Shown: positions 1 to 64,000 of the stretch, piece by piece
Position numbering within the stretch: position 1 is the first letter of the stretch
Layout: every line of letters starts with the position of its first letter
DNA from: Ilyobacter polytropus DSM 2926
GTDB taxonomy: Bacteria > Fusobacteriota > Fusobacteriia > Fusobacteriales > Fusobacteriaceae
Direction of reading: 5' to 3'
Assembly: GCF_000165505.1 (NCBI RefSeq)
Contig: NC_014632.1
Coordinates: 372,001 to 436,000 of the forward strand
Length of the DNA stretch: 64,000 bases
Position numbers and translations under genes: made by a program
The notes under the pieces: model-generated
Databases searched by the model: none
Seen by the model: only the letters and a program-made list of their open reading frames with translations
What the model was told of the DNA's origin: nothing

Positions 1-388
1 TATAGAGGTCATAGATGAAAATATCTATGAGGGAGACTTTCAGATGGAATCAGGCTATAAATTGGGAAAAGAGATACTAAATAGAAAAAAAAGACCTACG
101 TCGGTGTTTATATCTAATAATCAGATGACCTTAGGATTTTTTAAGGCTATGAATGAAATGAAGTTATCTACTCCAAAGGATATTGCAGTGTTATCCTTTG
201 ATAGAGTTGAAATACTGGATATATTTGATATTAAGCTCACTACGGTATCTGCTTCAGTAAGGGAACTAGGAGTCAGATCGGCAGAAATGCTTTTAGAAAA
301 AATAAGAAATAAAGACAAGTATATAAGCCAAAAGATGATTCTTCAGACAAACTTAGATATAAAAGGGTCTGAAAAAAAGTTGAGTTGA
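1..388 (+). CDS. rbsR: LacI-family repressor, C-terminal part (probable RbsR)
   Basis: This is the 3' end of a gene that enters from the left edge; the reading frame (starting at base 2) is open with no start in view. The visible ~128 residues match the C-terminal half of the LacI/GalR sugar-binding domain: a PTSVFISNNQMTLGFF segment, the PKDIAVLSFDR strand and the LTTVSASVRELG segment typical of this fold. The DNA-binding N-terminus lies outside the window. It sits 34 bases upstream of rbsK with a LacI-type palindrome between them, so the ribose operon repressor is the natural reading. The family call is secure; the ribose specificity is inferred from context. Confidence 0.8.
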   Translation, partial: IEVIDENIYEGDFQMESGYKLGKEILNRKKRPTSVFISNNQMTLGFFKAMNEMKLSTPKDIAVLSFDRVEILDIFDIKLTTVSASVRELGVRSAEMLLEKIRNKDKYISQKMILQTNLDIKGSEKKLS

Positions 389-398
389 GTCAAAAGAG

Positions 399-412
399 TG
401 TAATCGATTACA
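399..412. promoter_or_regulatory. LacI-type operator upstream of rbsK
   Basis: TGTAATCGATTACA is a perfect 14-bp palindrome with the central CG typical of LacI/GalR-family operators. It lies between the repressor stop (388) and the rbsK start (423), and its last bases touch the ribosome site AAGGAGG. I see no clear promoter in the 34-base gap, so transcription probably comes from within or before rbsR. Bound repressor may then act as a roadblock into rbsKDACB as well as an autoregulator. Confidence 0.7.
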
Positions 413-422
413 AGGAGGTAAA

Positions 423-1340
423 ATGGGAAAAATACTGGTAGTTGGAAGTATAAATATGGACCTTGTAACAAAAGTCTCGAAATCACCAAAGACGGGAGAA
501 ACAGTCTTGGGAAAAGATTTTAAACAGATACCAGGAGGAAAAGGTGCCAATCAGGCTGTTGCCATGGCTAGACTAGGATCAGATGTTGCTATGATAGGAA
601 TGCTTGGGAAGGATTCCTTTGGAGATACTCTGCTCTCTGTCATAAAAAAAGACGGCGTGGATATCTCAGGCATAGGAAGATGCAAAGACATATCAACAGG
701 GATAGCTACCATAGTTGTAGATGACGATGCAAATAACTCTATAATAGTAGTCCCAGGTGCAAACTTTGAAATAGAAAAAAAAGACATAGATGCAAATATT
801 AAACTTTATGAGAATTCCGAAATAGTTGTACATCAGCTAGAAACCCCATTGGATATTGTGGAATACTCTCTGAAAATCAGTAAAAAACTAGGGAAAACGA
901 CCATACTTAATCCGGCACCTGCAAAATCAATGTCAGATGAAATAATAAAAAATGTAGACTATCTCATCCCCAATGAGACTGAATTAGAGCTTCTTGCAGG
1001 GGTTCCTGTAAAAAACAAGGAGGATATTCTCAAGGCTTGCCGAAAAATTATGGCAAAAGGAGTAAAAAAATTGATAGTTACCTTGGGATCTAAAGGAGCG
1101 ATCTATGTAGACGAAAAAGGTTCCAAAGAATTTGGGGTATATAAGGTGGATGCAGTAGATACTACTGCTGCAGGAGATTCATTTATAGGAGGGCTTACAG
1201 CAGCCATTTCTAAGGGAGAGCCCTTAGAAAAAGCTATGGAATTTGCCGCAAAGGTAGGGGCAATAACAGTGACGAGAGAGGGAGCTCAGACTTCACTCCC
1301 TACATTAGATGAGGTTATAAATTTTGAAGGAGTGGTGTAA
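423..1340 (+). CDS. rbsK: ribokinase
   Basis: Phosphorylates D-ribose to ribose 5-phosphate with ATP in the cytoplasm, feeding the pentose phosphate pathway. The 305-residue protein is full length for the PfkB/ribokinase family. It shows the substrate-binding GGKGANQA motif at 38-45 and the C-terminal DTTAAGDSF motif at about 246-254, whose Asp (about 252) is the catalytic base; Ala replaces the more usual Gly at the fourth position. The start follows a strong AAGGAGG. It is the first gene after the operator, and its stop is immediately followed by rbsD. Having rbsK and rbsD first and the transporter last is one of the known rbs orders. Confidence 0.95.
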   Translation: MGKILVVGSINMDLVTKVSKSPKTGETVLGKDFKQIPGGKGANQAVAMARLGSDVAMIGMLGKDSFGDTLLSVIKKDGVDISGIGRCKDISTGIATIVVDDDANNSIIVVPGANFEIEKKDIDANIKLYENSEIVVHQLETPLDIVEYSLKISKKLGKTTILNPAPAKSMSDEIIKNVDYLIPNETELELLAGVPVKNKEDILKACRKIMAKGVKKLIVTLGSKGAIYVDEKGSKEFGVYKVDAVDTTAAGDSFIGGLTAAISKGEPLEKAMEFAAKVGAITVTREGAQTSLPTLDEVINFEGVV

Positions 1341-1748
1341 GTGAAAAAAATGAGGCTTCTAAACAGTGAGATATCATATGAGGTAGCCAAACTTGGACAC
1401 ACAGATCATATATGTATAGGGGATGCAGGATTACCTATTCCGGCTGGTGTAAAGAGGATAGATCTAGCCTTAGAAAGAAACATACCGACATTTATGGGTA
1501 CTTTAGATGTGATTCTAGATGAGATGCAGGTGGAAGAGGCAATTATAGCTTCTGAAATGAAGGAATTGAGTCCGAAGCTTTACACAGAACTTTTGGATTT
1601 ACTGAATAAAAAGTGTCAGGGAATTAAAATAGAAGAGATTCCTCATTCGCAACTTAAAAAAACCAGTCGGGAGTCAAAGGCAGTAATAAGAACAGGAGAG
1701 TGCACTCCTTATGCAAATATTATTTTGAAATCAGGTGTGGCATTTTAG
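1341..1748 (+). CDS. rbsD: D-ribose pyranase
   Basis: Interconverts beta-pyranose and beta-furanose forms of ribose so that ribokinase can use it. The 135-residue protein has the family block GHTDHICIGDAGLPIP near residues 19-34, with the catalytic His at 20 and Asp at 28. The start is GTG, directly abutting the rbsK stop (TAAGTG), and AAGGAGTGG lies within the end of rbsK, so translation is probably coupled. Length is normal for the family. Confidence 0.93.
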   Translation: MKKMRLLNSEISYEVAKLGHTDHICIGDAGLPIPAGVKRIDLALERNIPTFMGTLDVILDEMQVEEAIIASEMKELSPKLYTELLDLLNKKCQGIKIEEIPHSQLKKTSRESKAVIRTGECTPYANIILKSGVAF

Positions 1749-1765
1749 TCTGGAGGTAAGCTCAG

Positions 1766-3268
1766 GTGAAAAAGAAAATATTGGAACTTCAAGAGATGGT
1801 AAAAATCTTTCCGGGAGTCAAGGCATTAAACGGAGCTAACCTCAATTTATACGAGGGACGTGTCATGGCTCTACTAGGTGAAAATGGAGCAGGAAAGTCA
1901 ACACTGATAAAGGTGATGACAGGAATATACAAGAGAGACAGTGGAAAAATGACTCTCTATGAGGAAGATGTGGAATTTCAAGGTCCTAGAGAATCACAAA
2001 ATGCTGGAATAGCAATAATACACCAGGAGCTAAATCTCATATCTAATCTCACTATTGCAGAAAATATATTTCTAGGAAGAGAAAAAACCAGTTTTGGAAA
2101 AATAGACTGGAAGGGTATGTATAGTGATGCAGATAAACTGCTAAAAAAACTAAAGGTAAAACATTCTTCTAAAGAGCTGGTCGGGAACCTCAGTGTGGGA
2201 GAACAGCAGATGGTAGAAATAGCCAAGGCTATGTCACAAAATGCAAAAATAATAGTAATGGACGAACCTACAGACGCTCTTACAGATAAAGAAACCGAGA
2301 GTTTATTCAGTGTAATAAGAGAGCTTATAGGGGAGAATAAAAGTATAGTTTATATTTCCCACAGACTCAAAGAGATATTTGAGATATGTGACGATGTGAC
2401 CATAATGAGAGACGGTAAATTTATATCTGAAAAAGAAGTAAAAGATATAACTGAAGACCAGATAATAGAAAGTATGGTTGGAAGAAAACTAGAGGATCAG
2501 ATGCCTAGAGTAGAGGTAGAGCCAGGGCCTGTAAGTCTAGAGGTAAAAAACTTAAAAGGCGACTATGTAAATAATGTTAGTTTTACCCTGCATGAAGGTG
2601 AAATTTTAGGAGTTGCGGGGCTCATGGGATCAGGAAGGACTGAGCTGGCTAAAACCATCTATGGTTTTTATAAGATGACCTCTGGGTCAATTCTTATAGG
2701 TGGAAAAAAAGTGAAAATAAACTCCCCTGAAGAGGGACTTAAAAATAAAATAGCTTATGTACCTGAAGATAGAAAAAAAGAAGGGCTGATATTAGGACTT
2801 TCTGTAAAAGAAAACATGAGCATATCTTCTCTGGAAAAATTTGAGAGTAATTTGAAAACTCTTAATAAAAATGATGAAAAAGATATGGTGGATTCTTATA
2901 TCTCAAGGTTTAACATAAAAACCCCGGGAATGGCTCAGATTATAAAAAATCTAAGCGGAGGAAATCAGCAAAAGGTTGCCATAGCAAAGGCTCTAATGAC
3001 TGAACCAAAAATTTTGATTTTGGATGAACCTACACGAGGGGTAGATGTAGGGGCTAAAAAAGAGATATACGACCTCATAAACGAACTGAAAAAACACGGA
3101 ATGAGCATTTTGATGATATCCTCTGAAATGGTTGAAGTTATAGGGCTCAGCGACAGGATAATGGTTATGCATGAAAATAGTGTAACAGGAGTATTCACGG
3201 CTGAAGATGCCAGTCAGGAAAAAATAATGAGGTGTGCCGTGGGCCTGAAGGAGGATAATGATGAATAA
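1766..3268 (+). CDS. rbsA: ribose ABC importer, ATP-binding subunit
   Basis: This is the duplicated ATPase that powers ribose uptake through RbsC. The protein has 500 residues and two ABC domains. The first has Walker [10 protein letters not shown] at 38-46, signature LSVGEQQ and Walker B IIVMDEP. The second has the degenerate P-loop GLMGSGRTE expected in this sugar-importer class and a signature LSGGNQQK followed by ILILDEP. The start is GTG with TGGAGGT upstream. Its 3' end overlaps rbsC by 11 bases, a sign of tight coupling. Confidence 0.94.
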
Positions 3269-4229
3269 TCAAACAACGTTAGAGCCGAGTCAAAAGAAAA
3301 GCTTTATTTTACTCAGAAATAAACCCTTTATAGGACTATTGATATTTGCAGTCTTGGTCTCTTTTATGAACCCAAGATTTCTTTCTGCATCTAATATGTT
3401 AAATGTACTAAGACAGACCTCTATAAATGCAATTATTTCAGCAGGAATGACTTTTGTAATATTAACAGGTGGAATAGACCTTTCAGTGGGATCAATCCTC
3501 GCCTTTTGCGGTGCAATATCTGCTAGTCTCATGGCATCAGGTCAGAATGCCTTTTTAGCCATAGCTGTGTCACTTGTTATAGGTGGAATTCTTGGAATGC
3601 TGAGCGGAATGTTTATAAGTTATGGGAAACTACAGGCATTTATTACTACTTTAGTGACTATGACTCTTATGAGGGGAGCCACTCTTGTATTTACTGACGG
3701 GAAACCTATATCAATAGGATTTGGTGATAACACCTCATTATTTGGAAGTATAGGGGCTGGAAATATATTGGGAATTCCCACTCCCATATATATAATGGCA
3801 GTTGTGTACGGGGTATCTTACTATGTACTCAACCATACAAAATTCGGACGGTATGTATATGCAGTGGGAGGAAATGAGGAAGCCACTAAGCTTTCTGGGA
3901 TAAATGTAGACAAAGTAAAAACCAAGGTCTATGCCATCAGCGGAGTTTTATCTGCTCTGGCTGGAATAGTTGTTACAGCCAGATTGTTTTCTGCTCAGCC
4001 TACAGCAGGAAGCGGATATGAGCTAGATGCCATAGCGGCAGTTGTACTAGGAGGGACAAGTCTTGCAGGAGGGATAGGAAGGATAACTGGGACTATCACA
4101 GGGGCCCTTATTATAGGGGTTCTAGGAAACGCTCTTAACTTACTAAATGTATCTTCATACTACCAACTTATGATAAAGGCATTGGTTATATTGGCAGCGG
4201 TACTAATGGACAGAAAGTCCAAAAAATAA
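3258..4229 (+). CDS. rbsC: ribose ABC importer, permease subunit
   Basis: Inner-membrane permease of the ribose importer, 323 residues, with about eight to ten hydrophobic segments. It carries the conserved [12 protein letters not shown] block (about residues 70-81) and the C-terminal [16 protein letters not shown] block characteristic of the RbsC/BPD_transp_2 family. Two in-frame ATG codons (3258 and 3261) follow GAAGGAGG inside the end of rbsA; either could serve. It overlaps rbsA by 11 bases and is followed by rbsB after 16 bases. Confidence 0.94.
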
Positions 4230-4245
4230 AAAAAGGGAGGAAAAA

Positions 4246-5139
4246 ATGAAAAAGATTATTACTCTGATCACAGTTTTATTGATGGTTGTTTTAACAGGCT
4301 GCGGTGAGAAAAAAGCTCCAGAAGCAGAATCCACAGGTAGAGTCGGTCTCGTAGTATCTACTCTAAACAATCCATTCTTTGTTACTTTGAAAGAGGGAGC
4401 CGAGGCTAAGGCCAATGAGATGGGTATGGAGATTATTATCCTTGATTCTCAAAATGACCCTGCAAAAGAGCTTGCAAATGTAGAGGATCTAGTAGTAAAA
4501 GGGGTAGATGTAATTCTTATAAACCCTACAGATTCTGATGCAGTAGCTAGGGCAGTTATGGCTGCAAATAACAGTAAAATACCTGTAATTACACTAGACA
4601 GAGGAGCAAACGGAGGAGATGTAGTAACTCACATAGCTTCTGATAACGTGGCAGGTGGAAAAATGGCAGGAGAATTTATCGTGGAAAAAATAGGAAAAGA
4701 TGGAAAAGTTGTGGAACTTCAAGGTATCCCTGGAACTACTGCAGCAAGAGACAGAGGAAAAGGATTCAATGAAGCTGCTGCAAATAACATAACTGTAGTT
4801 GCACAGCAAGCTGCTGATTTTGATAGAACTAAAGGACTAGACGTAATGGAGAATATACTTCAAGCAGTTCCTGAAATAGATGCTGTATTTGCACATAATG
4901 ATGAGATGGCTTTAGGTGCATTAAAGGCTATAGAGGGAAGCGGAAGAGATATATTGGTGGTAGGATTTGACGCAACGGATGATGCTGTAAATGCTGTAGA
5001 AGCTGGAACTCTTGCTGCAACAGTAGCACAACAGCCGTCTATGATAGGAGCTATGGGAGTAGAAACTGCTTCAAAGGTAATAAATGGAGAAACAGCACCT
5101 GAATTTATTCCAGTAGAATTAAAATTAGTTACAAAATAA
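4246..5139 (+). CDS. rbsB: ribose-binding periplasmic lipoprotein
   Basis: Substrate-binding protein that delivers ribose to RbsC/RbsA. The N-terminus is a lipoprotein signal with lipobox LTGC (Cys 19), so the mature protein is lipid-anchored rather than freely soluble as in E. coli. The rest (297 residues in total) is a type-I periplasmic binding fold: [27 protein letters not shown] and [17 protein letters not shown] are family blocks. It is the last gene of the operon and is followed by an intrinsic terminator. Confidence 0.94.
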
Positions 5140-5147
5140 ATTATGTT

Positions 5148-5178
5148 AAAGCCTTCTGATTCAGAGGGCTTTTTCTTT
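5148..5178 (+). terminator. intrinsic terminator of the rbs operon
   Basis: AAAGCC pairs with GGCTTT around an inner TCTGA/TCAGA stem, followed by a T-rich tail (TTTTTCTTTT). It starts 9 bases after the rbsB stop. Confidence 0.85.
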
Positions 5179-5180
5179 TG

Positions 5181-5340
5181 TTCACAGAGGGCACAGAGAA
5201 AAAAAGTGAATTTCACAGAAGAGATTGATAGAAAATTTTAAAAGATTTTATCACGAATGGACACTAATAAAAGATAAAAAAATGACACGAATAAAGAAAA
5301 AAGTTTTTTTGTCACGTAGAAAGAACATAAAATTTTTCAG
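5181..5340 (+). repeat. family A interspersed repeat, copy 1
   Basis: Begins TTCACAGAGGGCACAGAG and runs through TTTCACAG, TTATCACGAATGGACACTAATAAAAG, TGACACGAATAAAG and TTTGTCACG words. These recur at 27980-28110, 52008-52550, 54590-55412, 59112-59241, 60639-60686, 61097-61225 and 62351-62925. The 130 bases after it (to about 5440) include CCATTGAAATATATGCCTCGAGAATGAC, which looks like decayed family B. There is no gene in 5140-5506. Confidence 0.75.
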
Positions 5341-5457
5341 AAGTGAGAATGAAATTATAAATTTTTTTCAAAAGGGTTTATATCTTTTTTTTCGCCATTG
5401 AAATATATGCCTCGAGAATGACCTATGGTAAAAAATAATCTATAATAATTTTAGGGG

Positions 5458-5486
5458 TTTATTATCTAGGGATAAGAGTATATAAT
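5458..5486 (+). promoter_or_regulatory. possible promoter for the sirtuin gene
   Basis: Perfect -10 TATAAT at 5481-5486 with a weak -35 TTTATT 17 bases upstream, 20 bases before the chosen start codon. Assigned by eye only. Confidence 0.4.
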
Positions 5487-5506
5487 TTTAATTAGAGGTG
5501 ATAAAG

Positions 5507-6220
5507 ATGTATGAAGAATTGAAAAACATCATAAAAAAAAGTAATAATATAGTTTTTTTTGGAGGAGCAGGTGTTTCTACAGAGAGTAACATACCTGATT
5601 TCAGAAGTGCAACGGGACTGTATGCACACTCACCGGAATATCTTTTGAGCAGAACCTACTTTGACAGCAACACTGAAGAATTTTATAAGTTTTATAAAGA
5701 AAATCTTATCTTTAAAGATGCCGAGCCTAATGATGCACATTATGCTCTGGCAAAACTTGAAGAACTTGGGAAATTAAAAGCTGTGATAACCCAGAATATA
5801 GACGGACTTCATCAGAAAGCCGGAAGTAAAAAAGTCTATGAACTTCACGGAAGCGTAATAAGAAATTATTGTATGAAGTGTAATGAGTATCACGATCTTG
5901 ATTATATTATCAGTTTTAAAGAAACTGTGCCTAGGTGCAGAAAATGTGGTGGCCTGGTTAAACCTGACGTGACATTATATGAGGAGATGCTAGATATGGA
6001 TGTCTTTGGTGGAGCCATTGACTGTATATCCAAGGCAGATGTTTTAATAGTTGGAGGAACATCCCTCGTGGTCTATCCTGCTGCCTCACTTGTAGAATAT
6101 TACAAGGGAAGTAAATTAGTACTAATCAACAAAGGGGCAACATCATATGACAACAAGGCATCGCTGGTTATAGACGCCCGTATAGGGGAGGTGCTAAAAG
6201 AGGTTACCAGAGAACTTTGA
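5507..6220 (+). CDS. cobB: NAD-dependent protein deacylase (Sir2 family)
   Basis: Removes acyl groups from protein lysines using NAD+, in the cytoplasm. The protein has 237 residues from ATG 5507, chosen over an in-frame GTG at 5498 because the ribosome site AGAGGTGA (5494-5501) overlaps that GTG. It has the NAD-binding GAGVSTE (20-26) and PDFRS (30-34), TQNIDGLH (95-102), catalytic His 114, and a structural zinc site from Cys 122, 125, 144 and 147. Standard bacterial sirtuin length. It appears to be a single-gene unit bounded by a terminator at 6238. Confidence 0.92.
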   Translation: MYEELKNIIKKSNNIVFFGGAGVSTESNIPDFRSATGLYAHSPEYLLSRTYFDSNTEEFYKFYKENLIFKDAEPNDAHYALAKLEELGKLKAVITQNIDGLHQKAGSKKVYELHGSVIRNYCMKCNEYHDLDYIISFKETVPRCRKCGGLVKPDVTLYEEMLDMDVFGGAIDCISKADVLIVGGTSLVVYPAASLVEYYKGSKLVLINKGATSYDNKASLVIDARIGEVLKEVTREL

Positions 6221-6237
6221 AGTACTGTTTTCAACTT

Positions 6238-6276
6238 AAAAAGATTACCACTTTTAGAAAAGGGGTAATCTTTTTA
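6238..6276. terminator. convergent terminator between cobB and ywbE
   Basis: AAAGATTACC and GGTAATCTTT form a 10-bp stem around an A/T loop, with a T-run on the + side and an A-run on the - side, so it could serve both converging genes. Confidence 0.85.
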
Positions 6277-6304
6277 TTTATAATATTGTTTGAAGTTGTG
6301 ATTA

Positions 6305-6499
6305 TTAATCAATTATTTCTTGAACTCTTCCAACATCACCACTAGTAAGACGGACTTTGATTCCATGGGGATGAGTAGAAGAATTTGTGAGTAGATCTTT
6401 GACAATTCCCTCAGTTAACTTACCGGTTCTTTGATCTTTTTTCAAGACGATTTTTACCTTGATACCAGGTTTTATATTTGCTCTCTTTTTTCCATCCAT
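6305..6499 (-). CDS. ywbE: YwbE family protein
   Basis: A 64-residue protein that matches the conserved YwbE/DUF2196 family almost end to end: KRANIKPG, the KKDQRTGKLTEGIVKDLLT block and SSTHPHGIKVRL followed by GRVQ. The family is small, basic and cytoplasmic, and its function is not established to my knowledge. A ribosome site (GGAG in the - strand sense) precedes the ATG at 6499. It stands alone on the - strand, convergent with the sirtuin gene. Confidence 0.85.
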   Translation of the reverse strand: MDGKKRANIKPGIKVKIVLKKDQRTGKLTEGIVKDLLTNSSTHPHGIKVRLTSGDVGRVQEIID

Positions 6500-6623
6500 A
6501 GTATTTTATTCTCCTAACTTTTATGGCAAATAGCCATTTATTTTTTTATTATCTCTTAAAATAGTCTGATTTTTTGATTTACCGAATTTTAGTATAACAC
6601 AGTATAATATCTGCAACAAGTAA

Positions 6624-6654
6624 TAAAAAAGGACCTGTCTTTAAACAGATCCTT
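6624..6654 (-). terminator. terminator after the secreted repeat-protein pair
   Basis: On the - strand AAGGATCTGT / ACAGGTCCTT forms a stem with one mismatch, followed by a T-run (the A-run at 6624-6630 on the + strand). It lies just past the stop codon at 6663. Confidence 0.75.
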
Positions 6655-6662
6655 AATTTTTA

Positions 6663-7304
6663 CTATAAACTTTTTTTGAAGTTAACAATAGGAAGAACAG
6701 GGAATACACCATTTTCAGCGTAGTTCACAAATCCAATTTGTAGACCGTCAAGTGCCTTTGTAGCGTTGACAATACCAAACTGGAATGATGTTGCCTCAGC
6801 ATAGTTGATAACTCCAACGTCAACCAAGGAAGTTCCCTGGGTAATATTTACAAAACCAAAGTTTACCATAGAGTCATATTCTACATAGTTTACAGATGCA
6901 AGGTTTATCATACTGTCCCCAGTGGAATAGTTTGCAAATGCAAAGTTTACACCGTTTACGTCATTGACATAGTTGACGAATCCTAAATTGGCACCTTTGT
7001 CATAACCTTCATGCCAGTTTACTAATCCTAGAGAAAGACCTTTGAACTCATTTTTTACTCTGTTGGCACCAAAAAACAATCCAAGCTCAAGACCGGTAAA
7101 ATTATCCATATCAGAAAGTCCTAGAACAGATATGTCTAGACCTTTTACAATGGCAGTCTCACCATGTAGTAGAGACAGTCTTACACCAGAAACATTTTCT
7201 TCATTAGGAATGTTTTTTCCTGGAACAGAGATCTGAGCCGAAGCTGCAAATGCCGAGAAGCTTAACAATAAAAAGCCGATTAAAATTGTAATAAATTTTT
7301 TCAT
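6663..7304 (-). CDS. secreted or outer-membrane repeat protein, paralogue 1
   Basis: The 213-residue protein has a clear Sec signal peptide (MKKFITILIGFLLLSFSAFA). The mature part is made of about 20-residue repeats of the form G-x-x-[LF]-[GA]-x-[VA]-N-[YWI], for example GLSLGLVNW, GANLGFVNY, GVNFAFANY, SMVNFGFVNI and GLQIGFVNY. The alternating small/hydrophobic pattern suggests beta strands, as in a beta-solenoid or small barrel. The C-terminus PVLPIVNFKKSL resembles that of its neighbour. I recall similar proteins in Fusobacterium, but I cannot give a function. A strong AAGGAGGT precedes the ATG. Confidence 0.7.
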   Translation of the reverse strand: MKKFITILIGFLLLSFSAFAASAQISVPGKNIPNEENVSGVRLSLLHGETAIVKGLDISVLGLSDMDNFTGLELGLFFGANRVKNEFKGLSLGLVNWHEGYDKGANLGFVNYVNDVNGVNFAFANYSTGDSMINLASVNYVEYDSMVNFGFVNITQGTSLVDVGVINYAEATSFQFGIVNATKALDGLQIGFVNYAENGVFPVLPIVNFKKSL

Positions 7305-7427
7305 TTTTACCTCCTTATAAATATAGTGACCTGCACTTATATATAAGGTGATAAAATCTGAATTCCTCTTTAAATTTTAGATAAAAATAGATTTAGTATA
7401 ATTGATAAATTAAATTCCGTGATATTT

Positions 7428-8108
7428 TTAGAAGTTTAGGTTGAAGTTTACTATTGGCAGAATTTCAAAGAGTTCGGAATTTGCAGCCATGTTTAGTAGA
7501 CCTACCTGAACTCCCTGAAGGTTCTCGGTATAGTTGAACAAGCCTAGCTGGACTCCTCTTGTGTATTTGTTGAAATTGGCTATACCAAGCTCTCCTCCTA
7601 CAAAGGAATCTGCCATGTTTAAACCACCTAATCTAACACCTTTGAAGTTGTGATCAAGATTGACCCATCCTGCCTGTGCCCCTATACTGTTCCCGTTGTT
7701 TATATTTAAAAGTCCAAACTGTGCTCCTAAAAAATCCCTCTCCACAATGTTTAATCCACCAAACTGAACTCCTTTAAAGTTTCCTCCTACATGGTTGTAA
7801 GATACGAAAAACCACCACGGAATTCTTACACCTGTGAAATCACCATCAGTCTTGTCATAAAATGAAAGTACAGAGAATCCCTTAAAATCTCCTCGGGTTC
7901 TGCTGGCAACAAGGTTCACATCTAGTCCGCTGACATTTCTGTTTTCAGAATAGATACCTCCTAATCTTATTCCGCTTATATCATCATAGGGTGAATTAAG
8001 CTGTATATCTGGTGAGAAAAGAGAAAGTTCAAAGGGTTTTTCCTCTCCTAACGCATTAAAAAAAACAAGTGAAAACATAAGAAAAAAAGTTATTTTTTTC
8101 AAAATCAA
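7428..8108 (-). CDS. secreted or outer-membrane repeat protein, paralogue 2
   Basis: The 226-residue protein starts with TTG (8106-8108) preceded by AAAGGAGC; the N-terminus is a signal peptide ending near FFNALGEEK. It carries the same repeat as the gene downstream: GVQFGGLNI, GAQFGLLNI, GAQAGWVNL, GVRLGGLNM, GVQLGLFNY and GVQVGLLNM. It ends in EILPIVNFNLNF, with a terminal Phe as in many outer-membrane beta-barrels. Lies 123 bases upstream of paralogue 1 and is probably co-transcribed. Function unknown; the surface location is inferred from the signal peptide and C-terminus. Confidence 0.68.
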   Translation of the reverse strand: MILKKITFFLMFSLVFFNALGEEKPFELSLFSPDIQLNSPYDDISGIRLGGIYSENRNVSGLDVNLVASRTRGDFKGFSVLSFYDKTDGDFTGVRIPWWFFVSYNHVGGNFKGVQFGGLNIVERDFLGAQFGLLNINNGNSIGAQAGWVNLDHNFKGVRLGGLNMADSFVGGELGIANFNKYTRGVQLGLFNYTENLQGVQVGLLNMAANSELFEILPIVNFNLNF

Positions 8109-8173
8109 ACACGCTCCTTTATACTTAGTTATAATTACTCTTGATTATACATTATAATTGTGAGTTTTTTATG

Positions 8174-8401
8174 ATGCGGTCTAAATATTTGAAAACTCTG
8201 GAAGAAATAAAAAAAGACGGCTGTTTTATATTTGAACCTGAGTATTATTATGGAAAAATTCATTGACAAATCAAGGTTATTTCTGATAAGATTGACGAAA
8301 TAGCAAAAGATTTTGGGAGGATTAATTATGTTGACCATGAAAAGGATCAGGAGGAGCAAAGAAAAACACTCATAAAAACCTTATCTTTTAAAATGGCCTA
8401 A
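8174..8401 (+). pseudogene. small ORF interrupted by an in-frame TGA
   Basis: The frame from ATG 8174 reads MRSKYLKTLEEIKKDGCFIF and on to YYYGKIH, meets TGA at 8264-8266, then continues open for 44 more codons (VISDKIDEIAKDFGRINYVD and on to LSFKMA) to TAA at 8399. The two halves together would give a ~75-residue charged protein. No good ribosome site precedes it. A decayed small gene is the simplest reading; two unrelated fragments are possible. I recognise no family. Confidence 0.35.
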
Positions 8402-8458
8402 TTGACATCAAAAATTCTTTTGAAAAGATTGAGAACTCTTGGTTCTCATGAGTATACA
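8402..8458 (+). promoter_or_regulatory. probable promoter region of the amino-acid importer operon
   Basis: Perfect -35 TTGACA at 8402-8407 but a poor -10 17 bases later (AAGATT). An alternative pair is TTGAGA (8429-8434) and TATACA (8453-8458) with 18-base spacing. A GAGAAC/GTTCTC hairpin (8431-8447) lies between. Which pair is used cannot be decided by eye. Confidence 0.45.
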
Positions 8459-8468
8459 AAAGTTAATT

Positions 8469-8503
8469 AGCCGGCGGATATACTCTGTTGGCTTTTATTT
8501 TTT
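8469..8503 (+). terminator. leader terminator 1 upstream of importer operon
   Basis: AGCCGGCGGA and TCTGTTGGCT pair (with G-U pairs) around the loop TATAC, followed by TTTTATTTTTT. Upstream GAGTATA (8450-8456) is perfectly complementary to TATACTC (8479-8485) within this hairpin, so an alternative fold is possible. This fits an attenuator, but I cannot assign a known riboswitch class. Confidence 0.6.
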
Positions 8504-8510
8504 AAGATGT

Positions 8511-8557
8511 ACCTGATATTAGCCAGTTTATGGATACGGCAAGTGTCAGGTTTTTTT
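8511..8557 (+). terminator. leader terminator 2 upstream of importer operon
   Basis: ACCTGA (8511-8516) pairs with TCAGGT (8546-8551) with an inner GCC/GGC pair, then seven T residues. It is the second terminator-like hairpin within 160 bases ahead of the permease gene at 8711. In 8558-8700 I see nothing recognisable except the ribosome site. Confidence 0.55.
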
Positions 8558-8710
8558 CATAAAGGCAAGGCTCTTTAAAGGACAAACCAAAATCCAGAAG
8601 ATTATTATTTTTTCAAATAAAATATATCAGAAGAAATATTAATCTGAAATTGCTTTAAATAAAGGCGGCAACAGCTGCAAAATTTTCCAAAAATTTAGTA
8701 GGAGGAAAGA

Positions 8711-9421
8711 ATGGCGTATTTATCGGTATTAAAAGGAATTTTTATAGAGGGCAACAGGTATATGTACATAGTTAATGGACTATCCTTTTCTGTGGGAGTG
8801 ACACTTTTGGCGGCTCTGATAGGATTAACTGTAGGAGTACTTTTAGCTGTAATGAGATTATCTCACTTTTATCCATTTAAGAACACGGAGAAATATAAAA
8901 AAACCAATCCTCTAAACCTTATAGCATTATGGTATATAGATATTATACGTGGAACTCCAGCTGTGGTACAGCTTATGGTACTTGCCAATGTAGTATTTGT
9001 AGGAAATTTACGTAATACTCCTATATTTGTAGTTGCGGCATTGGCCTTTGGACTAAACAGTTCTGCTTATGTGGCTGAGATCATAAGAGCGGGTATAGAG
9101 GGACTAGATAAGGGACAGACAGAGGCTTCTAGAGCGTTGGGAATGAATTATTTTCTCACTATGAAAGAGATAATAATACCACAGGCGATAAAAAATATTC
9201 TTCCGGCTTTAGTGAGTGAGTTTATAACCCTTCTTAAGGAAACTTCCATAGTAGGATTTATCGGAGGAGTGGATCTCTTGAGGTCTGCTAATATAATAAC
9301 AAGTCAGACCTATAGGGGAATAGAGCCTCTATTGGCAGTGGGACTCATCTATCTTATTATGACAAGTATCTTTACCAAATTTATGAGAAAAGTAGAAAAG
9401 GGGTTGAAAGTAAGTGATTAA
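8711..9421 (+). CDS. amino-acid ABC importer, permease (HisM/GlnP family)
   Basis: Inner-membrane permease of a polar amino-acid importer, 236 residues. It has about five hydrophobic segments and the family blocks RGTPAVVQL (about 79-87) and the EAA loop [21 protein letters not shown] (about 138-157). TAGGAGG precedes the start by 5 bases. It overlaps the ATPase gene by 8 bases. Because argH and argG follow in the same direction, arginine, ornithine or citrulline is a plausible substrate, but that is inference. Confidence 0.9.
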
Positions 9422-10142
9422 AGTAGTTGACTTGCACAAGCACTTTGGTGATCTAGAGGTGCTTAAGGGTATAAATAAAGAGATAAAAAAGGGAGACGTA
9501 GTGGCTGTAATAGGTCCTTCTGGAAGTGGAAAATCCACCTTTCTAAGATGCCTTAACAGACTTGAAGAGCCTACAAAGGGGCATGTGTATATAGCAGGGG
9601 AAGATGTCATGGATAAAAAAGTGGACTTGAATCGTCTTCGTGAAAAAGTTGGGATGGTTTTTCAGCACTTTAATCTTTTTCCTCATAAGACAGTACTTGA
9701 AAACCTAATGCTTGCACCTACAAAGGTAAAGGGAATGACATCAGAAGAAGCTAAGAAAAAAGCAATGATCCTTCTTGAGAAGGTAGGATTGAAAGATAAG
9801 GCTGAAGCCTATCCAAACCAGCTTTCTGGTGGTCAAAAACAGAGGATAGCAATAGCTAGGGCTCTTGCTATGGAACCACACCTCATGCTTTTTGATGAGC
9901 CAACATCGGCATTGGATCCTGAGATGGTAAAGGAAGTACTAGATGTAATGAGAAGTCTTGTAGATGAGGGAATGACCATGGTAATAGTGACTCACGAGAT
10001 GGGATTTGCCAAAAATGTGGCCAGCAGGGTATTCTTTATGGATCAAGGAACTGTTCTTGAAGACGGAGAACCGACTCAGATTTTCAATAATCCAAAACAT
10101 GACAGAACAAGGGAATTTTTAGAAAAAGTATTGAATCATTAA
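9414..10142 (+). CDS. amino-acid ABC importer, ATP-binding protein (GlnQ/HisP family)
   Basis: The 242-residue ATPase has Walker [10 protein letters not shown] (about 34-42), the Q-loop [10 protein letters not shown], signature LSGGQKQR and Walker [14 protein letters not shown], all as in polar amino-acid importers. The start is GTG, overlapping the permease end by 8 bases, with AAAAGG upstream. It is followed 26 bases later by the first binding protein. Confidence 0.93.
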
Positions 10143-10168
10143 TAAAGTATCGGGAGGATAAAATAATT

Positions 10169-10903
10169 ATGAAAAAATTTTTAAATATTCTATTAATTTT
10201 GGTAATGCTAGTTTCTCTTGCAGCGTGCGGAGGAAAAAAAGAAGAAGAAAAAACTGTGATACATATAGGGACAAATGCTGAGTTTCCACCGTTTGAGTAT
10301 CTAGAAGATGGTAAAATTACAGGATTTGACATGGATTTAATCAAAGAGATTGCCAAAGAATCTCAATTGGAAATAAAGATAGAGGATATGTCTTTTGACG
10401 GTCTGCTTCCTGCACTTCAGTCAAAAAAAGTTGACGTTGTAATAGCGGGAATGACTGCCAACGAAGAAAGAAAAAAAGCTGTAAACTTTACATCACCTTA
10501 TTATACTGCTAGTCAGGTAATAGTTGTAAAAGAAGGAGATAGCTCTATAAACTCCTTTGATGACCTGAAGGGGAAAAAAGTAGGGGTAATGCTTGGATTT
10601 ACAGGGGACCTTGTAGTCAGCGAGATAGAAGGGGTAAATATAGAGAGATATAATGCAGCTTATGCTGGGATAATGTCGCTTCAGTCAGGCAAGGTAGATG
10701 CAGTAGTCCTTGACTCAGAGCCGGCTAAAAACTATGTGGAAAAAAATGAAGGGCTGGCAATAGCCAAAGCAGATGCTGCAGAAGAAGAGTATGCAATAGC
10801 AGTAAGAAAAGAAGATAAAGAACTCTTATTAAAACTCGAAAACGGTCTGAAAACTGTAAAAGATAACGGGACATATGAGGAGTTACTAAAGAAATATTTT
10901 TAA
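10169..10903 (+). CDS. amino-acid-binding lipoprotein 1
   Basis: Substrate-binding protein of the importer (SBP_bac_3 fold), 244 residues. The lipoprotein signal ends in lipobox LAAC (Cys 20). Family blocks include GTNAEFPPFEYLEDGKITGFD, ALQSKKVDVVIAGMTANEERK (spanning about 30-100) and a C-terminal DNGTYEELLKKYF. A second, similar binding protein lies 182 bases downstream, so one permease/ATPase pair may serve two ligands. Confidence 0.92.
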   Translation: MKKFLNILLILVMLVSLAACGGKKEEEKTVIHIGTNAEFPPFEYLEDGKITGFDMDLIKEIAKESQLEIKIEDMSFDGLLPALQSKKVDVVIAGMTANEERKKAVNFTSPYYTASQVIVVKEGDSSINSFDDLKGKKVGVMLGFTGDLVVSEIEGVNIERYNAAYAGIMSLQSGKVDAVVLDSEPAKNYVEKNEGLAIAKADAAEEEYAIAVRKEDKELLLKLENGLKTVKDNGTYEELLKKYF

Positions 10904-11009
10904 GGCAGGAAAAATGAACAGGAAAAACGAAAAAAATAAAACAGCTGAATAGAGATATATAAATGTTGGTAAGAACTGTCTGGATTTTTTTACACTAAAG
11001 TGGTGTATT

Positions 11010-11042
11010 GGACCTGTCTAATTCTTGGCAGGTTCTTTTTTA
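11010..11042 (+). terminator. terminator between the two binding-protein genes
   Basis: ACCTGTC and GGCAGGT pair around TAATTCTT, followed by TTCTTTTTT. It divides the importer genes from the second binding protein plus argHG, so read-through or a second promoter must supply the downstream genes. A small TACAC/GTGTA hairpin precedes it. Confidence 0.75.
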
Positions 11043-11085
11043 TACAAAAATTTTAAAAATTAAATGTAAAGAGGGGGAGTTTATT

Positions 11086-11841
11086 ATGAGAAAAATGATG
11101 CTTATTGTATCACTTTTGATGTTGGTAGTTTTAGGTGGGTGTGGTAAAAAAGAAACTGCACAAGAGGAAAAGAAGGTTCTTTTTGTTGGAACAAATGCAG
11201 AATTCAAGCCTTTTGAATATCTTGAAGACGGTAAAATAGTAGGTTTTGATGCTGAACTAATGGAAAAGATTCTTGAAAACTTAGGTTATGAGATGGAATG
11301 GAAGAATATGAGTTTTGACGGGCTTATTCCTGCTCTTCAAAGTGAGAAGATCGACCTTATCATAGCTGGAATGACTCCTACAGAGGAAAGAAAAAAGGCA
11401 GTAGATTTCTCTGACTCTTATTTGACTACAAAGCAGTCTTTTGTAATAATAGAGAAAAACAATGAACTTAAGACTATGGATGATCTTAAAAACAAAAAAC
11501 TAGGAGCACAGCTAGGAACGGCTCAGGAAACTATAGCAAGAGGTATAGAGGGAGCTAAAATAACACCTTATACTTCTATAACTGCTGCAATATTAGACCT
11601 TAAAAGTGAGAAGTTAGATGCAGTTGTACTAGAAAACTTAGTGGCTCTGCCTTATATAAAAAATAACGAGGGTCTTAAAAAGATAGATATGGAAGAACTT
11701 CCTAAGGCTGATGTTGCCATTGCTATAAATAAAGGAAATGAAGAGCTTTTGGAAAAAATAAATAAAGAACTTCAGAATCTTAAAGAGAACGGATTTTATG
11801 ATGAGATCTTCAATAAATACTTTGTAGATACACAAAACTAG
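11086..11841 (+). CDS. amino-acid-binding lipoprotein 2
   Basis: A 251-residue SBP_bac_3 protein with lipobox LGGC (Cys 19), clearly paralogous to the binding protein upstream (shared GTNAEF, FEYLEDGKI and IAGMTPTEERKKAVDF-type blocks). ATG 11086 is chosen because GAGGGGGAG precedes it and the longer in-frame start at 11008 would lie inside a terminator hairpin. It ends 8 bases before argH, so its product is likely made together with the arginine enzymes. The ligand is unknown. Confidence 0.9.
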   Translation: MRKMMLIVSLLMLVVLGGCGKKETAQEEKKVLFVGTNAEFKPFEYLEDGKIVGFDAELMEKILENLGYEMEWKNMSFDGLIPALQSEKIDLIIAGMTPTEERKKAVDFSDSYLTTKQSFVIIEKNNELKTMDDLKNKKLGAQLGTAQETIARGIEGAKITPYTSITAAILDLKSEKLDAVVLENLVALPYIKNNEGLKKIDMEELPKADVAIAINKGNEELLEKINKELQNLKENGFYDEIFNKYFVDTQN

Positions 11842-11849
11842 GAGGATAT

Positions 11850-13238
11850 ATGAAACTTTGGGGTGGAAGGTTTAAGAAAGAGACAAGCAGTTTACTTGAA
11901 AAGTTTAATGCTTCTATAAACTTTGACAAAAGAATGTATAAAGAGGATATAGAGGGAAGTATAGCTCATTCTAAGATGCTTGCAAAACAGGATATAATAT
12001 CTCATGAAGAGCAAAAAACAATCGAAAAAGGACTACTTCAGGTAAAAGAGGAGATCGAGTCTGGAAACTTTGTTTTCTCAATAAAAGACGAAGATATACA
12101 CATGGCTATAGAGGGAAGACTTATAGCTTTGGTAGGAGAGGCCGGAAAAAAACTTCATACTGCTAGAAGCAGAAATGACCAGGTGCTTGTGGATACGAGG
12201 CTTTATACAAAGAGAAGAGCTGAGGAAATAGGAAGCGGTTTGCTAGAACTTATGGATGCTCTTATAGAGGTCAGTGAAAAGAATATAGGGGTTATTATGC
12301 CTGGTTACACACATCTTCAGAGAGCACAGCCTATACTTTTTTCTCACCACGTAATGGCTTACTTTCAGATGTTTAAAAGAGACCTAGAAAGACTAGAAAG
12401 TGCAGTAGAAAGAATAGATGTACTTCCTCTAGGTGCAGGAGCCCTTGCAGGAACTACTTACCCTATCGACAGGGAATATGTAAGAGAACTTCTTGGATTT
12501 GCCAAGGTAAGTGAGAACAGTCTAGATACTGTAAGTGACAGAGACTTTATAATAGAGATGAATTTTGTCCTTGCTATGATAGCTATGCATATGTCTAGAT
12601 TTTCTGAAGAGATTATTATGTGGTCTACAAAGGAGTTTTCATTTGTTCAGCTAGATGACGGCTATTCTACAGGATCGTCGATCATGCCTCAGAAGAAAAA
12701 TCCTGATATTCCTGAACTTGTGAGAGGGAAATGCGGAAGAGTCTACGGAAACTTAGTTAGCATAATGACAGTTATGAAGGGTCTGCCTCTTGCATACAAT
12801 AAGGACACTCAAGAGGATAAGGAAGGATTCTTTGATTCAGTAGACAATATGGGAATGTCCCTTGAAATATTCAAAGAGATGCTTCTTACAATGTCTGTAA
12901 ATGAAGAAAATATGAAAAAGGGAATCTACGGAGGATTCATCAACGCAACTGATGTGGCGGACTACCTTGCTAAAAAAGGGATACCATTCAGAGAAGCTCA
13001 CCACATAACAGGTTCGATGGTGGCTTACTGCGAAGAAAAGAACACATCTCTTGAGGAACTTTCTTTAGAGGAGTTTAAACAGTTTAGTGATGCATTTGAA
13101 AGTGATGTATTAACACTTATTACAGTAGAGGCTTGTATAGAGGGAAGAGACTCTTACGGAGGAACATCTACAAACCAGGTTAAAAGACAAATATCAGAAG
13201 GAAAAAAACTTTTAGAAAAATATAAGGGGGAGTTATAA
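11850..13238 (+). CDS. argH: argininosuccinate lyase
   Basis: Splits argininosuccinate into arginine and fumarate, the last step of arginine synthesis. The 462-residue protein is full length and has the fumarase/aspartase signature GSSIMPQKKNPD (about 274-285), whose Ser region is catalytic, plus LHTARSRNDQV and GYTHLQRAQP. AGGAGG precedes the ATG. Lies directly before argG (TAA followed at once by ATG). In a fermentative anaerobe the pair could make arginine from citrulline. Confidence 0.96.
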   Translation: MKLWGGRFKKETSSLLEKFNASINFDKRMYKEDIEGSIAHSKMLAKQDIISHEEQKTIEKGLLQVKEEIESGNFVFSIKDEDIHMAIEGRLIALVGEAGKKLHTARSRNDQVLVDTRLYTKRRAEEIGSGLLELMDALIEVSEKNIGVIMPGYTHLQRAQPILFSHHVMAYFQMFKRDLERLESAVERIDVLPLGAGALAGTTYPIDREYVRELLGFAKVSENSLDTVSDRDFIIEMNFVLAMIAMHMSRFSEEIIMWSTKEFSFVQLDDGYSTGSSIMPQKKNPDIPELVRGKCGRVYGNLVSIMTVMKGLPLAYNKDTQEDKEGFFDSVDNMGMSLEIFKEMLLTMSVNEENMKKGIYGGFINATDVADYLAKKGIPFREAHHITGSMVAYCEEKNTSLEELSLEEFKQFSDAFESDVLTLITVEACIEGRDSYGGTSTNQVKRQISEGKKLLEKYKGEL

Positions 13239-14435
13239 ATGGAAAAAGTAGTATTAGCATATTCAGGAGGACTAGATACCTCTATCATCATACCTTGGTT
13301 AAAAGAAAATTACAGTCTTGACGTAATCGCTGTCTGCGTAGATGTAGGTCAAGATGACGATATGGAAGAAGTTAAGAAAAAAGCCATAGCTTCAGGAGCT
13401 GCAAAAGTATTTGTTGTAGATGCTAAAGAGGAATTTTTAACAGAATACGCCTTTAAAGCACTTAAGGCAGGAGCTATGTATGAAAACAGATATCTTTTAG
13501 GAACATCTTTTGCAAGACCACTAATGGCTAAAAAATTAGTTGAAATAGCTCATCAAGAGGGAGCTACATATATCTGTCATGGTTGTACAGGAAAAGGTAA
13601 TGACCAGGTAAGATTTGAAGTAGGAGTAGCAGCATTTGATCCGATGATGAAAATAATCGCTCCTTGGAGAGAGTGGGATATCGAATCTAGAGAAGATGCA
13701 ATAGACTATGCAGAAGCAAAGGGTATAAAATTAACTGTAACAAAGGAAAAAATCTACTCTAGAGACCAAAATATGTGGCATATAAGTCATGAAGGTGGAG
13801 ATATCGAAACTTTATCAAATGAGCATAAAGAAGAGATGTACATGATGGTAACTCCTCCAAAATTAGCTAAAGATGAGGAATCTTTTGTATCTGTTACTTT
13901 TGAAAAAGGATTCCCAGTAGCAGTTGACGGAGACGCTATGGGACCTGTAGAACTTCTTCAAAAGCTCAACAAAATAGCCGGAGAGAATGGAATAGGGGTA
14001 ATAGATATAGTAGAAAACAGACTTGTGGGAATGAAATCAAGAGGTATATATGAAACTCCAGGAGGAACACTTCTTTACAAGGCTCTTACAGACCTTGAGA
14101 GTGTGTGTCTAGACAAAGATTCGTGGGCATTAAAGAGAAGTCTTTCTGAAAAATATGCTGACCTTGCATACAACGGACTTTGGTTTACATCTTTAAGAGA
14201 AGCTATCGACAGCTTTGTAGATACACTTCATGAGAATGTGACAGGAACAATAAAAATGAAGCTTTACAAAGGAAATGTAAAAGTAGCAGGAAGAATAACT
14301 GAAAATGCCCTTTATGACGAGGAAATCTCATCATTTGGTGCAAGTGACCTTTACAGTCACAGTGATGCAGAAGGATTTATAAAAATATTCTCACTTCCGA
14401 CTAAGATAAAAAAATTAAAAGAAGACAGAAAATAG
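13239..14435 (+). CDS. argG: argininosuccinate synthase
   Basis: Joins citrulline and aspartate using ATP. The 398-residue protein has the N-type PPi-synthetase loop AYSGGLDTS (7-15), [15 protein letters not shown] (about 112-126) and the Trp/Arg-rich APWREW block. Its start abuts the argH stop and GGGGGAG lies within the end of argH, so translation is coupled. argHG without the rest of the arginine pathway nearby suggests citrulline supply from another locus or from uptake. Confidence 0.96.
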
Positions 14436-14444
14436 AATTATTTG

Positions 14445-14474
14445 CAGGGGATGCATGTCCCCTGTTTTTTTTAT
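14445..14474 (+). terminator. terminator after argG
   Basis: CAGGGGA and TCCCCTG pair perfectly around TGCATG, followed by eight T residues. Confidence 0.9.
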
Positions 14475-14603
14475 ATTATATGAAAAAAATATAGATATTT
14501 AATTTTTTAAGAGATAGTAAGATGGGTTGGATGTATAAAAAAGGAAATGTTGAAAGATCAATGTAAAATATTTTTATAGAGAGTAGAAGGAGATGGTGAC
14601 AGA

Positions 14604-14936
14604 ATGTCAAACTATAACTGGGTAAAAATAGGTGAGATGATGCAAAAACTTATCGAAGACAATACGATAGATTTTAATGAAGAAGCTACTTATTGTATTA
14701 TGAGAAGATATAACCCTGAACTGCCTTTTAGTTTTGACAGATATATAAAAACCTACAAAGAGGAGCTTGGTGTTGATTTTGTCCAGAGAAAAGATGTTCT
14801 TGGAAAAATTTTTCTAAACTATGATGTGGATACGAGGTTAAAACTTTTGAACTACCTTCTCTATTATTTTCATAAAAGTAAGGTCAACAGAATAAAGTTG
14901 AAAGAACTTGAAAACTATCTTGATGACAATAGATAG
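14604..14936 (+). CDS. hypothetical protein, 110 residues
   Basis: I do not recognise a family. AGAAGGAG precedes the ATG, and a strong terminator overlaps the stop codon, so it looks like a real one-gene unit. The protein is predicted cytoplasmic with no signal or membrane segment, rich in charged and aromatic residues (KEELGVDFVQRKDVLGKIFL, LKLLNYLLYYFHKSK) and probably helical. Its position between argG and a MATE exporter gives no functional hint. Confidence 0.65.
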   Translation: MSNYNWVKIGEMMQKLIEDNTIDFNEEATYCIMRRYNPELPFSFDRYIKTYKEELGVDFVQRKDVLGKIFLNYDVDTRLKLLNYLLYYFHKSKVNRIKLKELENYLDDNR

Positions 14937-14962
14937 AGGGCCTGTTAGGGCCCTCTTATTTT
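14935..14962 (+). terminator. terminator overlapping the stop of the 110-residue ORF
   Basis: AGAGGGCC and GGCCCTCT form an 8-bp stem around TGTTAG, followed by TATTTTCTT. The first stem bases are part of the stop codon region. Confidence 0.85.
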
Positions 14963-15011
14963 CTTAGTGAATCACCGACTTGATCTGAATATTAAAGTTA
15001 AAAAATTTCAT

Positions 15012-15085
15012 TACAAACGAACACCGGTGAAAGATAAGAATTAGTTTTAATAAGGACAAAACCTTTTGGACACATAGCTTATAAA
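15012..15085 (+). repeat. decayed family A repeat copy
   Basis: CATTACAAACGAACACCGGTG, then AGATAAGAATTAG, then ATAAGGACAAAACCTTTTGGACACATAG. It follows the same word order as intact copies (GTCACGAATGGACAC, AAGATAAAAAAATTA, ATAAGGATAAAACCTTTTGGCCACAGAG) with many substitutions. An old copy upstream of the MATE gene. Confidence 0.55.
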
Positions 15086-15137
15086 CTAAGTAATTTATCT
15101 CAATATCATAAAAAAATTAAAAAAAGGAGTGGGAGAG

Positions 15138-16493
15138 ATGGACCTTACAAAGGGAGACATAGGGCAGGCAGTAAAAAAAGTGGCAATCCCTTCTAGTGTG
15201 GGGTTCCTTTTTAACACCCTTTTTAATGTGGTGGACAGTATGTATACCGGATATATAGGTCCTGATGCCTTGGCAGGACTTGCCATGTCATTTCCTGTGT
15301 TTTTTATTCTTATATCCTTAGGTTCCGGTATAGGGACAGGGGTGACGGCTATTCTTTCAAATTTTATAGGGGAGAAAAGCTGTGAAAAGGCAAGAGTGAC
15401 TGGACGGGATGCTCTGACACTGGGAGTTATTTTTGCATTTTTTATAACCTTTGTGGGTATAGGGGTAGACGGACCTCTTTTTAAATATATGGGAGGTGCA
15501 GAAACTTCTGTTTTTTACGGAGAAAAATATACCACCTGGATATTTATAGGATCGGTGTTTTTTGTTATGAACATGGTTTTTAACGGGATACTATCTTCTC
15601 AGGGAGACACCAAATCCTATAGAAATTTTTTGATAATTGGATTTTTTGTAAATATAGTTTTAGATCCGTTTTTTATATTTATATTGAAAATGAGCACAGA
15701 CGGAGTGGCAATAGCAACAGTAATTGTGCAGATAATGGGGAATTTTTATCTGTATAAAAAAGTTAAAATGTCCCAACTTTTTTCAGGTCATGGATACAAG
15801 CTTTGCAAACCACATATGGAAAATTATAAAAACATACTGTCACAGGGAATACCGGCTAGTCTAAATATGATGACGATAGCCTTGGGGATATTTGTGATCA
15901 ATTATTTTGTAATTAAAAATGGAGGAGATATGGCTGTGGCAGCCTATGGGATATCTATGAGAATAGAGCAGATGGCACTTTTGCCGGCTATAGGACTAAA
16001 TATAGCAGCACTAAGTATAGCCGGTCAAAGCTATGGAGCTGGGGAGACAGAAAGGGTCATGCATGTATATAAAAAGACTCTAAAGTATGGGATTGTTATT
16101 ATGACCATTGCAATGTTTATAATACTTCCTTTGTCTGGATATTTGCTCAGGATTTTCACAAGAAACAGTGAGATAATAAGATACGGCATGGGATACTTTA
16201 GAGTGGAAATTCTTGTGTTTAATTCTTATATTCTTTTGAATATATCAGTTTCGGTGCTTCAGGGTCTGAAAAGACCGAAATTTGCAATTATTATAGGTAT
16301 TTACAGACAGTTTCTCATGCCTATTCTGCTTTTTCCTGTTTTTACAAATATTACAGGGGATGTCACAGGAATATGGTGGGGTATATTTACAATAAATTGG
16401 AGTGCGGCCCTTGTTGCAGTTTTGTATGTAAATAGAGTATATAAAAAGATATTGGTTTTAAAGGAGAAAAAATCCCGTATTACAAAGATGTAA
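15138..16493 (+). CDS. MATE-family multidrug or metabolite exporter
   Basis: Inner-membrane exporter of 451 residues with about twelve hydrophobic segments in two similar halves. ATG 15138 is chosen because AAAGGAG (15123-15129) lies 8 bases upstream and overlaps the alternative GTG at 15129. Blocks such as VDSMYTGYIGPDALAGLAMS near residues 31-50 and GIPASLNMMTIALG in the second half fit the NorM/DinF-like MatE family. Substrate unknown. Confidence 0.88.
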   Translation: MDLTKGDIGQAVKKVAIPSSVGFLFNTLFNVVDSMYTGYIGPDALAGLAMSFPVFFILISLGSGIGTGVTAILSNFIGEKSCEKARVTGRDALTLGVIFAFFITFVGIGVDGPLFKYMGGAETSVFYGEKYTTWIFIGSVFFVMNMVFNGILSSQGDTKSYRNFLIIGFFVNIVLDPFFIFILKMSTDGVAIATVIVQIMGNFYLYKKVKMSQLFSGHGYKLCKPHMENYKNILSQGIPASLNMMTIALGIFVINYFVIKNGGDMAVAAYGISMRIEQMALLPAIGLNIAALSIAGQSYGAGETERVMHVYKKTLKYGIVIMTIAMFIILPLSGYLLRIFTRNSEIIRYGMGYFRVEILVFNSYILLNISVSVLQGLKRPKFAIIIGIYRQFLMPILLFPVFTNITGDVTGIWWGIFTINWSAALVAVLYVNRVYKKILVLKEKKSRITKM

Positions 16494-16500
16494 GAGGGGT

Positions 16501-16529
16501 TTGTTTAAATAAGATATTTATAGTATAAT
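16501..16529 (+). promoter_or_regulatory. promoter of the tatD-rlmA-acpS run
   Basis: TTGTTT (16501-16506), a 17-base spacer and a perfect TATAAT (16524-16529), 42 bases before the tatD start. Confidence 0.65.
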
Positions 16530-16571
16530 TTTAAATATTTCAAGAAAAATTAATGGCGGTGATAAATAATA

Positions 16572-17336
16572 ATGAAACTTATAGATTCCCATTGTCATCT
16601 TGATAATGAAAAATTTCAAGGTGACAGAGACGAAATCATAGAAAAAATAGGAAAAGAACTGGAGTTTGCTGTAAATATAGGTTATGATTTGAAAAGTTCT
16701 GAAGAAAGTATAAAACTCGCAGAAAAACATGATTTTATATATGCAGTAGCAGGAATCCATCCGACAGATATAAGCGGTTATAATCAGGAGATGGAAAATG
16801 CACTGGAAAAGCTAGCTAGACATCCTAAGGTTCTTGCAGTAGGGGAGATAGGTCTTGACTACCACTGGATGACAGAACCTAAGGAGAAACAGCAGGAGGT
16901 CTTTAAAAGGCTTATAGAGGTTGCTAGAAGAGTAGAAAAACCTATAGTGGTGCATACAAGAGATGCTATGCATGACACCCTTGAGATATTAAAAAAGTAC
17001 CCTGATGTAACAGGAATACTTCACTGCTATCCCGGGTCTTATGAAAGTGCACTAGAGGTAATGGATAATTTTTATTTCGGTGTAGGCGGAGTAGTAACCT
17101 TTAAAAACGCCAAAAAACTGGTAGAGGCAATAAAAAAAATTCCTTTGGAAAAACTACTGGTGGAGACAGACTCACCTTATCTGACACCTGAACCCTATAG
17201 AGGAAAAAGAAATGAGCCCTCTTATGTGGAATATGTAGCCAGAAAAATAGCAGAGGTAAAAAATGTAGATTATGAAGAGGTAGTAAGAGTAACAAATCAA
17301 AATACGAAACTAGCTTATAAAATGATAAAGGGGTAA
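16572..17336 (+). CDS. tatD: TatD-family metal-dependent deoxyribonuclease
   Basis: A 254-residue TIM-barrel hydrolase of the TatD/YcfH family. Metal-binding motifs are visible: SHCHLD (5-10), the GEIGLDYHW Glu (about 90-98), VVHTRDA and LLVETDSPYL with the final Asp. It starts an apparent operon with rlmA (4 bases after) and acpS. A GGCGGTGAT ribosome site precedes the ATG. Confidence 0.92.
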   Translation: MKLIDSHCHLDNEKFQGDRDEIIEKIGKELEFAVNIGYDLKSSEESIKLAEKHDFIYAVAGIHPTDISGYNQEMENALEKLARHPKVLAVGEIGLDYHWMTEPKEKQQEVFKRLIEVARRVEKPIVVHTRDAMHDTLEILKKYPDVTGILHCYPGSYESALEVMDNFYFGVGGVVTFKNAKKLVEAIKKIPLEKLLVETDSPYLTPEPYRGKRNEPSYVEYVARKIAEVKNVDYEEVVRVTNQNTKLAYKMIKG

Positions 17337-17340
17337 TGGA

Positions 17341-18177
17341 ATGGGATTATTGGTATGCCCTATTTGTAAAGAGGAACTTCTGAAAATAGAAAGAAGTTTT
17401 AGATGTAAAAATAATCATAATTATGATATGGCAAAGCAGGGATATTTGAATCTGCTTTTATCTAGCAAAAAGAAATCTAAAAATCCCGGTGACGACAGGG
17501 AGATGGTAGAGAGCAGAAAACGATTTTTAGAAGCTGGATTTTATAAAAAAATATCTGAAAAAGTAAATATTATGGTGGCAGAATCTGCTGCAAAAGAAAA
17601 AGAGCTAAAGATACTGGATATCGGCTGCGGTGAGGGGTATTACACCAACCGTCTAAAAAGCTTTCTTGAAGAAAAAAATAAAACAGTAGAGATGCTTGGG
17701 ATAGACATATCCAAAGAAGCTGTTTTGGCAGCCAGTAAAAGTTATAAAGAGATATCATGGTTTGTTGCAAGTGGTGGAGAACTTCCCATAAAGGATAACG
17801 CTCTTGATTTTGTTCTTTGTATGTTTTCTAGAATAGTACCGGAGGAGTACAACAGGGTAATAAAAGACAAGGGATATCTTGTGGTAGCCTCTACTGGTGG
17901 AAAACATCTCTTAGAGATGAAACAGGTTCTTTATAAAGATGTAAAAACTGATTTTTACAGGCCTGAAAAACATCTCGCTGATTTTTTCCAACTGGAAAAA
18001 ACAGTGAATGTCAAATATACAGAAACTATAAAGGGAAATGAAAATATAAAGAGTCTATTTGATATGACCCCCTATAAGTGGAGAAGTCCTAAAGAGGGAG
18101 TGGATAGACTTTATCTCCTCGATGAACTGAAGGTAACTATAGACGTAAACCTAGATTTATTTAGAAAAAAAGTCTAA
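17341..18177 (+). CDS. rlmA: 23S rRNA guanine-N1 methyltransferase, RlmA type
   Basis: The N-terminus is a zinc knuckle (Cys 6, Cys 9, Cys 22, His 26) followed by the family block YDMAKQGYLNLLL, then SKNPGDDREMVESRKRFLEAGFY. SAM-binding motif I is ILDIGCGEGYY (91-101). This order is diagnostic of RlmA, which methylates the 745/748 region of 23S rRNA. Length 278 is normal. Which of the two neighbouring positions is modified cannot be told here. Confidence 0.88.
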   Translation: MGLLVCPICKEELLKIERSFRCKNNHNYDMAKQGYLNLLLSSKKKSKNPGDDREMVESRKRFLEAGFYKKISEKVNIMVAESAAKEKELKILDIGCGEGYYTNRLKSFLEEKNKTVEMLGIDISKEAVLAASKSYKEISWFVASGGELPIKDNALDFVLCMFSRIVPEEYNRVIKDKGYLVVASTGGKHLLEMKQVLYKDVKTDFYRPEKHLADFFQLEKTVNVKYTETIKGNENIKSLFDMTPYKWRSPKEGVDRLYLLDELKVTIDVNLDLFRKKV

Positions 18178-18211
18178 GAGAGAATTTTACAAAAGGTCTG
18201 TGAGGTGGAAG

Positions 18212-18583
18212 ATGGAGATAACCGGTATCGGTAACGATATAGTTGAAATAGACAGGATAAAAAAAGCCATAGTAAAAAACTCTAGATTCAAAGATCGAGT
18301 TTATACCTCTAATGAGATAGATTACCTTGAAAAAAAATCCGATCCGTATCCAGGTTATGCAGGAAGGTTTGCTGCAAAAGAAGCTGTATCTAAGGCTATG
18401 GGGACAGGGGTCAGAGGATTTAATCTTTGTGATATAGAGGTAGTAAATAATAGCCTGGGGAAACCAGAAGTGAAATTTTATGGAGCACTAGAGGAAAAAT
18501 ATAAAGATTTTAAGGTGATGTTAACTATATCCCATTCTAGAGAGTATGCGACGGCAATGGCAATTTTGTTTAAATGTTTTTAA
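18212..18583 (+). CDS. acpS: holo-[acyl-carrier-protein] synthase
   Basis: Transfers 4'-phosphopantetheine from CoA to ACP. From ATG 18212 (preceded by GAGGTGG; preferred over the GTG at 18200) the protein has 123 residues, typical for AcpS. It shows GIGNDIVEIDRI with Mg-binding Asp 9 and RFAAKEAVSKA with Glu 57. Ends 17 bases before the family B element at 18601. Confidence 0.94.
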   Translation: MEITGIGNDIVEIDRIKKAIVKNSRFKDRVYTSNEIDYLEKKSDPYPGYAGRFAAKEAVSKAMGTGVRGFNLCDIEVVNNSLGKPEVKFYGALEEKYKDFKVMLTISHSREYATAMAILFKCF

Positions 18584-18600
18584 GGTTTTATTTTTGAATA

Positions 18601-19033
18601 AATTACTGAATTTATCCAAAAGCTGTGTTACTTTCTTTGCTTGCCCAAAGAAAGTAACCAAAGAAAAGGCACCCCTAAAAAATACCTAAAATCACTTCTG
18701 AACTAACTTTCTATTGAAATATAGTCGGTAAACCTCCTTATTTCAATGAAAGTGGATTTCACAAGATGATTTCTTAACGGCATTTTTTAAAGGGGAATTT
18801 AAAATCTTAAATTATTTTTTTTTAAATCTTTTGAAATTCTTTTGGCCATTGATAAAATAAGCGTTAAGAATGACTGAGAGAAATCTCTAGAAAAAATCAA
18901 CTGTCTGAGCGTAGCGAGTTTCGAGTTTTTCTTGGATTTTCAAGGTTATTTAGCTGATTTTTCACAGGCTTGAACTTTTGGTTACTTTTCTTTCAAGAGA
19001 AAAGTAACGAATCCCGATAAATTCAATACTTTA
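18601..19033 (+). repeat. family B element, full copy B1 (MITE-like)
   Basis: A 433-bp non-coding element. It starts AATTACTGAATTTATCC and ends GATAAATTCAATACTTTA, giving terminal inverted repeats of about 12 bp (TGAATTTATC core). Next to the left end is a perfect hairpin GTTACTTTCTTTG/CAAAGAAAGTAAC (loop CTTGCC); next to the right end is GTTACTTTTCT/AGAAAAGTAAC. The near-identical copy B2 lies inverted at 24731-25164. It has no ORF of substance. It fills the acpS to NuoE-like gap. Confidence 0.88.
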
Positions 19034-19079
19034 ATTGAAAAAAAAATTAAAAAGATTAGTTTTAAGAGCAGGAGGAGAT

Positions 19080-19544
19080 ATGATTACGAAAGAGTTTTAT
19101 CAAAATCTCGAGAATTTTATCGGCGAAATGGAAGATAAAAGAAATGAGGTACAGGTTCTGAACTTTGTAATGAAAGAGATAGGTTATATTCCTTTGGAAG
19201 TACAGGAGTTTATAGCTGATAAAACGGGACTTTTTTTGGTAACCATTCAAAATGCAATTGATTTTTTTCCAAGGTATAAAACAAGCATAGACAATACAGT
19301 GGAAATAAAGGTCTGTACCGGTCTTGGATGCACTGGAAAAGGCGGTCTCTTGATCTTGGAAGAGCTAGAAAAAAAACTGGGTATAGAGGCAGGAGAAACT
19401 ACTAAGGATAAAAAGTACAGACTGACCACTCAGAGATGCTTTGGAAAATGTGCCAAGGGTCCAAACCTAAGTATAGGGGGAGTATTGTACAATAATGTCA
19501 ATATAGAAAACCTTGAAAAACTTATAAAAACAAATGTTAAATAG
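19080..19544 (+). CDS. NuoE-like [2Fe-2S] thioredoxin-fold protein
   Basis: A 154-residue protein of the NADH dehydrogenase 24-kDa / hydrogenase gamma-subunit family. The four iron-sulfur ligands are visible as CTGLGC (Cys 79, 84) and CFGKC (Cys 120, 124), and an N-terminal helical region precedes them. ATG 19080 is chosen because GGAGGAG directly precedes it; an in-frame start at 19035 lies beside the repeat end. In known complexes this subunit works with NuoF-like flavoproteins or HydA/HydB, none of which is adjacent, so its partner is elsewhere or lost. Confidence 0.85.
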   Translation: MITKEFYQNLENFIGEMEDKRNEVQVLNFVMKEIGYIPLEVQEFIADKTGLFLVTIQNAIDFFPRYKTSIDNTVEIKVCTGLGCTGKGGLLILEELEKKLGIEAGETTKDKKYRLTTQRCFGKCAKGPNLSIGGVLYNNVNIENLEKLIKTNVK

Positions 19545-19557
19545 CTCTTGTGGTTTA

Positions 19558-19586
19558 TTGAAAAAAAAAAAGTGCTGTGGTATAAT
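19558..19586 (+). promoter_or_regulatory. promoter upstream of the ORF-prfB pair
   Basis: TTGAAA (19558-19563), exactly 17 bases, then TATAAT (19581-19586) with an extended -10 (TGG before it). A strong sigma-70 match, 32 bases before the ORF start. Confidence 0.75.
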
Positions 19587-19617
19587 TAACTTTGCGTAAA
19601 ATAAGGAGAGATGTAGG

Positions 19618-20739
19618 ATGAGGGGGTTAAAATTATTCAATATAATAATTTTTTTAACGTTGTCCCTTCATGTGGCGGCTGTTCAAGAAAAAATTGAAAT
19701 ACTGTGTCAAGGACAGGGTCGTGATGGGTTTCTTAAACTGAAAGAAACTGCTCCGCTTATTTATGAAAAACTAAAAATTCGGGGGTTCACTCTTGATAAA
19801 ATAGATGTTATCAAATATTTTGCCGAAGTTGATTCAGATAAGGATTTTTTTGCGGAGTTTTATATGAAACCTTATAGTCTTGAAAAGTTGAGATATATTG
19901 AGGGATACGAAAAAGATAATTTTAGCCTAGATGGAAAAAATTACAGTGTCAGGTATCTCATAGATGATGAAAATACTATTATATTATTTAATAGTGAAGA
20001 GGCCTTTATATCAAATAATCTTGCAAAGGCCTATGAAAAAATATCAGAAAAAAATTATTTTGAAAAAAAGATATCTCATTTATTGGGTTCGGATTCAGGA
20101 GCGTATTTCCGGTATATTTTTTCTGAAAAAGGTACGAATATCTATGGAGACTATAAAATGAAGGCCTTAGAATACAAAGGAAACGACCTTATTGAGACTT
20201 ATTTTTATGAAAAAATAGATGGAAATGAAAATATGAACGCCATTCCAGTAAAGGGAAGGCTTACACCTATAATGAAGTATGAGGATCTGGCTTCTATTCT
20301 GCTAGAAGAAATACCTGAAATTAAACTTTCGTCTGAGAAAATAAAAAATATATTGGAAAATAAACTAAAGGGTGCCTTTTTATTGGATAGAAATGGGGAA
20401 AAAGGTGTTGTCCTTATTATGAAAAAAAACAATGACCGTAATGCTCTTCTCAAGAAGATTTATACTCAGGATATATTTGAAAAAGTAGGGGTCGATCTAA
20501 AGGTAGACCATAATGGAGTAAAATACTTTGGATTTCCCTTTTTTAAGATAAAAAAATATATAGTTGAATTTGACGGCGGAGTGCTGCTCACTTCAGATGA
20601 AAACTTAATAGAAGAAAAAAAATCGGATTTAGAAAAAGAGAGTTATTACAAAATTGATAATAAAAGAATCACACTGAAATACAAGGGGGATACAAATGGA
20701 TATTTTGGAGTTAAAAAGAGAGCATTCTCAGCATATTGA
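19618..20739 (+). CDS. hypothetical exported protein, 373 residues
   Basis: No family recognised. The N-terminus MRGLKLFNIIIFLTLSLHVAA is a signal peptide or anchor, so the protein is probably periplasmic. The rest is charged and mixed alpha/beta (EIPEIKLSSEKIKNILENKL, GVKYFGFPFFKIKKYIVEFD). AAGGAGAG lies upstream of the ATG and a near-consensus promoter precedes it. The last 44 bases overlap the start of prfB, so translation of the release factor may depend on this ORF. Confidence 0.7.
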   Translation: MRGLKLFNIIIFLTLSLHVAAVQEKIEILCQGQGRDGFLKLKETAPLIYEKLKIRGFTLDKIDVIKYFAEVDSDKDFFAEFYMKPYSLEKLRYIEGYEKDNFSLDGKNYSVRYLIDDENTIILFNSEEAFISNNLAKAYEKISEKNYFEKKISHLLGSDSGAYFRYIFSEKGTNIYGDYKMKALEYKGNDLIETYFYEKIDGNENMNAIPVKGRLTPIMKYEDLASILLEEIPEIKLSSEKIKNILENKLKGAFLLDRNGEKGVVLIMKKNNDRNALLKKIYTQDIFEKVGVDLKVDHNGVKYFGFPFFKIKKYIVEFDGGVLLTSDENLIEEKKSDLEKESYYKIDNKRITLKYKGDTNGYFGVKKRAFSAY

Positions 20740-21794
20740 GAAAATAGAAGAAATCAGGGGGTCTCTTTGACCTTGAAGGAAAAGAAAATAAGGTAAAAGA
20801 ACTGGAAAAAGAGACACTGAAAGATGGATTCTGGAATGATAAAAGAGAAAGTGAAAAGCTAATAAAGGAGATGAACGCTCTTAAAGAAATTATAGGGGAA
20901 TATCGTTCTATTGAAAAACTTTCTGATGAGGTATCTGTTCTCCTTGAATTTGTAGAGATGGGAGAGGATGAGTTTTTAGAAGAGCTAGAAACAAAGCATA
21001 GAGGACTGGACAAAGTTATAGGGGCCTTTGATGTTAAACTTCTTTTAGACGGGGAATTTGATGCTAATAATGCAATAGTAACCATTCACTCTGGTGCTGG
21101 TGGAACAGAGGCCTGCGACTGGGCAGATATGCTATATAGAATGTATTCTAGATGGTGTAACAACAGAGGATACAAGATAACTGAGCTCGATTTTATGCCA
21201 GGAGAGATGGTGGGAATAAAATCTATAACCATTCTTGTAGAAGGTATGAGAGCTTATGGGTATCTGAAAAATGAAAAGGGGATACACAGATTAGTTCGAA
21301 TATCACCTTTTGATGCCAATAAAAAGAGACATACCTCCTTTGCTTCTGTAGACGTAATGCCAGAAGTAGATGAAACTACGGATATAGAAATAAACACCGG
21401 AGATCTAAAAATAGATACCTACCGAGCCAGTGGAGCCGGAGGACAGCACGTAAATACTACGGATTCTGCCGTGAGGATAACCCATCTTCCTAGTGGCGTT
21501 GTGGTGACTTGTCAGAGGGAAAGATCCCAGCTTCAAAACAGAGAAACAGCCATGAAGTTACTGAGGTCAAAACTTCTCGAGCTAGAGATGAAAAAAAGAG
21601 AAGAAGAACTTAAAAAAATCCAGGGGGAACAAAGTGATATAGGATGGGGAAGTCAGATAAGATCCTATGTATTTCAGCCTTACACCCTAGTCAAAGATCA
21701 CAGAACCCTTGTGGAATCTGGAAATATAAAAGCCGTGATGGATGGAGATATAGATGACTTTATCAACGGACATCTTAGATGGCTGAAAAGATAG
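20696..21794 (+). CDS. prfB: peptide chain release factor 2 (with programmed +1 frameshift)
   Basis: RF2 ends translation at UGA and UAA. The first 24 codons run from ATG 20696 to CTT 20765-20767, where an in-frame TGA (20768-20770) stops translation unless the ribosome shifts +1; the second frame runs from GAC 20769 to 21794. The joined protein is about 365 residues. It has the stop-codon-reading SPF tripeptide (in VRISPFDAN) and the catalytic GGQ (in SGAGGQHVN). The upstream exported ORF overlaps its start by 44 bases, with AAGGGGGAT as ribosome site. Confidence 0.95.
20756..20771 (+). other. RF2 autoregulatory +1 frameshift site
   Basis: AGGGGGTCTCTTTGAC: an internal Shine-Dalgarno-like AGGGGG, slippery codon CTT, in-frame TGA and following C. 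This is the canonical arrangement by which low RF2 favours +1 slippage and RF2 synthesis. Confidence 0.95.
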
Positions 21795-21860
21795 ATAAAA
21801 CTTAGATTAATTATAAAATTAAAAAATAATAAAAAAGTAATTTTAGGAGGAATAAAAACA

Positions 21861-23372
21861 ATGGAAAGAAGAGTCAGAACTAGAATAGCCCCTTCTCCTA
21901 CAGGAGACCCTCATGTGGGAACAGCGTATATAGGACTATTTAACTTAGCTTTTGCTAAAAAAAATGGAGGAGACTTCATACTTAGAATAGAGGATACAGA
22001 TCAAGGAAGATCCACAAGAGAATCTGAAAAGATGATATTTGAAACATTGAAATGGCTGGATATAAACTACAGCGAAGGTCCTGATGAAGGTGGAGAATAT
22101 GGTCCTTACAGGCAATCAGAGAGATTCCATCTTTATGGAGACTATGCAAGGCAGCTAGTTGAAAAGGGAGAGGCTTATTATTGTTTCTGTACAAGAGATA
22201 GACTAGACAAGCTGAGAGAAAGACAAAAGGCCATGGGAAAAGCCCCGGGATATGACGGACACTGCAGATCTTTATCAGAAGATGAGATCAAGGCAAAATT
22301 AGAGGCTGGAGACGAGTATGTAATAAGACTTAAAATGCCTTATGAGGGAACGACTGTAATCAAAGACAGATTAAGAGGAGATGTAGTTTTTGAAAATGAC
22401 AAAATCGATGATCAGATTCTCCTAAAAGGTGACGGTTTCCCTACTTATCACCTAGCCAATGTAGTAGATGACTATCTTATGCAGATAACTCACGTAATCA
22501 GAGCAGAAGAGTGGATAGCATCAACTCCAAAACATATACAACTTTATAAGGCTTTTGGTTGGGAAACTCCAGAATTCATCCACATGCCTTTACTTAGAAA
22601 TTCAGACAGAACAAAGATATCTAAAAGAAAAAATCCTGTATCTCTAAACTGGTATAAAGAGCAGGGATATCTAAAAGAGGGATTAATAAACTTCTTAGGA
22701 CTAATGGGATACTCTTTTCCAGATAACAGAGAGATATTCACTATAGATGAGTTTATGGATAACTTTGATATAAACCATGTATCTCTTGGAGGACCTGTAT
22801 TTGACCTTGTAAAACTTGGTTGGGTAAATAACCAGCATATGAGAATGAAGGACTTAGACGAGCTTACTGAGCTTGCCATCCCTTTCTTTAAAGATCAAAA
22901 TTACATAGGTGAAAACGTTTCAGAAAAAGAATATAAGACTGTAAAAAGAATAGTTGAAATTTTAAGAGAGGGAACACATTTCCTAAAGGAACTTGCTGAA
23001 GGTGCAGCTATCTATTATAATGACGACTATGAACTTCCTGTAGTCAATGAGGATATGAACAAAAAAGAGAGAAAATCCATAGAAAGAATGCATAATGCTA
23101 TAAATGATGAGACTGGAAAGGCTTCTATAAAGAATTTCATAGGTAAGATAGAAAACAGTAAAGAGGATCTTACAGAGGAAGAAGCAAAGGCACTTCTAAA
23201 CGAGACTCTAGATGAGATAGGAGAGGGTCCTGGTAAGGTACTAATGCCTCTAAGAGTTGTAATCACTGGTCAGGCAAGAGGAGCAGAGCTGTATCAGGTG
23301 ATATCTATCATCGGAAGAGACAGAACTCTAGACAGGATAAAGAATATGGTGAAAAAATATAATTTATTTTAA
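21861..23372 (+). CDS. gltX: glutamyl-tRNA synthetase
   Basis: Charges tRNA-Glu. The 503-residue class I synthetase has the HIGH-equivalent [13 protein letters not shown] (11-23) and the KMSKS-equivalent KISKRKN. The start follows TTAGGAGGA. It is the last gene before a strong terminator. Whether it also charges tRNA-Gln cannot be told from sequence alone. Confidence 0.95.
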
Positions 23373-23373
23373 T

Positions 23374-23411
23374 AAAAAAAAGCTAGGCGATATATATGCC
23401 TAGCTTTTTTA
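23374..23411. terminator. bidirectional terminator between gltX and EamA gene
   Basis: AAAGCTAGGC and GCCTAGCTTT form a 10-bp stem around ATATATA, with A-run before and T-run after, serving both convergent genes. Confidence 0.92.
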
Positions 23412-23421
23412 GTACTGATAA

Positions 23422-24348
23422 TTATTTAGAGATATTTTTGCTTTTTAATGTGATTATGACCCCAGAGATGATCATGGCGGCAGCCAGTATCTTTTGAATT
23501 GTAATTTTTTCCCCTAAAATAAAATAAGCCATTACCATTGAAAAAAGTGGAATAAGATTTATATACAAAGAGGTCTTTGAAGGTCCGATTCTCTTTACTG
23601 AAACTTGTTGGAGCATATAGGCTATAACAGAGGCAAAAGTCGCCATGTATAAAAGGCTTCCCCAACCTTTTATTGTAACTGACCCCATATAAGAAGCTGG
23701 GTTTTCTATTATTACAGCAGGGAGAAGAATCAAAACACAAAATAGAAAAACATAAGCTGTAAGCTTCATAGGGGGAATCCTGCTCAGGACATTTTTTAGA
23801 AGTATGAAATAACAGGAGAAAGACAATACCGCTATTAGCATATAGAGGTCTCCAATGTTAAAATTCATATTCTTTAAGACTTCATATGAACCGTTGGTAA
23901 CTATGACGGCAACCCCTATAAATGATATGACTATACCAAAGGCGGCTTTTAGTGAGACCCTTTCCTTTAGAAAAATTGATGCTAGAACTGTTGTCATTAT
24001 TGGGTTTGAGGCTGCAATAAGAGATGTATTTACACTAGATGTGTATTTTAGTGCAGTGAAAAAAAACAGGTGATAACCTACCATCCCGAGAAGAGAAAGT
24101 ACTATCACATGAGGTATCTCTGATTTGGATATTTTTAGATTTTCCCCTCTGAAATGCATTATCAAGAAAAGAATGACACTTGCAATTAAAAATCTGAAAA
24201 AGGTAAGGGAGAAAACAGGAAACTCCATTATGGAAAATTTCCCGGCAATAAAGGCTCCGGAAAAAAATATAGAGGATATCACCATTATATTTTTATCTAG
24301 AATTGATTTTATTGATCCTAGGCATGTACTGTTATTATTTTCTTTCAT
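23422..24348 (-). CDS. EamA-family (drug/metabolite) transporter
   Basis: A 308-residue inner-membrane protein with about ten hydrophobic segments in two EamA repeats: AGKFSIMEFPVFSLTFFRF in the first, and YLLQQVSVKRIGPSKTSLY with NLIPLFSMVMAYFILGE in the second. The - strand sequence has CAGGAGG ahead of the ATG. The family exports amino acids, nucleotides or other metabolites; the substrate is unknown. A single-gene unit. Confidence 0.88.
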   Translation of the reverse strand: MKENNNSTCLGSIKSILDKNIMVISSIFFSGAFIAGKFSIMEFPVFSLTFFRFLIASVILFLIMHFRGENLKISKSEIPHVIVLSLLGMVGYHLFFFTALKYTSSVNTSLIAASNPIMTTVLASIFLKERVSLKAAFGIVISFIGVAVIVTNGSYEVLKNMNFNIGDLYMLIAVLSFSCYFILLKNVLSRIPPMKLTAYVFLFCVLILLPAVIIENPASYMGSVTIKGWGSLLYMATFASVIAYMLQQVSVKRIGPSKTSLYINLIPLFSMVMAYFILGEKITIQKILAAAMIISGVIITLKSKNISK

Positions 24349-24607
24349 AAATGGTGCCTCCTGAGAATTAAAAAATTATTTTGTTCTTATTTATGAGGTG
24401 AAAAGCCTATAAAGTAATTAAAATATGACATATTATTCTACAACACTTGATAGAGAAATGTCCATATGAAATTAAAAAGTGAAATCGAGCTAACAAAGAA
24501 AATTCTATTTTCTAGGAAGAAAACTCTTGAAAAGTCTAACTTTTTTATAATGTTATTTTTTTAACAAACTTTAGTTAATTAGATAAAGATATAAAAATTT
24601 GATTAAA

Positions 24608-24649
24608 TTGAAATAAACTCTCCTATATTATAGTATTATAAATATAGGA
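24608..24649 (+). promoter_or_regulatory. promoter with overlapping operator-like palindrome
   Basis: TTGAAA (24608-24613), 17 bases, then TAGTAT (24631-24636). Inverted arms TCCTATATT (24621-24629) and AATATAGGA (24641-24649) straddle the -10. No gene follows for almost 600 bases because element B2 lies between it and the kinase at 25245. It may be the original promoter of the two-component operon. In the rest of 24349-24730 I see only AT-rich sequence. Confidence 0.5.
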
Positions 24650-24730
24650 TAGTTTACTGTGTTTATAAAAAAACAAAGAAGTTCTTGTTTGTTTTGGTTT
24701 TTTAATTCAAGTTGATTTTTTATTTCATGT

Positions 24731-25164
24731 TAAAGTATTGAATTTATCGGGATTCGTTACTTTTCTCTTGAAAGAAAAGTAACCAAAAGTTCAAGCCTGT
24801 GAAAAATCAGCTAAATAACCTTGAAAATCCAAGAAAAACTCGAAACTCGCTACGCTCAGACAGTCGATTTTTTCTAAGGATTTTACTGCAGTTATTTTTA
24901 ACGCTGATTTTGTCAATGGCCAAAAGAATTTCAAAAGATTTAAAGAAAATCATTTAAGATTTTGAATTCCCCCTTTAAAAAATGCAGTTAAGAAATCATC
25001 TTGTGAAATCCACTTTCATTGAAATAAGGAGGTTTGCCGACTATATTTCAATAGAAAGTTAGTTCAGAAAGGATTTTAGGGATTTTTTAGGGGTGCCTTT
25101 TCTTTGGTTACTTTCTTTGGGCAAGCAAAGAAAGTAACACAGCTTTTGGATAAAGTCAGTAATT
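24731..25164 (-). repeat. family B element, full copy B2 (inverted relative to B1)
   Basis: Reverse-complement copy of 18601-19033, matching from TAAAGTATTGAATTTATC at the left to AGCTTTTGGATAAAGTCAGTAATT at the right. It includes both end hairpins, the TCGAAACTCGCTACGCTCAGACAG segment (24839-24864) and the GTCAATGGCCAAAAGAATTTC segment. The copies differ by scattered substitutions. It lies between the orphan promoter and the kinase gene. Confidence 0.88.
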
Positions 25165-25244
25165 TATAAGGAAATATTTAAACTAGAAACTTAATTTTTT
25201 TAATAAATTTAATTTTAAAATTCATGCAGAGGAGGTGCCTGTCT

Positions 25245-26168
25245 GTGGAAAAAGAATTAATCCTTGAAAATATAAAAGAGGGGCTGATAGCCTTGAACTC
25301 AAATGATGAAATAGAGTATATGAATAAAAGTGCCCTTTATATATTGAGGGACAATGACAGGGAAAAAGTCGGCAAGGCTCTCATAAACTTTGCAAAAAAG
25401 AGAATTCCATATTACAACAGAGAATTTATATTGTGCAATAAAAGAATTTTTATAAATCTCGTACCTGTAATAAAAGAGGAATGTTATATGGGGTCGGTAA
25501 TAACTTTTGTAGACCAAAATGAAATGAACAGCATAGCTAGAGAGATAACTGGTATAGATCAGGTGATAAACAGCCTGAGAGCCAGTGTCCATGAATTTAA
25601 AAATAAGCTTCATGTGGTCATGGGGTTTATTCAGATGAAGGAGTACAGAGAAGCAAAAGACTATATAATGAAGCTTCAGCAAGAGGAAAACAAGAATTTT
25701 TCATTGGTAAGTGCAGTTGAAGATCACTATATAAATGCTGTCTTACTTTCTAAGGGAAGTATTGCCAGGGAAAAGAGGATAGATTTTAAGATTGAAAACG
25801 CCTCTAACCTACGAGAAAAACACGGGGTAATATCAAGTGATGACCTAGTTGTAATAGTTGGGAATCTTGTAGATAATGCATTTGAGGCCTGTATGATATT
25901 TGAAGAGTCTGAAAACCAGGTGAAGATAATGTTGGATGAGGATGAGTCTAGAATCCGTATAGAGGTCTTTGATAACGGAATAGAGATTTCTGACGATATG
26001 AAAAAAAGTATATTTAAAAGAGGAATAAGTACAAAGGGTAAAGGAAGAGGTTCGGGTCTTAGTCTTGTAAAGGACAAGGTCGGGTTATATAATGGGTATG
26101 TAAAAGTTGTAGAGGAAAAAGATGGGAAAAGATTTGTAGTAGAGCTGTCAAAGGAAGGTGAGATGTGA
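25245..26168 (+). CDS. CitA/DcuS-type sensor histidine kinase lacking a membrane sensor domain
   Basis: Starts at GTG 25245 with AGAGGAGGTG ideally placed before it (an upstream in-frame ATG at 25224 would overlap this site). The 307 residues contain a PAS domain (ENIKEGLIALNSNDEIEYMN), the family-specific phosphoacceptor motif HEFKNKLH, the N-box VGNLVDNAFEA and a G-box GRGSGLSLV. CitA/DcuS kinases normally have two membrane segments and a periplasmic dicarboxylate sensor before the PAS; these are absent. It may sense an internal signal or be a truncated descendant. Overlaps its regulator by 4 bases. Confidence 0.88.
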   Translation: MEKELILENIKEGLIALNSNDEIEYMNKSALYILRDNDREKVGKALINFAKKRIPYYNREFILCNKRIFINLVPVIKEECYMGSVITFVDQNEMNSIAREITGIDQVINSLRASVHEFKNKLHVVMGFIQMKEYREAKDYIMKLQQEENKNFSLVSAVEDHYINAVLLSKGSIAREKRIDFKIENASNLREKHGVISSDDLVVIVGNLVDNAFEACMIFEESENQVKIMLDEDESRIRIEVFDNGIEISDDMKKSIFKRGISTKGKGRGSGLSLVKDKVGLYNGYVKVVEEKDGKRFVVELSKEGEM

Positions 26169-26836
26169 AAAAAGTTTTGATAGTTGAAGATGACCCCATG
26201 GTAGCTATGATAAATAAAAAATATGTAGATTCATTTGAGGGGTTTGGTGTAACTGGGTGTGTCAGTAAAAGAGAGGATTTTTTTGACATTCTGTCTAACA
26301 AGGATGTGGACCTAATAATAATGGATGTATATATGCCAGGTAAAAGCGGGCTAGAACTCTTGAAAGAGATGAGGGAACTTGGGTATACAACAGATGTAGT
26401 AATGGTAACTGCGGCAAACAGCGTAAAAGAGGTAAAAAAGGCCTTTGCCTACGGAGTGGTGGATTACCTTATAAAACCCTTTGAATTTGAGAGACTGAAA
26501 GAAGCCCTTGAAAAGTATGAGGCAAGGTCAGTTGTTTTTTCCGAAAAAGAAAATTTTCAGCAAAATGAGATAGATAAACTTTATACTAGTGAGAGTATAG
26601 AGGAGGAACTTCCCAAGGGGATACAAAGTAAGACTTTAAATAAAATAATAATCCTTATGGAAAATGAGGAAAAAGAAAAGGTTTGGACAATAAAGGAACT
26701 ATCGGAAAAACTCATGATAAGCGGAGTTACCATAAAAAAATATTTAGATTTTCTTGAAAAAAATGAAAGAATAAGAGCTAGTGTGTTTCACGGACAAAGA
26801 GGCAGGCCTGAATATAGATATAGGCTGATGGGGTAG
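26165..26836 (+). CDS. CitB/DcuR-type response regulator
   Basis: The 223-residue partner of the kinase upstream. Receiver domain with acidic pocket VEDD (7-10), phosphoacceptor Asp 54 (LIIMDVYMPG), conserved Thr (VMVTAA) and Lys (YLIKPF). The C-terminal part has a helix-turn-helix (WTIKELSEKLMISGVTIKKY) typical of CitB-family regulators. GTG start overlapping the kinase stop. No carboxylate transporter or fermentation operon is adjacent, so its target is not evident; yhdH follows after 69 bases. Confidence 0.9.
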   Translation: MKKVLIVEDDPMVAMINKKYVDSFEGFGVTGCVSKREDFFDILSNKDVDLIIMDVYMPGKSGLELLKEMRELGYTTDVVMVTAANSVKEVKKAFAYGVVDYLIKPFEFERLKEALEKYEARSVVFSEKENFQQNEIDKLYTSESIEEELPKGIQSKTLNKIIILMENEEKEKVWTIKELSEKLMISGVTIKKYLDFLEKNERIRASVFHGQRGRPEYRYRLMG

Positions 26837-26905
26837 AAGATACCAGAGATCAATGAAGAGTATAGAGGTATAAGCTGAAATAGGATGGATATAGGAGGTA
26901 AAGAA

Positions 26906-27898
26906 ATGGAAAAGTTTAGAGCCGTAAGGATATTTGAGGAAGATGGTAAATTTGTAAAAAAGCTAGTTGAAAGAGATATAGCAGAGCTTCCTGAGGGTGA
27001 AGTTTTAATAAAAGTAAAATACTCATCACTAAACTACAAAGATGCTCTTTCATGCATTGGAAATAAGGGTATAACTAGAAAATTTCCGCATACGCCAGGA
27101 ATAGATGCAGCAGGAATAGTTGCAGACTCTAAATCAGAAGAGTTTAAAAAAGGGGATGAAGTTCTAGCTATAGGTTATGATCTAGGTATGAACACAGACG
27201 GAGGCTTTGGAGAATATATAAGAGTTCCTGCAGACTGGGTTGTGAAAAGGCCTGAAAAATTAAGTCTAAAGGAAGCTATGATATATGGAACTGCAGGTTA
27301 TACGGCTGGTCAGTCAGTATACGAACTTGTTACTTCTGGAGTGAAACCTGAAGACGGAGAGGTACTGATAAGTGGAGCTACAGGAGGTGTCGGAAGTCAT
27401 TCGGTGAGATTTTTGTCAAAACTTGGATATGATGTGGTGGCTGTTGTAAATGGTGAAACAGAGGAAAATACGGCCCTTGCCATGGGAGCGAAGAGAGTCA
27501 TATCAAGGGAAGAGGCTTTAGATAACAGTGGGAAAGCTCTGCTTAGTCAAAAATGGGCAGGTGCAATAGATACTGTAGGAGGTGCTACACTTTCTACTAT
27601 GGTGAGGTCAATAAAATTTGGAGGGGCAGTAACTACCTGTGGTAATGTCACAGGGGCCGAGATGCCAGGGATAACTGTATTTCCATTTATTTTGAGGGCT
27701 GTAAAGCTTATTGGTATAGCTTCTGCTTACTCTTCTAAAGAGAGAAGAAGAATAGTGTGGGAAAAACTGGCAGATGAGTGGAAAAGTGATAAACTTCAGA
27801 TGGGAATAAAAGAGGTTGGCATCGACGGAATACTTCAAGAGGTTGATAACATGCTTGATGCAAAACTTGTGGGAAGAGTAATATTAGCACATGAATAA
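26906..27898 (+). CDS. yhdH: YhdH/AcuI-type quinone oxidoreductase (acrylyl-CoA reductase family)
   Basis: A 330-residue zinc-independent MDR dehydrogenase. ATG 26906 is chosen because TAGGAGG (26892-26898) precedes it by 7 bases. It shows YSSLNYKDALSCIGNKG near the N-terminus, the PGIDAAGIV block and the NADPH-binding VLISGATGGVGSHSV. This subfamily reduces acrylyl-CoA to propionyl-CoA with NADPH in characterised members. It might be a target of the two-component system upstream, but that is only positional inference. Confidence 0.87.
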   Translation: MEKFRAVRIFEEDGKFVKKLVERDIAELPEGEVLIKVKYSSLNYKDALSCIGNKGITRKFPHTPGIDAAGIVADSKSEEFKKGDEVLAIGYDLGMNTDGGFGEYIRVPADWVVKRPEKLSLKEAMIYGTAGYTAGQSVYELVTSGVKPEDGEVLISGATGGVGSHSVRFLSKLGYDVVAVVNGETEENTALAMGAKRVISREEALDNSGKALLSQKWAGAIDTVGGATLSTMVRSIKFGGAVTTCGNVTGAEMPGITVFPFILRAVKLIGIASAYSSKERRRIVWEKLADEWKSDKLQMGIKEVGIDGILQEVDNMLDAKLVGRVILAHE

Positions 27899-27900
27899 TA

Positions 27901-27943
27901 AAAAGGTCCTTATGAAATATTATTTTCATGGGGGCCTTTTTTT
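27901..27943 (+). terminator. terminator after yhdH
   Basis: AAAAGG-CC and GG-CCTTTT with an inner ATGAAA/TTTCAT stem, followed by TTTTTTT. Confidence 0.9.
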
Positions 27944-27947
27944 AGTA

Positions 27948-28353
27948 AATTACTGAATTTACAAGAATATTAGAATCAAGGAATTTTGTCACGAATGAAA
28001 ATCAATGAAAAGCAAAAAAATTAACACGAATAAAGATAAAACCTTTTGGCCACAGAGCATCATAAAAGTGTATGTTGCGCAGAGAAAAAGAGAGAGTTTC
28101 ACAGAGTTAAGACGAAAACTAGATACGAGTTCTTTTGCGAGAGGTTTTCGATCTTTTTTCTTCTGCCATTGACAAAATCAGCGTTAAGAATAACCGCAGT
28201 GAAATCCTTAGAAGAAATCGACTGTTTGAGCGTAGCGAGTTTCGAGTTTTTCTTGGATTTTCAAGGTTATTTAGCTGATTTTTCACGGGCTTGAACTTTT
28301 GGTTACTTTTCTTTCAAGAGAAAAGTAACGGAAGTTTGGATAAATTCAATAAT
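27948..28353 (+). repeat. mosaic A/B repeat element (copy B3)
   Basis: Starts AAATTACTGAATTTA, as family B does, but continues with family A words (TTGTCACGAATG, TTAACACGAATAAAG, TTTTGGCCACAGAG, GAGTTTCACAGAG). It switches near 28130 to the right half of family B (CCATTGACAAAATCAGCGTTAAGAATAACC, GAGCGTAGCGAGTTTCGAG, the GTTACTTTTCT/AGAAAAGTAAC hairpin) and ends GGATAAATTCAATAA. The right end touches the stop codon of the EAL gene at 28354. Confidence 0.82.
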
Positions 28354-29652
28354 CTATCTCTTGAGATTTTCTATCATGTTGTGATAGAAATATGAAGAAT
28401 ATTTTTCGTAAATAATATCAGCAGACTGGGGTTTATCAAAATAATATCCTTGGAAATTATGACAACCCAATGATGTGAGGGTTTTTATATGGTCTTTTGT
28501 CTCGACACCTTCTGCGATAACTTTGAAACCGGATATTTTTCCTACTTTAATTACAAAATCTATTATAAGAGGATTTATTTTGTCAGTATGAATATTTCTC
28601 ACAAATAATTTGTCGATTTTTAATTCAGCTATTGGGAGTTTTTCAAGGTAGCTCAAAGATGAATAGCCGATACCAAAATCATCTATGGAAAATTCGACTC
28701 CTATTTTATTTAGATCTTTCATCTTATTTACTGCCACCTTGAAATTATCTAAGGCTATTCCTTCGGTGATTTCTAAAACTATGAGTTCTGCAATTTCCCG
28801 TGTATTTAAAATTTTCCTTATCTCCTTGGAAAAGTTTGGATTTTGAAAAACTACAGGAGATATATTGACAGATACCTTGGTATTTGTCTTTTGTGAAAAG
28901 TCTACGGCATCTTTTAAGACCTTTTTTGTAAGGTTGTGTATGACAAAAGACTTTTCTGAGATGGGAATAAACTTATCTGGAGGTATCAGCCCCTTTTCAG
29001 GATGAAACCATCTTATGAGAGCTTCAAACTCTATCTGTTTTTCCCTAATAAAAACTTTAGGCTGGAAGAAGGTCCTGAATTCGTTACGGTTTAATCCATC
29101 GATTATCTCTTCTTGAATAATAGCATCTTTGGTACTTTGTTTCTTCTTGTGAAGATTAAGCTGGTGAAAGGATTTTTCTATAAATTCCTGGGCTGTTTCT
29201 CCCTTGTATGCACAGAAGAGCATGTGAAGTTTTAGGTAATAATTTTTTTTGTTTGATGTATTAAAAAGAGAGAGTCTGTTTTGGAGACTCTTTATGAGGG
29301 CAGCTCGGCAGTTAGCCTTGCATCCTTTGAGGATAACAATGAACTTATCTCCTTCGAATCGAACTACGGCATCTGTCTTCCTAAAATTAGAAGAAAGAAT
29401 GTTTCCCACTATTTTTATTAGCTTGTCTCCGGCAGCGATACCAAGTTTATTATTGATATGAGCGAGATTTTGTATATCCACAAGACATAAAGAGACGGGA
29501 GAGTCCTGGAGGTTATCTTTTTTTATGGTATTTTCCAAAATTTCTAGTCCCTTATTTCTATTGAAGGTTTTAGTTAGATGATCCATCTCGTTCAAATTGA
29601 TTATCTTGTTTTTTGTCGCTATATTTTTTTTTTTAGTCTCATAAATGCACAT
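28354..29652 (-). CDS. GGDEF-EAL c-di-GMP protein, cytoplasmic part
   Basis: 432 residues if started at ATG 29652. A GGDEF domain begins DHLTKTFNRNKGLEIL, but its active site reads EGDKF instead of GGDEF, so cyclase activity is doubtful. The EAL domain is complete by eye (FEALIRW, NISPVVFQ, EITEG, SIDDFGIGYSSLSYL, IAEGVET), predicting c-di-GMP phosphodiesterase activity. There is no good ribosome site. The membrane sensor half is encoded just upstream in another frame, overlapping by 34 bases at an A11 tract, so this is very likely the second half of one protein of about 640 residues. Confidence 0.88.
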   Translation of the reverse strand: MCIYETKKKNIATKNKIINLNEMDHLTKTFNRNKGLEILENTIKKDNLQDSPVSLCLVDIQNLAHINNKLGIAAGDKLIKIVGNILSSNFRKTDAVVRFEGDKFIVILKGCKANCRAALIKSLQNRLSLFNTSNKKNYYLKLHMLFCAYKGETAQEFIEKSFHQLNLHKKKQSTKDAIIQEEIIDGLNRNEFRTFFQPKVFIREKQIEFEALIRWFHPEKGLIPPDKFIPISEKSFVIHNLTKKVLKDAVDFSQKTNTKVSVNISPVVFQNPNFSKEIRKILNTREIAELIVLEITEGIALDNFKVAVNKMKDLNKIGVEFSIDDFGIGYSSLSYLEKLPIAELKIDKLFVRNIHTDKINPLIIDFVIKVGKISGFKVIAEGVETKDHIKTLTSLGCHNFQGYYFDKPQSADIIYEKYSSYFYHNMIENLKR

Positions 29653-30290
29653 ATAAGTGGGAGTGAGAGAGCCAGAAAAATTAGTGATCTAAAAGCTCCT
29701 AAGACTAACCATGATATTACGTTTTTTCTAAGATGTGAGATGGTAATGTCTGCCCCTGCAATGTACGGAGTGCCGTCTGATGAAATCTGTGGAAGATAAA
29801 CAGAGCGGTAGCTGTCCCATTTATCTGTGCTGTTTAAAAAAACAGGTTCATCTTTACCGAAAGTCTCAGAGGTAAGAAGATAAGAATCATCTTGGGCGTC
29901 TTTTAAAGAGAGCCAGTAGTAGGGAGTTGGATTCTCTATCAGTTCATCTAAAAGGTCGCTCATCAATGCGTAACGTATATCATTTTCCTTTTTCACCAAC
30001 ATGTACAAATAGTCTATCTCGGTTTTTTTGGCAATGCTGTCCAAGAGAGCACCTTTATTTATAATTTCTTCTTTTGAATATGTGGTTTCATTTATATCTT
30101 TTGTGACGTAATCTTCTCCGACGTAGTATTTTATGTTTTGGGCAGCGGTTAAAAGCTGAAGGTCGATATTTTTTAGTAGCTGTCTTTCCATATGGGTAAT
30201 AGATAGGGAGATGTAGATTACAAAGCCTAAAAGTGCTAAAAGTATAGGGGAACGAAGTTTTTTTAAAAATGAGATATAATCCTTTTTCAT
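29619..30290 (-). CDS. membrane sensor half of the split GGDEF-EAL protein
   Basis: 223 residues: an N-terminal membrane segment (ILLALLGFVIYISLSI), an extracytoplasmic Cache-like region of about 150 residues (IDYLYMLVKKENDIRYALMS), a second membrane segment (VLGAFRSLIFLALSLPLICAF) and then RLKKKI and a stop. The stop comes right after an A11 run (29624-29634 on the + strand). A -1 shift there joins it to the GGDEF-EAL frame, giving the usual sensor-GGDEF-EAL order. AAGGAAGG precedes the ATG at 30290. Confidence 0.82.
   Translation of the reverse strand: MKKDYISFLKKLRSPILLALLGFVIYISLSITHMERQLLKNIDLQLLTAAQNIKYYVGEDYVTKDINETTYSKEEIINKGALLDSIAKKTEIDYLYMLVKKENDIRYALMSDLLDELIENPTPYYWLSLKDAQDDSYLLTSETFGKDEPVFLNSTDKWDSYRSVYLPQISSDGTPYIAGADITISHLRKNVISWLVLGAFRSLIFLALSLPLICAFMRLKKKI
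29624..29634 (-). other. A11 slippery tract at the sensor/GGDEF-EAL junction
   Basis: On the coding (-) strand, CT is followed by eleven A and TATAG. The sensor frame reads CTA AAA AAA AAA ATA TAG; the EAL frame reads ACT AAA AAA AAA AAT. The EAL frame is -1 relative to the sensor frame, and the tract contains the slippery heptamer A AAA AAA. Confidence 0.8.
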
Positions 30291-30500
30291 AATAAACCTT
30301 CCTTTAGATACTTAAATTCAATTAAATGTATAAAAGCTTTACGTAATGGTATACACTAACACAAAAAAAATCCTTCAAATTTTATATATTTTTCAGGGTA
30401 TATATACAAAGTTTAGTTTTTGATAATAATACTTATTTTTTAAAAGAATTCTAAGGAGGTTTTTATAGAAGGGTTATAAAAGGCTTTATTATGACTTACA

Positions 30501-30529
30501 TTGAAAAATATAGGCTGATATGATATAAT
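30501..30529 (+). promoter_or_regulatory. promoter of the dus-mutS-lpt run
   Basis: TTGAAA (30501-30506), 17 bases, TATAAT (30524-30529) with extended -10 TGA before it. One of the best sigma-70 matches in the window, about 60 bases before the dus start. The rest of 30291-30500 is AT-rich with no gene. Confidence 0.78.
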
Positions 30530-30590
30530 TTTTTGATTGATAAAAGTTGTATTCTTTGAACTGGATTCAAAGTTTTTTGGGGGTAAAATA

Positions 30591-31526
30591 ATGAAGATTT
30601 ATGTGGCACCTATGGCTGGTGTGACTGATTATACATATAGAAGAATAATGAAAGAGTTTCATCCTGACCTGATGTTTACTGAGATGGTCAGTGTAAATGC
30701 AGTAGAGATGGCCAACGAGAAAACTATAAATAAAATGCTAAGACTGCTTCCAGATGACGCAGTTCAGATTTTTGGAAAAGATATAGAGATAATGAAAAAC
30801 AGTGCGAAATATGTAGAGAATCTTGGGGTGAAACATATAGATGTAAATATGGGATGCCCGGTACCTAAGATAGTCAAAAACGGATATGGATCTGCCATGC
30901 TAGAAGATCCAGAGCATGCGAGAAAAATGATGCTAGAGCTTCGTAAGTCTCTAAAGCCTGAAACATGTTTATCTATGAAGATAAGGATAGGCTATAAAAA
31001 CCACAAAGATCCTTTGAAATTTGCAAAAATAGCAGAAGAAGCTGGATGTGAACATATAACCATCCATGGAAGAACAAAAGAGCAGATGTATTCTGGAACT
31101 GCAGACTGGGATGTGATAAAAGATGTGAAATCCCAGGTAAATATTCCTGTGATAGGTAACGGAGACATATTTACTCCAGAAGATGCCTATGAAAAGGCCA
31201 TGTACTCTAAGGTGGACGGCGTGATGCTGGCTAGGGGAATATACGGTAATCCCTGGCTTATAAAACAAGTGAGAGAGATATTCCAAGAGGGAACGGTAAA
31301 GACTATCCCTACTGCTGAAGATAAGATAGATATGGCAATAAAGCATGTGAAATATGCAAGAGAAGACCATCCAGATAGAGATTTTTACTTTGAGATAAGA
31401 AAACATCTATGCTGGTATATAAAGGGTTTGAAAAATGCAACTCACGGAAAAAACCTCATAAACAGATCAGAATCTTATGAGGAAATTCTTGAAATACTGG
31501 AAAATCTGAGAAAAGCAAATATTTAA
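30591..31526 (+). CDS. dus: tRNA-dihydrouridine synthase
   Basis: Reduces uridines in the tRNA D-loop using FMN and NADPH. ATG 30591 follows a GGGGGT ribosome site; a longer in-frame TTG at 30537 overlaps the promoter and is rejected. The 311 residues include YVAPMAGVTD (4-13), VNMGCPVPKIV with catalytic Cys 89, HGRTKEQMYSG and the phosphate-binding IGNGDIFTPEDA. Followed by mutS after 21 bases. The Dus subclass is not certain. Confidence 0.92.
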   Translation: MKIYVAPMAGVTDYTYRRIMKEFHPDLMFTEMVSVNAVEMANEKTINKMLRLLPDDAVQIFGKDIEIMKNSAKYVENLGVKHIDVNMGCPVPKIVKNGYGSAMLEDPEHARKMMLELRKSLKPETCLSMKIRIGYKNHKDPLKFAKIAEEAGCEHITIHGRTKEQMYSGTADWDVIKDVKSQVNIPVIGNGDIFTPEDAYEKAMYSKVDGVMLARGIYGNPWLIKQVREIFQEGTVKTIPTAEDKIDMAIKHVKYAREDHPDRDFYFEIRKHLCWYIKGLKNATHGKNLINRSESYEEILEILENLRKANI

Positions 31527-31547
31527 AATAATGAGGGCGGAATATTA

Positions 31548-34157
31548 ATGAGCAATGAAACACCACTTATGAAACAATATAGAGAGATAAAAGAGGAGAA
31601 CAGAGACAGCATCCTCTTTTTTAGACTTGGGGACTTTTATGAGATGTTTTTTGACGATGCAGTTATAGCATCTAAAGAACTAGGGATAACCCTCACTAGC
31701 CGAAATAAAGAAAAAGGACAGAATGTACCTCTAGCGGGGATACCTTATCACTCGTCAGCATCTTATATGGCTAAACTTGTAAGGAAGGGATACAAGGTCG
31801 CAGTATGCGAGCAGGTAGAAGATCCGAAGACTGCCAAGGGAATAGTAAAAAGAGAGGTAGTAAAGGTAATCACTCCGGGAACTGTAATTGATACTGATTA
31901 TCTAGATGATAAGAGTAACAATTATTTGCTCTGTGTGTATATAAAAGGCGACAGAGCCGGGATAGCCTATGTGGATATAACCACGGGAGAATTTAAAACC
32001 ACAGAATTGGAAGGGGACGATATAATATCTAAGGCACTTAATGAGGTGCATAAGATATCTCCCAACGAGATCATAGTAGAGGAAAAAAGCTATGAGAATT
32101 ATGCTGATAAATTTAAAAATTACGCAGCTATCAGTGAACTGACTATGCAAAAAGTTTCTTTTGTAAAAAACAGTGAGGAGATATTAAAAGACTACTTTAG
32201 AGTGATATCTTTAGACAGCTATGGACTTCAGGGGAAGAAGGAAGCTGTGGCTGCAGGGGCTATGGCGCTAGAATATATCCTTGAATTACAAAAATGTAAT
32301 GAGCTGCCTATAAATAAGATTTCCTATGAAAATAGTGAAGAACATATGGAGCTAAATCTGACTACCCAGAAAAATCTGGAGCTTATTCATAATCAGAGAG
32401 AAAAATCTAATCTGGGAACTCTTTTATGGGTGCTTGACAGCTGTAAGACCTCTATGGGAACGAGAATGCTTAAAAGTTATATAAAAAATCCCCTGCTCAA
32501 GGTCGAGGAGATTGAAAAAAGGCAGGAGGATATAGGGTATTTTATAGATGAGGTCCTTATCCGTGAAGAGATAAGAGAGATTCTGAAAAATATATATGAT
32601 ATAGAAAGACTCATCGGAAAGGTTATAATGGGGACGGAAAACGGACGTGACCTTATTGCTCTCAAGAAATCCATAAGGGGAGCATTGGAAATACTAAAAA
32701 TACTTGGAAACAGACAGCTATTTGACAGTGACCTTGAAAAGCTGATAGAGGTGTATAACCTTATAGAAAAATCCATAAATGAGGAACCTCCTTTCTCTGT
32801 AAGAGAGGGTGGAATGATAAAAGGCGGATATAACTCCGAGCTAGATGATCTCCATGATATCTCTAAAAGCGGTAAAAATTATATATTGGATATAGAGACA
32901 AGAGAACGGGAGAAAACAGGGATAAAAAACCTCAAGGTGAAATACAACAAGGTATTTGGATATTTTATAGAGGTGACAAGAGCCAACTCAGCCCTTGTAC
33001 CTGAGGAGTATATAAGAAAACAGACTCTGACAAATGCTGAAAGATATATAACACCAGAACTAAAAGACTATGAATCTAAGGTTTTAAATGCCAAGGAAAA
33101 GATAGAGGCCTTGGAATATCAGATTTTTAAAGATATATCTTCTGAAATAAAAGAGGAAAATAGAGTTTTTCAGGAGCTGGCACAAAATCTAGCTTATCTG
33201 GATGTGGTGACCTCACTCTCAGACGTAGCCATAAAAAATAATTATGTAAAACCTGAAGTTTTTGAAGGGTTTTCAATGGAGATAAAGGGCGGCAGACATC
33301 CTATAGTGGAAAAACTCGTAGGACCGGGAGAGTTTGTGAAAAATGATATACTGTTGGATGACGATAAGAGTATAATAATACTGACCGGGCCAAATATGGC
33401 TGGAAAATCAACTTATATGAAGCAGCTTGCCCTTATAATACTCATGGCACAAATAGGTTCTTATGTTCCGGCAGAATTTGCCAAGATAGGAATAGTGGAT
33501 AAGATATTTACAAGGGTAGGAGCAAGTGACGACCTGGTAAGTGGACAGTCAACCTTTATGGTGGAGATGAGTGAAGTGGCAAATATAGTCAACAACGCCA
33601 CAGAAAAATCCTTTGTGATTTTGGATGAGGTGGGAAGGGGTACTTCTACTTTTGACGGTATATCAATAGCCAGCTCAATAACAGAGTATATTCATGATAA
33701 GATAGGATCAAAAACTGTCTTTGCCACTCACTATCATGAACTTACTGAATTAGAGGGAAAACTGGAAAAAGCTGAAAACTACAGGATAGAGGTAAAAGAG
33801 ACGGAAAATGATGTGGTCTTTTTGAGAGAGATAGTAAAAGGGGGGGCCGATAAGTCCTATGGAATAGAGGTAGCGAGGCTTGCAGGTCTTCCTAGGGAGA
33901 TACTAAACAAGTCAAAGGCCACTCTAAAATCTCTCGAGGCCAAAAGGGCTTTGATTGAGAAAAAAATGAAGGGTGAGCAACTCTCTTTATTCGGGGGAGT
34001 GATAGAAGCTGAGGAGATCCCTTTAGAAGAGGAAAAAAGAGTGTTGACCTTAGAAGAGGAAAAAGCAATTGAGATCATATGTGATACAGATCTTAATTCC
34101 CTTACTCCCCTTGATGCCCTGGTAAAACTCAGTGAATTGAAAAAAATGTTGAAATAG
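31548..34157 (+). CDS. mutS: DNA mismatch repair protein MutS
   Basis: Recognises base mismatches and starts repair. The 869 residues are full length. The mismatch-reading Phe-x-Glu motif is F30-Y31-E32 within RLGDFYEMFF. The C-terminal ATPase has Walker A TGPNMAGKSTYMKQ (about 612-625), the ST motif and Walker B VILDEVGRGTSTFDG. GAGGGCGG precedes the ATG. It shares a run with dus and the Lpt genes; no mutL is in view. Confidence 0.96.
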   Translation: MSNETPLMKQYREIKEENRDSILFFRLGDFYEMFFDDAVIASKELGITLTSRNKEKGQNVPLAGIPYHSSASYMAKLVRKGYKVAVCEQVEDPKTAKGIVKREVVKVITPGTVIDTDYLDDKSNNYLLCVYIKGDRAGIAYVDITTGEFKTTELEGDDIISKALNEVHKISPNEIIVEEKSYENYADKFKNYAAISELTMQKVSFVKNSEEILKDYFRVISLDSYGLQGKKEAVAAGAMALEYILELQKCNELPINKISYENSEEHMELNLTTQKNLELIHNQREKSNLGTLLWVLDSCKTSMGTRMLKSYIKNPLLKVEEIEKRQEDIGYFIDEVLIREEIREILKNIYDIERLIGKVIMGTENGRDLIALKKSIRGALEILKILGNRQLFDSDLEKLIEVYNLIEKSINEEPPFSVREGGMIKGGYNSELDDLHDISKSGKNYILDIETREREKTGIKNLKVKYNKVFGYFIEVTRANSALVPEEYIRKQTLTNAERYITPELKDYESKVLNAKEKIEALEYQIFKDISSEIKEENRVFQELAQNLAYLDVVTSLSDVAIKNNYVKPEVFEGFSMEIKGGRHPIVEKLVGPGEFVKNDILLDDDKSIIILTGPNMAGKSTYMKQLALIILMAQIGSYVPAEFAKIGIVDKIFTRVGASDDLVSGQSTFMVEMSEVANIVNNATEKSFVILDEVGRGTSTFDGISIASSITEYIHDKIGSKTVFATHYHELTELEGKLEKAENYRIEVKETENDVVFLREIVKGGADKSYGIEVARLAGLPREILNKSKATLKSLEAKRALIEKKMKGEQLSLFGGVIEAEEIPLEEEKRVLTLEEEKAIEIICDTDLNSLTPLDALVKLSELKKMLK

Positions 34158-34166
34158 GAGGCAGTT

Positions 34167-34577
34167 ATGCTCAAGAAGGGTATCTACATTTTAGCGGGGA
34201 TCCTCGTAATTGTTTTGGGATACTTGAACTATTTTAAAGAGGAAAAAGCCATCGAAGTAAAGACAGACAATAAGATAGAGACGTCAGATGTCAACTATGA
34301 ATCTGAAGGATACCGTATAGAGGCCGGAACTCAGATAGATGATTTAGACACCAAGGAGACCAGTTTTAAACTGGCAAAAGCTTTTTTTGAAGATATGAGT
34401 CTCAAGGGAGACAATGTATTTATAGACAGCCTGAAAAACCTTGTCCTGAATGGAAATATAGAGGGAGTAAGTGTAAACGGATGGAAGTTTAACGCTGAAA
34501 ATGCAAAATACAACAATGATCTTTCTAAGATACGTTCTGATACAGGTGTGACGGCATCTAATGATGAAAAAAAATAA
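34167..34577 (+). CDS. lptC: LptC-like N-terminal part of a split LPS-transport protein
   Basis: 136 residues: an N-terminal membrane anchor (GIYILAGILVIVLGYLNYF) and the beginning of an LptC/OstA-like periplasmic region. It stops at TAA 34575-34577 just after an A8 run (34567-34574). A -1 shift at A AAA AAA within that run continues directly into IKVSGKTFETDMKMSYV, the start of the downstream LptA-like protein, so the two belong together. AGGAGG precedes the ATG, 9 bases after mutS. Confidence 0.78.
   Translation: MLKKGIYILAGILVIVLGYLNYFKEEKAIEVKTDNKIETSDVNYESEGYRIEAGTQIDDLDTKETSFKLAKAFFEDMSLKGDNVFIDSLKNLVLNGNIEGVSVNGWKFNAENAKYNNDLSKIRSDTGVTASNDEKK
34567..34574 (+). other. A8 slippery tract at the LptC/LptA-like junction
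   Basis: Frame 0 reads GAA AAA AAA TAA. Slipping back one base on A AAA AAA gives the codons ATA AAA GTT TCT GGG, which open into the 752-residue downstream frame. This is the second -1 junction at an A-run in the window. Confidence 0.75.
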
Positions 34578-34606
34578 AAGTTTCTGGGAAAACCTTTGAG
34601 ACAGAC

Positions 34607-36865
34607 ATGAAAATGAGTTACGTAAATTTAGATGGCGATATACTGATGGAAAGTGAAAAAATAAAAGTAAGTGCAGACAAAATAAGATACAGTGATGATA
34701 CCAAGATCGCAGACATAATAGGAAATATAAAGGTAAAGGGGGAAAATCTCAGTGAAGATACCCCGGGCTCTCTAGAAGGGAGTTTTAAAAATGCCAGATA
34801 TAATTTGGAATCTAAGGTTTTAGAAGCCTGGGATCCCTTTGTAATAGATTACAACGGAATTAAATTATACGGAGACAAACTAATATATTATGAAGAAACA
34901 GGAAACTTTCTTGTCTCTGAAAATGTTCATGCTGAAAAAGACGGATTTACCCTTTATATGGATAGTATAGAGCATAAATCAGCTGAGAATACTGTAATTT
35001 TTCACTGTGAAATTCAAGGTGGAGACGATATATACTCCATAAAAGGAAAGAATGGATACTATGACACCTTAAAAAAACAGGTGGAACTAAAAGGAGACGT
35101 CGTTGTAAGCTCTAAAGACGGAAAAGAGCTAAAGGCTGACAGAGGAATCTACGAAACTGAGACAAAGGTCTTGTATGCCTACGGAGATACAAAAGATGTA
35201 ATCTATAAATCTCCTGATGGCAAGGTAACTTCTAAAGAGATAGTATATAAAAGTGAAACAGAGGAACTTTTCCTAAATAAAAAATATACTTTTTCAAACC
35301 AGGAATATACCAGCAAGGGTGAGAAGTTTTATTATAATAATCTCACTGGAGCAGGAAAAGCTGAAAAGGGAGATATAAAAAGTAAAGAATTCTACGGAAA
35401 AGGGAATCTTTTGGAGTTCAACACCCAAGAAAAATATTATGAGGCTGTGGGAGATGCTTATTTTGAAAATTCAGATTATTCTGTAGAAAGCTCTAAGCTC
35501 ACCTATGATCAGAACTCAGGTCAGGTCACAGTCCCAGGAAAATATACTGCCAGAGGGAAAAATAAAAATGAGATTTTTAAAGGACTTGAAGCTACCTACA
35601 ACACCCAGTCTGGAGATTTTGTATCTCCTGGAAAGTTTTCTGGTGAAAACTCCGATTATAATTTTGAAGGTGTAGACCTCACATATAATAAAATCAGCGG
35701 AATAGGTAAGATAGACAGAGATATAATAATAACAGGGAAAAGAAATGGTACAAAGATCACAGGAGACAGAGGAAACTTCAAAAACGGTGAGTTTGCAGAT
35801 ATTATAGGAAATATAATAGTGGAAAGTAAAGATATCACAGCAACAGGAAACAAGGCCACATATAAGCAACAGGAAGACAAGGTTTACATTCCTGGAAATA
35901 TAAAACTCAAGGGTAAAACATCAGACTTTAACGGAATTATGAGAGACGGAGTTTTCGATACAGAAAAATCTGTCTATACAGGAAAGGCCTTTGAGGGTAA
36001 GAGTGACACTGCCACAGCATCAGGAGATTTCATAAAATATTATACTGAAAAAGATTCCTTTGAACTTACTGGAAATGTAGTATTGAAAGATCCAGAAACA
36101 GAGATAAGAGGCTCACAGGCTGAGTATTTTATTGATTCAAACGAGATGCAGGCAAAACAGCCTTTCAAAGTATTTTATGACAACCTTGTCATAAACTCTG
36201 CAAAGGGTAAATTTAATATGGACAGCAAGTCTTTAGACGGAAATAAAGTAGTAATTACCTCAAACAACGATGAAAAACTTCAGGGAGATCATGTTTTTGG
36301 TTCTTTTGCAGATAAAAAAGTTGACTTTGTGGGAAATGTAAAGGCATCAATGTATCAAACTGATAAAAAGACCGGAAAAAAAGAACCTGTTAATTTTGAG
36401 GGAAACTCTGCAAGGGTTTACTTTATAGAGGATAACGGGTATAAGGCAAATAGAAGTGAGATAAAAGATAATGGAGTATTCAGATACAGCGGGATGACGC
36501 TGCATTCAGACTACCTGGAACTAGACCTAGTGAGAAATCTGGCCCTAGGAAGAGAGGGGAGCCGGTTAATCATGGAAAACGGAACTGAGGTGACATCTGA
36601 TATAGTAGATGTAAATCTTACTACAGAGGTGGCAAATCTTATAAATAATGTGGAAATAACAAATTTCAGTCAGGAATCAGGATATACCAAGGCTACTGCA
36701 GACAAAGGTATAATCAGAAATAAAGAAAAAATTGCAGAACTTGAGGGAAATGTAAAGGCTGAGAGTGCTACTGCGACTATAGAGGCTGACAAGGGTATTT
36801 ACGATATGAATACCAATAAATTTAAGGCAATAGGGAATGTATTTATAAATTATAAAACAAATTAA
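34607..36865 (+). CDS. very long LptA/OstA-like periplasmic repeat protein
   Basis: 752 residues from ATG 34607; the same frame is open back to 34568, and no good ribosome site precedes the ATG, so it is probably the continuation of the anchored LptC-like ORF (about 900 residues joined). It is built of about twenty ~30-residue repeats of OstA type, such as IKVSADKIRYSDDTKIADIIGN, ELKADRGIYETETKVLYAYG and EIRGSQAEYFIDSNEM. E. coli LptA is under 200 residues, so one chain could replace several stacked LptA units bridging the periplasm. Followed by lptB after 14 bases. Confidence 0.82.
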   Translation: MKMSYVNLDGDILMESEKIKVSADKIRYSDDTKIADIIGNIKVKGENLSEDTPGSLEGSFKNARYNLESKVLEAWDPFVIDYNGIKLYGDKLIYYEETGNFLVSENVHAEKDGFTLYMDSIEHKSAENTVIFHCEIQGGDDIYSIKGKNGYYDTLKKQVELKGDVVVSSKDGKELKADRGIYETETKVLYAYGDTKDVIYKSPDGKVTSKEIVYKSETEELFLNKKYTFSNQEYTSKGEKFYYNNLTGAGKAEKGDIKSKEFYGKGNLLEFNTQEKYYEAVGDAYFENSDYSVESSKLTYDQNSGQVTVPGKYTARGKNKNEIFKGLEATYNTQSGDFVSPGKFSGENSDYNFEGVDLTYNKISGIGKIDRDIIITGKRNGTKITGDRGNFKNGEFADIIGNIIVESKDITATGNKATYKQQEDKVYIPGNIKLKGKTSDFNGIMRDGVFDTEKSVYTGKAFEGKSDTATASGDFIKYYTEKDSFELTGNVVLKDPETEIRGSQAEYFIDSNEMQAKQPFKVFYDNLVINSAKGKFNMDSKSLDGNKVVITSNNDEKLQGDHVFGSFADKKVDFVGNVKASMYQTDKKTGKKEPVNFEGNSARVYFIEDNGYKANRSEIKDNGVFRYSGMTLHSDYLELDLVRNLALGREGSRLIMENGTEVTSDIVDVNLTTEVANLINNVEITNFSQESGYTKATADKGIIRNKEKIAELEGNVKAESATATIEADKGIYDMNTNKFKAIGNVFINYKTN

Positions 36866-36879
36866 GGAGAGATCTCCAT

Positions 36880-37605
36880 ATGAAAAGTATAATAGCACAG
36901 GATTTGTGCAAAAGTTATAAAAAAAGAAGAGTAGTCAATGGAGTCAGTCTAGAGGTGAAAAAAGGTGAAATAGTAGGCCTTTTAGGGCCTAACGGTGCGG
37001 GAAAGACAACTACTTTCTATATGATGACAGGTATAGTGAAACCTGAATCTGGAAAGGTCTGGTGTAACGAGATGGATATAACAGGATTACCGATGTATAA
37101 AAGGGCAAATATGGGTATGGGGTATCTGGCTCAGGAACCTTCAGTGTTTCGAAACCTCACTGTAGAAGAAAATATCTATGCCATACTTGAGATGAGAAAT
37201 ATCTCTAAACCTGAGATGAAGGAAACTATGGAGAAATTACTAGAGGAATTTAAGCTGTCTCATGTGTCTAAATCTTTGGGATATTCATTATCCGGAGGTG
37301 AAAGGAGAAGGGTCGAGATAGCGAGAACCATAGCGAATAATCCGGATTTCATTCTTCTAGACGAACCCTTTGCAGGGGTTGATCCCATAGCAGTAGAGGA
37401 TATACAACAGATAATAAGATATCTAAAGGAAAAGGGATTGGGGATACTGATAACCGACCACAGTGTAAGGGAAACACTAAGCATAACTGAAAAAGCCTAT
37501 ATAATGGCCCAAGGTCAGGTTCTTATAAGTGGTACACCTAAGGAGATCACAGAAAATGAAATGGCCAGAAAAATTTATCTAGGAGAAGGATTTAAACTAG
37601 ATTAA
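36880..37605 (+). CDS. lptB: LPS export ABC transporter ATP-binding protein
   Basis: ATPase that extracts lipopolysaccharide from the inner membrane together with LptF and LptG (found here at 46031-48181). The 241 residues contain Walker A GPNGAGKTT (36-44), LAQEPSVFRNLTVEENI, signature YSLSGGERRR and Walker B ILLDEPFAGVDP, the last being a good LptB marker. AAGGAGAG precedes the ATG. End of the dus-mutS-lptCA-lptB run. Confidence 0.94.
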   Translation: MKSIIAQDLCKSYKKRRVVNGVSLEVKKGEIVGLLGPNGAGKTTTFYMMTGIVKPESGKVWCNEMDITGLPMYKRANMGMGYLAQEPSVFRNLTVEENIYAILEMRNISKPEMKETMEKLLEEFKLSHVSKSLGYSLSGGERRRVEIARTIANNPDFILLDEPFAGVDPIAVEDIQQIIRYLKEKGLGILITDHSVRETLSITEKAYIMAQGQVLISGTPKEITENEMARKIYLGEGFKLD

Positions 37606-37647
37606 GTTTTATTATATTGATAAGATGTAATTGGGTTAAAAATTCTT

Positions 37648-37755
37648 GTTACTTTTCTTTTGGAAGAAAAGCACTACAATAGTGTTTCTTTCCTATGTTC
37701 AGGGTATAACCAAAAGGTTAAGACTGTGAAAGTCAACTAAATAAATTCAGTAATT
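37648..37755 (-). repeat. deleted family B copy (B4)
   Basis: Reads GTTACTTTTCTTTTGGAAGAAAAG, then an unrelated 35-base stretch, then TAACCAAAAGGTTAAGACTGTGAAA and TCAACTAAATAAATTCAGTAATT. These are the end hairpin and outer parts of family B in the inverted orientation, with the middle missing. It lies between lptB and alaS. Confidence 0.65.
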
Positions 37756-37828
37756 AAATTAAAACAATGGTAAAAATTGTTAGAAAGTTTTTAAAAATAT
37801 AAATTTACTTTTGAAACGGAGGAAATAT

Positions 37829-40435
37829 ATGCTTACAGGTAATGAAATCAGGCAGAGATTCGTAGAATTTTTTAAAGAGAAAGAACACAAGCACTATGAA
37901 AGTGCATCTCTTATCCCTGATGACCCTACACTTCTTCTTACGGTTGCAGGAATGGTTCCTTTTAAACCTTTCTTTTTGGGGCAGAAGGAAGCACCAAATT
38001 CCAGAGTTGTTACTTATCAAAAATGTATAAGAACAAACGACCTTGAGAATGTAGGAAAAACAGCAAGGCACCATACTTTTTTTGAGATGCTTGGTAACTT
38101 TTCTTTTGGAGATTATTTCAAAGAGGAAGCTATAGCATGGTCTTGGGAGTTTATAACAGAGGTCCTAGGACTTGAAAAAGAGAAGATGTGGATATCAGTG
38201 TTTACAACTGATGATGAGGCAGAAAAAATATGGATTGAAAAGTGCAATATCCCAAAGGAAAGAATAGTAAGACTAGGAGAAGAGGACAACTGGTGGTCTG
38301 CAGGGCCTACAGGTTCTTGCGGTCCTTGTTCTGAAATCTATGTGGATATGGGAATAGAGTACGGGGGAGATGAAAATTCAAAACCTGGAGATCCTGAGGC
38401 AGACGACAGATTCCTAGAAATATGGAACCTTGTATTTACAGAGTGGAACAAAAAAGAGGACGGAACTTTAGAGCCACTTCCAAAGAAGAACATAGACACA
38501 GGAGCCGGTCTAGAGAGAATCGCCTCTGTAGTGCAGAAAAAAATAAACAACTATGAAACAGATTTAATCCTTCCTATTATAGAAGAGGCAGGGAGACTTA
38601 CATCTTCTGAATACGGTAAAACAGAAAAAACAGATTTTTCCCTTAAGGTAATAGCAGATCATATAAGAGGAATAAGCTTCCTCATAAATGACGGTGTGCT
38701 TCCTTCTAATGAGGGAAGAGGGTATGTCCTGAGAAGAGTTTTAAGAAGAGCAGTGAGACATGGAAGACTTTTAGGGACATCAGAAAACTTCCTGTATAAA
38801 CTAGTGGATAAAGTGGTGGAAATAATGAAAGGCGCCTACCCTGAAATCCTTGAAAATATGGAGCATATAAAGAAAATAATCAAAATCGAAGAGGAAAAAT
38901 TTTCTCATACCCTAGGACAGGGGATGCAGATGGTAAATGATGAGATAGAAAAGGCAAAAGAATCAGGGGAAAATAAACTTTCTGGTGAGATAACCTTCAA
39001 ACTATATGACACTTATGGTTTTCCTTATGAGCTGACTGAAGAGATATGTGAAGAAAAAGATGTGGAAGTATATCTAGAGGAATTTACAGCTAAGATGGAA
39101 GAGCAGAAAAAAAGAGCCCGTTCTGCAAGAGAAGTAGTAATGGAAAAGGGACAGGACAGCTTTGTAGAGGAGTTTTATGATAAATACGGGAAAACTGTAT
39201 TTGAGGGATATGAAAAACTTCAAAATAAAAGCATAGTCTATCATGTAGAAAATATAGATGAGAATAAAGTGATGCTTATTTTTAATAAGACTCCACTTTA
39301 TGCTGAATCTGGGGGACAGGCATCAGATCACGGAACTGTAACTGCTGACGGTCTAAAAGGAAAGATAATAGATGTGCAAAAACAAAAAGAGATATTTATG
39401 CACACAGTAGTTGTAGATGAGGGAATGGACCTTCTTAAAAAAGGACTAGAGGTAACCCTCACAGTGGATGATGAAAGAAGAAGAGATATAATGAGAAACC
39501 ATACGGCGACTCACCTTTTGCATAAGGCTCTGAAAGATGTACTGGGAAGTCATGTACAGCAGGCAGGATCTCTAGTAGATGCAGACAGACTGAGGTTTGA
39601 CTTTACTCATTATGAAGCTGTGACAAGAGATCAGCTAGAAGAAGTGGAAAAAATAGTAAACAGACAAATATTTAAAAATACATCTCTTAAGGTACAGCAT
39701 ATGACTCTAGATGAGGCCAAAGAAAGTGGATCTACTGCTTTGTTTGGGGATAAATACGGAGATCTGGTAAGAGTGGTAAATGTACCTGGATACTCATCTG
39801 AACTATGTGGAGGAATACATGTAGACAGAACAGGTGAGATAGGTCTTTTTAATATCTTGACTGAAACAGGTGTAGCAGCTGGAACCAGGAGAATAGAGGC
39901 TACAACAGGTGTAGCAAGCTATAAAACTGTAAATCAGATGGAAAGGCTTATACTATCTGTATCAGATGCCCTAAAGACTGATCCAAAACACCTCGAGGAA
40001 AAAATAGAGAAAACTATAGAGGCATTTAGAGAGACTAATAAAGAACTAGAGGCTTTGAAATCTAAGCTGGCTTCTTATGAGGCTAATTCACTCTTTGACA
40101 ATATAGAGGAGATAAATAATGTCAAGGTTCTAATAAAGGCATTTGAAGGTAAGGAAGCAGGTTCCCTGAGAGAGATAGTGGATAAAGCCAAGGACAAGCT
40201 TGGAAGCTGTATAATTGTTTTGGGAACAGACAACGAAAAGGCAGTTTTTGCAGTAGGTGTAACAAAAGATCTAATGTCAAAGGTAAAGGCTGGAGATCTT
40301 GTAAAAGAGATAGCAAAAATAGCAGGTGGAAACGGGGGTGGAAGACCTGATTTTGCCCAGGCTGGTGGAAAAGACGGTAAAAAGGTTCCTGAAGCTCTAG
40401 ACCACGCAAGAAAAATACTAACTGAAAAACTTTAA
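37829..40435 (+). CDS. alaS: alanyl-tRNA synthetase
   Basis: Charges tRNA-Ala and edits mischarged Ser/Gly. ATG 37829 follows ACGGAGGA; an in-frame TTG at 37811 is rejected. The 868 residues show the class II core (HHTFFEMLGNFSFGDYFK region), DTGAGLERI, the editing-site HTATHLLHKAL, CGGIHVDRTGEIG and the C-Ala domain ending GGNGGGRPDFAQAGG. Full length. Confidence 0.97.
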   Translation: MLTGNEIRQRFVEFFKEKEHKHYESASLIPDDPTLLLTVAGMVPFKPFFLGQKEAPNSRVVTYQKCIRTNDLENVGKTARHHTFFEMLGNFSFGDYFKEEAIAWSWEFITEVLGLEKEKMWISVFTTDDEAEKIWIEKCNIPKERIVRLGEEDNWWSAGPTGSCGPCSEIYVDMGIEYGGDENSKPGDPEADDRFLEIWNLVFTEWNKKEDGTLEPLPKKNIDTGAGLERIASVVQKKINNYETDLILPIIEEAGRLTSSEYGKTEKTDFSLKVIADHIRGISFLINDGVLPSNEGRGYVLRRVLRRAVRHGRLLGTSENFLYKLVDKVVEIMKGAYPEILENMEHIKKIIKIEEEKFSHTLGQGMQMVNDEIEKAKESGENKLSGEITFKLYDTYGFPYELTEEICEEKDVEVYLEEFTAKMEEQKKRARSAREVVMEKGQDSFVEEFYDKYGKTVFEGYEKLQNKSIVYHVENIDENKVMLIFNKTPLYAESGGQASDHGTVTADGLKGKIIDVQKQKEIFMHTVVVDEGMDLLKKGLEVTLTVDDERRRDIMRNHTATHLLHKALKDVLGSHVQQAGSLVDADRLRFDFTHYEAVTRDQLEEVEKIVNRQIFKNTSLKVQHMTLDEAKESGSTALFGDKYGDLVRVVNVPGYSSELCGGIHVDRTGEIGLFNILTETGVAAGTRRIEATTGVASYKTVNQMERLILSVSDALKTDPKHLEEKIEKTIEAFRETNKELEALKSKLASYEANSLFDNIEEINNVKVLIKAFEGKEAGSLREIVDKAKDKLGSCIIVLGTDNEKAVFAVGVTKDLMSKVKAGDLVKEIAKIAGGNGGGRPDFAQAGGKDGKKVPEALDHARKILTEKL

Positions 40436-40442
40436 CTATTTT

Positions 40443-40468
40443 GACGGGGAAACCCGTCTCTTGGTTTT
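40443..40468 (+). terminator. GAAA-tetraloop hairpin after alaS
   Basis: GACGGG, loop GAAA, CCCGTC: a perfect 6-bp stem with a GNRA tetraloop, then TCTTGGTTTT. The T-run is weak, so this may be a partial terminator or a stability element before ruvX. Confidence 0.6.
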
Positions 40469-40496
40469 ATATAGTGATGTAAAAGAGAGGTATAAA

Positions 40497-40916
40497 ATGT
40501 TTAAAAAATATCTCGCCCTTGATGTAGGCGATGTAAGAATAGGAGTTGCCAGATCTGATGCTATGGGAATGTTTGCCCATCCACTAGAGGTCATAGACCG
40601 AACGAAAACAAAGGCCGTAAAAAGAGTACAGGAACTATGCAGACAGGAAAATACCAAGAGTATAGTTGTGGGAATCCCAAAAAGCCTAGACGGTCAGGAG
40701 AAAAGACAGGCTGAAAAGGTAAGGGAGTTTATAGAAAAGCTTAATAAAAGTATAGAGGGCCTGGAAATAATAGAAATAGATGAAAGACTCTCTACGATTT
40801 CAGCAGAAAGAATGCTCAATGAAACAACTAACAAAGATGCCAGGGGAAAAAGAAAGGTAGTGGACAAGATAGCAGCTGCCATAATACTTCAGACATACCT
40901 TGACATGAAAAAATAG
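40497..40916 (+). CDS. ruvX: YqgF/RuvX RNase H-fold nuclease
   Basis: 139 residues from ATG 40497 (AGAGAGG upstream). N-terminal LALDVGDVRIGVARSD with the first catalytic Asp, VVGIPKSLDGQEKRQAEKV in the middle and IDERLSTISAERML with the second acidic residue. The family has been linked to 16S rRNA 5'-end processing and proposed as a Holliday-junction resolvase. Next to alaS, a common pairing in Firmicutes-like orders. Confidence 0.9.
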   Translation: MFKKYLALDVGDVRIGVARSDAMGMFAHPLEVIDRTKTKAVKRVQELCRQENTKSIVVGIPKSLDGQEKRQAEKVREFIEKLNKSIEGLEIIEIDERLSTISAERMLNETTNKDARGKRKVVDKIAAAIILQTYLDMKK

Positions 40917-40938
40917 AAAACAGAAAGTGGGAGGACAT

Positions 40939-42159
40939 ATGAGAAAGGGAACGATTGTTAAACTGCTCTTTATACTGGCAATTCTCATTGGAGCAGGATG
41001 GTTGAGTTTTGTAAAGCCGACTAGACTAGGTCTAGATCTAAAAGGCGGAGTGTATGTGGTGCTAGAGGCCAAACCTGAAAAAGATCAGGTGATAGACGAT
41101 GAAGCGATGACAAGGCTTATAGAGGTACTAGACAGAAGAATAAACGGTCTAGGTGTTGCAGAATCAGTGGTTCAAAGAGCCGGAGAAAAAAGAGTAATTG
41201 TAGAACTTCCAGGGATAACAAACAGTGAAGAAGCAGTGGACCTAATAGGTAAAACAGCACTTTTGGAGTTTAAAATAGTGCAGGAAGACGGTACCCTAGG
41301 AGAAACTCTCCTTACAGGAGGATCACTAAAAAAGGCGGCTGTATCCTATGACAAACTTGGAAGAGCAGAAATTCAGTTTGAAATGAATCAAGAAGGTGCA
41401 GTGAAATTTGCCGAGATAACAAGAAATAATATAGGGAAAAAACTTGCAGTGACCTTAGACGGAGAGGTCCAGACAGCACCGACTATCAATACAGAGATAC
41501 CAAGTGGAAACGGTGTAATAACAGGAAGCTATACTGTAGACGAAGCAAAGGCTATGGCAACTCTTTTGAATGCCGGAGCACTTCCTGTGAGAGCCGAGAT
41601 ATTAGAGACAAGATCAGTAGGAGCATCTCTTGGAGATGAATCTATAGCCAAGAGTACAATGGCTGCAAAAGTTGCAGTGGCACTAATAGGAATATTTATG
41701 ATTATTTTCTACAGACTGCCTGGACTTGTTGCAAATCTTGCCCTTGTGGTTTTCGGAATTATAGCATTTGGTACACTTAACTTTTTAGACGCAACTCTTA
41801 CACTTCCTGGAATAGCAGGACTTATACTGTCTGCTGGAATGGCAGTAGATGCCAATGTTATTATTTTTGAGAGGATAAAAGAGGAGCTGTCATTTGGGAA
41901 TACGATACTTTCCGCTATAGATGCGGGATTTAAAAAGGCTTTTGGAGCGATATTTGACTCTAACATAACGACTCTTATAATAACTATGATACTATTCACT
42001 TTAGGAACAGGACCTGTAAAAGGTTTTGCAATAACTCTGACAATAGGAATACTAGCTTCTATGTTTACAGCTATAACAATAACTAAGATACTTTTAAAAG
42101 GTTTCGTAGGTATATTTAAAATAAAAAGGCCGGAATTATTCGGGGTTAGGGGGAACTAA
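40939..42159 (+). CDS. secD: protein translocase subunit SecD
   Basis: Membrane partner of SecYEG that uses the proton or sodium gradient to pull exported proteins across. 406 residues from ATG 40939 (GGGAGGA upstream), with one N-terminal and five C-terminal membrane segments. It has the family block GLDLKGGVYVVLE, the TLLNAGALPVRAEI block and the membrane VDANVIIFERIKEE block. It is much shorter than the 615-residue E. coli protein, as in many non-proteobacterial versions with a reduced periplasmic domain. secF follows. Confidence 0.94.
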   Translation: MRKGTIVKLLFILAILIGAGWLSFVKPTRLGLDLKGGVYVVLEAKPEKDQVIDDEAMTRLIEVLDRRINGLGVAESVVQRAGEKRVIVELPGITNSEEAVDLIGKTALLEFKIVQEDGTLGETLLTGGSLKKAAVSYDKLGRAEIQFEMNQEGAVKFAEITRNNIGKKLAVTLDGEVQTAPTINTEIPSGNGVITGSYTVDEAKAMATLLNAGALPVRAEILETRSVGASLGDESIAKSTMAAKVAVALIGIFMIIFYRLPGLVANLALVVFGIIAFGTLNFLDATLTLPGIAGLILSAGMAVDANVIIFERIKEELSFGNTILSAIDAGFKKAFGAIFDSNITTLIITMILFTLGTGPVKGFAITLTIGILASMFTAITITKILLKGFVGIFKIKRPELFGVRGN

Positions 42160-42161
42160 TA

Positions 42162-43052
42162 GTGAAAATAGATATTATAAATCATACTACCAAATGGCTT
42201 GGTGTATCGGCCTTTGTTGTAATATTTGCCGTTGTTGGTCTTTTGTTCAAGGGATTAAATTTCGGAATAGACTTCTCAGGTGGAAATCTTTATCAATTTA
42301 AATTTGAAAAAAATGTAACACTGGGAGAGGTAAATAGTTTCTTTGATGAGGTATCTAAAGATTATCCTCAGTTAGATGGAAAAAGCAGAAAGGTACAGGT
42401 TTCAGGTGAAAATACAGTAATACTGAGAACATCTGAAATGGATGAAAATCAAAAAAATGATTTTTTAAATACTGTTGAAAATTTTGGGAAATACGACCTT
42501 CAGAAAGCTGATAAAGTAGGAGCTACCATAGGGGAAGAATTAAAAAGTTCTGCTTTTTACGCTTTGATTTTAGGGTGTATACTTATAGTTTTATACATCA
42601 CAATAAGATTTGAGTTTAAGTTTGCCATGGCTGCTGTAATAGCTTTATTTCATGATGTTATTATCTCTGTAGGTGGAATCGCATTATTAGGATACGAGGT
42701 AAATACACCATTTATAGCCGCTGTGCTGACTATACTTGGGTATTCTATAAATGATACTATAGTTGTATTTGACAGAATAAGAGAGACTCTCAAAAGAAAG
42801 AAATCTCCAGAACTAGGGGAGGCTATCAATATAAGTATAAACCAGGTTATGACGAGATCTATAAATACATCTCTTACGACCTTTCTTGCAGTGATAGCTA
42901 TACTCGTTTTCGGAGGAGAGAGTCTGAAGACATTTATAACAACTCTTCTTATAGGGGTAGTTGCAGGAACTTATTCATCGATCTTTGTAGCCAGTCCTTT
43001 GGTATATCTACTAGAAAAAAATAAAGATAAAGAAGCTATACTAGAAAAGTAA
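42162..43052 (+). CDS. secF: protein translocase subunit SecF
   Basis: Partner of SecD, 296 residues, GTG start two bases after the secD stop. GIDFSGGNLYQF near the N-terminus and GYSINDTIVVFDRIRE in the membrane region are diagnostic. Six predicted membrane segments. Followed by a 12-bp perfect hairpin. Confidence 0.94.
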   Translation: MKIDIINHTTKWLGVSAFVVIFAVVGLLFKGLNFGIDFSGGNLYQFKFEKNVTLGEVNSFFDEVSKDYPQLDGKSRKVQVSGENTVILRTSEMDENQKNDFLNTVENFGKYDLQKADKVGATIGEELKSSAFYALILGCILIVLYITIRFEFKFAMAAVIALFHDVIISVGGIALLGYEVNTPFIAAVLTILGYSINDTIVVFDRIRETLKRKKSPELGEAINISINQVMTRSINTSLTTFLAVIAILVFGGESLKTFITTLLIGVVAGTYSSIFVASPLVYLLEKNKDKEAILEK

Positions 43053-43056
43053 AGAT

Positions 43057-43085
43057 AAGCCTTCCTGACTAGCTCAGGAAGGCTT
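43057..43085. terminator. strong hairpin after secF without a T-run
   Basis: AAGCCTTCCTGA and TCAGGAAGGCTT form a perfect 12-bp stem around CTAGC, but the following bases are AATATAAAAATA. It may end or protect the secDF mRNA rather than act as a classic intrinsic terminator. Confidence 0.55.
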
Positions 43086-43152
43086 AATATAAAAATATTT
43101 CTTAAAAATATTAAGGAATATTTTTGTATTAACACAAAGAGGAGTGAGGTTT

Positions 43153-44286
43153 TTGAGGGCATGGGCAGATATAAATCTTGATAATTTAATATATAATTTA
43201 AATATAATAAAAGAATTTGCTGGATCTAAAAAGATCATGTGTGTAATAAAGGCAGATGGCTATGGTATGGGTGCAGTGGAATGCGCTAGAATACTCTCTG
43301 AAAACGGAGTGGAAAACTTTGGAGTGGCTTGTTATGAGGAAGGATATGAGCTCTATAAGGCTGGTATAAAAGGTGAAATTTTACTTTTGGGTGCAACTCC
43401 CTTTGAAAACATAGCAGATGCAGTAAAATGCGGCTTTCAGATTACAATAAGTTCATTTGAACAGATAGATTTTCTACGAAGAAACAACCTGCATCCAGAG
43501 GTGCATATAAAGGTAGACACTGGAATGGGGAGACTTGGATTTTCTCATGAAGAGGCTCTAAAAGCCATAAAAATAATAAGAGATGAAAATATAGCAGATA
43601 TAGTGGGAGTTTATTCCCATCTTTCTGTGGCAGATATGCCTGAAAAAGATCAATTTACACTGGATCAAATTGAAAAATTTAAAGTTTTTGAAAAGATGGA
43701 GTCTATTAAGTACAAACATATACTCAATAGTTCGGGACTGTTAAGGTTTGCAGATGCTACAGAGAGTAATTTGGTCAGGGTAGGAATAATTCTTCATGGT
43801 GTGGTTCCCTTTGAAAGTGAGCTTCAGAAAAAATTTAAACCAGTATTTTCATTTAAAACAAAGATAATTTTCTTGAATAAAATTACCGAAAAAACTTATG
43901 TATCTTATGGTAATACAGAGACTGCAGAACCTGGAGACTTAATTGCAACAATGGCGGTGGGATATGCCGACGGATTTGTAAGAGAATTTTCAAACGGAGG
44001 AATCGTAGAGATCGACGGGGTAGGATGTAGAGTAATAGGAAAAATATGCATGGATATGACCATGATAAAAATACCTGAAGAACTTAAGGATAAGGTGCAG
44101 GTAGGGACAGAGGTAACAATAATAGGCAAAGATATACTGAAAAAAGCAGAATGCATAGGGACTATCCCCTATGAAATAATGATAGGATTAGGGAGAAGAG
44201 TAGCCAGGTTTTATATAAAAAACGGAAAAGTATTAAAATTTAAATCTCTACAAGAGAGTGAAGCTAAAGAGTTTCAGAAAGGATAA
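43153..44286 (+). CDS. alr: alanine racemase
   Basis: Makes D-alanine for peptidoglycan. TTG 43153 is favoured because AGAGGAG (43138-43144) lies 8 bases upstream; the alternative GTG at 43144 overlaps that site. The 377 residues contain the PLP lysine in VIKADGYGMGA (Lys 33), VHIKVDTGMGRLGF and the second catalytic Tyr in MAVGYADGF. The start codon choice is uncertain by three residues. Confidence 0.94.
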   Translation: MRAWADINLDNLIYNLNIIKEFAGSKKIMCVIKADGYGMGAVECARILSENGVENFGVACYEEGYELYKAGIKGEILLLGATPFENIADAVKCGFQITISSFEQIDFLRRNNLHPEVHIKVDTGMGRLGFSHEEALKAIKIIRDENIADIVGVYSHLSVADMPEKDQFTLDQIEKFKVFEKMESIKYKHILNSSGLLRFADATESNLVRVGIILHGVVPFESELQKKFKPVFSFKTKIIFLNKITEKTYVSYGNTETAEPGDLIATMAVGYADGFVREFSNGGIVEIDGVGCRVIGKICMDMTMIKIPEELKDKVQVGTEVTIIGKDILKKAECIGTIPYEIMIGLGRRVARFYIKNGKVLKFKSLQESEAKEFQKG

Positions 44287-44290
44287 ATTG

Positions 44291-45472
44291 ATGACAAGAG
44301 TTATACTGAAAAACGGAAAAGAGAAAAAAATAAGGAATTTTTATCCCAATGTCTTTAAGGATGAGATCCAGAGCATAATGGGAGAGGCGAAAACAGGTGA
44401 TATAGTAGATGTATGTAAGGGAGACCTTACCTTTGTAGGAAGAGGCTATGTGACAGAGGGAACCTCTGCTTTTGTGAGGGTACTGACTACAAAAGAGGAA
44501 CCTATAGATAAGAAGTTTATCTTGAATAAGATAAAAAAAGCCTATGATAAGAGAAAACACCTAGAAGAGGAAACCAACTGTACTAGAATATTTTTCTCAG
44601 AGGGAGACGGACTCCCGGGACTTATTATAGATAAATTTGACAAGTATCTTTCTATACAGTTTAGAAATTCTGGAATTGAAAAATTCAGACAAGAGATAAT
44701 AAATGCAGTAAAGAAAGTGGTGAAGCCAAAGGGAATCTATGAAAGAAGTGATGTAGAGAACAGAACTCATGAAGGGGTAGAGCAAAAGACCGGTGTAATT
44801 TTCGGGGATATCCCAGAGAGAACCATAATGAAAGACAACGGGTTGAAATATGTGATAGACATAATTGACGGTCAAAAGACAGGGTTTTTCCTGGATCAGA
44901 GGGATTCTAGAAAATTCATAAGACCTTATCTCAGCCAAAATACAAGGTTTTTAGATGTTTTCTCTAGCAGCGGAGGATTCTCAGTAGCGGCACTTAAAGA
45001 AGGTTGTAAAAAAGTCGTGGCTATAGATAAAAACGCCCACGCTTTAAAACTATGTCATGAAAATTATGAATTAAATAATTTTGACGGAAACTTTGAAACT
45101 GTAGAGGGAGACGCCTTTATGCTCCTTAAGATAATGGCAGAAAGAGGTGACAAGTATGATGTCATAACCCTAGACCCACCATCCCTTATAAAGAAGAAAA
45201 TTGATGTTAGAAGGGGAAGGGACTTTTTTTATGACCTCTGCGACCAAAGTTTTAAGATGCTAGAGAACGACGGGATACTAGGGATAATAACATGTGCATA
45301 TCATATATCTCTTCAGGATCTTATAGAGGTGACAAGAATGGCGGCTTCGAATAACGGTAAAAGGTTGCAGGTGATGGGGATAAATTATCAGCCTGAAGAT
45401 CATCCGTGGATTTTACATGTTCCGGAAACTTTATATTTGAAAGCTTTGTGGGTAAAGGTTCTAGAGGATTAA
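44291..45472 (+). CDS. class I rRNA methyltransferase, RlmI-like (PUA plus SAM domain)
   Basis: 394 residues from ATG 44291, 4 bases after the alr stop with AAAGGAT in the end of alr. The N-terminus is PUA-like (VILKNGKEKKIRNFYPNVFKD); the middle has GLIIDKFDKYLSIQ; the SAM fold has VFSSSGGFSVAAL and the DPPSLI catalytic loop. This architecture is that of 23S rRNA 5-methylcytosine methyltransferases such as RlmI. The exact rRNA site is unproven. Confidence 0.86.
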   Translation: MTRVILKNGKEKKIRNFYPNVFKDEIQSIMGEAKTGDIVDVCKGDLTFVGRGYVTEGTSAFVRVLTTKEEPIDKKFILNKIKKAYDKRKHLEEETNCTRIFFSEGDGLPGLIIDKFDKYLSIQFRNSGIEKFRQEIINAVKKVVKPKGIYERSDVENRTHEGVEQKTGVIFGDIPERTIMKDNGLKYVIDIIDGQKTGFFLDQRDSRKFIRPYLSQNTRFLDVFSSSGGFSVAALKEGCKKVVAIDKNAHALKLCHENYELNNFDGNFETVEGDAFMLLKIMAERGDKYDVITLDPPSLIKKKIDVRRGRDFFYDLCDQSFKMLENDGILGIITCAYHISLQDLIEVTRMAASNNGKRLQVMGINYQPEDHPWILHVPETLYLKALWVKVLED

Positions 45473-45487
45473 CAGGGAGTGGTCAGT

Positions 45488-46027
45488 ATGTATCTTGATA
45501 TTTTGATAGCAGTAATACTTATAATGACAGTTATAAAAGGATATCTAAACGGCTTCTTTATAGAGGTTCTTTCTTTTTTCGGAATGTTAATAAACCTTAT
45601 TTTTACTAAAACATTAACCCCTATACTCATACTAAATTTTGCCATCAAGCCTGAAAATCCATTTTACTCAGGAGTCTACGCAATTACTTTCCTTGTAGTC
45701 TACACGCTCATGGGAATGTTTATAATGTTTATAAAAAAAGCTCTTAAAAAAGCCTTTAAGGGGAAACTAAACACCTTAGCAGGGAGTATTTTAGGTTTAT
45801 TTAAAGGACTGCTAATATCCTTTGTAATTATGGTATTTTACTCTCTTTTGAGTATGAATTTGGATTTTATACAAAAATACGGAGAGGGCAGCTATAGCCA
45901 AAAGGCCTTTATATCGTCACTTCCAGTTTTAAGGGAGTATTTTCCTGATGAGTACGGTGAAAGACTGCAAAATCTGGCACACAAGGAAAAAGTAGAAGAG
46001 TATCTGAATAATATATTAAAGGAGTAA
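45488..46027 (+). CDS. cvpA: CvpA-family membrane protein
   Basis: 179 residues from ATG 45488 (GGGAG 8 bases upstream). Four hydrophobic segments, with the conserved start LDILIAVILIMTVIKGYLNG and the AGSILGLFKGLLISFVIM block. The family was named for colicin V production and is linked to envelope homeostasis. It ends 3 bases before lptF, so it is part of an envelope operon. Confidence 0.85.
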   Translation: MYLDILIAVILIMTVIKGYLNGFFIEVLSFFGMLINLIFTKTLTPILILNFAIKPENPFYSGVYAITFLVVYTLMGMFIMFIKKALKKAFKGKLNTLAGSILGLFKGLLISFVIMVFYSLLSMNLDFIQKYGEGSYSQKAFISSLPVLREYFPDEYGERLQNLAHKEKVEEYLNNILKE

Positions 46028-46030
46028 TAG

Positions 46031-47104
46031 ATGAAGATAATACATAGGTATATATTAAAGGAGATGAGAATGCCGATAATTTTTGGTATCAGTCTCTTTA
46101 CCTTTATTTTTCTCATAGATATTATGGTGCAGATGATGGAAAATATCATAGTAAAGGGAGTATCCCTCCTAGATGTAGTGAGGATTCTTTCTTTTTATCT
46201 TCCACCGATACTTTCCCAGACTATACCTATGGGATTTTTTTTAGGGGTTATGATAACTTACTCCAAGCTCACCAGCACCAGCGAGAGTACAGCTATGAAT
46301 TCCATGGGGATGAGTCTAAACAGCATAATAAAACCTACTTTTATGTTGGCCTTAGGAATAACAGCCTTTGTATTTTTTCTCCAAGAGTCTATAATCCCAA
46401 ACTCTTTTGTAAAACTGCAGCAGCTTACTCTAAAAATAGCCTACGAGAAACCTGCATTTCAGCTGAAAGAAAATATGTATATAGATGAGGTAGATGATTA
46501 CAGCATCTATATAGATAAGGTGGGAGGCGACGGATCTGCCGAGAATATACTTATTTTCAAAAAAGAAAAAGATAACTCTTTTCCAACAGTCTTAACTGCA
46601 AAAAAAGCTATGTGGAAAGATGCAGCTATGATATTAGAAGACGCAGAATTTTATAACTTAAATCCTGACGGCAGTGAAAAACTCCGAGGGGAATTTTCCA
46701 GGCAGAAAATACCTATAAATTCTTTTTTTGAAAATGTAAAGATGAAGGTAAGTGAGATAGAGACCATGTCAGTGAGACAGTTATTGAAAGAATCAAAAGA
46801 CAAAGATGATGAAGAAAAGCTGCCTTATATTGTGGAGATGAATAAAAAACTGGCTATTCCACTTTCGGCAATTATGCTAGGAATATTGGGAGTCTTATTT
46901 TCAGTAGGGCATCACAGAAGCGGAAAGGGAGTCAGCTACGGGATAAGTCTCGGGGTGATATTCCTTTATATAGCCTCTTTAAATGTGGGAGTGGTCATGG
47001 CAAACAGAGGTAAGATATCGCCCTTTATAGGGATTTGGACACCGAATTTTGTGCTGCTAGGACTGACAATATATATGTACCTTTTAAAAAAGAGGAGAGG
47101 TTAG
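46031..47104 (+). CDS. lptF: LPS export permease LptF/LptG family, first copy
   Basis: 357 residues: three N-terminal membrane segments, a periplasmic beta-jellyroll-like region (about 120-260) and three C-terminal ones, as in YjgP/YjgQ. Conserved PIIFGISLFTFIFLIDIMVQ at the start and LPPILSQTIPMGFFLGVMI. With its neighbour it should form the permease pair that works with LptB (36880-37605). Which of the two is F and which G is assigned by order only. Confidence 0.9.
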   Translation: MKIIHRYILKEMRMPIIFGISLFTFIFLIDIMVQMMENIIVKGVSLLDVVRILSFYLPPILSQTIPMGFFLGVMITYSKLTSTSESTAMNSMGMSLNSIIKPTFMLALGITAFVFFLQESIIPNSFVKLQQLTLKIAYEKPAFQLKENMYIDEVDDYSIYIDKVGGDGSAENILIFKKEKDNSFPTVLTAKKAMWKDAAMILEDAEFYNLNPDGSEKLRGEFSRQKIPINSFFENVKMKVSEIETMSVRQLLKESKDKDDEEKLPYIVEMNKKLAIPLSAIMLGILGVLFSVGHHRSGKGVSYGISLGVIFLYIASLNVGVVMANRGKISPFIGIWTPNFVLLGLTIYMYLLKKRRG

Positions 47105-48181
47105 ATGAAAAAAATAGACAGATATATCACGATGAATTTTATAAAGTCTATTGTCCTCAGTCTTTTTGGGTTTATAAATATTTTTATACTGAGCCAGCTT
47201 TTCAAGGTGATAAGATATGTCACCGAAGGAAGATTCGGAGGAGTAGATGCCATATATTATATAATCAGTTTACTTCCTGATATCATAATAAAGGTAATGC
47301 CTCTAGCTGTACTCCTAGGTGGACTCATGACAATAAACAAAATGGCCAGCAGCCTTGAGATAATAGCCTTAAAGACATCTGGAATAAGTTTTAAGAGGAT
47401 AATAACTTTTCCTATTTTAATAGCATTTATTATATCCTGTGGTGTCTATTATATGAATGACAAAATATACCCTGAATCTATAAAAAAATCCAGGGAGATC
47501 AAAAGAGGGGGCTATGAGGATATGGAGCTCCCTGAAAGCAGAAAAAAAGCCTTTCTCAGGGGAAAGGATAATTATGTATATTATGCAGAAAGTATAAACA
47601 GGATAACTTCTACTGCTGTAAATATAGAGATATTGGAATTAGATTCAGAATTTGAAAAACTGACCAAGATTATAACTGCAGAAAAGGGAATATACCACAG
47701 GGAAAATAAGCTGTGGAAGTTTGAAAATGTAACTGTAAATAATCTGGAAAAAAAGAGCAGCTATACTTTACCTGTGATGCAGGATGTCAGGTATGATGAT
47801 GAACCTGAGAGATTCCTGGCTCCTAGTGTAAACCCGAAACTCCTCACTATAAAAGAGATGAGAAGCACCCTAGGTGCTATAAAGCAGACTGGGGGAAATT
47901 CCAGAGAGATACTGATGGAGCTAGGGGACAGGACATCTTTCTCCTTTGCCAGTTTCGTAGTTTCATTTCTAGGACTGTCTCTAGGAAGCAGATATGTGAG
48001 GGGAGCCTCGGCTGTGAGTGTGGCAATGAGTGTGGGCCTTGGCTATAGTTATTACATAGTGCAGGCATCTATGGAGGCAATAAGTATGGGAGGGGTGATT
48101 CATCCCTTTATAGGGGCATGGATACCCAATATTTTATTTTTGATACTAGGTATTTATGCCATGTATAAAGCCGAATATTAA
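47105..48181 (+). CDS. lptG: LPS export permease LptF/LptG family, second copy
   Basis: 358 residues, starting on the base after the upstream stop (TAG then ATG). Same six-segment layout: IDRYITMNFIKSIVLSLFGF at the N-terminus and PLAVLLGGLMTINKMASSLE, a well conserved LptG-type block. The LptF/G/B genes plus the LptC/A-like protein make a nearly complete export machine; LptD/LptE are not in the window. Confidence 0.9.
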   Translation: MKKIDRYITMNFIKSIVLSLFGFINIFILSQLFKVIRYVTEGRFGGVDAIYYIISLLPDIIIKVMPLAVLLGGLMTINKMASSLEIIALKTSGISFKRIITFPILIAFIISCGVYYMNDKIYPESIKKSREIKRGGYEDMELPESRKKAFLRGKDNYVYYAESINRITSTAVNIEILELDSEFEKLTKIITAEKGIYHRENKLWKFENVTVNNLEKKSSYTLPVMQDVRYDDEPERFLAPSVNPKLLTIKEMRSTLGAIKQTGGNSREILMELGDRTSFSFASFVVSFLGLSLGSRYVRGASAVSVAMSVGLGYSYYIVQASMEAISMGGVIHPFIGAWIPNILFLILGIYAMYKAEY

Positions 48182-48202
48182 CAGAATGGGAGTTGACAAC
48201 TT

Positions 48203-49426
48203 ATGAAAATAGAGATACTAAAACTGAAAAACGGAATCCCGGTATTGATTGAGAATATAGAAAACCTCAATTCAGTGGCCCTTGGAATTTTCGTAAAAAC
48301 CGGAGCTAAAAATGAACTCCCAGGAGAAGAAGGGGTATCCCATCTACTAGAGCATATGATGTTTAAGGGAACAAAAAACAAAAGCTCTAAAGAGATATCT
48401 GAGACTATAGACAATGAAGGCGGTATAATAAACGCTTATACAAGTAAAGAGATGACGGTATATTATGTACAGCTTCTTTCTCACAAGCTAAGGGTGGGGA
48501 CAGATATTCTCACAGATATATTTTTGAACTCAACTTTTACAGAAGAAAGTCTAGAAAGAGAAAAAAATGTAGTTATAGAAGAGATAAAAATGTACGAAGA
48601 TATTCCTGAGGAAAAGGTTCATGATGAAAATGTGAGGTTTGCAGTAAGTGGAAGCCAGTCAAATATAGTCCTAGGAAGCATGGAAAGTGTAAAAAATATA
48701 ACAAGAGAAAAACTTGTTTCTTATTTTGAGGAAAGATATGTTCCTTCAAAAATGGTGATATCTGTGGCAGGGCGTGTAGATAAAGATGAAATAATGAACT
48801 TATTGAATGAAGGAATAGGAAATCTAGAAAGAGATGAATTTGAAAGAGAGTATGACGGAAAGATGTCTATAAACTCTGGGGAAAACATCATAAAAAGAGA
48901 TACAAACCAGATGCATCTTTGCTTTAATACAAAGGGAGTGTCCACAACTGATAAAATCAGATACTCAGTTTCTATAATCTCAAATATACTAGGCGGAAAC
49001 ATGAGCTCGAGACTTTTTCAGAAAATAAGAGAAGAAAAAGGTCTGGCTTATTCTGTATACAGCTATAACTCATCTTTTGAAGAGGGGGGACTCTTTACAG
49101 TGTATGCAGGAACCACCAAGGAAAACTACAGAGAAGTCATTGATATGATCAAAGATGAATTTGAAGAGATCAAAAAAGACGGTATAACTGAGGAAGAGCT
49201 GAGAAAGGCTAAAAATCAGTTTTTGAGTATGCTTACCTTCGGACTTGAGACAAGTAAATCTAGAATGAACAGAATGGCCAGCTCTTATCTAATCTATGAA
49301 AGAGTAAGGGATCTAGATGAGATAATAAAAGAGATAGAAGGCATAAGCCTAGAAGATATAAAAAATGCTGCATCTAAAATTTTTGACGAAAAATACTACT
49401 CTTGGACAATATTGGGAGATCTATAG
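48203..49426 (+). CDS. M16-family zinc peptidase
   Basis: 407 residues with the inverted zinc motif HLLEH (47-51) in GVSHLLEHMMFKGTKN and the downstream Glu in NVVIEEIKMYEDIPEE. A second, inactive M16-like half follows (MSSRLFQKIREEKGLAYSVY). No signal peptide is visible, so a cytoplasmic processing or peptide-degrading protease is likely. Single-chain size is that of the bacterial PqqL/YmxG-type peptidases. Followed by dut after 12 bases. Confidence 0.9.
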   Translation: MKIEILKLKNGIPVLIENIENLNSVALGIFVKTGAKNELPGEEGVSHLLEHMMFKGTKNKSSKEISETIDNEGGIINAYTSKEMTVYYVQLLSHKLRVGTDILTDIFLNSTFTEESLEREKNVVIEEIKMYEDIPEEKVHDENVRFAVSGSQSNIVLGSMESVKNITREKLVSYFEERYVPSKMVISVAGRVDKDEIMNLLNEGIGNLERDEFEREYDGKMSINSGENIIKRDTNQMHLCFNTKGVSTTDKIRYSVSIISNILGGNMSSRLFQKIREEKGLAYSVYSYNSSFEEGGLFTVYAGTTKENYREVIDMIKDEFEEIKKDGITEEELRKAKNQFLSMLTFGLETSKSRMNRMASSYLIYERVRDLDEIIKEIEGISLEDIKNAASKIFDEKYYSWTILGDL

Positions 49427-49438
49427 GAGGTATAAAAT

Positions 49439-49882
49439 TTGGAAAAGATAGAAGTGAAAATTCTCAAAGAAAACGGGGTAACCCTTCCTAAATATATGAC
49501 AGAGGGGGCATCTGGAATGGATGTCTGTGCTTATATGGATGAGCCTGTGACACTAAAACCCCTAGAAAGAGACCTTATACCTACAGGGATAAAGATGGAG
49601 ATACCCTATGGTTATGAGGTACAGGTAAGGCCAAGGAGCGGACTTGCCATAAAACACGGAATAACCCTTTTGAATACCCCTGGGACTATAGATTCAGACT
49701 ATAGGGGGGAGATAAAGGTAATAGTTGTAAACCTGAGCAACGAAGAGTATAAGATAGAGCCTGGAGAGAGAATAGGGCAGCTTGTTCTTCAAAAGGTATA
49801 CCAGATGAAATTCAACCAAGTGGACAGTCTAGGAGAGACAGAAAGAAGCGGCGGCGGATTCGGCCACACAGGGAAAAAGTAG
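49439..49882 (+). CDS. dut: dUTP diphosphatase
   Basis: Hydrolyses dUTP to dUMP, keeping uracil out of DNA. 147 residues with all five trimeric dUTPase motifs: SGMDVCAYM, RPRSGLAIKHGI, GTIDSDYRGEI, ERIGQLVLQ and the C-terminal RSGGGFGHTGK. The start is TTG (49439), with AGGAGG 8 bases upstream; no ATG is available nearby. Confidence 0.95.
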   Translation: MEKIEVKILKENGVTLPKYMTEGASGMDVCAYMDEPVTLKPLERDLIPTGIKMEIPYGYEVQVRPRSGLAIKHGITLLNTPGTIDSDYRGEIKVIVVNLSNEEYKIEPGERIGQLVLQKVYQMKFNQVDSLGETERSGGGFGHTGKK

Positions 49883-49903
49883 CGAAAAGAGAAAGAGGGA
49901 ATC

Positions 49904-51010
49904 ATGAAAAATAACAGAGATATAAGAGTTATACTCAAAAGAATGAAAAAAATGAATAAATCTCTTTTTATCAATACAATACTGATAGTTGCTGTCAGTC
50001 TTTTTTCTGTATTTAGTGCCACATATCAAAAGACCTATGGATTTTTTTATAGGGAACTTGTGTGGACAGGGATAGGTCTTGGGGTTTATCTTGTTTTTTC
50101 TTTTTTCAATTACAGAAATTATGCCAAGTATTCCAAGGTCATATATCTTTTTAATATAGTTTTGCTGGTCTCAGTATTTATATTTGGTGAGACCCGTCTA
50201 GGAGCCCAAAGATGGATACCTCTAGGACCTATAAATTTACAGCCGTCGGAATTTTCCAAGCTTTTTATAGTGCTGACTTTGTCAGAGCTACTGACAAACA
50301 AGTACAAGAATAATTTTCGTGGCATGAAACATATAGTTTTGAGCGGACTGCATATAGTACCTATATTTCTCTTGATAGCAAAGCAGCCTGACCTTGGAAC
50401 TTCTCTGGTGCTTATATTTTTATACTGCATCCTTATATTTATCCACGGAATCGACTGGAAATCTATATTTATAATAGCCGGTGCCGGGGCAGCCTTTGTG
50501 CCTGTATCATATTTCTTTCTTTTGAAAGATTATCAAAAGCAGAGAATCCTGACTTTTTTGAATCCAGAGGCAGATATGTTAGGAAGCGGATGGAATGTAA
50601 TCCAGTCAATGATAGCAGTGGGTTCAGGTGGAATGATGGGCAAGGGATTTTTTCAGGGGACACAGAGTAAGCTGAGGTTTTTACCTGAATCTCACACAGA
50701 TTTTATAGGGGCTGTTTTCTTGGAAGAAACAGGTTTTATGGGAGGGTTGCTGCTTTTAGCTCTTTATCTGGCTCTTATTATACAGATAGCAAGAATTGGA
50801 AGTACTTCTAGTGACACCTATGGAAAGCTCGTGTGTTATGGAATTGCCTCGATAATATTTTTTCATGCAGTTGTAAATATCGGTATGATAATGGGAGTAA
50901 TGCCTGTCACAGGGCTGCCTTTACTGCTCATGAGTTACGGGGGAAGTTCCTTTTTATTTACATTTATGATGTTAGGTATTGTGCAGAGTGTAAAGATATA
51001 TAAAGATTAA
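49904..51010 (+). CDS. rodA: rod-shape peptidoglycan polymerase RodA (SEDS family)
   Basis: 368 residues with about ten membrane segments. Signature blocks: GAQRWIPLGPINLQPSEFSK, KQPDLGTSLVL, and LPLLLMSYGGSSFLF at the C-terminus, which places it in the RodA/FtsW family. The lack of a long FtsW-type tail and the rod-shape genes' usual context favour RodA. AAAGAGGGA precedes the ATG. Confidence 0.88.
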   Translation: MKNNRDIRVILKRMKKMNKSLFINTILIVAVSLFSVFSATYQKTYGFFYRELVWTGIGLGVYLVFSFFNYRNYAKYSKVIYLFNIVLLVSVFIFGETRLGAQRWIPLGPINLQPSEFSKLFIVLTLSELLTNKYKNNFRGMKHIVLSGLHIVPIFLLIAKQPDLGTSLVLIFLYCILIFIHGIDWKSIFIIAGAGAAFVPVSYFFLLKDYQKQRILTFLNPEADMLGSGWNVIQSMIAVGSGGMMGKGFFQGTQSKLRFLPESHTDFIGAVFLEETGFMGGLLLLALYLALIIQIARIGSTSSDTYGKLVCYGIASIIFFHAVVNIGMIMGVMPVTGLPLLLMSYGGSSFLFTFMMLGIVQSVKIYKD

Positions 51011-51019
51011 GGAGAGAAA

Positions 51020-51889
51020 ATGGAGCATAAGATAGATAAAAACTTTCATGACACGAGACTTGATAAATATATAAGGAAGAAGTACGAGGGGATAAACCTA
51101 ACTGAGATCTTTAAACTTATAAGAAAAGGCCGAATAAAGGTCAACGGGAAAAAAGTAAAGCAGAATTACAGACTCCAGGATGGAGATATAGTAAAGGTCT
51201 TTTATATGGGGGGAGAGACTGCTGTAAAAAAATTCATAGATCTTTCCCCAAAAGAGACAGAGTATATAAAAAAAGGTATAGTCTATGAAGATGAGGATGT
51301 TCTTTTGTTTAATAAGTCTCCAAACATGGTTATGCACAAGGGAAGCGGTCATGACTATGGTCTCTCAGAGATGCTAAAATCTTACTATCAAAGAGAAGAT
51401 TTTACATTTATTAATAGAATAGACAAGGCGACTTCCGGTCTCATAATAGGTGCAAAAAATCTCCCTATGACGAGAAAACTATCTGAAGATATGAGAGATG
51501 GGAATATAAACAAGAGATATTATATACTGGTAGAGGGAAGAGTAGACAGGGAAGAATTTCAGATAAAAAGCTACCTTAAAAAGACAGATACCCATGTGGT
51601 AGAGTTAGAAAAGTATGAAAAAGGTGCAAAAGAGAGTATAAGTTATTTTAAAGTAGTCCAAAGAGGAAAAAACAGAACCATATTAGAGGGGACACTTGGC
51701 ACAGGAAGGACTCATCAACTGAGGGTGCACCTGGCCAACCTGGGACATCCTATCGTAGGAGATGCGAAATACGGGGAAAACACCAGAGGGGAGATGTGTT
51801 TGTTTTCTCATTATACTGAGATATTGTCTTTGGGTATAAAAGTAGATTTACCACTTCCTGAGGTTTTTAAAAACAAATTGACAAAGTAA
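51020..51889 (+). CDS. RluA-family pseudouridine synthase
   Basis: 289 residues. The N-terminal S4 RNA-binding domain (LDKYIRKKYEGINLTEIFKL and INVNGKK-like block) is followed by the catalytic domain with NRIDKATSGLIIG, in which Asp is the nucleophile, and GRTHQLRVHLANLGHPIVGD. Closest in layout to RluC/RluD. The rRNA target is unknown. Follows rodA by 9 bases; AAGGAGAG precedes the ATG. Confidence 0.9.
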   Translation: MEHKIDKNFHDTRLDKYIRKKYEGINLTEIFKLIRKGRIKVNGKKVKQNYRLQDGDIVKVFYMGGETAVKKFIDLSPKETEYIKKGIVYEDEDVLLFNKSPNMVMHKGSGHDYGLSEMLKSYYQREDFTFINRIDKATSGLIIGAKNLPMTRKLSEDMRDGNINKRYYILVEGRVDREEFQIKSYLKKTDTHVVELEKYEKGAKESISYFKVVQRGKNRTILEGTLGTGRTHQLRVHLANLGHPIVGDAKYGENTRGEMCLFSHYTEILSLGIKVDLPLPEVFKNKLTK

Positions 51890-51922
51890 AAGTGATTCTT
51901 ATAAAAATAAACTGATTTTATT

Positions 51923-51959
51923 TAGGTACAGATTCTATTATGAATTTGTACCTTTTTTT
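51923..51959 (+). terminator. terminator after the RluA-type gene
   Basis: GGTACA and TGTACC with an inner GATTC/GAATT pairing, followed by TTTTTTT. It marks the end of the long housekeeping run. Confidence 0.88.
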
Positions 51960-52007
51960 AATTTGAGTTACTGAGAGTATGAGAAGATTAGAGTCAAAAG
52001 AATTTTT

Positions 52008-52550
52008 GTCACGAATGGACACAGATAAAAGATAAAAAAATTAACACGAATAAGGATAAAACCTTTTTTGGCCACAGAGGGCACGGAGGTAAAAAAAAGA
52101 GTTACACAGAGAAAGATTAAAAGATTTCGTCACGAATGGGCACTAATAAAAGATAGAAAAATTAACACTAATGGGGATAAAACCTTTTGTCCACAGAGTG
52201 CACGGAGGTAAAAAAGAGAGTTACACAGAGAAAGATTAAAAGCTTTTGTCACGGAATGGGCACTAATAAAAGATAAAAAAATTAACATGAATGGGGATAA
52301 AACCTTTTGTCCACAGAGTGCACGGAGGGTAGAGAGAGTTTCACGGAGTTGAGAAATATAAAGTCAAAAGATTTTTTGTCACGAATTACACGAATTGACG
52401 CAAATTCAAAGATAAATGAAAGAACCTTTTTTGTCCACAGAGTGCACGGAGGTAAAAAAAAGAGTTACACAGAGAAAGATTAAAAGCTTTTGTCACGGAA
52501 TGGGCACTAATAAAAGATAAAAAAATTAACACGAATGGGGATAGGATCTA
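52008..52550 (+). repeat. family A tandem array, about 120 bp units
   Basis: Units begin GTCACG at 52008, 52129, 52248, 52378 and 52492 (spacings 121, 119, 130 and 114). Each full unit reads GTCACGAATGGGCACTAATA, AGATAAAAAAATTAACACGAATG, GGATAAAACCTTTT, GTCCACAGAGTGCACGGAGG and GAGTTACACAGAGAAAGATTA. The fourth unit has the variant TTACACGAATTGACGCAAATT; the fifth is partial. The region just before (GAGTTACTGAGAG..., 51964-52007) resembles the left end of the mosaic element at 27948. No gene lies between 51890 and 52800. Confidence 0.85.
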
Positions 52551-52660
52551 TTTTTTAGGGGTGCCTTTTCTTTGGTTACTTTTGCCCTGACCAAAGGGAG
52601 GAAATGCCCTTGGGGTACTTTGGGCAAGCAAAGAAAGTAACAGAAGCTTTTGTAGAAACT
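52551..52660 (-). repeat. partial family B copy with enlarged end hairpin (B5)
   Basis: TTTTTTAGGGGTGCCTTTTCTTTGGTTACTTT and GGGCAAGCAAAGAAAGTAAC match the right end of B2. Between them are about 40 extra bases that can themselves pair (GCCCTGACCAAAGGG... ...CTTTGGGC). The bulk of family B is missing. Directly follows the A array. Confidence 0.72.
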
Positions 52661-52800
52661 CTATAATTTAATTTCAAATAAATGAAACTACTTGGATTAA
52701 TTGATTAAAAAGAATTAATTTGACATATGTAGAACAAGCATATATACTTCTCACAAGTAATGTGCATATGCTTATTATGTTTTGTGAAGAGGAGAGTACA

Positions 52801-53040
52801 ATGAAAACCAAAAACTTTAAATCCAGATTGATTTATTCTATAGAATATATTTTTTCAGAAAAACTCCTTGTTGTAGAGCTCAATAAAGGCGGTATTTATA
52901 AATATTTTGGTGTACCTTTTTCTGAATACTTAAAGTTGAGGTTTTCCAAATCTCCGGGCCATTATTATACAAATTTAATTAAAAACAACGGTAAGTATAG
53001 ATTTGAAAAACATGATATAATACCTCTGAAAATAAGATAG
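52801..53040 (+). CDS. KTSC-domain protein
   Basis: 79 residues from ATG 52801, with AAGAGGAGA upstream; a longer in-frame start at 52720 is rejected for lack of a ribosome site. The fold is that of the small KTSC domain: LIYSIEYIFSEKLLVVELNKGGIYKYFGVPFSEY, then SKSPGHYYTNLIKNNGKY (here given as two blocks). The family is widespread and sometimes phage- or RNA-associated; its role is unclear. It is an isolated gene between repeats. Confidence 0.72.
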   Translation: MKTKNFKSRLIYSIEYIFSEKLLVVELNKGGIYKYFGVPFSEYLKLRFSKSPGHYYTNLIKNNGKYRFEKHDIIPLKIR

Positions 53041-53095
53041 TTTAGGTGAAATATTTAAAGTCTTTTTAGTCACCAATTACACGAATAGATAAATT

Positions 53096-53146
53096 AAAAA
53101 AGAGAGAAACTTTGGATAATCCAAAATTTCTCTCTTTTATTTTTGA
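53096..53146. terminator. bidirectional terminator of the Ser-rich protein gene
   Basis: AAAAAGAGAGAAA, then TTTGG-ATAA-CCAAA, then TTTCTCTCTTTT: a stem of more than 15 bp with A and T runs on the two sides. Confidence 0.9.
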
Positions 53147-53151
53147 TAGAT

Positions 53152-53517
53152 TTAGTTTTGGTAGCTATATGGAGTAAAAGGACCTGTCACCTGATTGGAA
53201 GCAGTAGAAGTCGCAATGGACGTTCCAGCTGCCAATGCACCGGCACTTGAATTACCAGATGAAGACTGGTTTCCGGAACCAGTAGATGTTGAAGAGTCAG
53301 AACTCATACCAAAGGCAGATGAAAAAGATGCTCCTAGTCCCCCACCACTACCAGTAGAAGTTCCTCCGGTAGAAGTAGATGGAGAACTAACTTCAGAATT
53401 ACCGCCAGAACTAGAATCTCCACTAGAATCATTATCAGCAGCAATAGCTACAGTGCTAAGCATTAGAAAAATTCCAGATATTATTAAAAATATTTTTTTC
53501 TTATTTATAAATTGCAT
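53152..53517 (-). CDS. small exported Ser/Gly/Thr-rich protein
   Basis: 121 residues. Signal peptide MQFINKKKIFLIISGIFLML... ending near VAIAADND; the mature part is low-complexity (SSGGNSEVSSPSTSTGGTST, GSGNQSSSGNSSAGALAAGT) with a C-terminal TGPFTPYSYQN. A strong AAGGAGGT in the - sense precedes the ATG, and a terminator follows, so it is a real gene. No family recognised; a surface or periplasmic linker-like protein is possible. Just downstream of the barrel-like gene at 53539. Confidence 0.65.
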   Translation of the reverse strand: MQFINKKKIFLIISGIFLMLSTVAIAADNDSSGDSSSGGNSEVSSPSTSTGGTSTGSGGGLGASFSSAFGMSSDSSTSTGSGNQSSSGNSSAGALAAGTSIATSTASNQVTGPFTPYSYQN

Positions 53518-53538
53518 AAAAAACCTCCTTATAAAAAT

Positions 53539-54384
53539 CTAGAATGTGAATCCAACTGCTAAAGACCCGATAAAACCTATGGCATCTTCGTCAGCTTCCT
53601 TGAAAAGATCTGTAAGGGCCAAGCCTAAAGTCACAGGATAGTCAGGAAAAGGCACAAGACTCGTACCAAAGGTGGTGATACCTGTGGTGTAGTCTAGGAT
53701 GAGACTCATCTGAGGGTGAAGGTATACTGCACCAGAGATAAATGGGTCTATTTTGCTGTCTCTGTCATCATCGGTATTTATATCTACGAAACTTTCATTA
53801 CCGAAACCTGCCGTTAATATCATAGGGGCTGTGTTATTTGGAAACAATTTTGTAGCAGCAGCATAAAAACTTTCATCTAGTTCATCTTCACTAGAATCGT
53901 GCCAGATATCAAAGTTTGACATTCCTACGGCAACTCCCACTCCATATTCTGGGAAAGTATGACCCACACTTAGATTAAGTGAACCTCTGTTGAAAGCACC
54001 TCCGTCAGAAGGATCGATACTTCCTATGGAAAGGGAAGCCGCTCCACCTAGTGATTCGAAGGGATCTCCGAAACCAAAACCAAATGCTGTAGCTCCGTCT
54101 GTGTCACTGTCTTTGTGAACACCAGATAATGCTGCAAATCCCACTCCCCATCCTGGAACTAAACCAGATGGAGCACCGAATGTGAATCCAGGAACAGTTT
54201 TCAACTGACTAAAATCGTCTACCAGATAAAAAAGTTTGTCAGATTCAGATTTTGTTTCTGTCATCTCTGCCTTTGATTTTAGCTCTGCCAATGCAGCGCT
54301 AGACCGAGAGAAATTATCTCCCTGGGCCATGGCCACAGAACTTATTATAAGTGTAGAGACTAAAGTGTTTCTTAGTAACTTCAT
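53539..54384 (-). CDS. predicted outer-membrane beta-barrel protein
   Basis: 281 residues from the ATG complementary to 54382-54384, chosen because TAAGGAGGA precedes it and a signal peptide starts there (MKLLRNTLVSTLIISSVAMA). The mature protein is rich in Gly/aromatic alternating strands (GVGFAALSGV, ATAFGFGFGD, GVGVAVGMSNFDIW, AAATKLFPNNTAPM) and ends GFIGSLAVGFTF. The terminal Phe and alternating pattern suggest a small barrel. No named family recognised. A weak - strand promoter (TTGAAA, 15 bases, TATAAC) lies at 54418-54444. Confidence 0.7.
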   Translation of the reverse strand: MKLLRNTLVSTLIISSVAMAQGDNFSRSSAALAELKSKAEMTETKSESDKLFYLVDDFSQLKTVPGFTFGAPSGLVPGWGVGFAALSGVHKDSDTDGATAFGFGFGDPFESLGGAASLSIGSIDPSDGGAFNRGSLNLSVGHTFPEYGVGVAVGMSNFDIWHDSSEDELDESFYAAATKLFPNNTAPMILTAGFGNESFVDINTDDDRDSKIDPFISGAVYLHPQMSLILDYTTGITTFGTSLVPFPDYPVTLGLALTDLFKEADEDAIGFIGSLAVGFTF

Positions 54385-54589
54385 AAGTATCCTCCTTAAA
54401 GTGTTAATTATAATTAAGTTATAGTACACATATTGAGTTTTCAATGCAAGAAAAAATAATTTTTTTGCGATTTTTTTGTATTTTTTGTGAGATGGTTGTG
54501 AACAATTGTATAGCTTAATGATAACTTTTGAAAATATACAATTTTTTTTGGAATATCCTTTATGAAAATTAAAAGATTGAAAATATTTC

Positions 54590-54766
54590 GTCACAAATTA
54601 CACAAATTTAAAGATAAATAGTAGAACCTTTTTTTGGCCACAGAGGGCACGGAGGATAGGAGAGAGTTTCACAGAGAGGAAAAATATAGAATCAAAGGAT
54701 TTTATCACGAATGGTCACTAATAAAAGAGAAGAAATATCAACACGAATAGGGATAAAACCTTTTTT
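54590..54766 (+). repeat. family A repeat, copies leading into the 161-bp array
   Basis: GTCACAAATTACACAAATTT, AACCTTTTTTTGGCCACAGAGGG, GAGTTTCACAGAG, then ATCACGAATGGTCACTAATA, CAACACGAATAGGGATAAAACC. These are two units of the about 120-bp form, grading directly into the tandem array at 54767. Confidence 0.8.
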
Positions 54767-55412
54767 GGCCACAGAGGGCACAGAGGATAGAGAGAGTTTC
54801 ACGGAGAAATACTAAAAGACATTTATAAATTATGTCAATAAAAAGATTTTCTCTGTGCAGCTCATGTTTAAGACTCTGTGTAACTCTGTGAGCAAAAAAT
54901 ATATAAAAAAAGAAATCAAAAGATTCTGGCCACAGAGGGCACGGAGAATAGAGAGAGTTTCACGGAGAAATACTAAAAGACATTTATAAATTATGTCAAT
55001 AAAAAGATTTTCTCTGTGCAGCTCATGTTTAAGACTCTGTGTAACTCTGTGGGCAAAAAATATATAAAAAAAGAAATCAAAAGATTCTGGCCACAGAGGG
55101 CACGGAGGGTAAGAGAGAGTTTCACGGAGAAATACTAAAAGACATTTATAAATTATGTCAATAAAAAGATTATCTCTGTGCAGCTCATGTTTAAGACTCT
55201 GTGTAACTCTGTGAGCAAAAAATATATAAAAAAAGAAATCAAAAGATTCTGGCCACAGAGGGCACGGAGGATAAGAGAGAGTTTCACGGAGAAATACTAA
55301 AAGACATTTATAAATTATGTCAATAAAAAGATTTTCTCTGTGCAGCTCATGTTTAAGACTCTGTGTAACTCTGTGAGCAAAAAATATATAAAAAAAGAAA
55401 TCAAAAGATTCT
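54767..55412 (+). repeat. four tandem 161-162 bp hairpin units (family A)
   Basis: Units start at GGCCACAGAG 54767, 54928, 55089 and 55251, with the next GGCCACAGAG at 55413. Each has a left arm (GGCCACAGAGGGCACGGAG, then AGAGAGTTTCACGGAGAAA), a centre (ACTAAAAGACATTTATAAAT and ATGTCAATAAAAAG), a right arm (TTCTCTGTGCAGCTCATG, then AAGACTCTGTGTAACTCTG and TGAGCA) and a tail (AAAATATATAAAAAAAGAAA, then TCAAAAGATTCT). The right arm is largely the reverse complement of the left, so each unit can fold into one long imperfect hairpin. Confidence 0.92.
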
Positions 55413-55520
55413 GGCCACAGAGTGTCACAGAGGCTTTCTTGTGCAACTTGGATAGATTTTTTAAAAAAACTATACACTATTAAAAATTAGATAATTTTTT
55501 TTTAATAAAGTGATAAAATA

Positions 55521-55549
55521 TTGTGCTAGAATAGTATTTTTGATATACT
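55521..55549 (+). promoter_or_regulatory. possible promoter of the polysaccharide/export operon
   Basis: TTGTGC (55521-55526), 17 bases, TATACT (55544-55549), about 110 bases before the first gene. The 55440-55658 gap has no gene. Confidence 0.45.
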
Positions 55550-55658
55550 AATCGGGAACTGTGTTACATATAAAAGTGACAGAAATAGGGAAAATAGTTA
55601 TATTTTTGGAAAAAACAATATCTAAAGAATAATAAAATAACATAAGCTGGAGGAAAAA

Positions 55659-56402
55659 ATGTTTAAAAAATCACGTTATGAGGAAGATATAAATACACAC
55701 TGGATGGAAGAAGACGATGAAATAGAGTTAATGGATCTGCTTTTTATTCTTATCAGAAGATGGAAAATGATAATTGCAATCGCTGTACCAGTAATAATAA
55801 TAGGTCTGACATATGCTGTATTAAAACCGGCTATGTACAAAGCCGAGACTACTCTCATGGTATCTAGCGGTCAGATATACTCTGTGGAAAAGCTGGATAG
55901 TTCTGAAATATCAAAAAATCAAAAGCTTGTATCTTCATATACAGAAGTTGCCAGAAGTAAGAGTATCATGAAAAATGTAATAAAAAGACTAGGACTAGAA
56001 GCAGAGCCTGAGGAGATAGCAAAACTTGTAAAAGTGACTCCTGTAGATGAGACAGAATTTATAAAGATCAGCTATACAGATATAAATGCCCGTAAGGCTA
56101 CTCTTATGGTAAATGAAGTATCAAAAGAGTTTATGCTTAAAATAAGAGATCTTATGAATTTTGAAAACTTGAAAATAGTGGAAAAGGCGGAAATACCAAC
56201 AAAACCAGAATCTAGAAAAAGAGTACTGATAGTAGCCATATCTGGAGTTTTGGGGATTATGCTAGGAGTATTTGGAGCCTTTTTAGTGGAGTTTTTACAC
56301 AGCAATATAAGAAAACCAGAGGACCTTCAAAATATAATGGGATGCAAAATTATAGCCAATGTCCCTGACTTTGAAAAAATAGAAGCAGAGGTGAAAAGAT
56401 AA
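55659..56402 (+). CDS. Wzz-type polysaccharide chain-length/co-polymerase protein
   Basis: 247 residues. Cytoplasmic N-terminus with IELMDLLFILIRRWKMI, first membrane segment about 36-56, a periplasmic region, and second membrane segment about 187-209 (VLGIMLGVFGAFLVEFL) followed by RKPEDL. This is the Wzz/CapA arrangement that, with the separate kinase that follows, controls polymer length of a surface polysaccharide. AGCTGGAGG precedes the ATG; the stop overlaps the next ATG by one base. Confidence 0.9.
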   Translation: MFKKSRYEEDINTHWMEEDDEIELMDLLFILIRRWKMIIAIAVPVIIIGLTYAVLKPAMYKAETTLMVSSGQIYSVEKLDSSEISKNQKLVSSYTEVARSKSIMKNVIKRLGLEAEPEEIAKLVKVTPVDETEFIKISYTDINARKATLMVNEVSKEFMLKIRDLMNFENLKIVEKAEIPTKPESRKRVLIVAISGVLGIMLGVFGAFLVEFLHSNIRKPEDLQNIMGCKIIANVPDFEKIEAEVKR

Positions 56403-57115
56403 TGACAGAAAGAAAACTGTATTTTAAATTAGATGGTCAAAGTCCAGTAGCAGAATCTCTGAGGGTACTGAGGACAAATATTCACTTTATAGATGAAAAA
56501 GAGAAAAAAACCGTAGTGGTAACAAGTGCAATCCCAAAAGAGGGAAAGAGTTTTATCGCAGCAAACTATGCCATGAGTGAGGCTATGGTTGGGAAAAAGG
56601 TATTATTGCTAGACTGTGACCTAAGAAGACCTAGGGCCCATTCTACTTTTGGAGTAGAAGGGAGACATGGATTATCTGAAGTTTTAATGGGTGAAAGAAA
56701 TGTGGAAGAACTAATTGTAAAAGAGGTAGAGAAGAATCTAGACCTGCTTCCTACTAAGCCTATGGAGCAGAATGTTACAGAGTTGCTTCAGAGTAAAAAA
56801 ATGGAGAGTTTAGTAGAAGAAGTTCAGGAAAAATATGATCTTGTAGTGATAGATACAGCACCTCTTATGGTTGCCACAGATGCGGCTATATTGTCAAAAA
56901 TATCAGACGGAGTAATATTTGTAAATGGATATGATATGGTCTCAAAGAAAGAACTTTTATATGCAAAGGAGATACTCTCTAGTGCCGGAGCCAATATCTA
57001 CGGAATGGTAGTAAACAAGATAGATAACAGTGGTTACGGATATGGGTATAAAAGTCACGGATATTACAACAATAACTATAGATACTATCAGGATTATATA
57101 AAGGAAGACAAGTAA
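56402..57115 (+). CDS. BY-kinase tyrosine autokinase (CpsD/CapB type)
   Basis: 237 residues. Walker A' TSAIPKEGKSF (41-51), Walker A-type LLLDCDLRRPRAH with the catalytic Asp pair, and Walker B DLVVIDTAPLM. The C-terminal tail is a tyrosine cluster (nine Tyr in the last 29 residues, such as GYGYGYKSHGYYNNNY), the expected autophosphorylation site. It overlaps the genes on both sides by one base (TAATG type), fitting a tight Wzz-kinase-phosphatase unit. Confidence 0.92.
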   Translation: MTERKLYFKLDGQSPVAESLRVLRTNIHFIDEKEKKTVVVTSAIPKEGKSFIAANYAMSEAMVGKKVLLLDCDLRRPRAHSTFGVEGRHGLSEVLMGERNVEELIVKEVEKNLDLLPTKPMEQNVTELLQSKKMESLVEEVQEKYDLVVIDTAPLMVATDAAILSKISDGVIFVNGYDMVSKKELLYAKEILSSAGANIYGMVVNKIDNSGYGYGYKSHGYYNNNYRYYQDYIKEDK

Positions 57116-57888
57116 TGATAGACCTGCATTGCCATATAATTCCAGGAATAGATGACGGATCACATAATCTAGAAGAATCAATAGAGATGGCAAGATCAGC
57201 CTATAAACTGGGCTATAAGGAAATATGCTGTACTTCTCATTATGCCAATGGAAAGTATGAGAATATAGGTTATCAAGAAAAATTTTATGAGTTGTCAAAA
57301 GCCCTGGAAAAAGAAAAGATTCTGATAAAGATACACACTGGAAATGAACTTTATCTGGATCCTGAAGGATTGAAGGCAGTGGCAGAGGGAAAGGTAAATC
57401 CAATGGGGAACAGCAACTATCTCCTAGTGGAAGCCGCCGTAGGGATGACTTCTGAGTCGTTAATCAAGGCAATAGAAAAAATTATACAGCTGGGATACAA
57501 GCCTGTGCTGGCCCATGTTGAAAGATACTTCTTTCTCACAATAAATGATGTGAAAAAAATAGAAAAGCTGGGAGTTGTTCTACAGGTTAATCTCAGCTCA
57601 TTCTCTAACTCACTGAAAAAAAGAACCAGAGCTCTTTTGGATAAAAACGTAATCCACATAGTGGCATCTGATTCTCACGGCAGTGTAAAAAGAAATTATG
57701 AAAATGCAGCGACAGGACTACATGAACTGGAGAAAATAGCAGGAAAAAATCGGACAAAGCTTCTGACAGAGATAAATCCCAAGAGGATATTAGAAGACTG
57801 TCAGATAGAAGGGGGAGGACATGAAAAGGAACAAGATATTAACAGCAGCTTTTTTAGCAGTTTCTTTGGTAAGTTTTTCAGAAGATAG
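57115..57888 (+). CDS. PHP-family protein-tyrosine phosphatase (CpsB/YwqE type)
   Basis: 257 residues. Metal-binding HCH (5-7) in MIDLHCHIIPGIDDGS, CTSHY, GNELYL, LAHVERY and ASDSHG give the PHP layout of manganese-dependent phosphatases that dephosphorylate the adjacent kinase. The last 68 bases overlap the TolC-like gene, a long overlap for this operon, though both ends look real. Confidence 0.9.
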   Translation: MIDLHCHIIPGIDDGSHNLEESIEMARSAYKLGYKEICCTSHYANGKYENIGYQEKFYELSKALEKEKILIKIHTGNELYLDPEGLKAVAEGKVNPMGNSNYLLVEAAVGMTSESLIKAIEKIIQLGYKPVLAHVERYFFLTINDVKKIEKLGVVLQVNLSSFSNSLKKRTRALLDKNVIHIVASDSHGSVKRNYENAATGLHELEKIAGKNRTKLLTEINPKRILEDCQIEGGGHEKEQDINSSFFSSFFGKFFRR

Positions 57889-59080
57889 AATGGATTTGGA
57901 TGCAGTTCTACAAGAGATAGATAAAAATAACCCTGAAATGAGAATACAAAATCTGGAAACGAAGGTCACAGACCTAGAAAAAAAGAAGTTTTTAAAAGAT
58001 TTGCTTCCAAAAGTTAACTTAAGTATTGATAAAGATTTTGTTGAAGACTCTGAAGATGAAAAAAACGAGTGGCATATGGAAGAGGGGTTAGGTCCTCAAA
58101 GCATAGGTGTTGAGATACCAATATATACAGGTGGTGAGCTCAGAGCCTACTATAATAAGGCAAAAATATCTCATGAAATTTCAAAAAAACAGCTAAATCT
58201 TGTGAAATATCAGATAGAAGAAGAGGCTATAAAAAAATATTTTCAGATCCTAAACCTCAGGAAGCAAAAAGAAATAGCCCAGATGGTTATTGATAACCTA
58301 AATAAACAGGGAGAGAGACTAGAGAAATTATTTAACAACGGAATGTTGGTACCTAAATCAGAAGTTTTGAAAGTAAAGTCCAACATCATATCCAATGAAG
58401 TTATAAAAATGAGGAGAGCGGAGGAACAGAGATCCGCCGAAGAAGAATTACTCTTATTATTGGGGAAATCAGTGGAAAGTCAGATAGAATTAGATGAATA
58501 TTTATATGATGATATAAATATTGATATTTATAACCCAGAAAAAGATAGTCAAATTGCAATTGAAAGTGGTAGCGCAGCTATAAAAGAGGAACTTTTGGTA
58601 GACAGATCAAAAGCAGATTTGAAAATATCTAAATCAGAATACTTACCTAAAATCTACCTTGATTCTGAGTATAGATTGAAAAAAGATGATGATGAATATT
58701 CAGACTATCAAGTATCCTTGGTAGCTGATTGGGAAATATTTAACTGGGGTAGAACTGGAGATGATGTGCTTCAGAAATCTACTGTGTTAGAACAGGCAGA
58801 GATTCTACGTGACAGAAATTTGGAAGAGATAAAACTAAATATAAGAAATAAATACAGGGATATAAAGACCCTTTATGCAGAGGTGGACTCACAAAAGACA
58901 AAGCTTGATCTAGAAAAGGAAAACATGAGAATAGACAACCTCAGATATGTAAACGGAATGGTTAGTTCACTAGATTATCTAGACTCTGTAAACAGGCTAA
59001 AGAGTGCAGAAGAGGAGTATTATTCACTCCAAAGAGAACTAGTCCTTGCAGTGAGGGAGTACGAGAACCTGCTCAAATAA
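57821..59080 (+). CDS. TolC-family outer-membrane efflux protein
   Basis: 419 residues with a signal peptide (MKRNKILTAAFLAVSLVSFS) right after a GGGGGAGGAC ribosome site. Helical hairpin repeats typical of OEP: the N-terminal LDAVLQEIDKNNPEMRI, VKYQIEEEAIKKYFQILNLR, and the second half LRYVNGMVSSLDYLDSVNRL ending in VREYENLLK. Should form the outer channel for the HlyD- and MacB-like proteins downstream. A family A hairpin unit separates it from the next gene. Confidence 0.9.
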   Translation: MKRNKILTAAFLAVSLVSFSEDRMDLDAVLQEIDKNNPEMRIQNLETKVTDLEKKKFLKDLLPKVNLSIDKDFVEDSEDEKNEWHMEEGLGPQSIGVEIPIYTGGELRAYYNKAKISHEISKKQLNLVKYQIEEEAIKKYFQILNLRKQKEIAQMVIDNLNKQGERLEKLFNNGMLVPKSEVLKVKSNIISNEVIKMRRAEEQRSAEEELLLLLGKSVESQIELDEYLYDDINIDIYNPEKDSQIAIESGSAAIKEELLVDRSKADLKISKSEYLPKIYLDSEYRLKKDDDEYSDYQVSLVADWEIFNWGRTGDDVLQKSTVLEQAEILRDRNLEEIKLNIRNKYRDIKTLYAEVDSQKTKLDLEKENMRIDNLRYVNGMVSSLDYLDSVNRLKSAEEEYYSLQRELVLAVREYENLLK

Positions 59081-59241
59081 AAAATATATAAAAAAGAAAT
59101 CAAAAGATTCTGGCCACAGAGTGTCACAGAGGAAAAGAGAGAGTTTCCCAGAGAAATACTAAAAGATATTTATAAATTATGTCAATAAAAAGATTTTCTC
59201 TGTGCAGCTCATGTTTAAGACTCTGTGTAACTCTGCGAGCT
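59081..59241 (+). repeat. single family A hairpin unit between tolC-like and hlyD-like genes
   Basis: Same unit as in the 54767 array, beginning with its tail (AAAAAATATATAAAAAAGAA) directly after the TolC stop, then GGCCACAGAGTGTCACAGAGG, the GACATT-like centre (GATATTTATAAATTATGTC) and TTCTCTGTGCAGCTCATG, CTCTGTGTAACTCTG. Confidence 0.88.
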
Positions 59242-59298
59242 AAGGTTTTTTTAGGGAATATGAAGTTTTTGAAGATACTGGAATATTGGGAGTGAAAG

Positions 59299-60627
59299 AT
59301 GAAGAAAAAGTTGATAATAGGAGGGGCTGTATTTTTGATGGTCCTGGGGGTAGCTGGATTTGCCCTAGATGGCAAGTCTGATGAAAAAAAAGTGAGGCTG
59401 GAAAAAATAGTCAAGGGAGATATGGAAGAGAGTCTTGTATTTGAAGGGATAGTAGAGCCAAAGGAGACTATGCCTATATATATAGAGGCCTCTGCTGTAG
59501 TGGACAAGATCCTAGTAGACGAGGGAAGTGAGGTCTCTGCAGGGGATTCGCTGCTAGAATTCAGTGCAGGGTCAAAATTAGAACTAGAGAGAGAACTGCA
59601 GATGCTAGACCTTGACATGAAAAGTGTGGAGATGCAGATAGAAGATCTAAACTCAGGGTCTACTAAGCTAGAACTTGATAATAAACAGCTAGAAATAAAG
59701 AGCCTAGAAGAAGAGATAAAAGGTATGAACAGAAATCTAAAGGTAGTGTCCTTTGAGGCACAGACTTTTCGTCAGCAGGCTGATGTAAAGATGGACCTAC
59801 TGAAGCAGCAGGGAGTCTCCTCAGTAGAGGCAAATGAAGCCTTAAGTGATGCCAACAGAAAAGAGATGGAACTAGAAGATCTGAAAACCAGCCTAGATCT
59901 ATCGAGACAAAAATATGAACTTATGGTTTTAAGTTATGATAGATTGAAAAGAGAGTTAAATTTACAGGAAAATAATATAAAAGGAAACTTAAAGAAGTTC
60001 GCCCTAAAAAGAGATGACCTGGCAGAGAAACTGGCCAAGGTGGGGGAACCATTGAAATCACCTATAGACGGGATAATAACTGGCATATACATAGAACAGG
60101 GAACACCAGTAAGGGCTGGATCCAGACTTATGGAGATATCCAAGATGGGTGAGAATAAGATAAAAATGGAGATACCTGTGTATCAGGCTAAATGGGTTAT
60201 CCCAGGACAAAAGGCAACTATAACTATGAGGGAGTCTGCAGAAGATGTAACTTATGATGGGAAAGTAGAAAGTGTATCTAAGACTGCCAAGGTTGTAAAA
60301 ACAGGAAATTATGAGGACAGGATTATAGAGGTGGAAGTATCTCTAGAAAATTCTCAAGGTCTAAAACCTGGATATGCAACTACTGTGGAGATAGCAGGAA
60401 ACAGTAAGGACCAGGTAAAATTAGTGGACTCTATAGCGGTAATGGAAGAAAACGGAAAAAACTATGTCTATGTCTATGAGGGAGATACGGTAAAGAAGAC
60501 CCTTGTAGAGATAGGAGCCAAAACTTTATCTAAGTATGAGGTGCTAAACCTTGCTGAAGGAACAGAGATAGTCTTAAACAGCTACCAGGTCCAAGACGGT
60601 GACAAGGTAGAAGTCTTACAAGATTAA
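59299..60627 (+). CDS. HlyD/MacA-type membrane-fusion (adaptor) protein
   Basis: 442 residues. N-terminal membrane anchor (LIIGGAVFLMVLGVAGFAL), a lipoyl-like segment (VVDKILVDEGSEVSAGDSLL), a long coiled-coil region (about 95-225, rich in Leu/Glu/Lys), a second lipoyl half (PLKSPIDGIITGIYIEQGT) and a beta-barrel (VIPGQKATITMRE). It links an inner-membrane pump to the TolC-like channel. Flanked on both sides by family A repeats. Confidence 0.9.
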   Translation: MKKKLIIGGAVFLMVLGVAGFALDGKSDEKKVRLEKIVKGDMEESLVFEGIVEPKETMPIYIEASAVVDKILVDEGSEVSAGDSLLEFSAGSKLELERELQMLDLDMKSVEMQIEDLNSGSTKLELDNKQLEIKSLEEEIKGMNRNLKVVSFEAQTFRQQADVKMDLLKQQGVSSVEANEALSDANRKEMELEDLKTSLDLSRQKYELMVLSYDRLKRELNLQENNIKGNLKKFALKRDDLAEKLAKVGEPLKSPIDGIITGIYIEQGTPVRAGSRLMEISKMGENKIKMEIPVYQAKWVIPGQKATITMRESAEDVTYDGKVESVSKTAKVVKTGNYEDRIIEVEVSLENSQGLKPGYATTVEIAGNSKDQVKLVDSIAVMEENGKNYVYVYEGDTVKKTLVEIGAKTLSKYEVLNLAEGTEIVLNSYQVQDGDKVEVLQD

Positions 60628-60638
60628 AAAACTTTTTT

Positions 60639-60686
60639 GGTCACAGAGTTCCACAGAGGGAAAGAGAGAGGTTCACAGAGAAAAGA
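60639..60686 (+). repeat. family A left arm upstream of the GxxExxY gene
   Basis: GGTCACAGAGTTCCACAGAGG, then AGAGAGAGGTTCACAGAGAAAAG. Only the left-arm words; the centre and right arm are replaced by the GxxExxY gene 20 bases later. Confidence 0.78.
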
Positions 60687-60705
60687 TAATATAAGAGGTG
60701 GACTT

Positions 60706-61086
60706 ATGGAATTAAATGAGCTGACACAAAAAATTATTGGTTGTGCAATAGAAGTCCATAAAACTTTAGGACCCGGGATGCTTGAAAGTACCTATGAGGA
60801 ATGTCTGAAATTTGAACTGGAAAAAAAAGGTATAAAAGTTGAACAGCAAAAAGAATTGCCGTTAATTTATAAAGGACTGTTAATTGAAAATGCTTATAAG
60901 TTGGACCTGATAATTGAGGATAAGATAATATTGGAGTTAAAATCGGTTGAAAAAATTAAAGGTGTGCATAAGGCACAATTATTGACCTATCTTAAATTGT
61001 CAAATAAAGAGCTGGGGCTATTAATTAATTTCAACGTGGATCTATTGAAAGATGGAATAACAAGGTTAAAAAATAGGGGAAAATAG
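60706..61086 (+). CDS. GxxExxY family protein (PD-(D/E)XK nuclease-like)
   Basis: 126 residues from ATG 60706 (AGAGGTGG upstream); a longer in-frame start at 60637 would translate repeat DNA and is rejected. The family name motif is GMLESTY (G24, E27, Y30) in LGPGMLESTYEECL. Downstream, LDLIIED (Asp 67) and ILELKSV (Glu 77, Lys 79) give the D-x(n)-E-x-K layout of PD-(D/E)XK enzymes. Family function is unknown (TIGR04256/PF13366 as I recall). It splits the HlyD and MacB genes and sits between family A repeats, suggesting insertion of a gene-bearing repeat element into the exporter operon. Confidence 0.88.
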   Translation: MELNELTQKIIGCAIEVHKTLGPGMLESTYEECLKFELEKKGIKVEQQKELPLIYKGLLIENAYKLDLIIEDKIILELKSVEKIKGVHKAQLLTYLKLSNKELGLLINFNVDLLKDGITRLKNRGK

Positions 61087-61096
61087 AATAATTTTT

Positions 61097-61225
61097 GCCA
61101 CAGAGTTACGCAGAGGAAAAGAGAGAGTTACGCAGAGAAATACTAAAAGATATTTATAAATTATGTCAATAAAAAGATTTTCTCTGTGCAGCTTATGTTT
61201 AAGACTCTGTGTAGCTCTGTGAGCT
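61097..61225 (+). repeat. family A hairpin unit downstream of the GxxExxY gene
   Basis: GCCACAGAGTTACGCAGAGG, GAGAGTTACGCAGAGAAATA, then the centre AAAGATATTTATAAATTATG and the right arm TTCTCTGTGCAGCTTATG, CTCTGTGTAGCTCTGTGAGC. A complete unit 10 bases after the stop codon. Confidence 0.88.
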
Positions 61226-61246
61226 AAAAAAGGTTTGGGGGTAGAG

Positions 61247-62335
61247 ATGAGTTTCTGGATGGCTTGGAAGATGATATGGGAGAATAAAAAGCGGAGCCTT
61301 TTTTCCCTCTGTGGGGTGCTCATGGGGATAAGCTCTATAATAGTTATATTTTCCCTGGCTGAGGGTGGGAAGGACCTTATAAAAAGCGATCTTTCCAGCC
61401 TGGCTGAAAACAGGGTAATGATAGGGGGAGAAAACTTATCTGTAAGAGACGGAAACTTACTAGAAGATATTCCCTTTGTGAAATATGCCTTTTTTCCAGA
61501 TGCCAAAAGGGATACAGGTGAACTTATCCTTACAGGCTACTCACAAAAATCCCTTTTAGCTATGGGATATCCCAGCAATCTAAAAGACAGAGAGATACTC
61601 CTCGAGGAAAATACTTCCAAGAAACTCTATGGTGATGCTGACCCAAGTGGTAAAGAGATAGAATTGGGTGAAAGAAAAGAAAAGTATATTATCCAAGGTG
61701 TCTATAGAGAAAAAAATCCTCTGGAATCTGTAAATGATAGGGAAACTGGAATAACCTCTCTCTCAAATTTAGCGAATATGACAGGCTTAAATAGGTTTTC
61801 TAAGGTTGTTGTGTCCTTTTATGAGGAAGAAGACGGAGAAAAACTGGCTCCCTTGATAATAGACAGGCTAAAAAATGTCCACGGAGGACGGGGAGACTAT
61901 ATTATCATGGAAAACTCAGGAAAGTATAAGAAGGTAGAGAAGATAAAAAATACTCTGAATATATTCCTAGCTGCCATAGGCTTGGTGGCTCTCATCATGG
62001 GTGGACTTGGAATAAGCAACCTCATGGCGGCCATGGTAAGGGAAAGGACTCCACATATAGGAATACTCCGTGCCATGGGGGCAGGGAAAAACTTCATCAT
62101 GACCACTTTCCTTATAGAGGCTGCCTGTATATCAGTAACAGGGGGAATCATAGGGATAATAGCAGGGGTAAATGGATCAAAAGTCATCGGGAAGCTTATA
62201 GAGGTGCCTCCGATATTCATGGGGAAACATATTGTTATGACTCTTGTTGTGTCGGGTTTACTTGGGGTGGCCTTTGGGATATTGCCTGCCAAGAAAGCGG
62301 CTGACATGGATACTGTGGAGGCTCTGAGGGTATAA
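61247..62335 (+). CDS. MacB/FtsX-type ABC transporter permease without ATPase
   Basis: 362 residues from ATG 61247 (TTTGGGGGT upstream). N-terminal membrane segment (SLCGVLMGISSIIVIF), a MacB periplasmic core domain, then three C-terminal segments including the FtsX-type block GISNLMAAMVRERTPHIGIL and RAMGAGK. MacB normally has its ATPase fused at the N-terminus, and split systems have it next door; neither is here, so a partner ATPase must be elsewhere or the exporter is incomplete. Confidence 0.88.
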   Translation: MSFWMAWKMIWENKKRSLFSLCGVLMGISSIIVIFSLAEGGKDLIKSDLSSLAENRVMIGGENLSVRDGNLLEDIPFVKYAFFPDAKRDTGELILTGYSQKSLLAMGYPSNLKDREILLEENTSKKLYGDADPSGKEIELGERKEKYIIQGVYREKNPLESVNDRETGITSLSNLANMTGLNRFSKVVVSFYEEEDGEKLAPLIIDRLKNVHGGRGDYIIMENSGKYKKVEKIKNTLNIFLAAIGLVALIMGGLGISNLMAAMVRERTPHIGILRAMGAGKNFIMTTFLIEAACISVTGGIIGIIAGVNGSKVIGKLIEVPPIFMGKHIVMTLVVSGLLGVAFGILPAKKAADMDTVEALRV

Positions 62336-62350
62336 GAGATAAAAGACTTT

Positions 62351-62605
62351 GTCACGAATTAAAAGATGAGTAATAGAATCTTTTTTGGTCACAGAGTTTC
62401 ACAGAGGAGAAGAGAGAGTTTCACGGAGAAAGATAAAGATAAAAAGATCTCGTCACGAATGTGCACGAATAAAAGATAAAGAAACTATGGTTTAGTCGCA
62501 GATTACACAAATTTTCACGAATTAAAAGATAAGTAATAGAATCTTTTTTGGTCACAGAGTTTCAGAGAGGAGAAGAGAGAGCTTCACAGAGAAAGATAAA
62601 GAATA
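62351..62605 (+). repeat. family A repeats after the MacB-like gene
   Basis: Two rounds of GTCACGAATTAAAAGATGAG / ACGAATTAAAAGATAAGTAA, AATAGAATCTTTTTTGGTCACAGAG, TTTCACAGAGGAGAAGAGAG and TTCACGGAGAAAGATAAAG. Starts 16 bases after the stop. Confidence 0.8.
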
Positions 62606-62660
62606 GAATATTTTGATTAAATTTTTTTAATAATATTGTGATGATTTGGTGGAGATAGAG

Positions 62661-62925
62661 TGAGTTTTATGGGAGAGACAAAGATAAAGAGGTTTAGTCG
62701 CAAATTACGCAAATTAACACGAATTTAGAAGATGAAAAATTTTGCTTACAGAGTTATACTGGGGGTAAAAGTGAGTTTTATGGGAGAGACAAAGACAAAG
62801 ATATTTAGTCACGAATTACACGAATTAACACTAATTTAGAAGATAAAGAAAATTTGCTTATAGAGTTTTGTGGAGATGAGAGTGGGTTTGATTTTAATAT
62901 TCGTGAGATTGGTGTAATTCGTGAC
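62661..62925 (+). repeat. diverged family A tandem with inverted end
   Basis: A roughly 111-bp direct repeat (GAGTTTTATGGGAGAGACAA at 62662 and 62773, followed by TTTAGTC..AAATTAC and AATTTAGAAGAT). At the end, GTCACGAATTACAC (62808-62821) pairs perfectly with GTGTAATTCGTGAC (62912-62925), the only inverted family A end in the window. A poly-A/T stretch follows. The region to 63180 is otherwise AT-rich, with an inverted repeat CACAAAAAT/ATTTTTGTG at 63029-63051. Confidence 0.75.
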
Positions 62926-63183
62926 AAAAAAAGATCTTTTTTTAAAAATATTTAACATTACAGCATGTGGAACAGGACTTTAAATATGGAATTATTCTAC
63001 ATGTTTTAATTTTAAAACTTTGATCTGACACAAAAATGACATATTTTTGTGAAAACTTAGGTGAAAATTTGCCTTGTTTTTAGTGATGGGAATAACTATT
63101 TGAAATTATAAATTAAGGGTTATAAAAATAAAAAAACTTTTGAAGATTTTAGACAGAAGTTTGTTAATAATGAGTAAAAATTC

Positions 63184-63213
63184 TTGTACAATATGGCTGA
63201 ACAGTGGTACTAT
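63184..63213 (+). promoter_or_regulatory. possible promoter of the glycosylphosphotransferase gene
   Basis: TTGTAC (63184-63189), 18 bases, TACTAT (63208-63213), 64 bases before the start. Suggests a separate transcript from the Wzz unit. Confidence 0.45.
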
Positions 63214-63277
63214 AAGGAATATATTCTGTAGGCAACTTAAAAAGATACTGAATAAAAAATGTAAGGTGGGAAAAATA

Positions 63278-64000
63278 ATGAGACATTTGAAAAATGCAGG
63301 GATGAGATCAGTCTATATATCAATTTTGTTTCTGATAAGCTTGATTTTATTTGATCATTACGGTCTTAAGCGTAATATTGTATTTTATGGAGGGTTTTTG
63401 TTGATCTCTATTTTTTACTATCTGTTTGATCTATTTAATTTTGATGTCCAGAAATATAGAGTTAGCAGTTTAATCACTTCTGGATTGATAAATATTCTTG
63501 GAATTATTATATCTTATATTTTTACAAAGAATCTTGGTTATATAAAGTTTTTTGTAAGTTTTTATTTTATTCACCATATTATCAGATATATTCTGCTTCT
63601 CGTTTTCACAAAAAAAATCCGAGTGGCAATAATCGGTAACAGAGACAAGACAGGAAGTATTATCGAATATCTAAGGATAAGTGATAAGTATAAATATATG
63701 GGTAGTTTTAATGTCGGTACTGAAACAGGTGAAGGCACAACCTACTGGGATATAAAAAATCTAAATAAAATTGTAAAAGAAGAAAAAATAAATAAAATAA
63801 TAGTTGCTGATACCAGGCATGATAAAGAAATTTCAAAACAATTATTAAAAATCAAATTAAACGGAGTAAAGGTAGTCGACCACCTAACCTTTAACCAAGA
63901 GGTAAAAGGGAAAATAGAGATAGAACATGTGGATGATAATTGGCTTTTATATGACTACGGATTCCATATATTTCATAATAATATTCAGAAGAGAGTGAAG
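63278..64000 (+). CDS. polyprenyl glycosylphosphotransferase (WcaJ-like), 5' part
   Basis: The first 241 residues, running off the right edge with no stop. AAGGTGGG precedes ATG 63278. Four hydrophobic segments (YISILFLISLILF, YGGFLLISIFYYLFDLF, LINILGIIISYIF and a fourth) are followed by a CoA_binding_3-like Rossmann region (RVAIIGNRDKTGSIIEYLRI, IIVADTRHDKE). The visible end EIEHVDDNWLLYDYGFHIF is the link that precedes the catalytic sugar-transferase domain in WcaJ/WbaP relatives. It would start repeat-unit synthesis for the polysaccharide controlled by Wzz and the kinase. Confidence 0.82.
   Translation, partial: MRHLKNAGMRSVYISILFLISLILFDHYGLKRNIVFYGGFLLISIFYYLFDLFNFDVQKYRVSSLITSGLINILGIIISYIFTKNLGYIKFFVSFYFIHHIIRYILLLVFTKKIRVAIIGNRDKTGSIIEYLRISDKYKYMGSFNVGTETGEGTTYWDIKNLNKIVKEEKINKIIVADTRHDKEISKQLLKIKLNGVKVVDHLTFNQEVKGKIEIEHVDDNWLLYDYGFHIFHNNIQKRVK

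Follow-up and report, generated by a model that had tools for sequence, protein, structure and literature searches.

In Ilyobacter polytropus DSM 2926, a membrane sensor and a GGDEF-EAL protein are encoded by two overlapping reading frames that meet at a run of eleven A's. This arrangement raises the question of whether the frame change is a recoding device, a phase-variable switch or simply a missing base in what should be one gene. The locus occupies positions 28354-30290, on the minus strand, of the window, i.e., the stretch of 64,000 nucleotides analysed here. It is known from a single I. polytropus assembly, which comprises 3,132,314 bp in replicons of 2.05 Mb, 961,624 bp and 124,226 bp. 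Its features, in window coordinates, are as follows.

30290..29619, minus strand: ORF1, the sensor part, 223 aa plus stop by ORF translation, with the C-terminus MRLKKKI-stop
about 30195-30248, minus strand: first transmembrane helix (TM1) in ORF1
between TM1 and TM2, minus strand: sCACHE-like extracytoplasmic domain of ORF1, from an AlphaFold2 model
about 29640-29720, minus strand: second transmembrane helix (TM2) in ORF1
29624-29634, minus strand: A11 run, the point of the frame break (an exact T-run on the plus strand)
29652..28354, minus strand: ORF2, the GGDEF-EAL part, 432 aa plus stop, with its first ATG inside ORF1
29137..29586, minus strand: degenerate GGDEF domain (PF00990, 87.6 bits, E 9.7e-25)
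29341..29355, minus strand: EGDKF in place of GG(D/E)EF
28429..29106, minus strand: EAL domain (PF00563, 195.9 bits, E 8.5e-58)

ORF1 and ORF2 overlap, and the frame of ORF2 is -1 (= +2) relative to that of ORF1. In the zero frame the tract reads CTA AAA AAA AAA ATA TAG, so that the ORF1 stop codon follows directly after the A11, while the ORF2 frame reads the tract as YETKKKNIATKN. The preliminary description of this locus, which placed the junction of the two frames at an A11 run containing the heptamer A AAA AAA, was accurate on this point: the run lies at 29624-29634 and the heptamer is in the zero frame. Independent expression of ORF2 was considered but seems unlikely, since neither its first ATG nor the ATG just past the ORF1 stop has a good ribosome-binding site when inspected by eye. 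Located 3' of the gene is a dispersed repeat of about 290 bp (28044-28330), which has 63 matching pieces, corresponding to roughly 40 copies, distributed over the two large replicons with up to 97-98 % identity and is also found at the syntenic place in a sister species of the same genus, here G002.

In G002, one 645-aa ORF (C3:443025-444959) spans both parts, and ORF1 and ORF2 are 94-97 % (about 96 %) identical to its product. The earlier proposal that the sensor ORF and the GGDEF-EAL ORF are parts of one protein is thus borne out. Nor is the arrangement likely to be fortuitous, given this single frame in G002 and the rarity of A11 words in I. polytropus: genome-wide there are 10 overlapping words in 7 tracts, vs about 95 words expected from the first-order composition of the window. 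The tract of G002 is A7-G-A4 and is in frame; the A11 of I. polytropus corresponds to this allele minus one base, and the two species differ by no other indel anywhere in the aligned coding region (...GACTAAAAAAA-AAAATATAG in I. polytropus vs ...GACTAAAAAAAGAAAATATAG in G002). Full-length homologues from other genera of the same family (G006, G014, G025, G032 and G036) are likewise single ORFs of about 620-690 codons, with 33-46 % identity to the G002 protein. In those that were aligned, Glu or Gln occupies the position of the tract, and none of the junctions inspected has a long A-run, mixed codons being used instead. The single-ORF sCACHE-GGDEF-EAL proteins of the Fusobacteriaceae therefore share with the I. 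polytropus gene the domain order, the degenerate GGDEF site and the intact EAL domain, but they are read in one frame and lack the A11, whereas the I. polytropus gene is divided between two frames at it. Since the fused gene is present in G002 as well as in other genera, the in-frame fusion is ancestral and the A11 is derived. An intact in-frame orthologue in a near relative combined with a single lesion, as found here, is the mark of a recent pseudogene or of a miscalled gene. Related copies have also decayed elsewhere: G001 contains a truncated remnant, a G002 paralogue is frame-broken at an A7 and G006 has a copy with an in-frame stop. At the level of sequence, this suggests that the sensor family is dispensable and subject to fast turnover.

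Substitution patterns help to date the break. Compared with G002, the sensor half has a dN/dS of 0.134 and the GGDEF-EAL half a dN/dS of 0.066, and a second lesion is absent. Synonymous divergence is uneven along the gene, with a dS of 0.076-0.087 in the sensor and GGDEF segment and 0.44 in the EAL segment, against a median of 0.50 for the 44 genes compared in the window. The segment of low divergence extends over window positions 28980-30290, where dS is about 0.08 vs about 0.5 in the surrounding genes. The gene is thus probably a mosaic, the sensor-GGDEF segment of which would have been exchanged recently between the I. polytropus and G002 lineages. Because the tract lies inside the low-dS segment, the break should be recent and have arisen after this exchange. 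In a break this young, the constraint indicates that the gene has been functional up to recent times and may be so even now, and not that the frame break itself has a function. The lack of further lesions, with both halves strongly constrained, would likewise be compatible with a gene maintained by slippage.

The nature of the intact protein can be deduced in some detail. A Pfam search of ORF1 matched no family. However, its AlphaFold2 model (pLDDT 87) shows a CACHE/PAS-like extracytoplasmic sensor flanked by TM helices. The best structural match is the sensor of a formate-binding chemoreceptor (8py0; Z 14.0, rmsd 3.4, 146 residues), and the sensor of DcuS (3by8; Z 13.7, rmsd 2.5 over 131 residues) and CitA are also among the closest matches. 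As modelled, ORF1 is a CACHE-type sensor between two TM helices. ORF2 contains all EAL motifs (EAL, NIS, E-[IL]-T-E, DDFG, K-I-D, EG-E and QGY). Moreover, E423, N476, E507, D537, D538, K558, E594 and Q614 are invariant in nine aligned homologues and the same residues occur in ORF2. The GGDEF site is degenerate throughout the aligned family. EGDKF had been singled out as a degenerate site, which it is, but the variants EGDKF, NGDQF and SGDQF are normal across the family, EGDKF being the one found here. With EAL catalytic residues that never vary and a GGDEF site that is degenerate in every aligned member, the expectation that EAL activity is the output is supported, and the protein is best interpreted as a ligand-regulated c-di-GMP phosphodiesterase. 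The intact gene most likely encodes a membrane-bound enzyme of this kind, to judge from its conserved residues. It would consist, in order, of the sCACHE-like sensor, with the second TM helix after it, a short juxtamembrane linker, the degenerate GGDEF domain and an EAL domain with its full set of catalytic residues.

Taken together, we are confident that ORF1 and ORF2 belong to one sCACHE-GGDEF(degenerate)-EAL gene in which a single base is missing in this strain only, whether by genuine recent mutation or by miscall, and not to a system of programmed recoding. A mutation could have come about in two ways: the G may have been lost in a single step from an ancestral AAAAAAAGAAAA at the linker, or a G to A change may first have created an A12 from which one A was subsequently lost. 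The alternative branch of the same explanation is that the cells carry an in-frame A12 which was called one base short. The assembly is based on 454 and Illumina reads, with a stated error rate of under 1 in 100,000 (PMC3035301), which leaves room for as many as about 30 errors over 3.13 Mb. On the other hand, 125x Illumina coverage and Polisher were applied for correction (PMC3035301), and a single-step loss of the G would not be a homopolymer undercall.

A comparison of I. polytropus with G002 over 664 kb of syntenic stretches, including about 507 orthologous ORFs examined by a tblastn frame-split test, bears on both branches. A few I. polytropus genes are broken in these 664 kb, and their lesions are mixed: -1 changes at A/T runs, a 23-bp deletion and in-frame stops. 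The clear internal single-base breaks are three in this sample, namely the A11 of the gene at 28354-30290, an A8 in an lptC/lptA-like gene and a T7 at C1:667456. All are -1 at A/T runs, and each can be explained by the undercalling of a longer run. The lptC/lptA-like gene lies in the window (34167-34577 and 34607-36865, plus strand), where it is split at the A8 by a one-base break, whereas G002 has a single ORF of 899 aa; an lptB-like ABC gene starts just after it, at 36880. A sequencing error in the run, which the preliminary description had itself raised against its own proposal, gains support from this second A-run break in an LPS-transport gene. The -1 bias in runs, in one case affecting a gene that is usually important and adjoins the lptB-like gene, suggests 454 undercalls, and the low dN/dS of the otherwise undamaged sensor-GGDEF-EAL gene points the same way. 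However, real gene decay does exist in I. polytropus, as judged from the nonsense codons and the 23-bp deletion. The mixed lesion spectrum and the Illumina polishing therefore put a genuine recent mutation at about an even chance, while a miscall is a serious but somewhat less probable contender.

Other disrupted genes were noted along the way. A 390-codon gene (L158, about C1:736.2 kb) that is about 99 % identical to its G002 counterpart has TGA instead of TCA at codon 68, which could be a nonsense mutation, a base error or something else. For the published DSM 2926 genome as a whole, 54 pseudogenes are given in the table and 108 in the text (PMC3035301). Two further GGDEF genes are frame-broken at A-runs, one on C2 near 312.9 kb (L064:2380-2500; T7A4 vs T7A6 in G002) and the other on C1 near 889.4 kb (L065:2370-2450; an A7 in GAAAAAAAC). 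The idea that c-di-GMP genes are broken more often than others, based on these two and one in G002, was considered but is unconvincing post hoc, given about 29 GGDEF matches and a background of 1-2 %.

If the A11 is genuine, the main product would be a sensor-only membrane peptide of 223 residues. RNA polymerase slippage that adds one A would then yield some full-length protein, in a manner that is incidental rather than selected. The closest precedent is tssM1 of Citrobacter rodentium, where transcriptional slippage on an A11 reaches 20-25 % and one added A restores the full protein (PMC4256274). As in ORF1, the eleven A's are located near the end of the shortened frame. By analogy with this degree of slippage in another organism, the I. 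polytropus gene may retain function. In C. rodentium, however, both products are demonstrated and needed, whereas in I. polytropus the two products are predicted from the DNA and the tract is not conserved. Poly(A) frame breaks rescued by polymerase infidelity are also described in Buchnera and Blochmannia, in work cited in PMC6260861 and PMC5009743. Those cases, as related there, resemble the present one in the AT-rich genome, the single-base A-run break and the constrained coding sequence on both sides; the breaks are described as maintained, in contrast to the young break, confined to one lineage, of I. polytropus.

Slippage could nevertheless be a maintained feature, with a genuine A11 on which RNA polymerase adds an A in some transcripts and with both the sensor-only and the full-length form in use. 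The length and direction of the tract match those of tssM1, where one extra A likewise restores the frame (PMC4256274), the RNA polymerase of E. coli slips once a run exceeds 7 A/T (PMC6260861), a run of about 9 or more A/T does lie at the frame junction, and both halves are under constraint. Yet the tract and the frame break are absent from the relatives examined, so that the tract does not behave as a selected one; the constraint is mostly older than the young break, and a role for the sensor-only form would be hypothetical. We thus regard maintained slippage as improbable. The suggestion of polymerase slippage on the A11 survives as plausible biochemistry but not as an evolved feature of this gene.

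Equally improbable is phase variation, in which A11 and A12 alleles would alternate within the population. Each unit gained or lost would change the frame, and a tract of this length is sufficient for mutability. This earlier suggestion finds no support in the relatives examined, which lack a pure A-tract: their alleles are interrupted (A7GA4 in G002, mixed codons in the others) and the tract has not been kept. In addition, the genome does not use such tracts elsewhere to split genes. Of its 7 tracts of at least 11 A's, two fall well within coding frames; the one at 28354-30290 is alone in splitting a gene, the other being in frame within a 518-codon ORF. Finally, the mutS gene in the window is intact.

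A further variant assumes a genuine A11 that gives, via polymerase slippage, a fixed mixture of the sensor-only peptide and a minority of full-length protein, with the peptide exerting dominant control over the full-length dimer; we consider this scenario to be very doubtful. Least credible of all, to the point of being negligible, is programmed -1 ribosomal frameshifting of the dnaX type on A AAA AAA, for although the slippery heptamer is correct in the zero frame (CTA AAA AAA AAA), the downstream RNA fold is weak and without a clear stimulatory structure (MFE -5.3 to -8.9 kcal/mol, z -1.0 to -1.6), a Shine-Dalgarno-like stretch upstream of the tract was not seen by eye, and the site is not conserved among the relatives examined, which lack the tract, so that ribosomal slippage as a designed device finds no support.

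The break thus seems to be a recent mutation of an ordinary kind, or a sequencing miscall, rather than a built-in switch. For annotation, both ORFs are best treated as one frame-broken sCACHE-GGDEF-EAL gene. More generally, the lengths of A/T runs in the finished, 454-era genome of DSM 2926 deserve checking before biological inferences are drawn from them. If the A11 turns out to be real, the gene would offer a natural test of the amount of protein restored by RNA polymerase slippage in a fusobacterium.

Follow-up and report, generated by a model that had tools for sequence, protein, structure and literature searches.

GxxExxY nuclease genes within inverted arms of tandem 7-mers: a probable minimal mobile element with MITE-like gene-less copies

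Genes of the GxxExxY family, with the short repeats that flank many of them, probably constitute a minimal mobile element composed of a nuclease and its arms, accompanied by MITE-like derivatives and resembling the RAYT/REPIN system but built on an unrelated enzyme. This reading comes from comparative sequence analysis starting at a 64,000-nt stretch of the genome of Ilyobacter polytropus DSM 2926, referred to here as the window. The initial annotation of the window had suggested that its gene-bearing repeat copy was the autonomous member of a repeat/enzyme system, a suggestion supported by MITE-like gene-less copies and by insertion polymorphism in other genomes.

The window carries the sole GxxExxY gene of I. 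polytropus, a PDDEXK_3 nuclease gene on the forward strand (60706..61086; ATG at 60706, stop codon at 61084-61086) encoding 126 amino acids with the residues D67/E77/K79. The protein scores 157 bits against TIGR04256 (curated cut-off 35) and 152 bits against PF13366 PDDEXK_3 (cut-off 22). Upstream on the same strand lies a left arm (60639..60684) with three CACAGAG heptamers (60642-60648, 60652-60658 and 60674-60680), the last ending 25 nt ahead of the ATG. A complete hairpin unit (61097..61225, forward strand), made of an inner left arm and a right arm, begins about 10 nt 3' of the stop codon. The 3' half of this unit serves as the element's right arm (61182-61221) and pairs with the left arm of the gene (inverted-repeat z 12.9). 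The hairpin folds much better than shuffled sequence (DNA z -4.5, RNA z -8.4). An RND/HlyD-type adaptor gene (59299..60627) precedes the element and a MacB-like permease gene (61250..62335) follows it, both on the same strand as the GxxExxY gene, within an exopolysaccharide/exporter operon whose run also includes chain-length determinant, autokinase, Cps4B-like and TolC genes. That the gene is packaged in arms is near certain. Coordinates and profiles confirm the annotated arrangement, in which the gene lies between a repeat left arm and a complete hairpin inside an exporter operon; the order is left arm, gene and complete hairpin, and the gene is not inserted into one hairpin.

Related repeats are abundant nearby, all on the forward strand. 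They comprise a gene-less hairpin copy between the TolC and adaptor genes (59110..59243), four tandem gene-less copies with a period of 162 nt (54766..55422), a tandem composite array of CACGAAT and CACAGAG arms with a period of about 120 nt (52004..52543), and two left-arm-like copies 3' of the permease gene (62377..62605). In the window, CACAGAG occurs 51 times compared with 4.6 expected, and CACAGAG-n1-3-CACAGAG 11 times compared with 0.00 expected, counts that rule out a chance origin. Six full hairpins are present in the genome, one at 59.1 kb of the window, four in tandem at 54.77-55.42 kb and one after the gene, all within 6.5 kb of the gene locus. The annotated claim that the same unit occurs elsewhere without a gene is borne out by five other full copies, but almost all gene-less hairpins of this genome are local; elsewhere, partial arm-like copies are dispersed, often as CACGAAT/CACAGAG composites, and no full hairpin was found. 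A second dispersed repeat family (GTTACTTTCTTTGCTTGCCCAAAGAAAGTAAC), with inverted copies of 288/166 nt, was observed at window positions 18589-19046, 24718-25176 and 28165-28330, and its copies often adjoin CACAGAG composites. The two gaps of the exporter operon carry CACAGAG-type units in the window genome and in G042, and CACGAAT-type units in the sister species G043. In the latter, the gap between the TolC and adaptor genes holds a CACGAAT-type gene-less unit where the window genome has the CACAGAG type, and the site of the window's CACAGAG-type gene-bearing element is taken by a CACGAAT-type element with its own, different GxxExxY gene (locus L155, compared with window 59090-61250).

Association between GxxExxY genes and inverted arms was assessed on genes gathered blind to their flanks from Fusobacteria, from a contig scan of genomes and as further copies in those genomes. 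The main set contained 82 near-full genes, drawn from Fusobacteria and from 20 genomes belonging to other phyla. Arms were scored without any motif, by local alignment of the upstream flank to the reverse-complemented downstream flank, with z calculated against dinucleotide shuffles and a threshold of z>4. Inverted arms were detected around 52 of the 82 genes compared with 1 of 37 control ORFs (Mann-Whitney p 1e-11). The first set gave 26/38 GxxExxY genes vs 2/114 neighbour ORFs at the same threshold, and a replicate in the Chryseobacterium genus gave arms in 31/40 loci at 12 sites; the statistical link across genomes, set beforehand as a test, therefore holds. In a small plasmid/chromid set, clear arms were seen in about half of the cases, for example in Bacteroides finegoldii (radA-GxxExxY-FAD) and Sphingomonas (fabD-GxxExxY-fabG). 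In the reverse test, tight inverted repeats enclose 21 of the 517 ORFs of the examined loci; 13 of these are GxxExxY genes, and the remaining eight are mostly operon genes between two adjacent elements.

Contrary to the first annotation, the system extends beyond CACAGAG/CACGAAT, because each GxxExxY lineage carries its own 7-mer, and a link restricted to these two motifs was rejected. Although the association is general, there are GxxExxY genes that lack arms and are passed on vertically. No arms were detected around about a third of the main set of 82, and an armless orthologue, probably domesticated, occupies one conserved context in 28 genomes of the Chryseobacterium genus (L088, L181-L209). 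Chryseobacterium has about four GxxExxY genes per genome, with a match above the cut-off in 138 of 148 genomes. Another dense case is a polysaccharide locus (L151; G055:C33:1-12000) where five GxxExxY genes or fragments, mostly with different arm 7-mers, lie within ~9 kb. Two further GxxExxY genes (L033, L047) have a different repeat vocabulary (AGTCGGACTT / GACGCAGACT), outside the general 7-mer.

A typical arm consists of two to three direct 7-mers of the form C-R-Y-N-N-A-(G/T) with a spacing of 8-10 nt, equal in both arms in most clean cases. Several 7-mers can be present in one genome, as in Botrimarina G099 (CGCGGAG, CGCAAAG, CACGAAG, CGCCAAG, CACGAAT and CGCAGAT). The left arm usually starts near the stop codon of the preceding gene, at a median distance of 11 nt, and the right arm is usually followed within a short distance by the start of the next gene. 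Elements lie 3' of a co-directional gene in 72 of 77 cases, compared with 64 of 84 same-strand adjacent control pairs.

The type of arm follows the lineage of the protein. A fixed labelling rule (...AG vs ...AT) assigned 57 of the 82 genes, and on the protein tree these labels require 3 G/T changes, compared with a mean of 19 and a minimum of 12 after shuffling. Within-genome shuffles of the 57 labels gave a mean of 13.8 and a minimum of 8 changes. With Chryseobacterium sites added (66 labelled), 4 changes were counted vs 22 shuffled, and after the C-terminus was trimmed, since the right arm can encode that end of the protein, 5 changes vs 21.5. Arm similarity also increases with protein identity (Mantel r 0.22, p 0.001). 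Some correlation is expected if arms and gene are inherited together as a single linked piece of DNA; however, class agreement at 35-50% protein identity points to constraint, as free-running arms of 20-30 nt should have diverged. The residues that best separate the arm classes cluster at 110-115, with 15, 25 and 28 in addition, a separation confounded by phylogeny. Altogether, these comparisons suggest with high confidence that arms are paired with protein lineage.

Repeat populations point in the same direction. At least three repeat pairs were found in 10 of 12 gene-bearing but 4 of 86 gene-less genomes of Fusobacteria (Fisher p 4e-9, with kinship ignored), in agreement with the initial expectation that repeat number would track gene presence. 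In this phylum, the dominant pair is often of the same type as the gene; G053 has 2 CACAGAG and 28 CACGAAT pairs, G057 has 0 and 22, respectively, and in G000 CACAGAG pairs far outnumber CACGAAT pairs. Across the 20 other genomes, both CACGAAT and CGCAAAG pairs are commoner with the cognate gene (p 0.003 each). Fusobacterial genome G040 is an exception to this tracking, having 20 CACGAAT and 3 CACAGAG pairs with no GxxExxY match, which may reflect gene loss, an assembly gap or another mobiliser. Repeats with no gene detected were also found in G044, G051 and G056, and GxxExxY genes without CACAGAG/CACGAAT repeats in G062 and G097. Repeat-bearing genomes lacking the gene and gene-bearing genomes lacking repeats had been named as evidence that would count against the system; for the CACAGAG and CACGAAT types such exceptions occur alongside the statistical link. 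In Niabella G104, 67 CACGAAT pairs were counted; among the pairs listed, the spacing is 8 nt, matching that of L125, the copy with a gene, and many of the pairs examined are compact gene-less elements consisting of left arm, spacer and right arm. Dispersed gene-less copies occur on both strands.

Evidence for mobility is provided by related copies in different contexts. Two near-identical elements of one Niabella genome (L112 and L123) share homology confined to -48..+29, that is, between the arms, and homology likewise ends at the arms in the pairs L037/L049 and L048/L057. In a relative (G274), the L123 site is uninterrupted, without arms and gene, and its flanks are about 90% identical. The L112 site is uninterrupted in seven congeners at about 75% identity, and gain of the element appears the simpler reading. 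The exact insertion ends are not fixed by these comparisons, because L112 was compared at ~75% identity and, at L123, the sequences also differ outside the arms, by 22 and 14 nt. From the two sites in one MAG and the boundary comparisons, it can be proposed with good confidence that arms and gene move as a unit. A Chryseobacterium site (L131) was rejected as an insertion test; it is filled in many species and holds arm or 3'-gene remnants in others, and so shows decay better than insertion. Target-site duplications at p<=0.02 were seen in 4 of 61 cases, none consistent, and the pattern differs from that of a classical DDE transposon. L123 has a possible 4-nt duplication (TACT), and a 24-nt direct repeat flanking L107 looks like local duplication rather than target-site duplication. 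A phage origin was rejected after searches of phages and viral contigs gave no match, the viral-contig search being sensitive to close relatives only.

The catalytic residues D67/E77/K79 proposed in the annotation are invariant in an alignment of 76 sequences, as are E27 and N108, and Q91 and Y95 are nearly so. A structure model of the window protein (pLDDT 96.8) has as its best PDB match Cas4 SSO0001 (E 4e-4, TM 0.51) and is also close to lambda exonuclease and LHK-Exo, a RecB-like arrangement. The protein thus has the residues and fold of PD-(D/E)XK enzymes, and the invariant residues together with the Cas4/lambda-exonuclease-like model predict that the catalytic machinery is present. Profile and structure searches with the window protein matched nuclease families alone, with no Y1 (HUH) tyrosine transposase, and no DDE transposase lies in the element, the PDDEXK_3 gene being the sole ORF within the arms. 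Membership of a known defence family was rejected, weak Cas4 similarity being the only resemblance. No role is assigned to GxxExxY proteins in the open-licence literature searched, an absence that is weak evidence of novelty; PF13366 receives passing mention only, and TIGR04256, PDDEXK_3 and the arm 7-mers were not found there.

It is proposed that the element has terminal inverted arms, in which 7-mers are repeated in tandem at intervals of about one helical turn, and that these arms enclose a single RecB/Cas4-like nuclease gene. The nuclease would bind its cognate 7-mers and cut at them, the substrate probably being arms in extruded or single-stranded form. Cutting could free or copy the element, or breaks could drive gene conversion between arm copies, and host repair or replication would finish integration, leaving no consistent target-site duplication. 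Insertion would occur mostly into intergenic gaps of co-directional genes, whose transcript would also express the nuclease, while gene-less copies would be moved in trans and copies would decay or become domesticated. Action of the nuclease on its own arms is likely, since arms that match the protein lineage and mobile-element behaviour with enzyme-less copies suggest that the enzyme probably recognises and mobilises these repeats.

Alternatively, the arms could be spread by other machinery, such as replication slippage, homologous recombination or an unrelated enzyme, with the nuclease gene carried as cargo, for example for defence or addiction. This reading, considered unlikely, would accommodate the persistence of repeats in genomes without the gene, the resemblance of tandem hairpin arrays to local duplication, and the existence of four-helix-bundle genes that, with no nuclease, are enclosed by comparable inverted tandem repeats at loci of a similar kind. 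However, it does not readily explain why arm class agrees with the protein tree, also inside genomes that carry several types, why repeat number tracks the cognate gene, or why GxxExxY genes dominate the ORFs with tight inverted repeats, most of the others being operon genes between neighbouring elements.

Two other readings leave mobility aside or assign a benefit to the host. Transcribed hairpins might protect, terminate or process operon mRNA, with an enzyme that acts on or regulates RNA and elements that are not mobile. The very stable RNA hairpin, the preference for positions 3' of co-directional genes and the adjacency of arms to stop codons and the next start would fit this very improbable explanation, but relatives have empty sites, gene-less copies are dispersed on both strands, the fold is that of Cas4/lambda-exonuclease-like DNA nucleases, and an Rfam search of the element returned no family. 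Finally, hosts might retain nuclease and repeats as a means of breaking and rearranging operons, those for polysaccharides among them, as could be imagined from the concentration of fusobacterial genes and repeats in polysaccharide loci and from the different element types found at the same exporter-operon site in different species. Such a role is extremely unlikely; elsewhere, elements lie in unrelated operons (radA, fabD-fabG), and the patchy distribution of elements, together with copies in decay, speaks against a consistent benefit to the host.

The preferred reading, a nuclease-plus-arms mobile element, can be compared with known systems. RAYTs encode a Y1 transposase, are flanked by inverted REPs with which they co-evolve, and are correlated with REP abundance (PMC2817692), and REPINs are gene-less doublets (PMC3116915). 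GxxExxY elements similarly have a single enzyme gene in inverted repeats, co-variation of enzyme and repeat, repeat abundance that tracks the gene, and gene-less hairpin doublets in extragenic space, so the analogy drawn in the initial annotation is apt. They differ in that the enzyme is a RecB/Cas4-like PD-(D/E)XK protein instead of a Y1 tyrosine transposase and the arms are two to three spaced direct 7-mers instead of one GTAG/CGTC-tagged palindrome. Because every RAYT/REPIN feature except the enzyme was found, the element would work like RAYT/REPIN without being a member. Terminal inverted repeats, autonomous and gene-less forms, and insertion polymorphism are shared with MITEs and IS-type transposons, but no DDE, HUH or site-specific recombinase and no consistent target-site duplication was found. 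Free-standing homing endonucleases, including PD-(D/E)XK and EDxHD types, are small selfish nuclease genes that may spread via break repair. The GxxExxY gene differs in lying inside terminal inverted arms, in having dispersed gene-less copies and in occupying intergenic gaps instead of a conserved recognition site. The fold, catalytic D-ExK and Q and Y motif are shared with Cas4, lambda exonuclease and the RecB nuclease domain, but the GxxExxY protein is half the size and has no helicase, and no CRISPR genes were found among the examined neighbours of GxxExxY genes. The IVS of 23S rRNA with its S23 protein in Coxiella is likewise an element of about 0.4 kb with a small ORF and has been called selfish (PMC4990558); it differs in its rRNA-specific site and in encoding a four-helix-bundle protein, not a nuclease. 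Four-helix-bundle (TIGR02436) genes were also observed near polysaccharide genes (L320, L322, L323, L324, L327), including one in the I. polytropus genome 13.8 kb past the window end (C1:449760-450080). Around them are tandem repeats built from other units, such as GATAGTTAATAGTTG and TTTTCAACTGGCAACT, with clear inverted arms in 3 of 8, and these genes and repeats are possibly a parallel gene/repeat system.

Several phyla have abundant short repeats of the GxxExxY-arm type for which there is no explanation. Whether GxxExxY elements represent an unrecognised, phylum-spanning class of mobile element, with a RecB/Cas4-type PD-(D/E)XK nuclease as sole enzyme reading lineage-specific tandem 7-mer arms, and account for many intergenic repeats of the CACAGAG, CGCAAAG, CACGAAT, CGCAGAT and CATTAAG types, is evenly balanced on present comparisons. 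The armless Chryseobacterium orthologue is of interest for its host role. Should the pairing prove real, an orphan family of nucleases and a widespread class of repeats would explain each other, RAYT/REPIN would be joined by a nuclease-only class of mobile element, and a DNA-recognition code could be sought in a ready-made collection of natural protein / 7-mer pairs.
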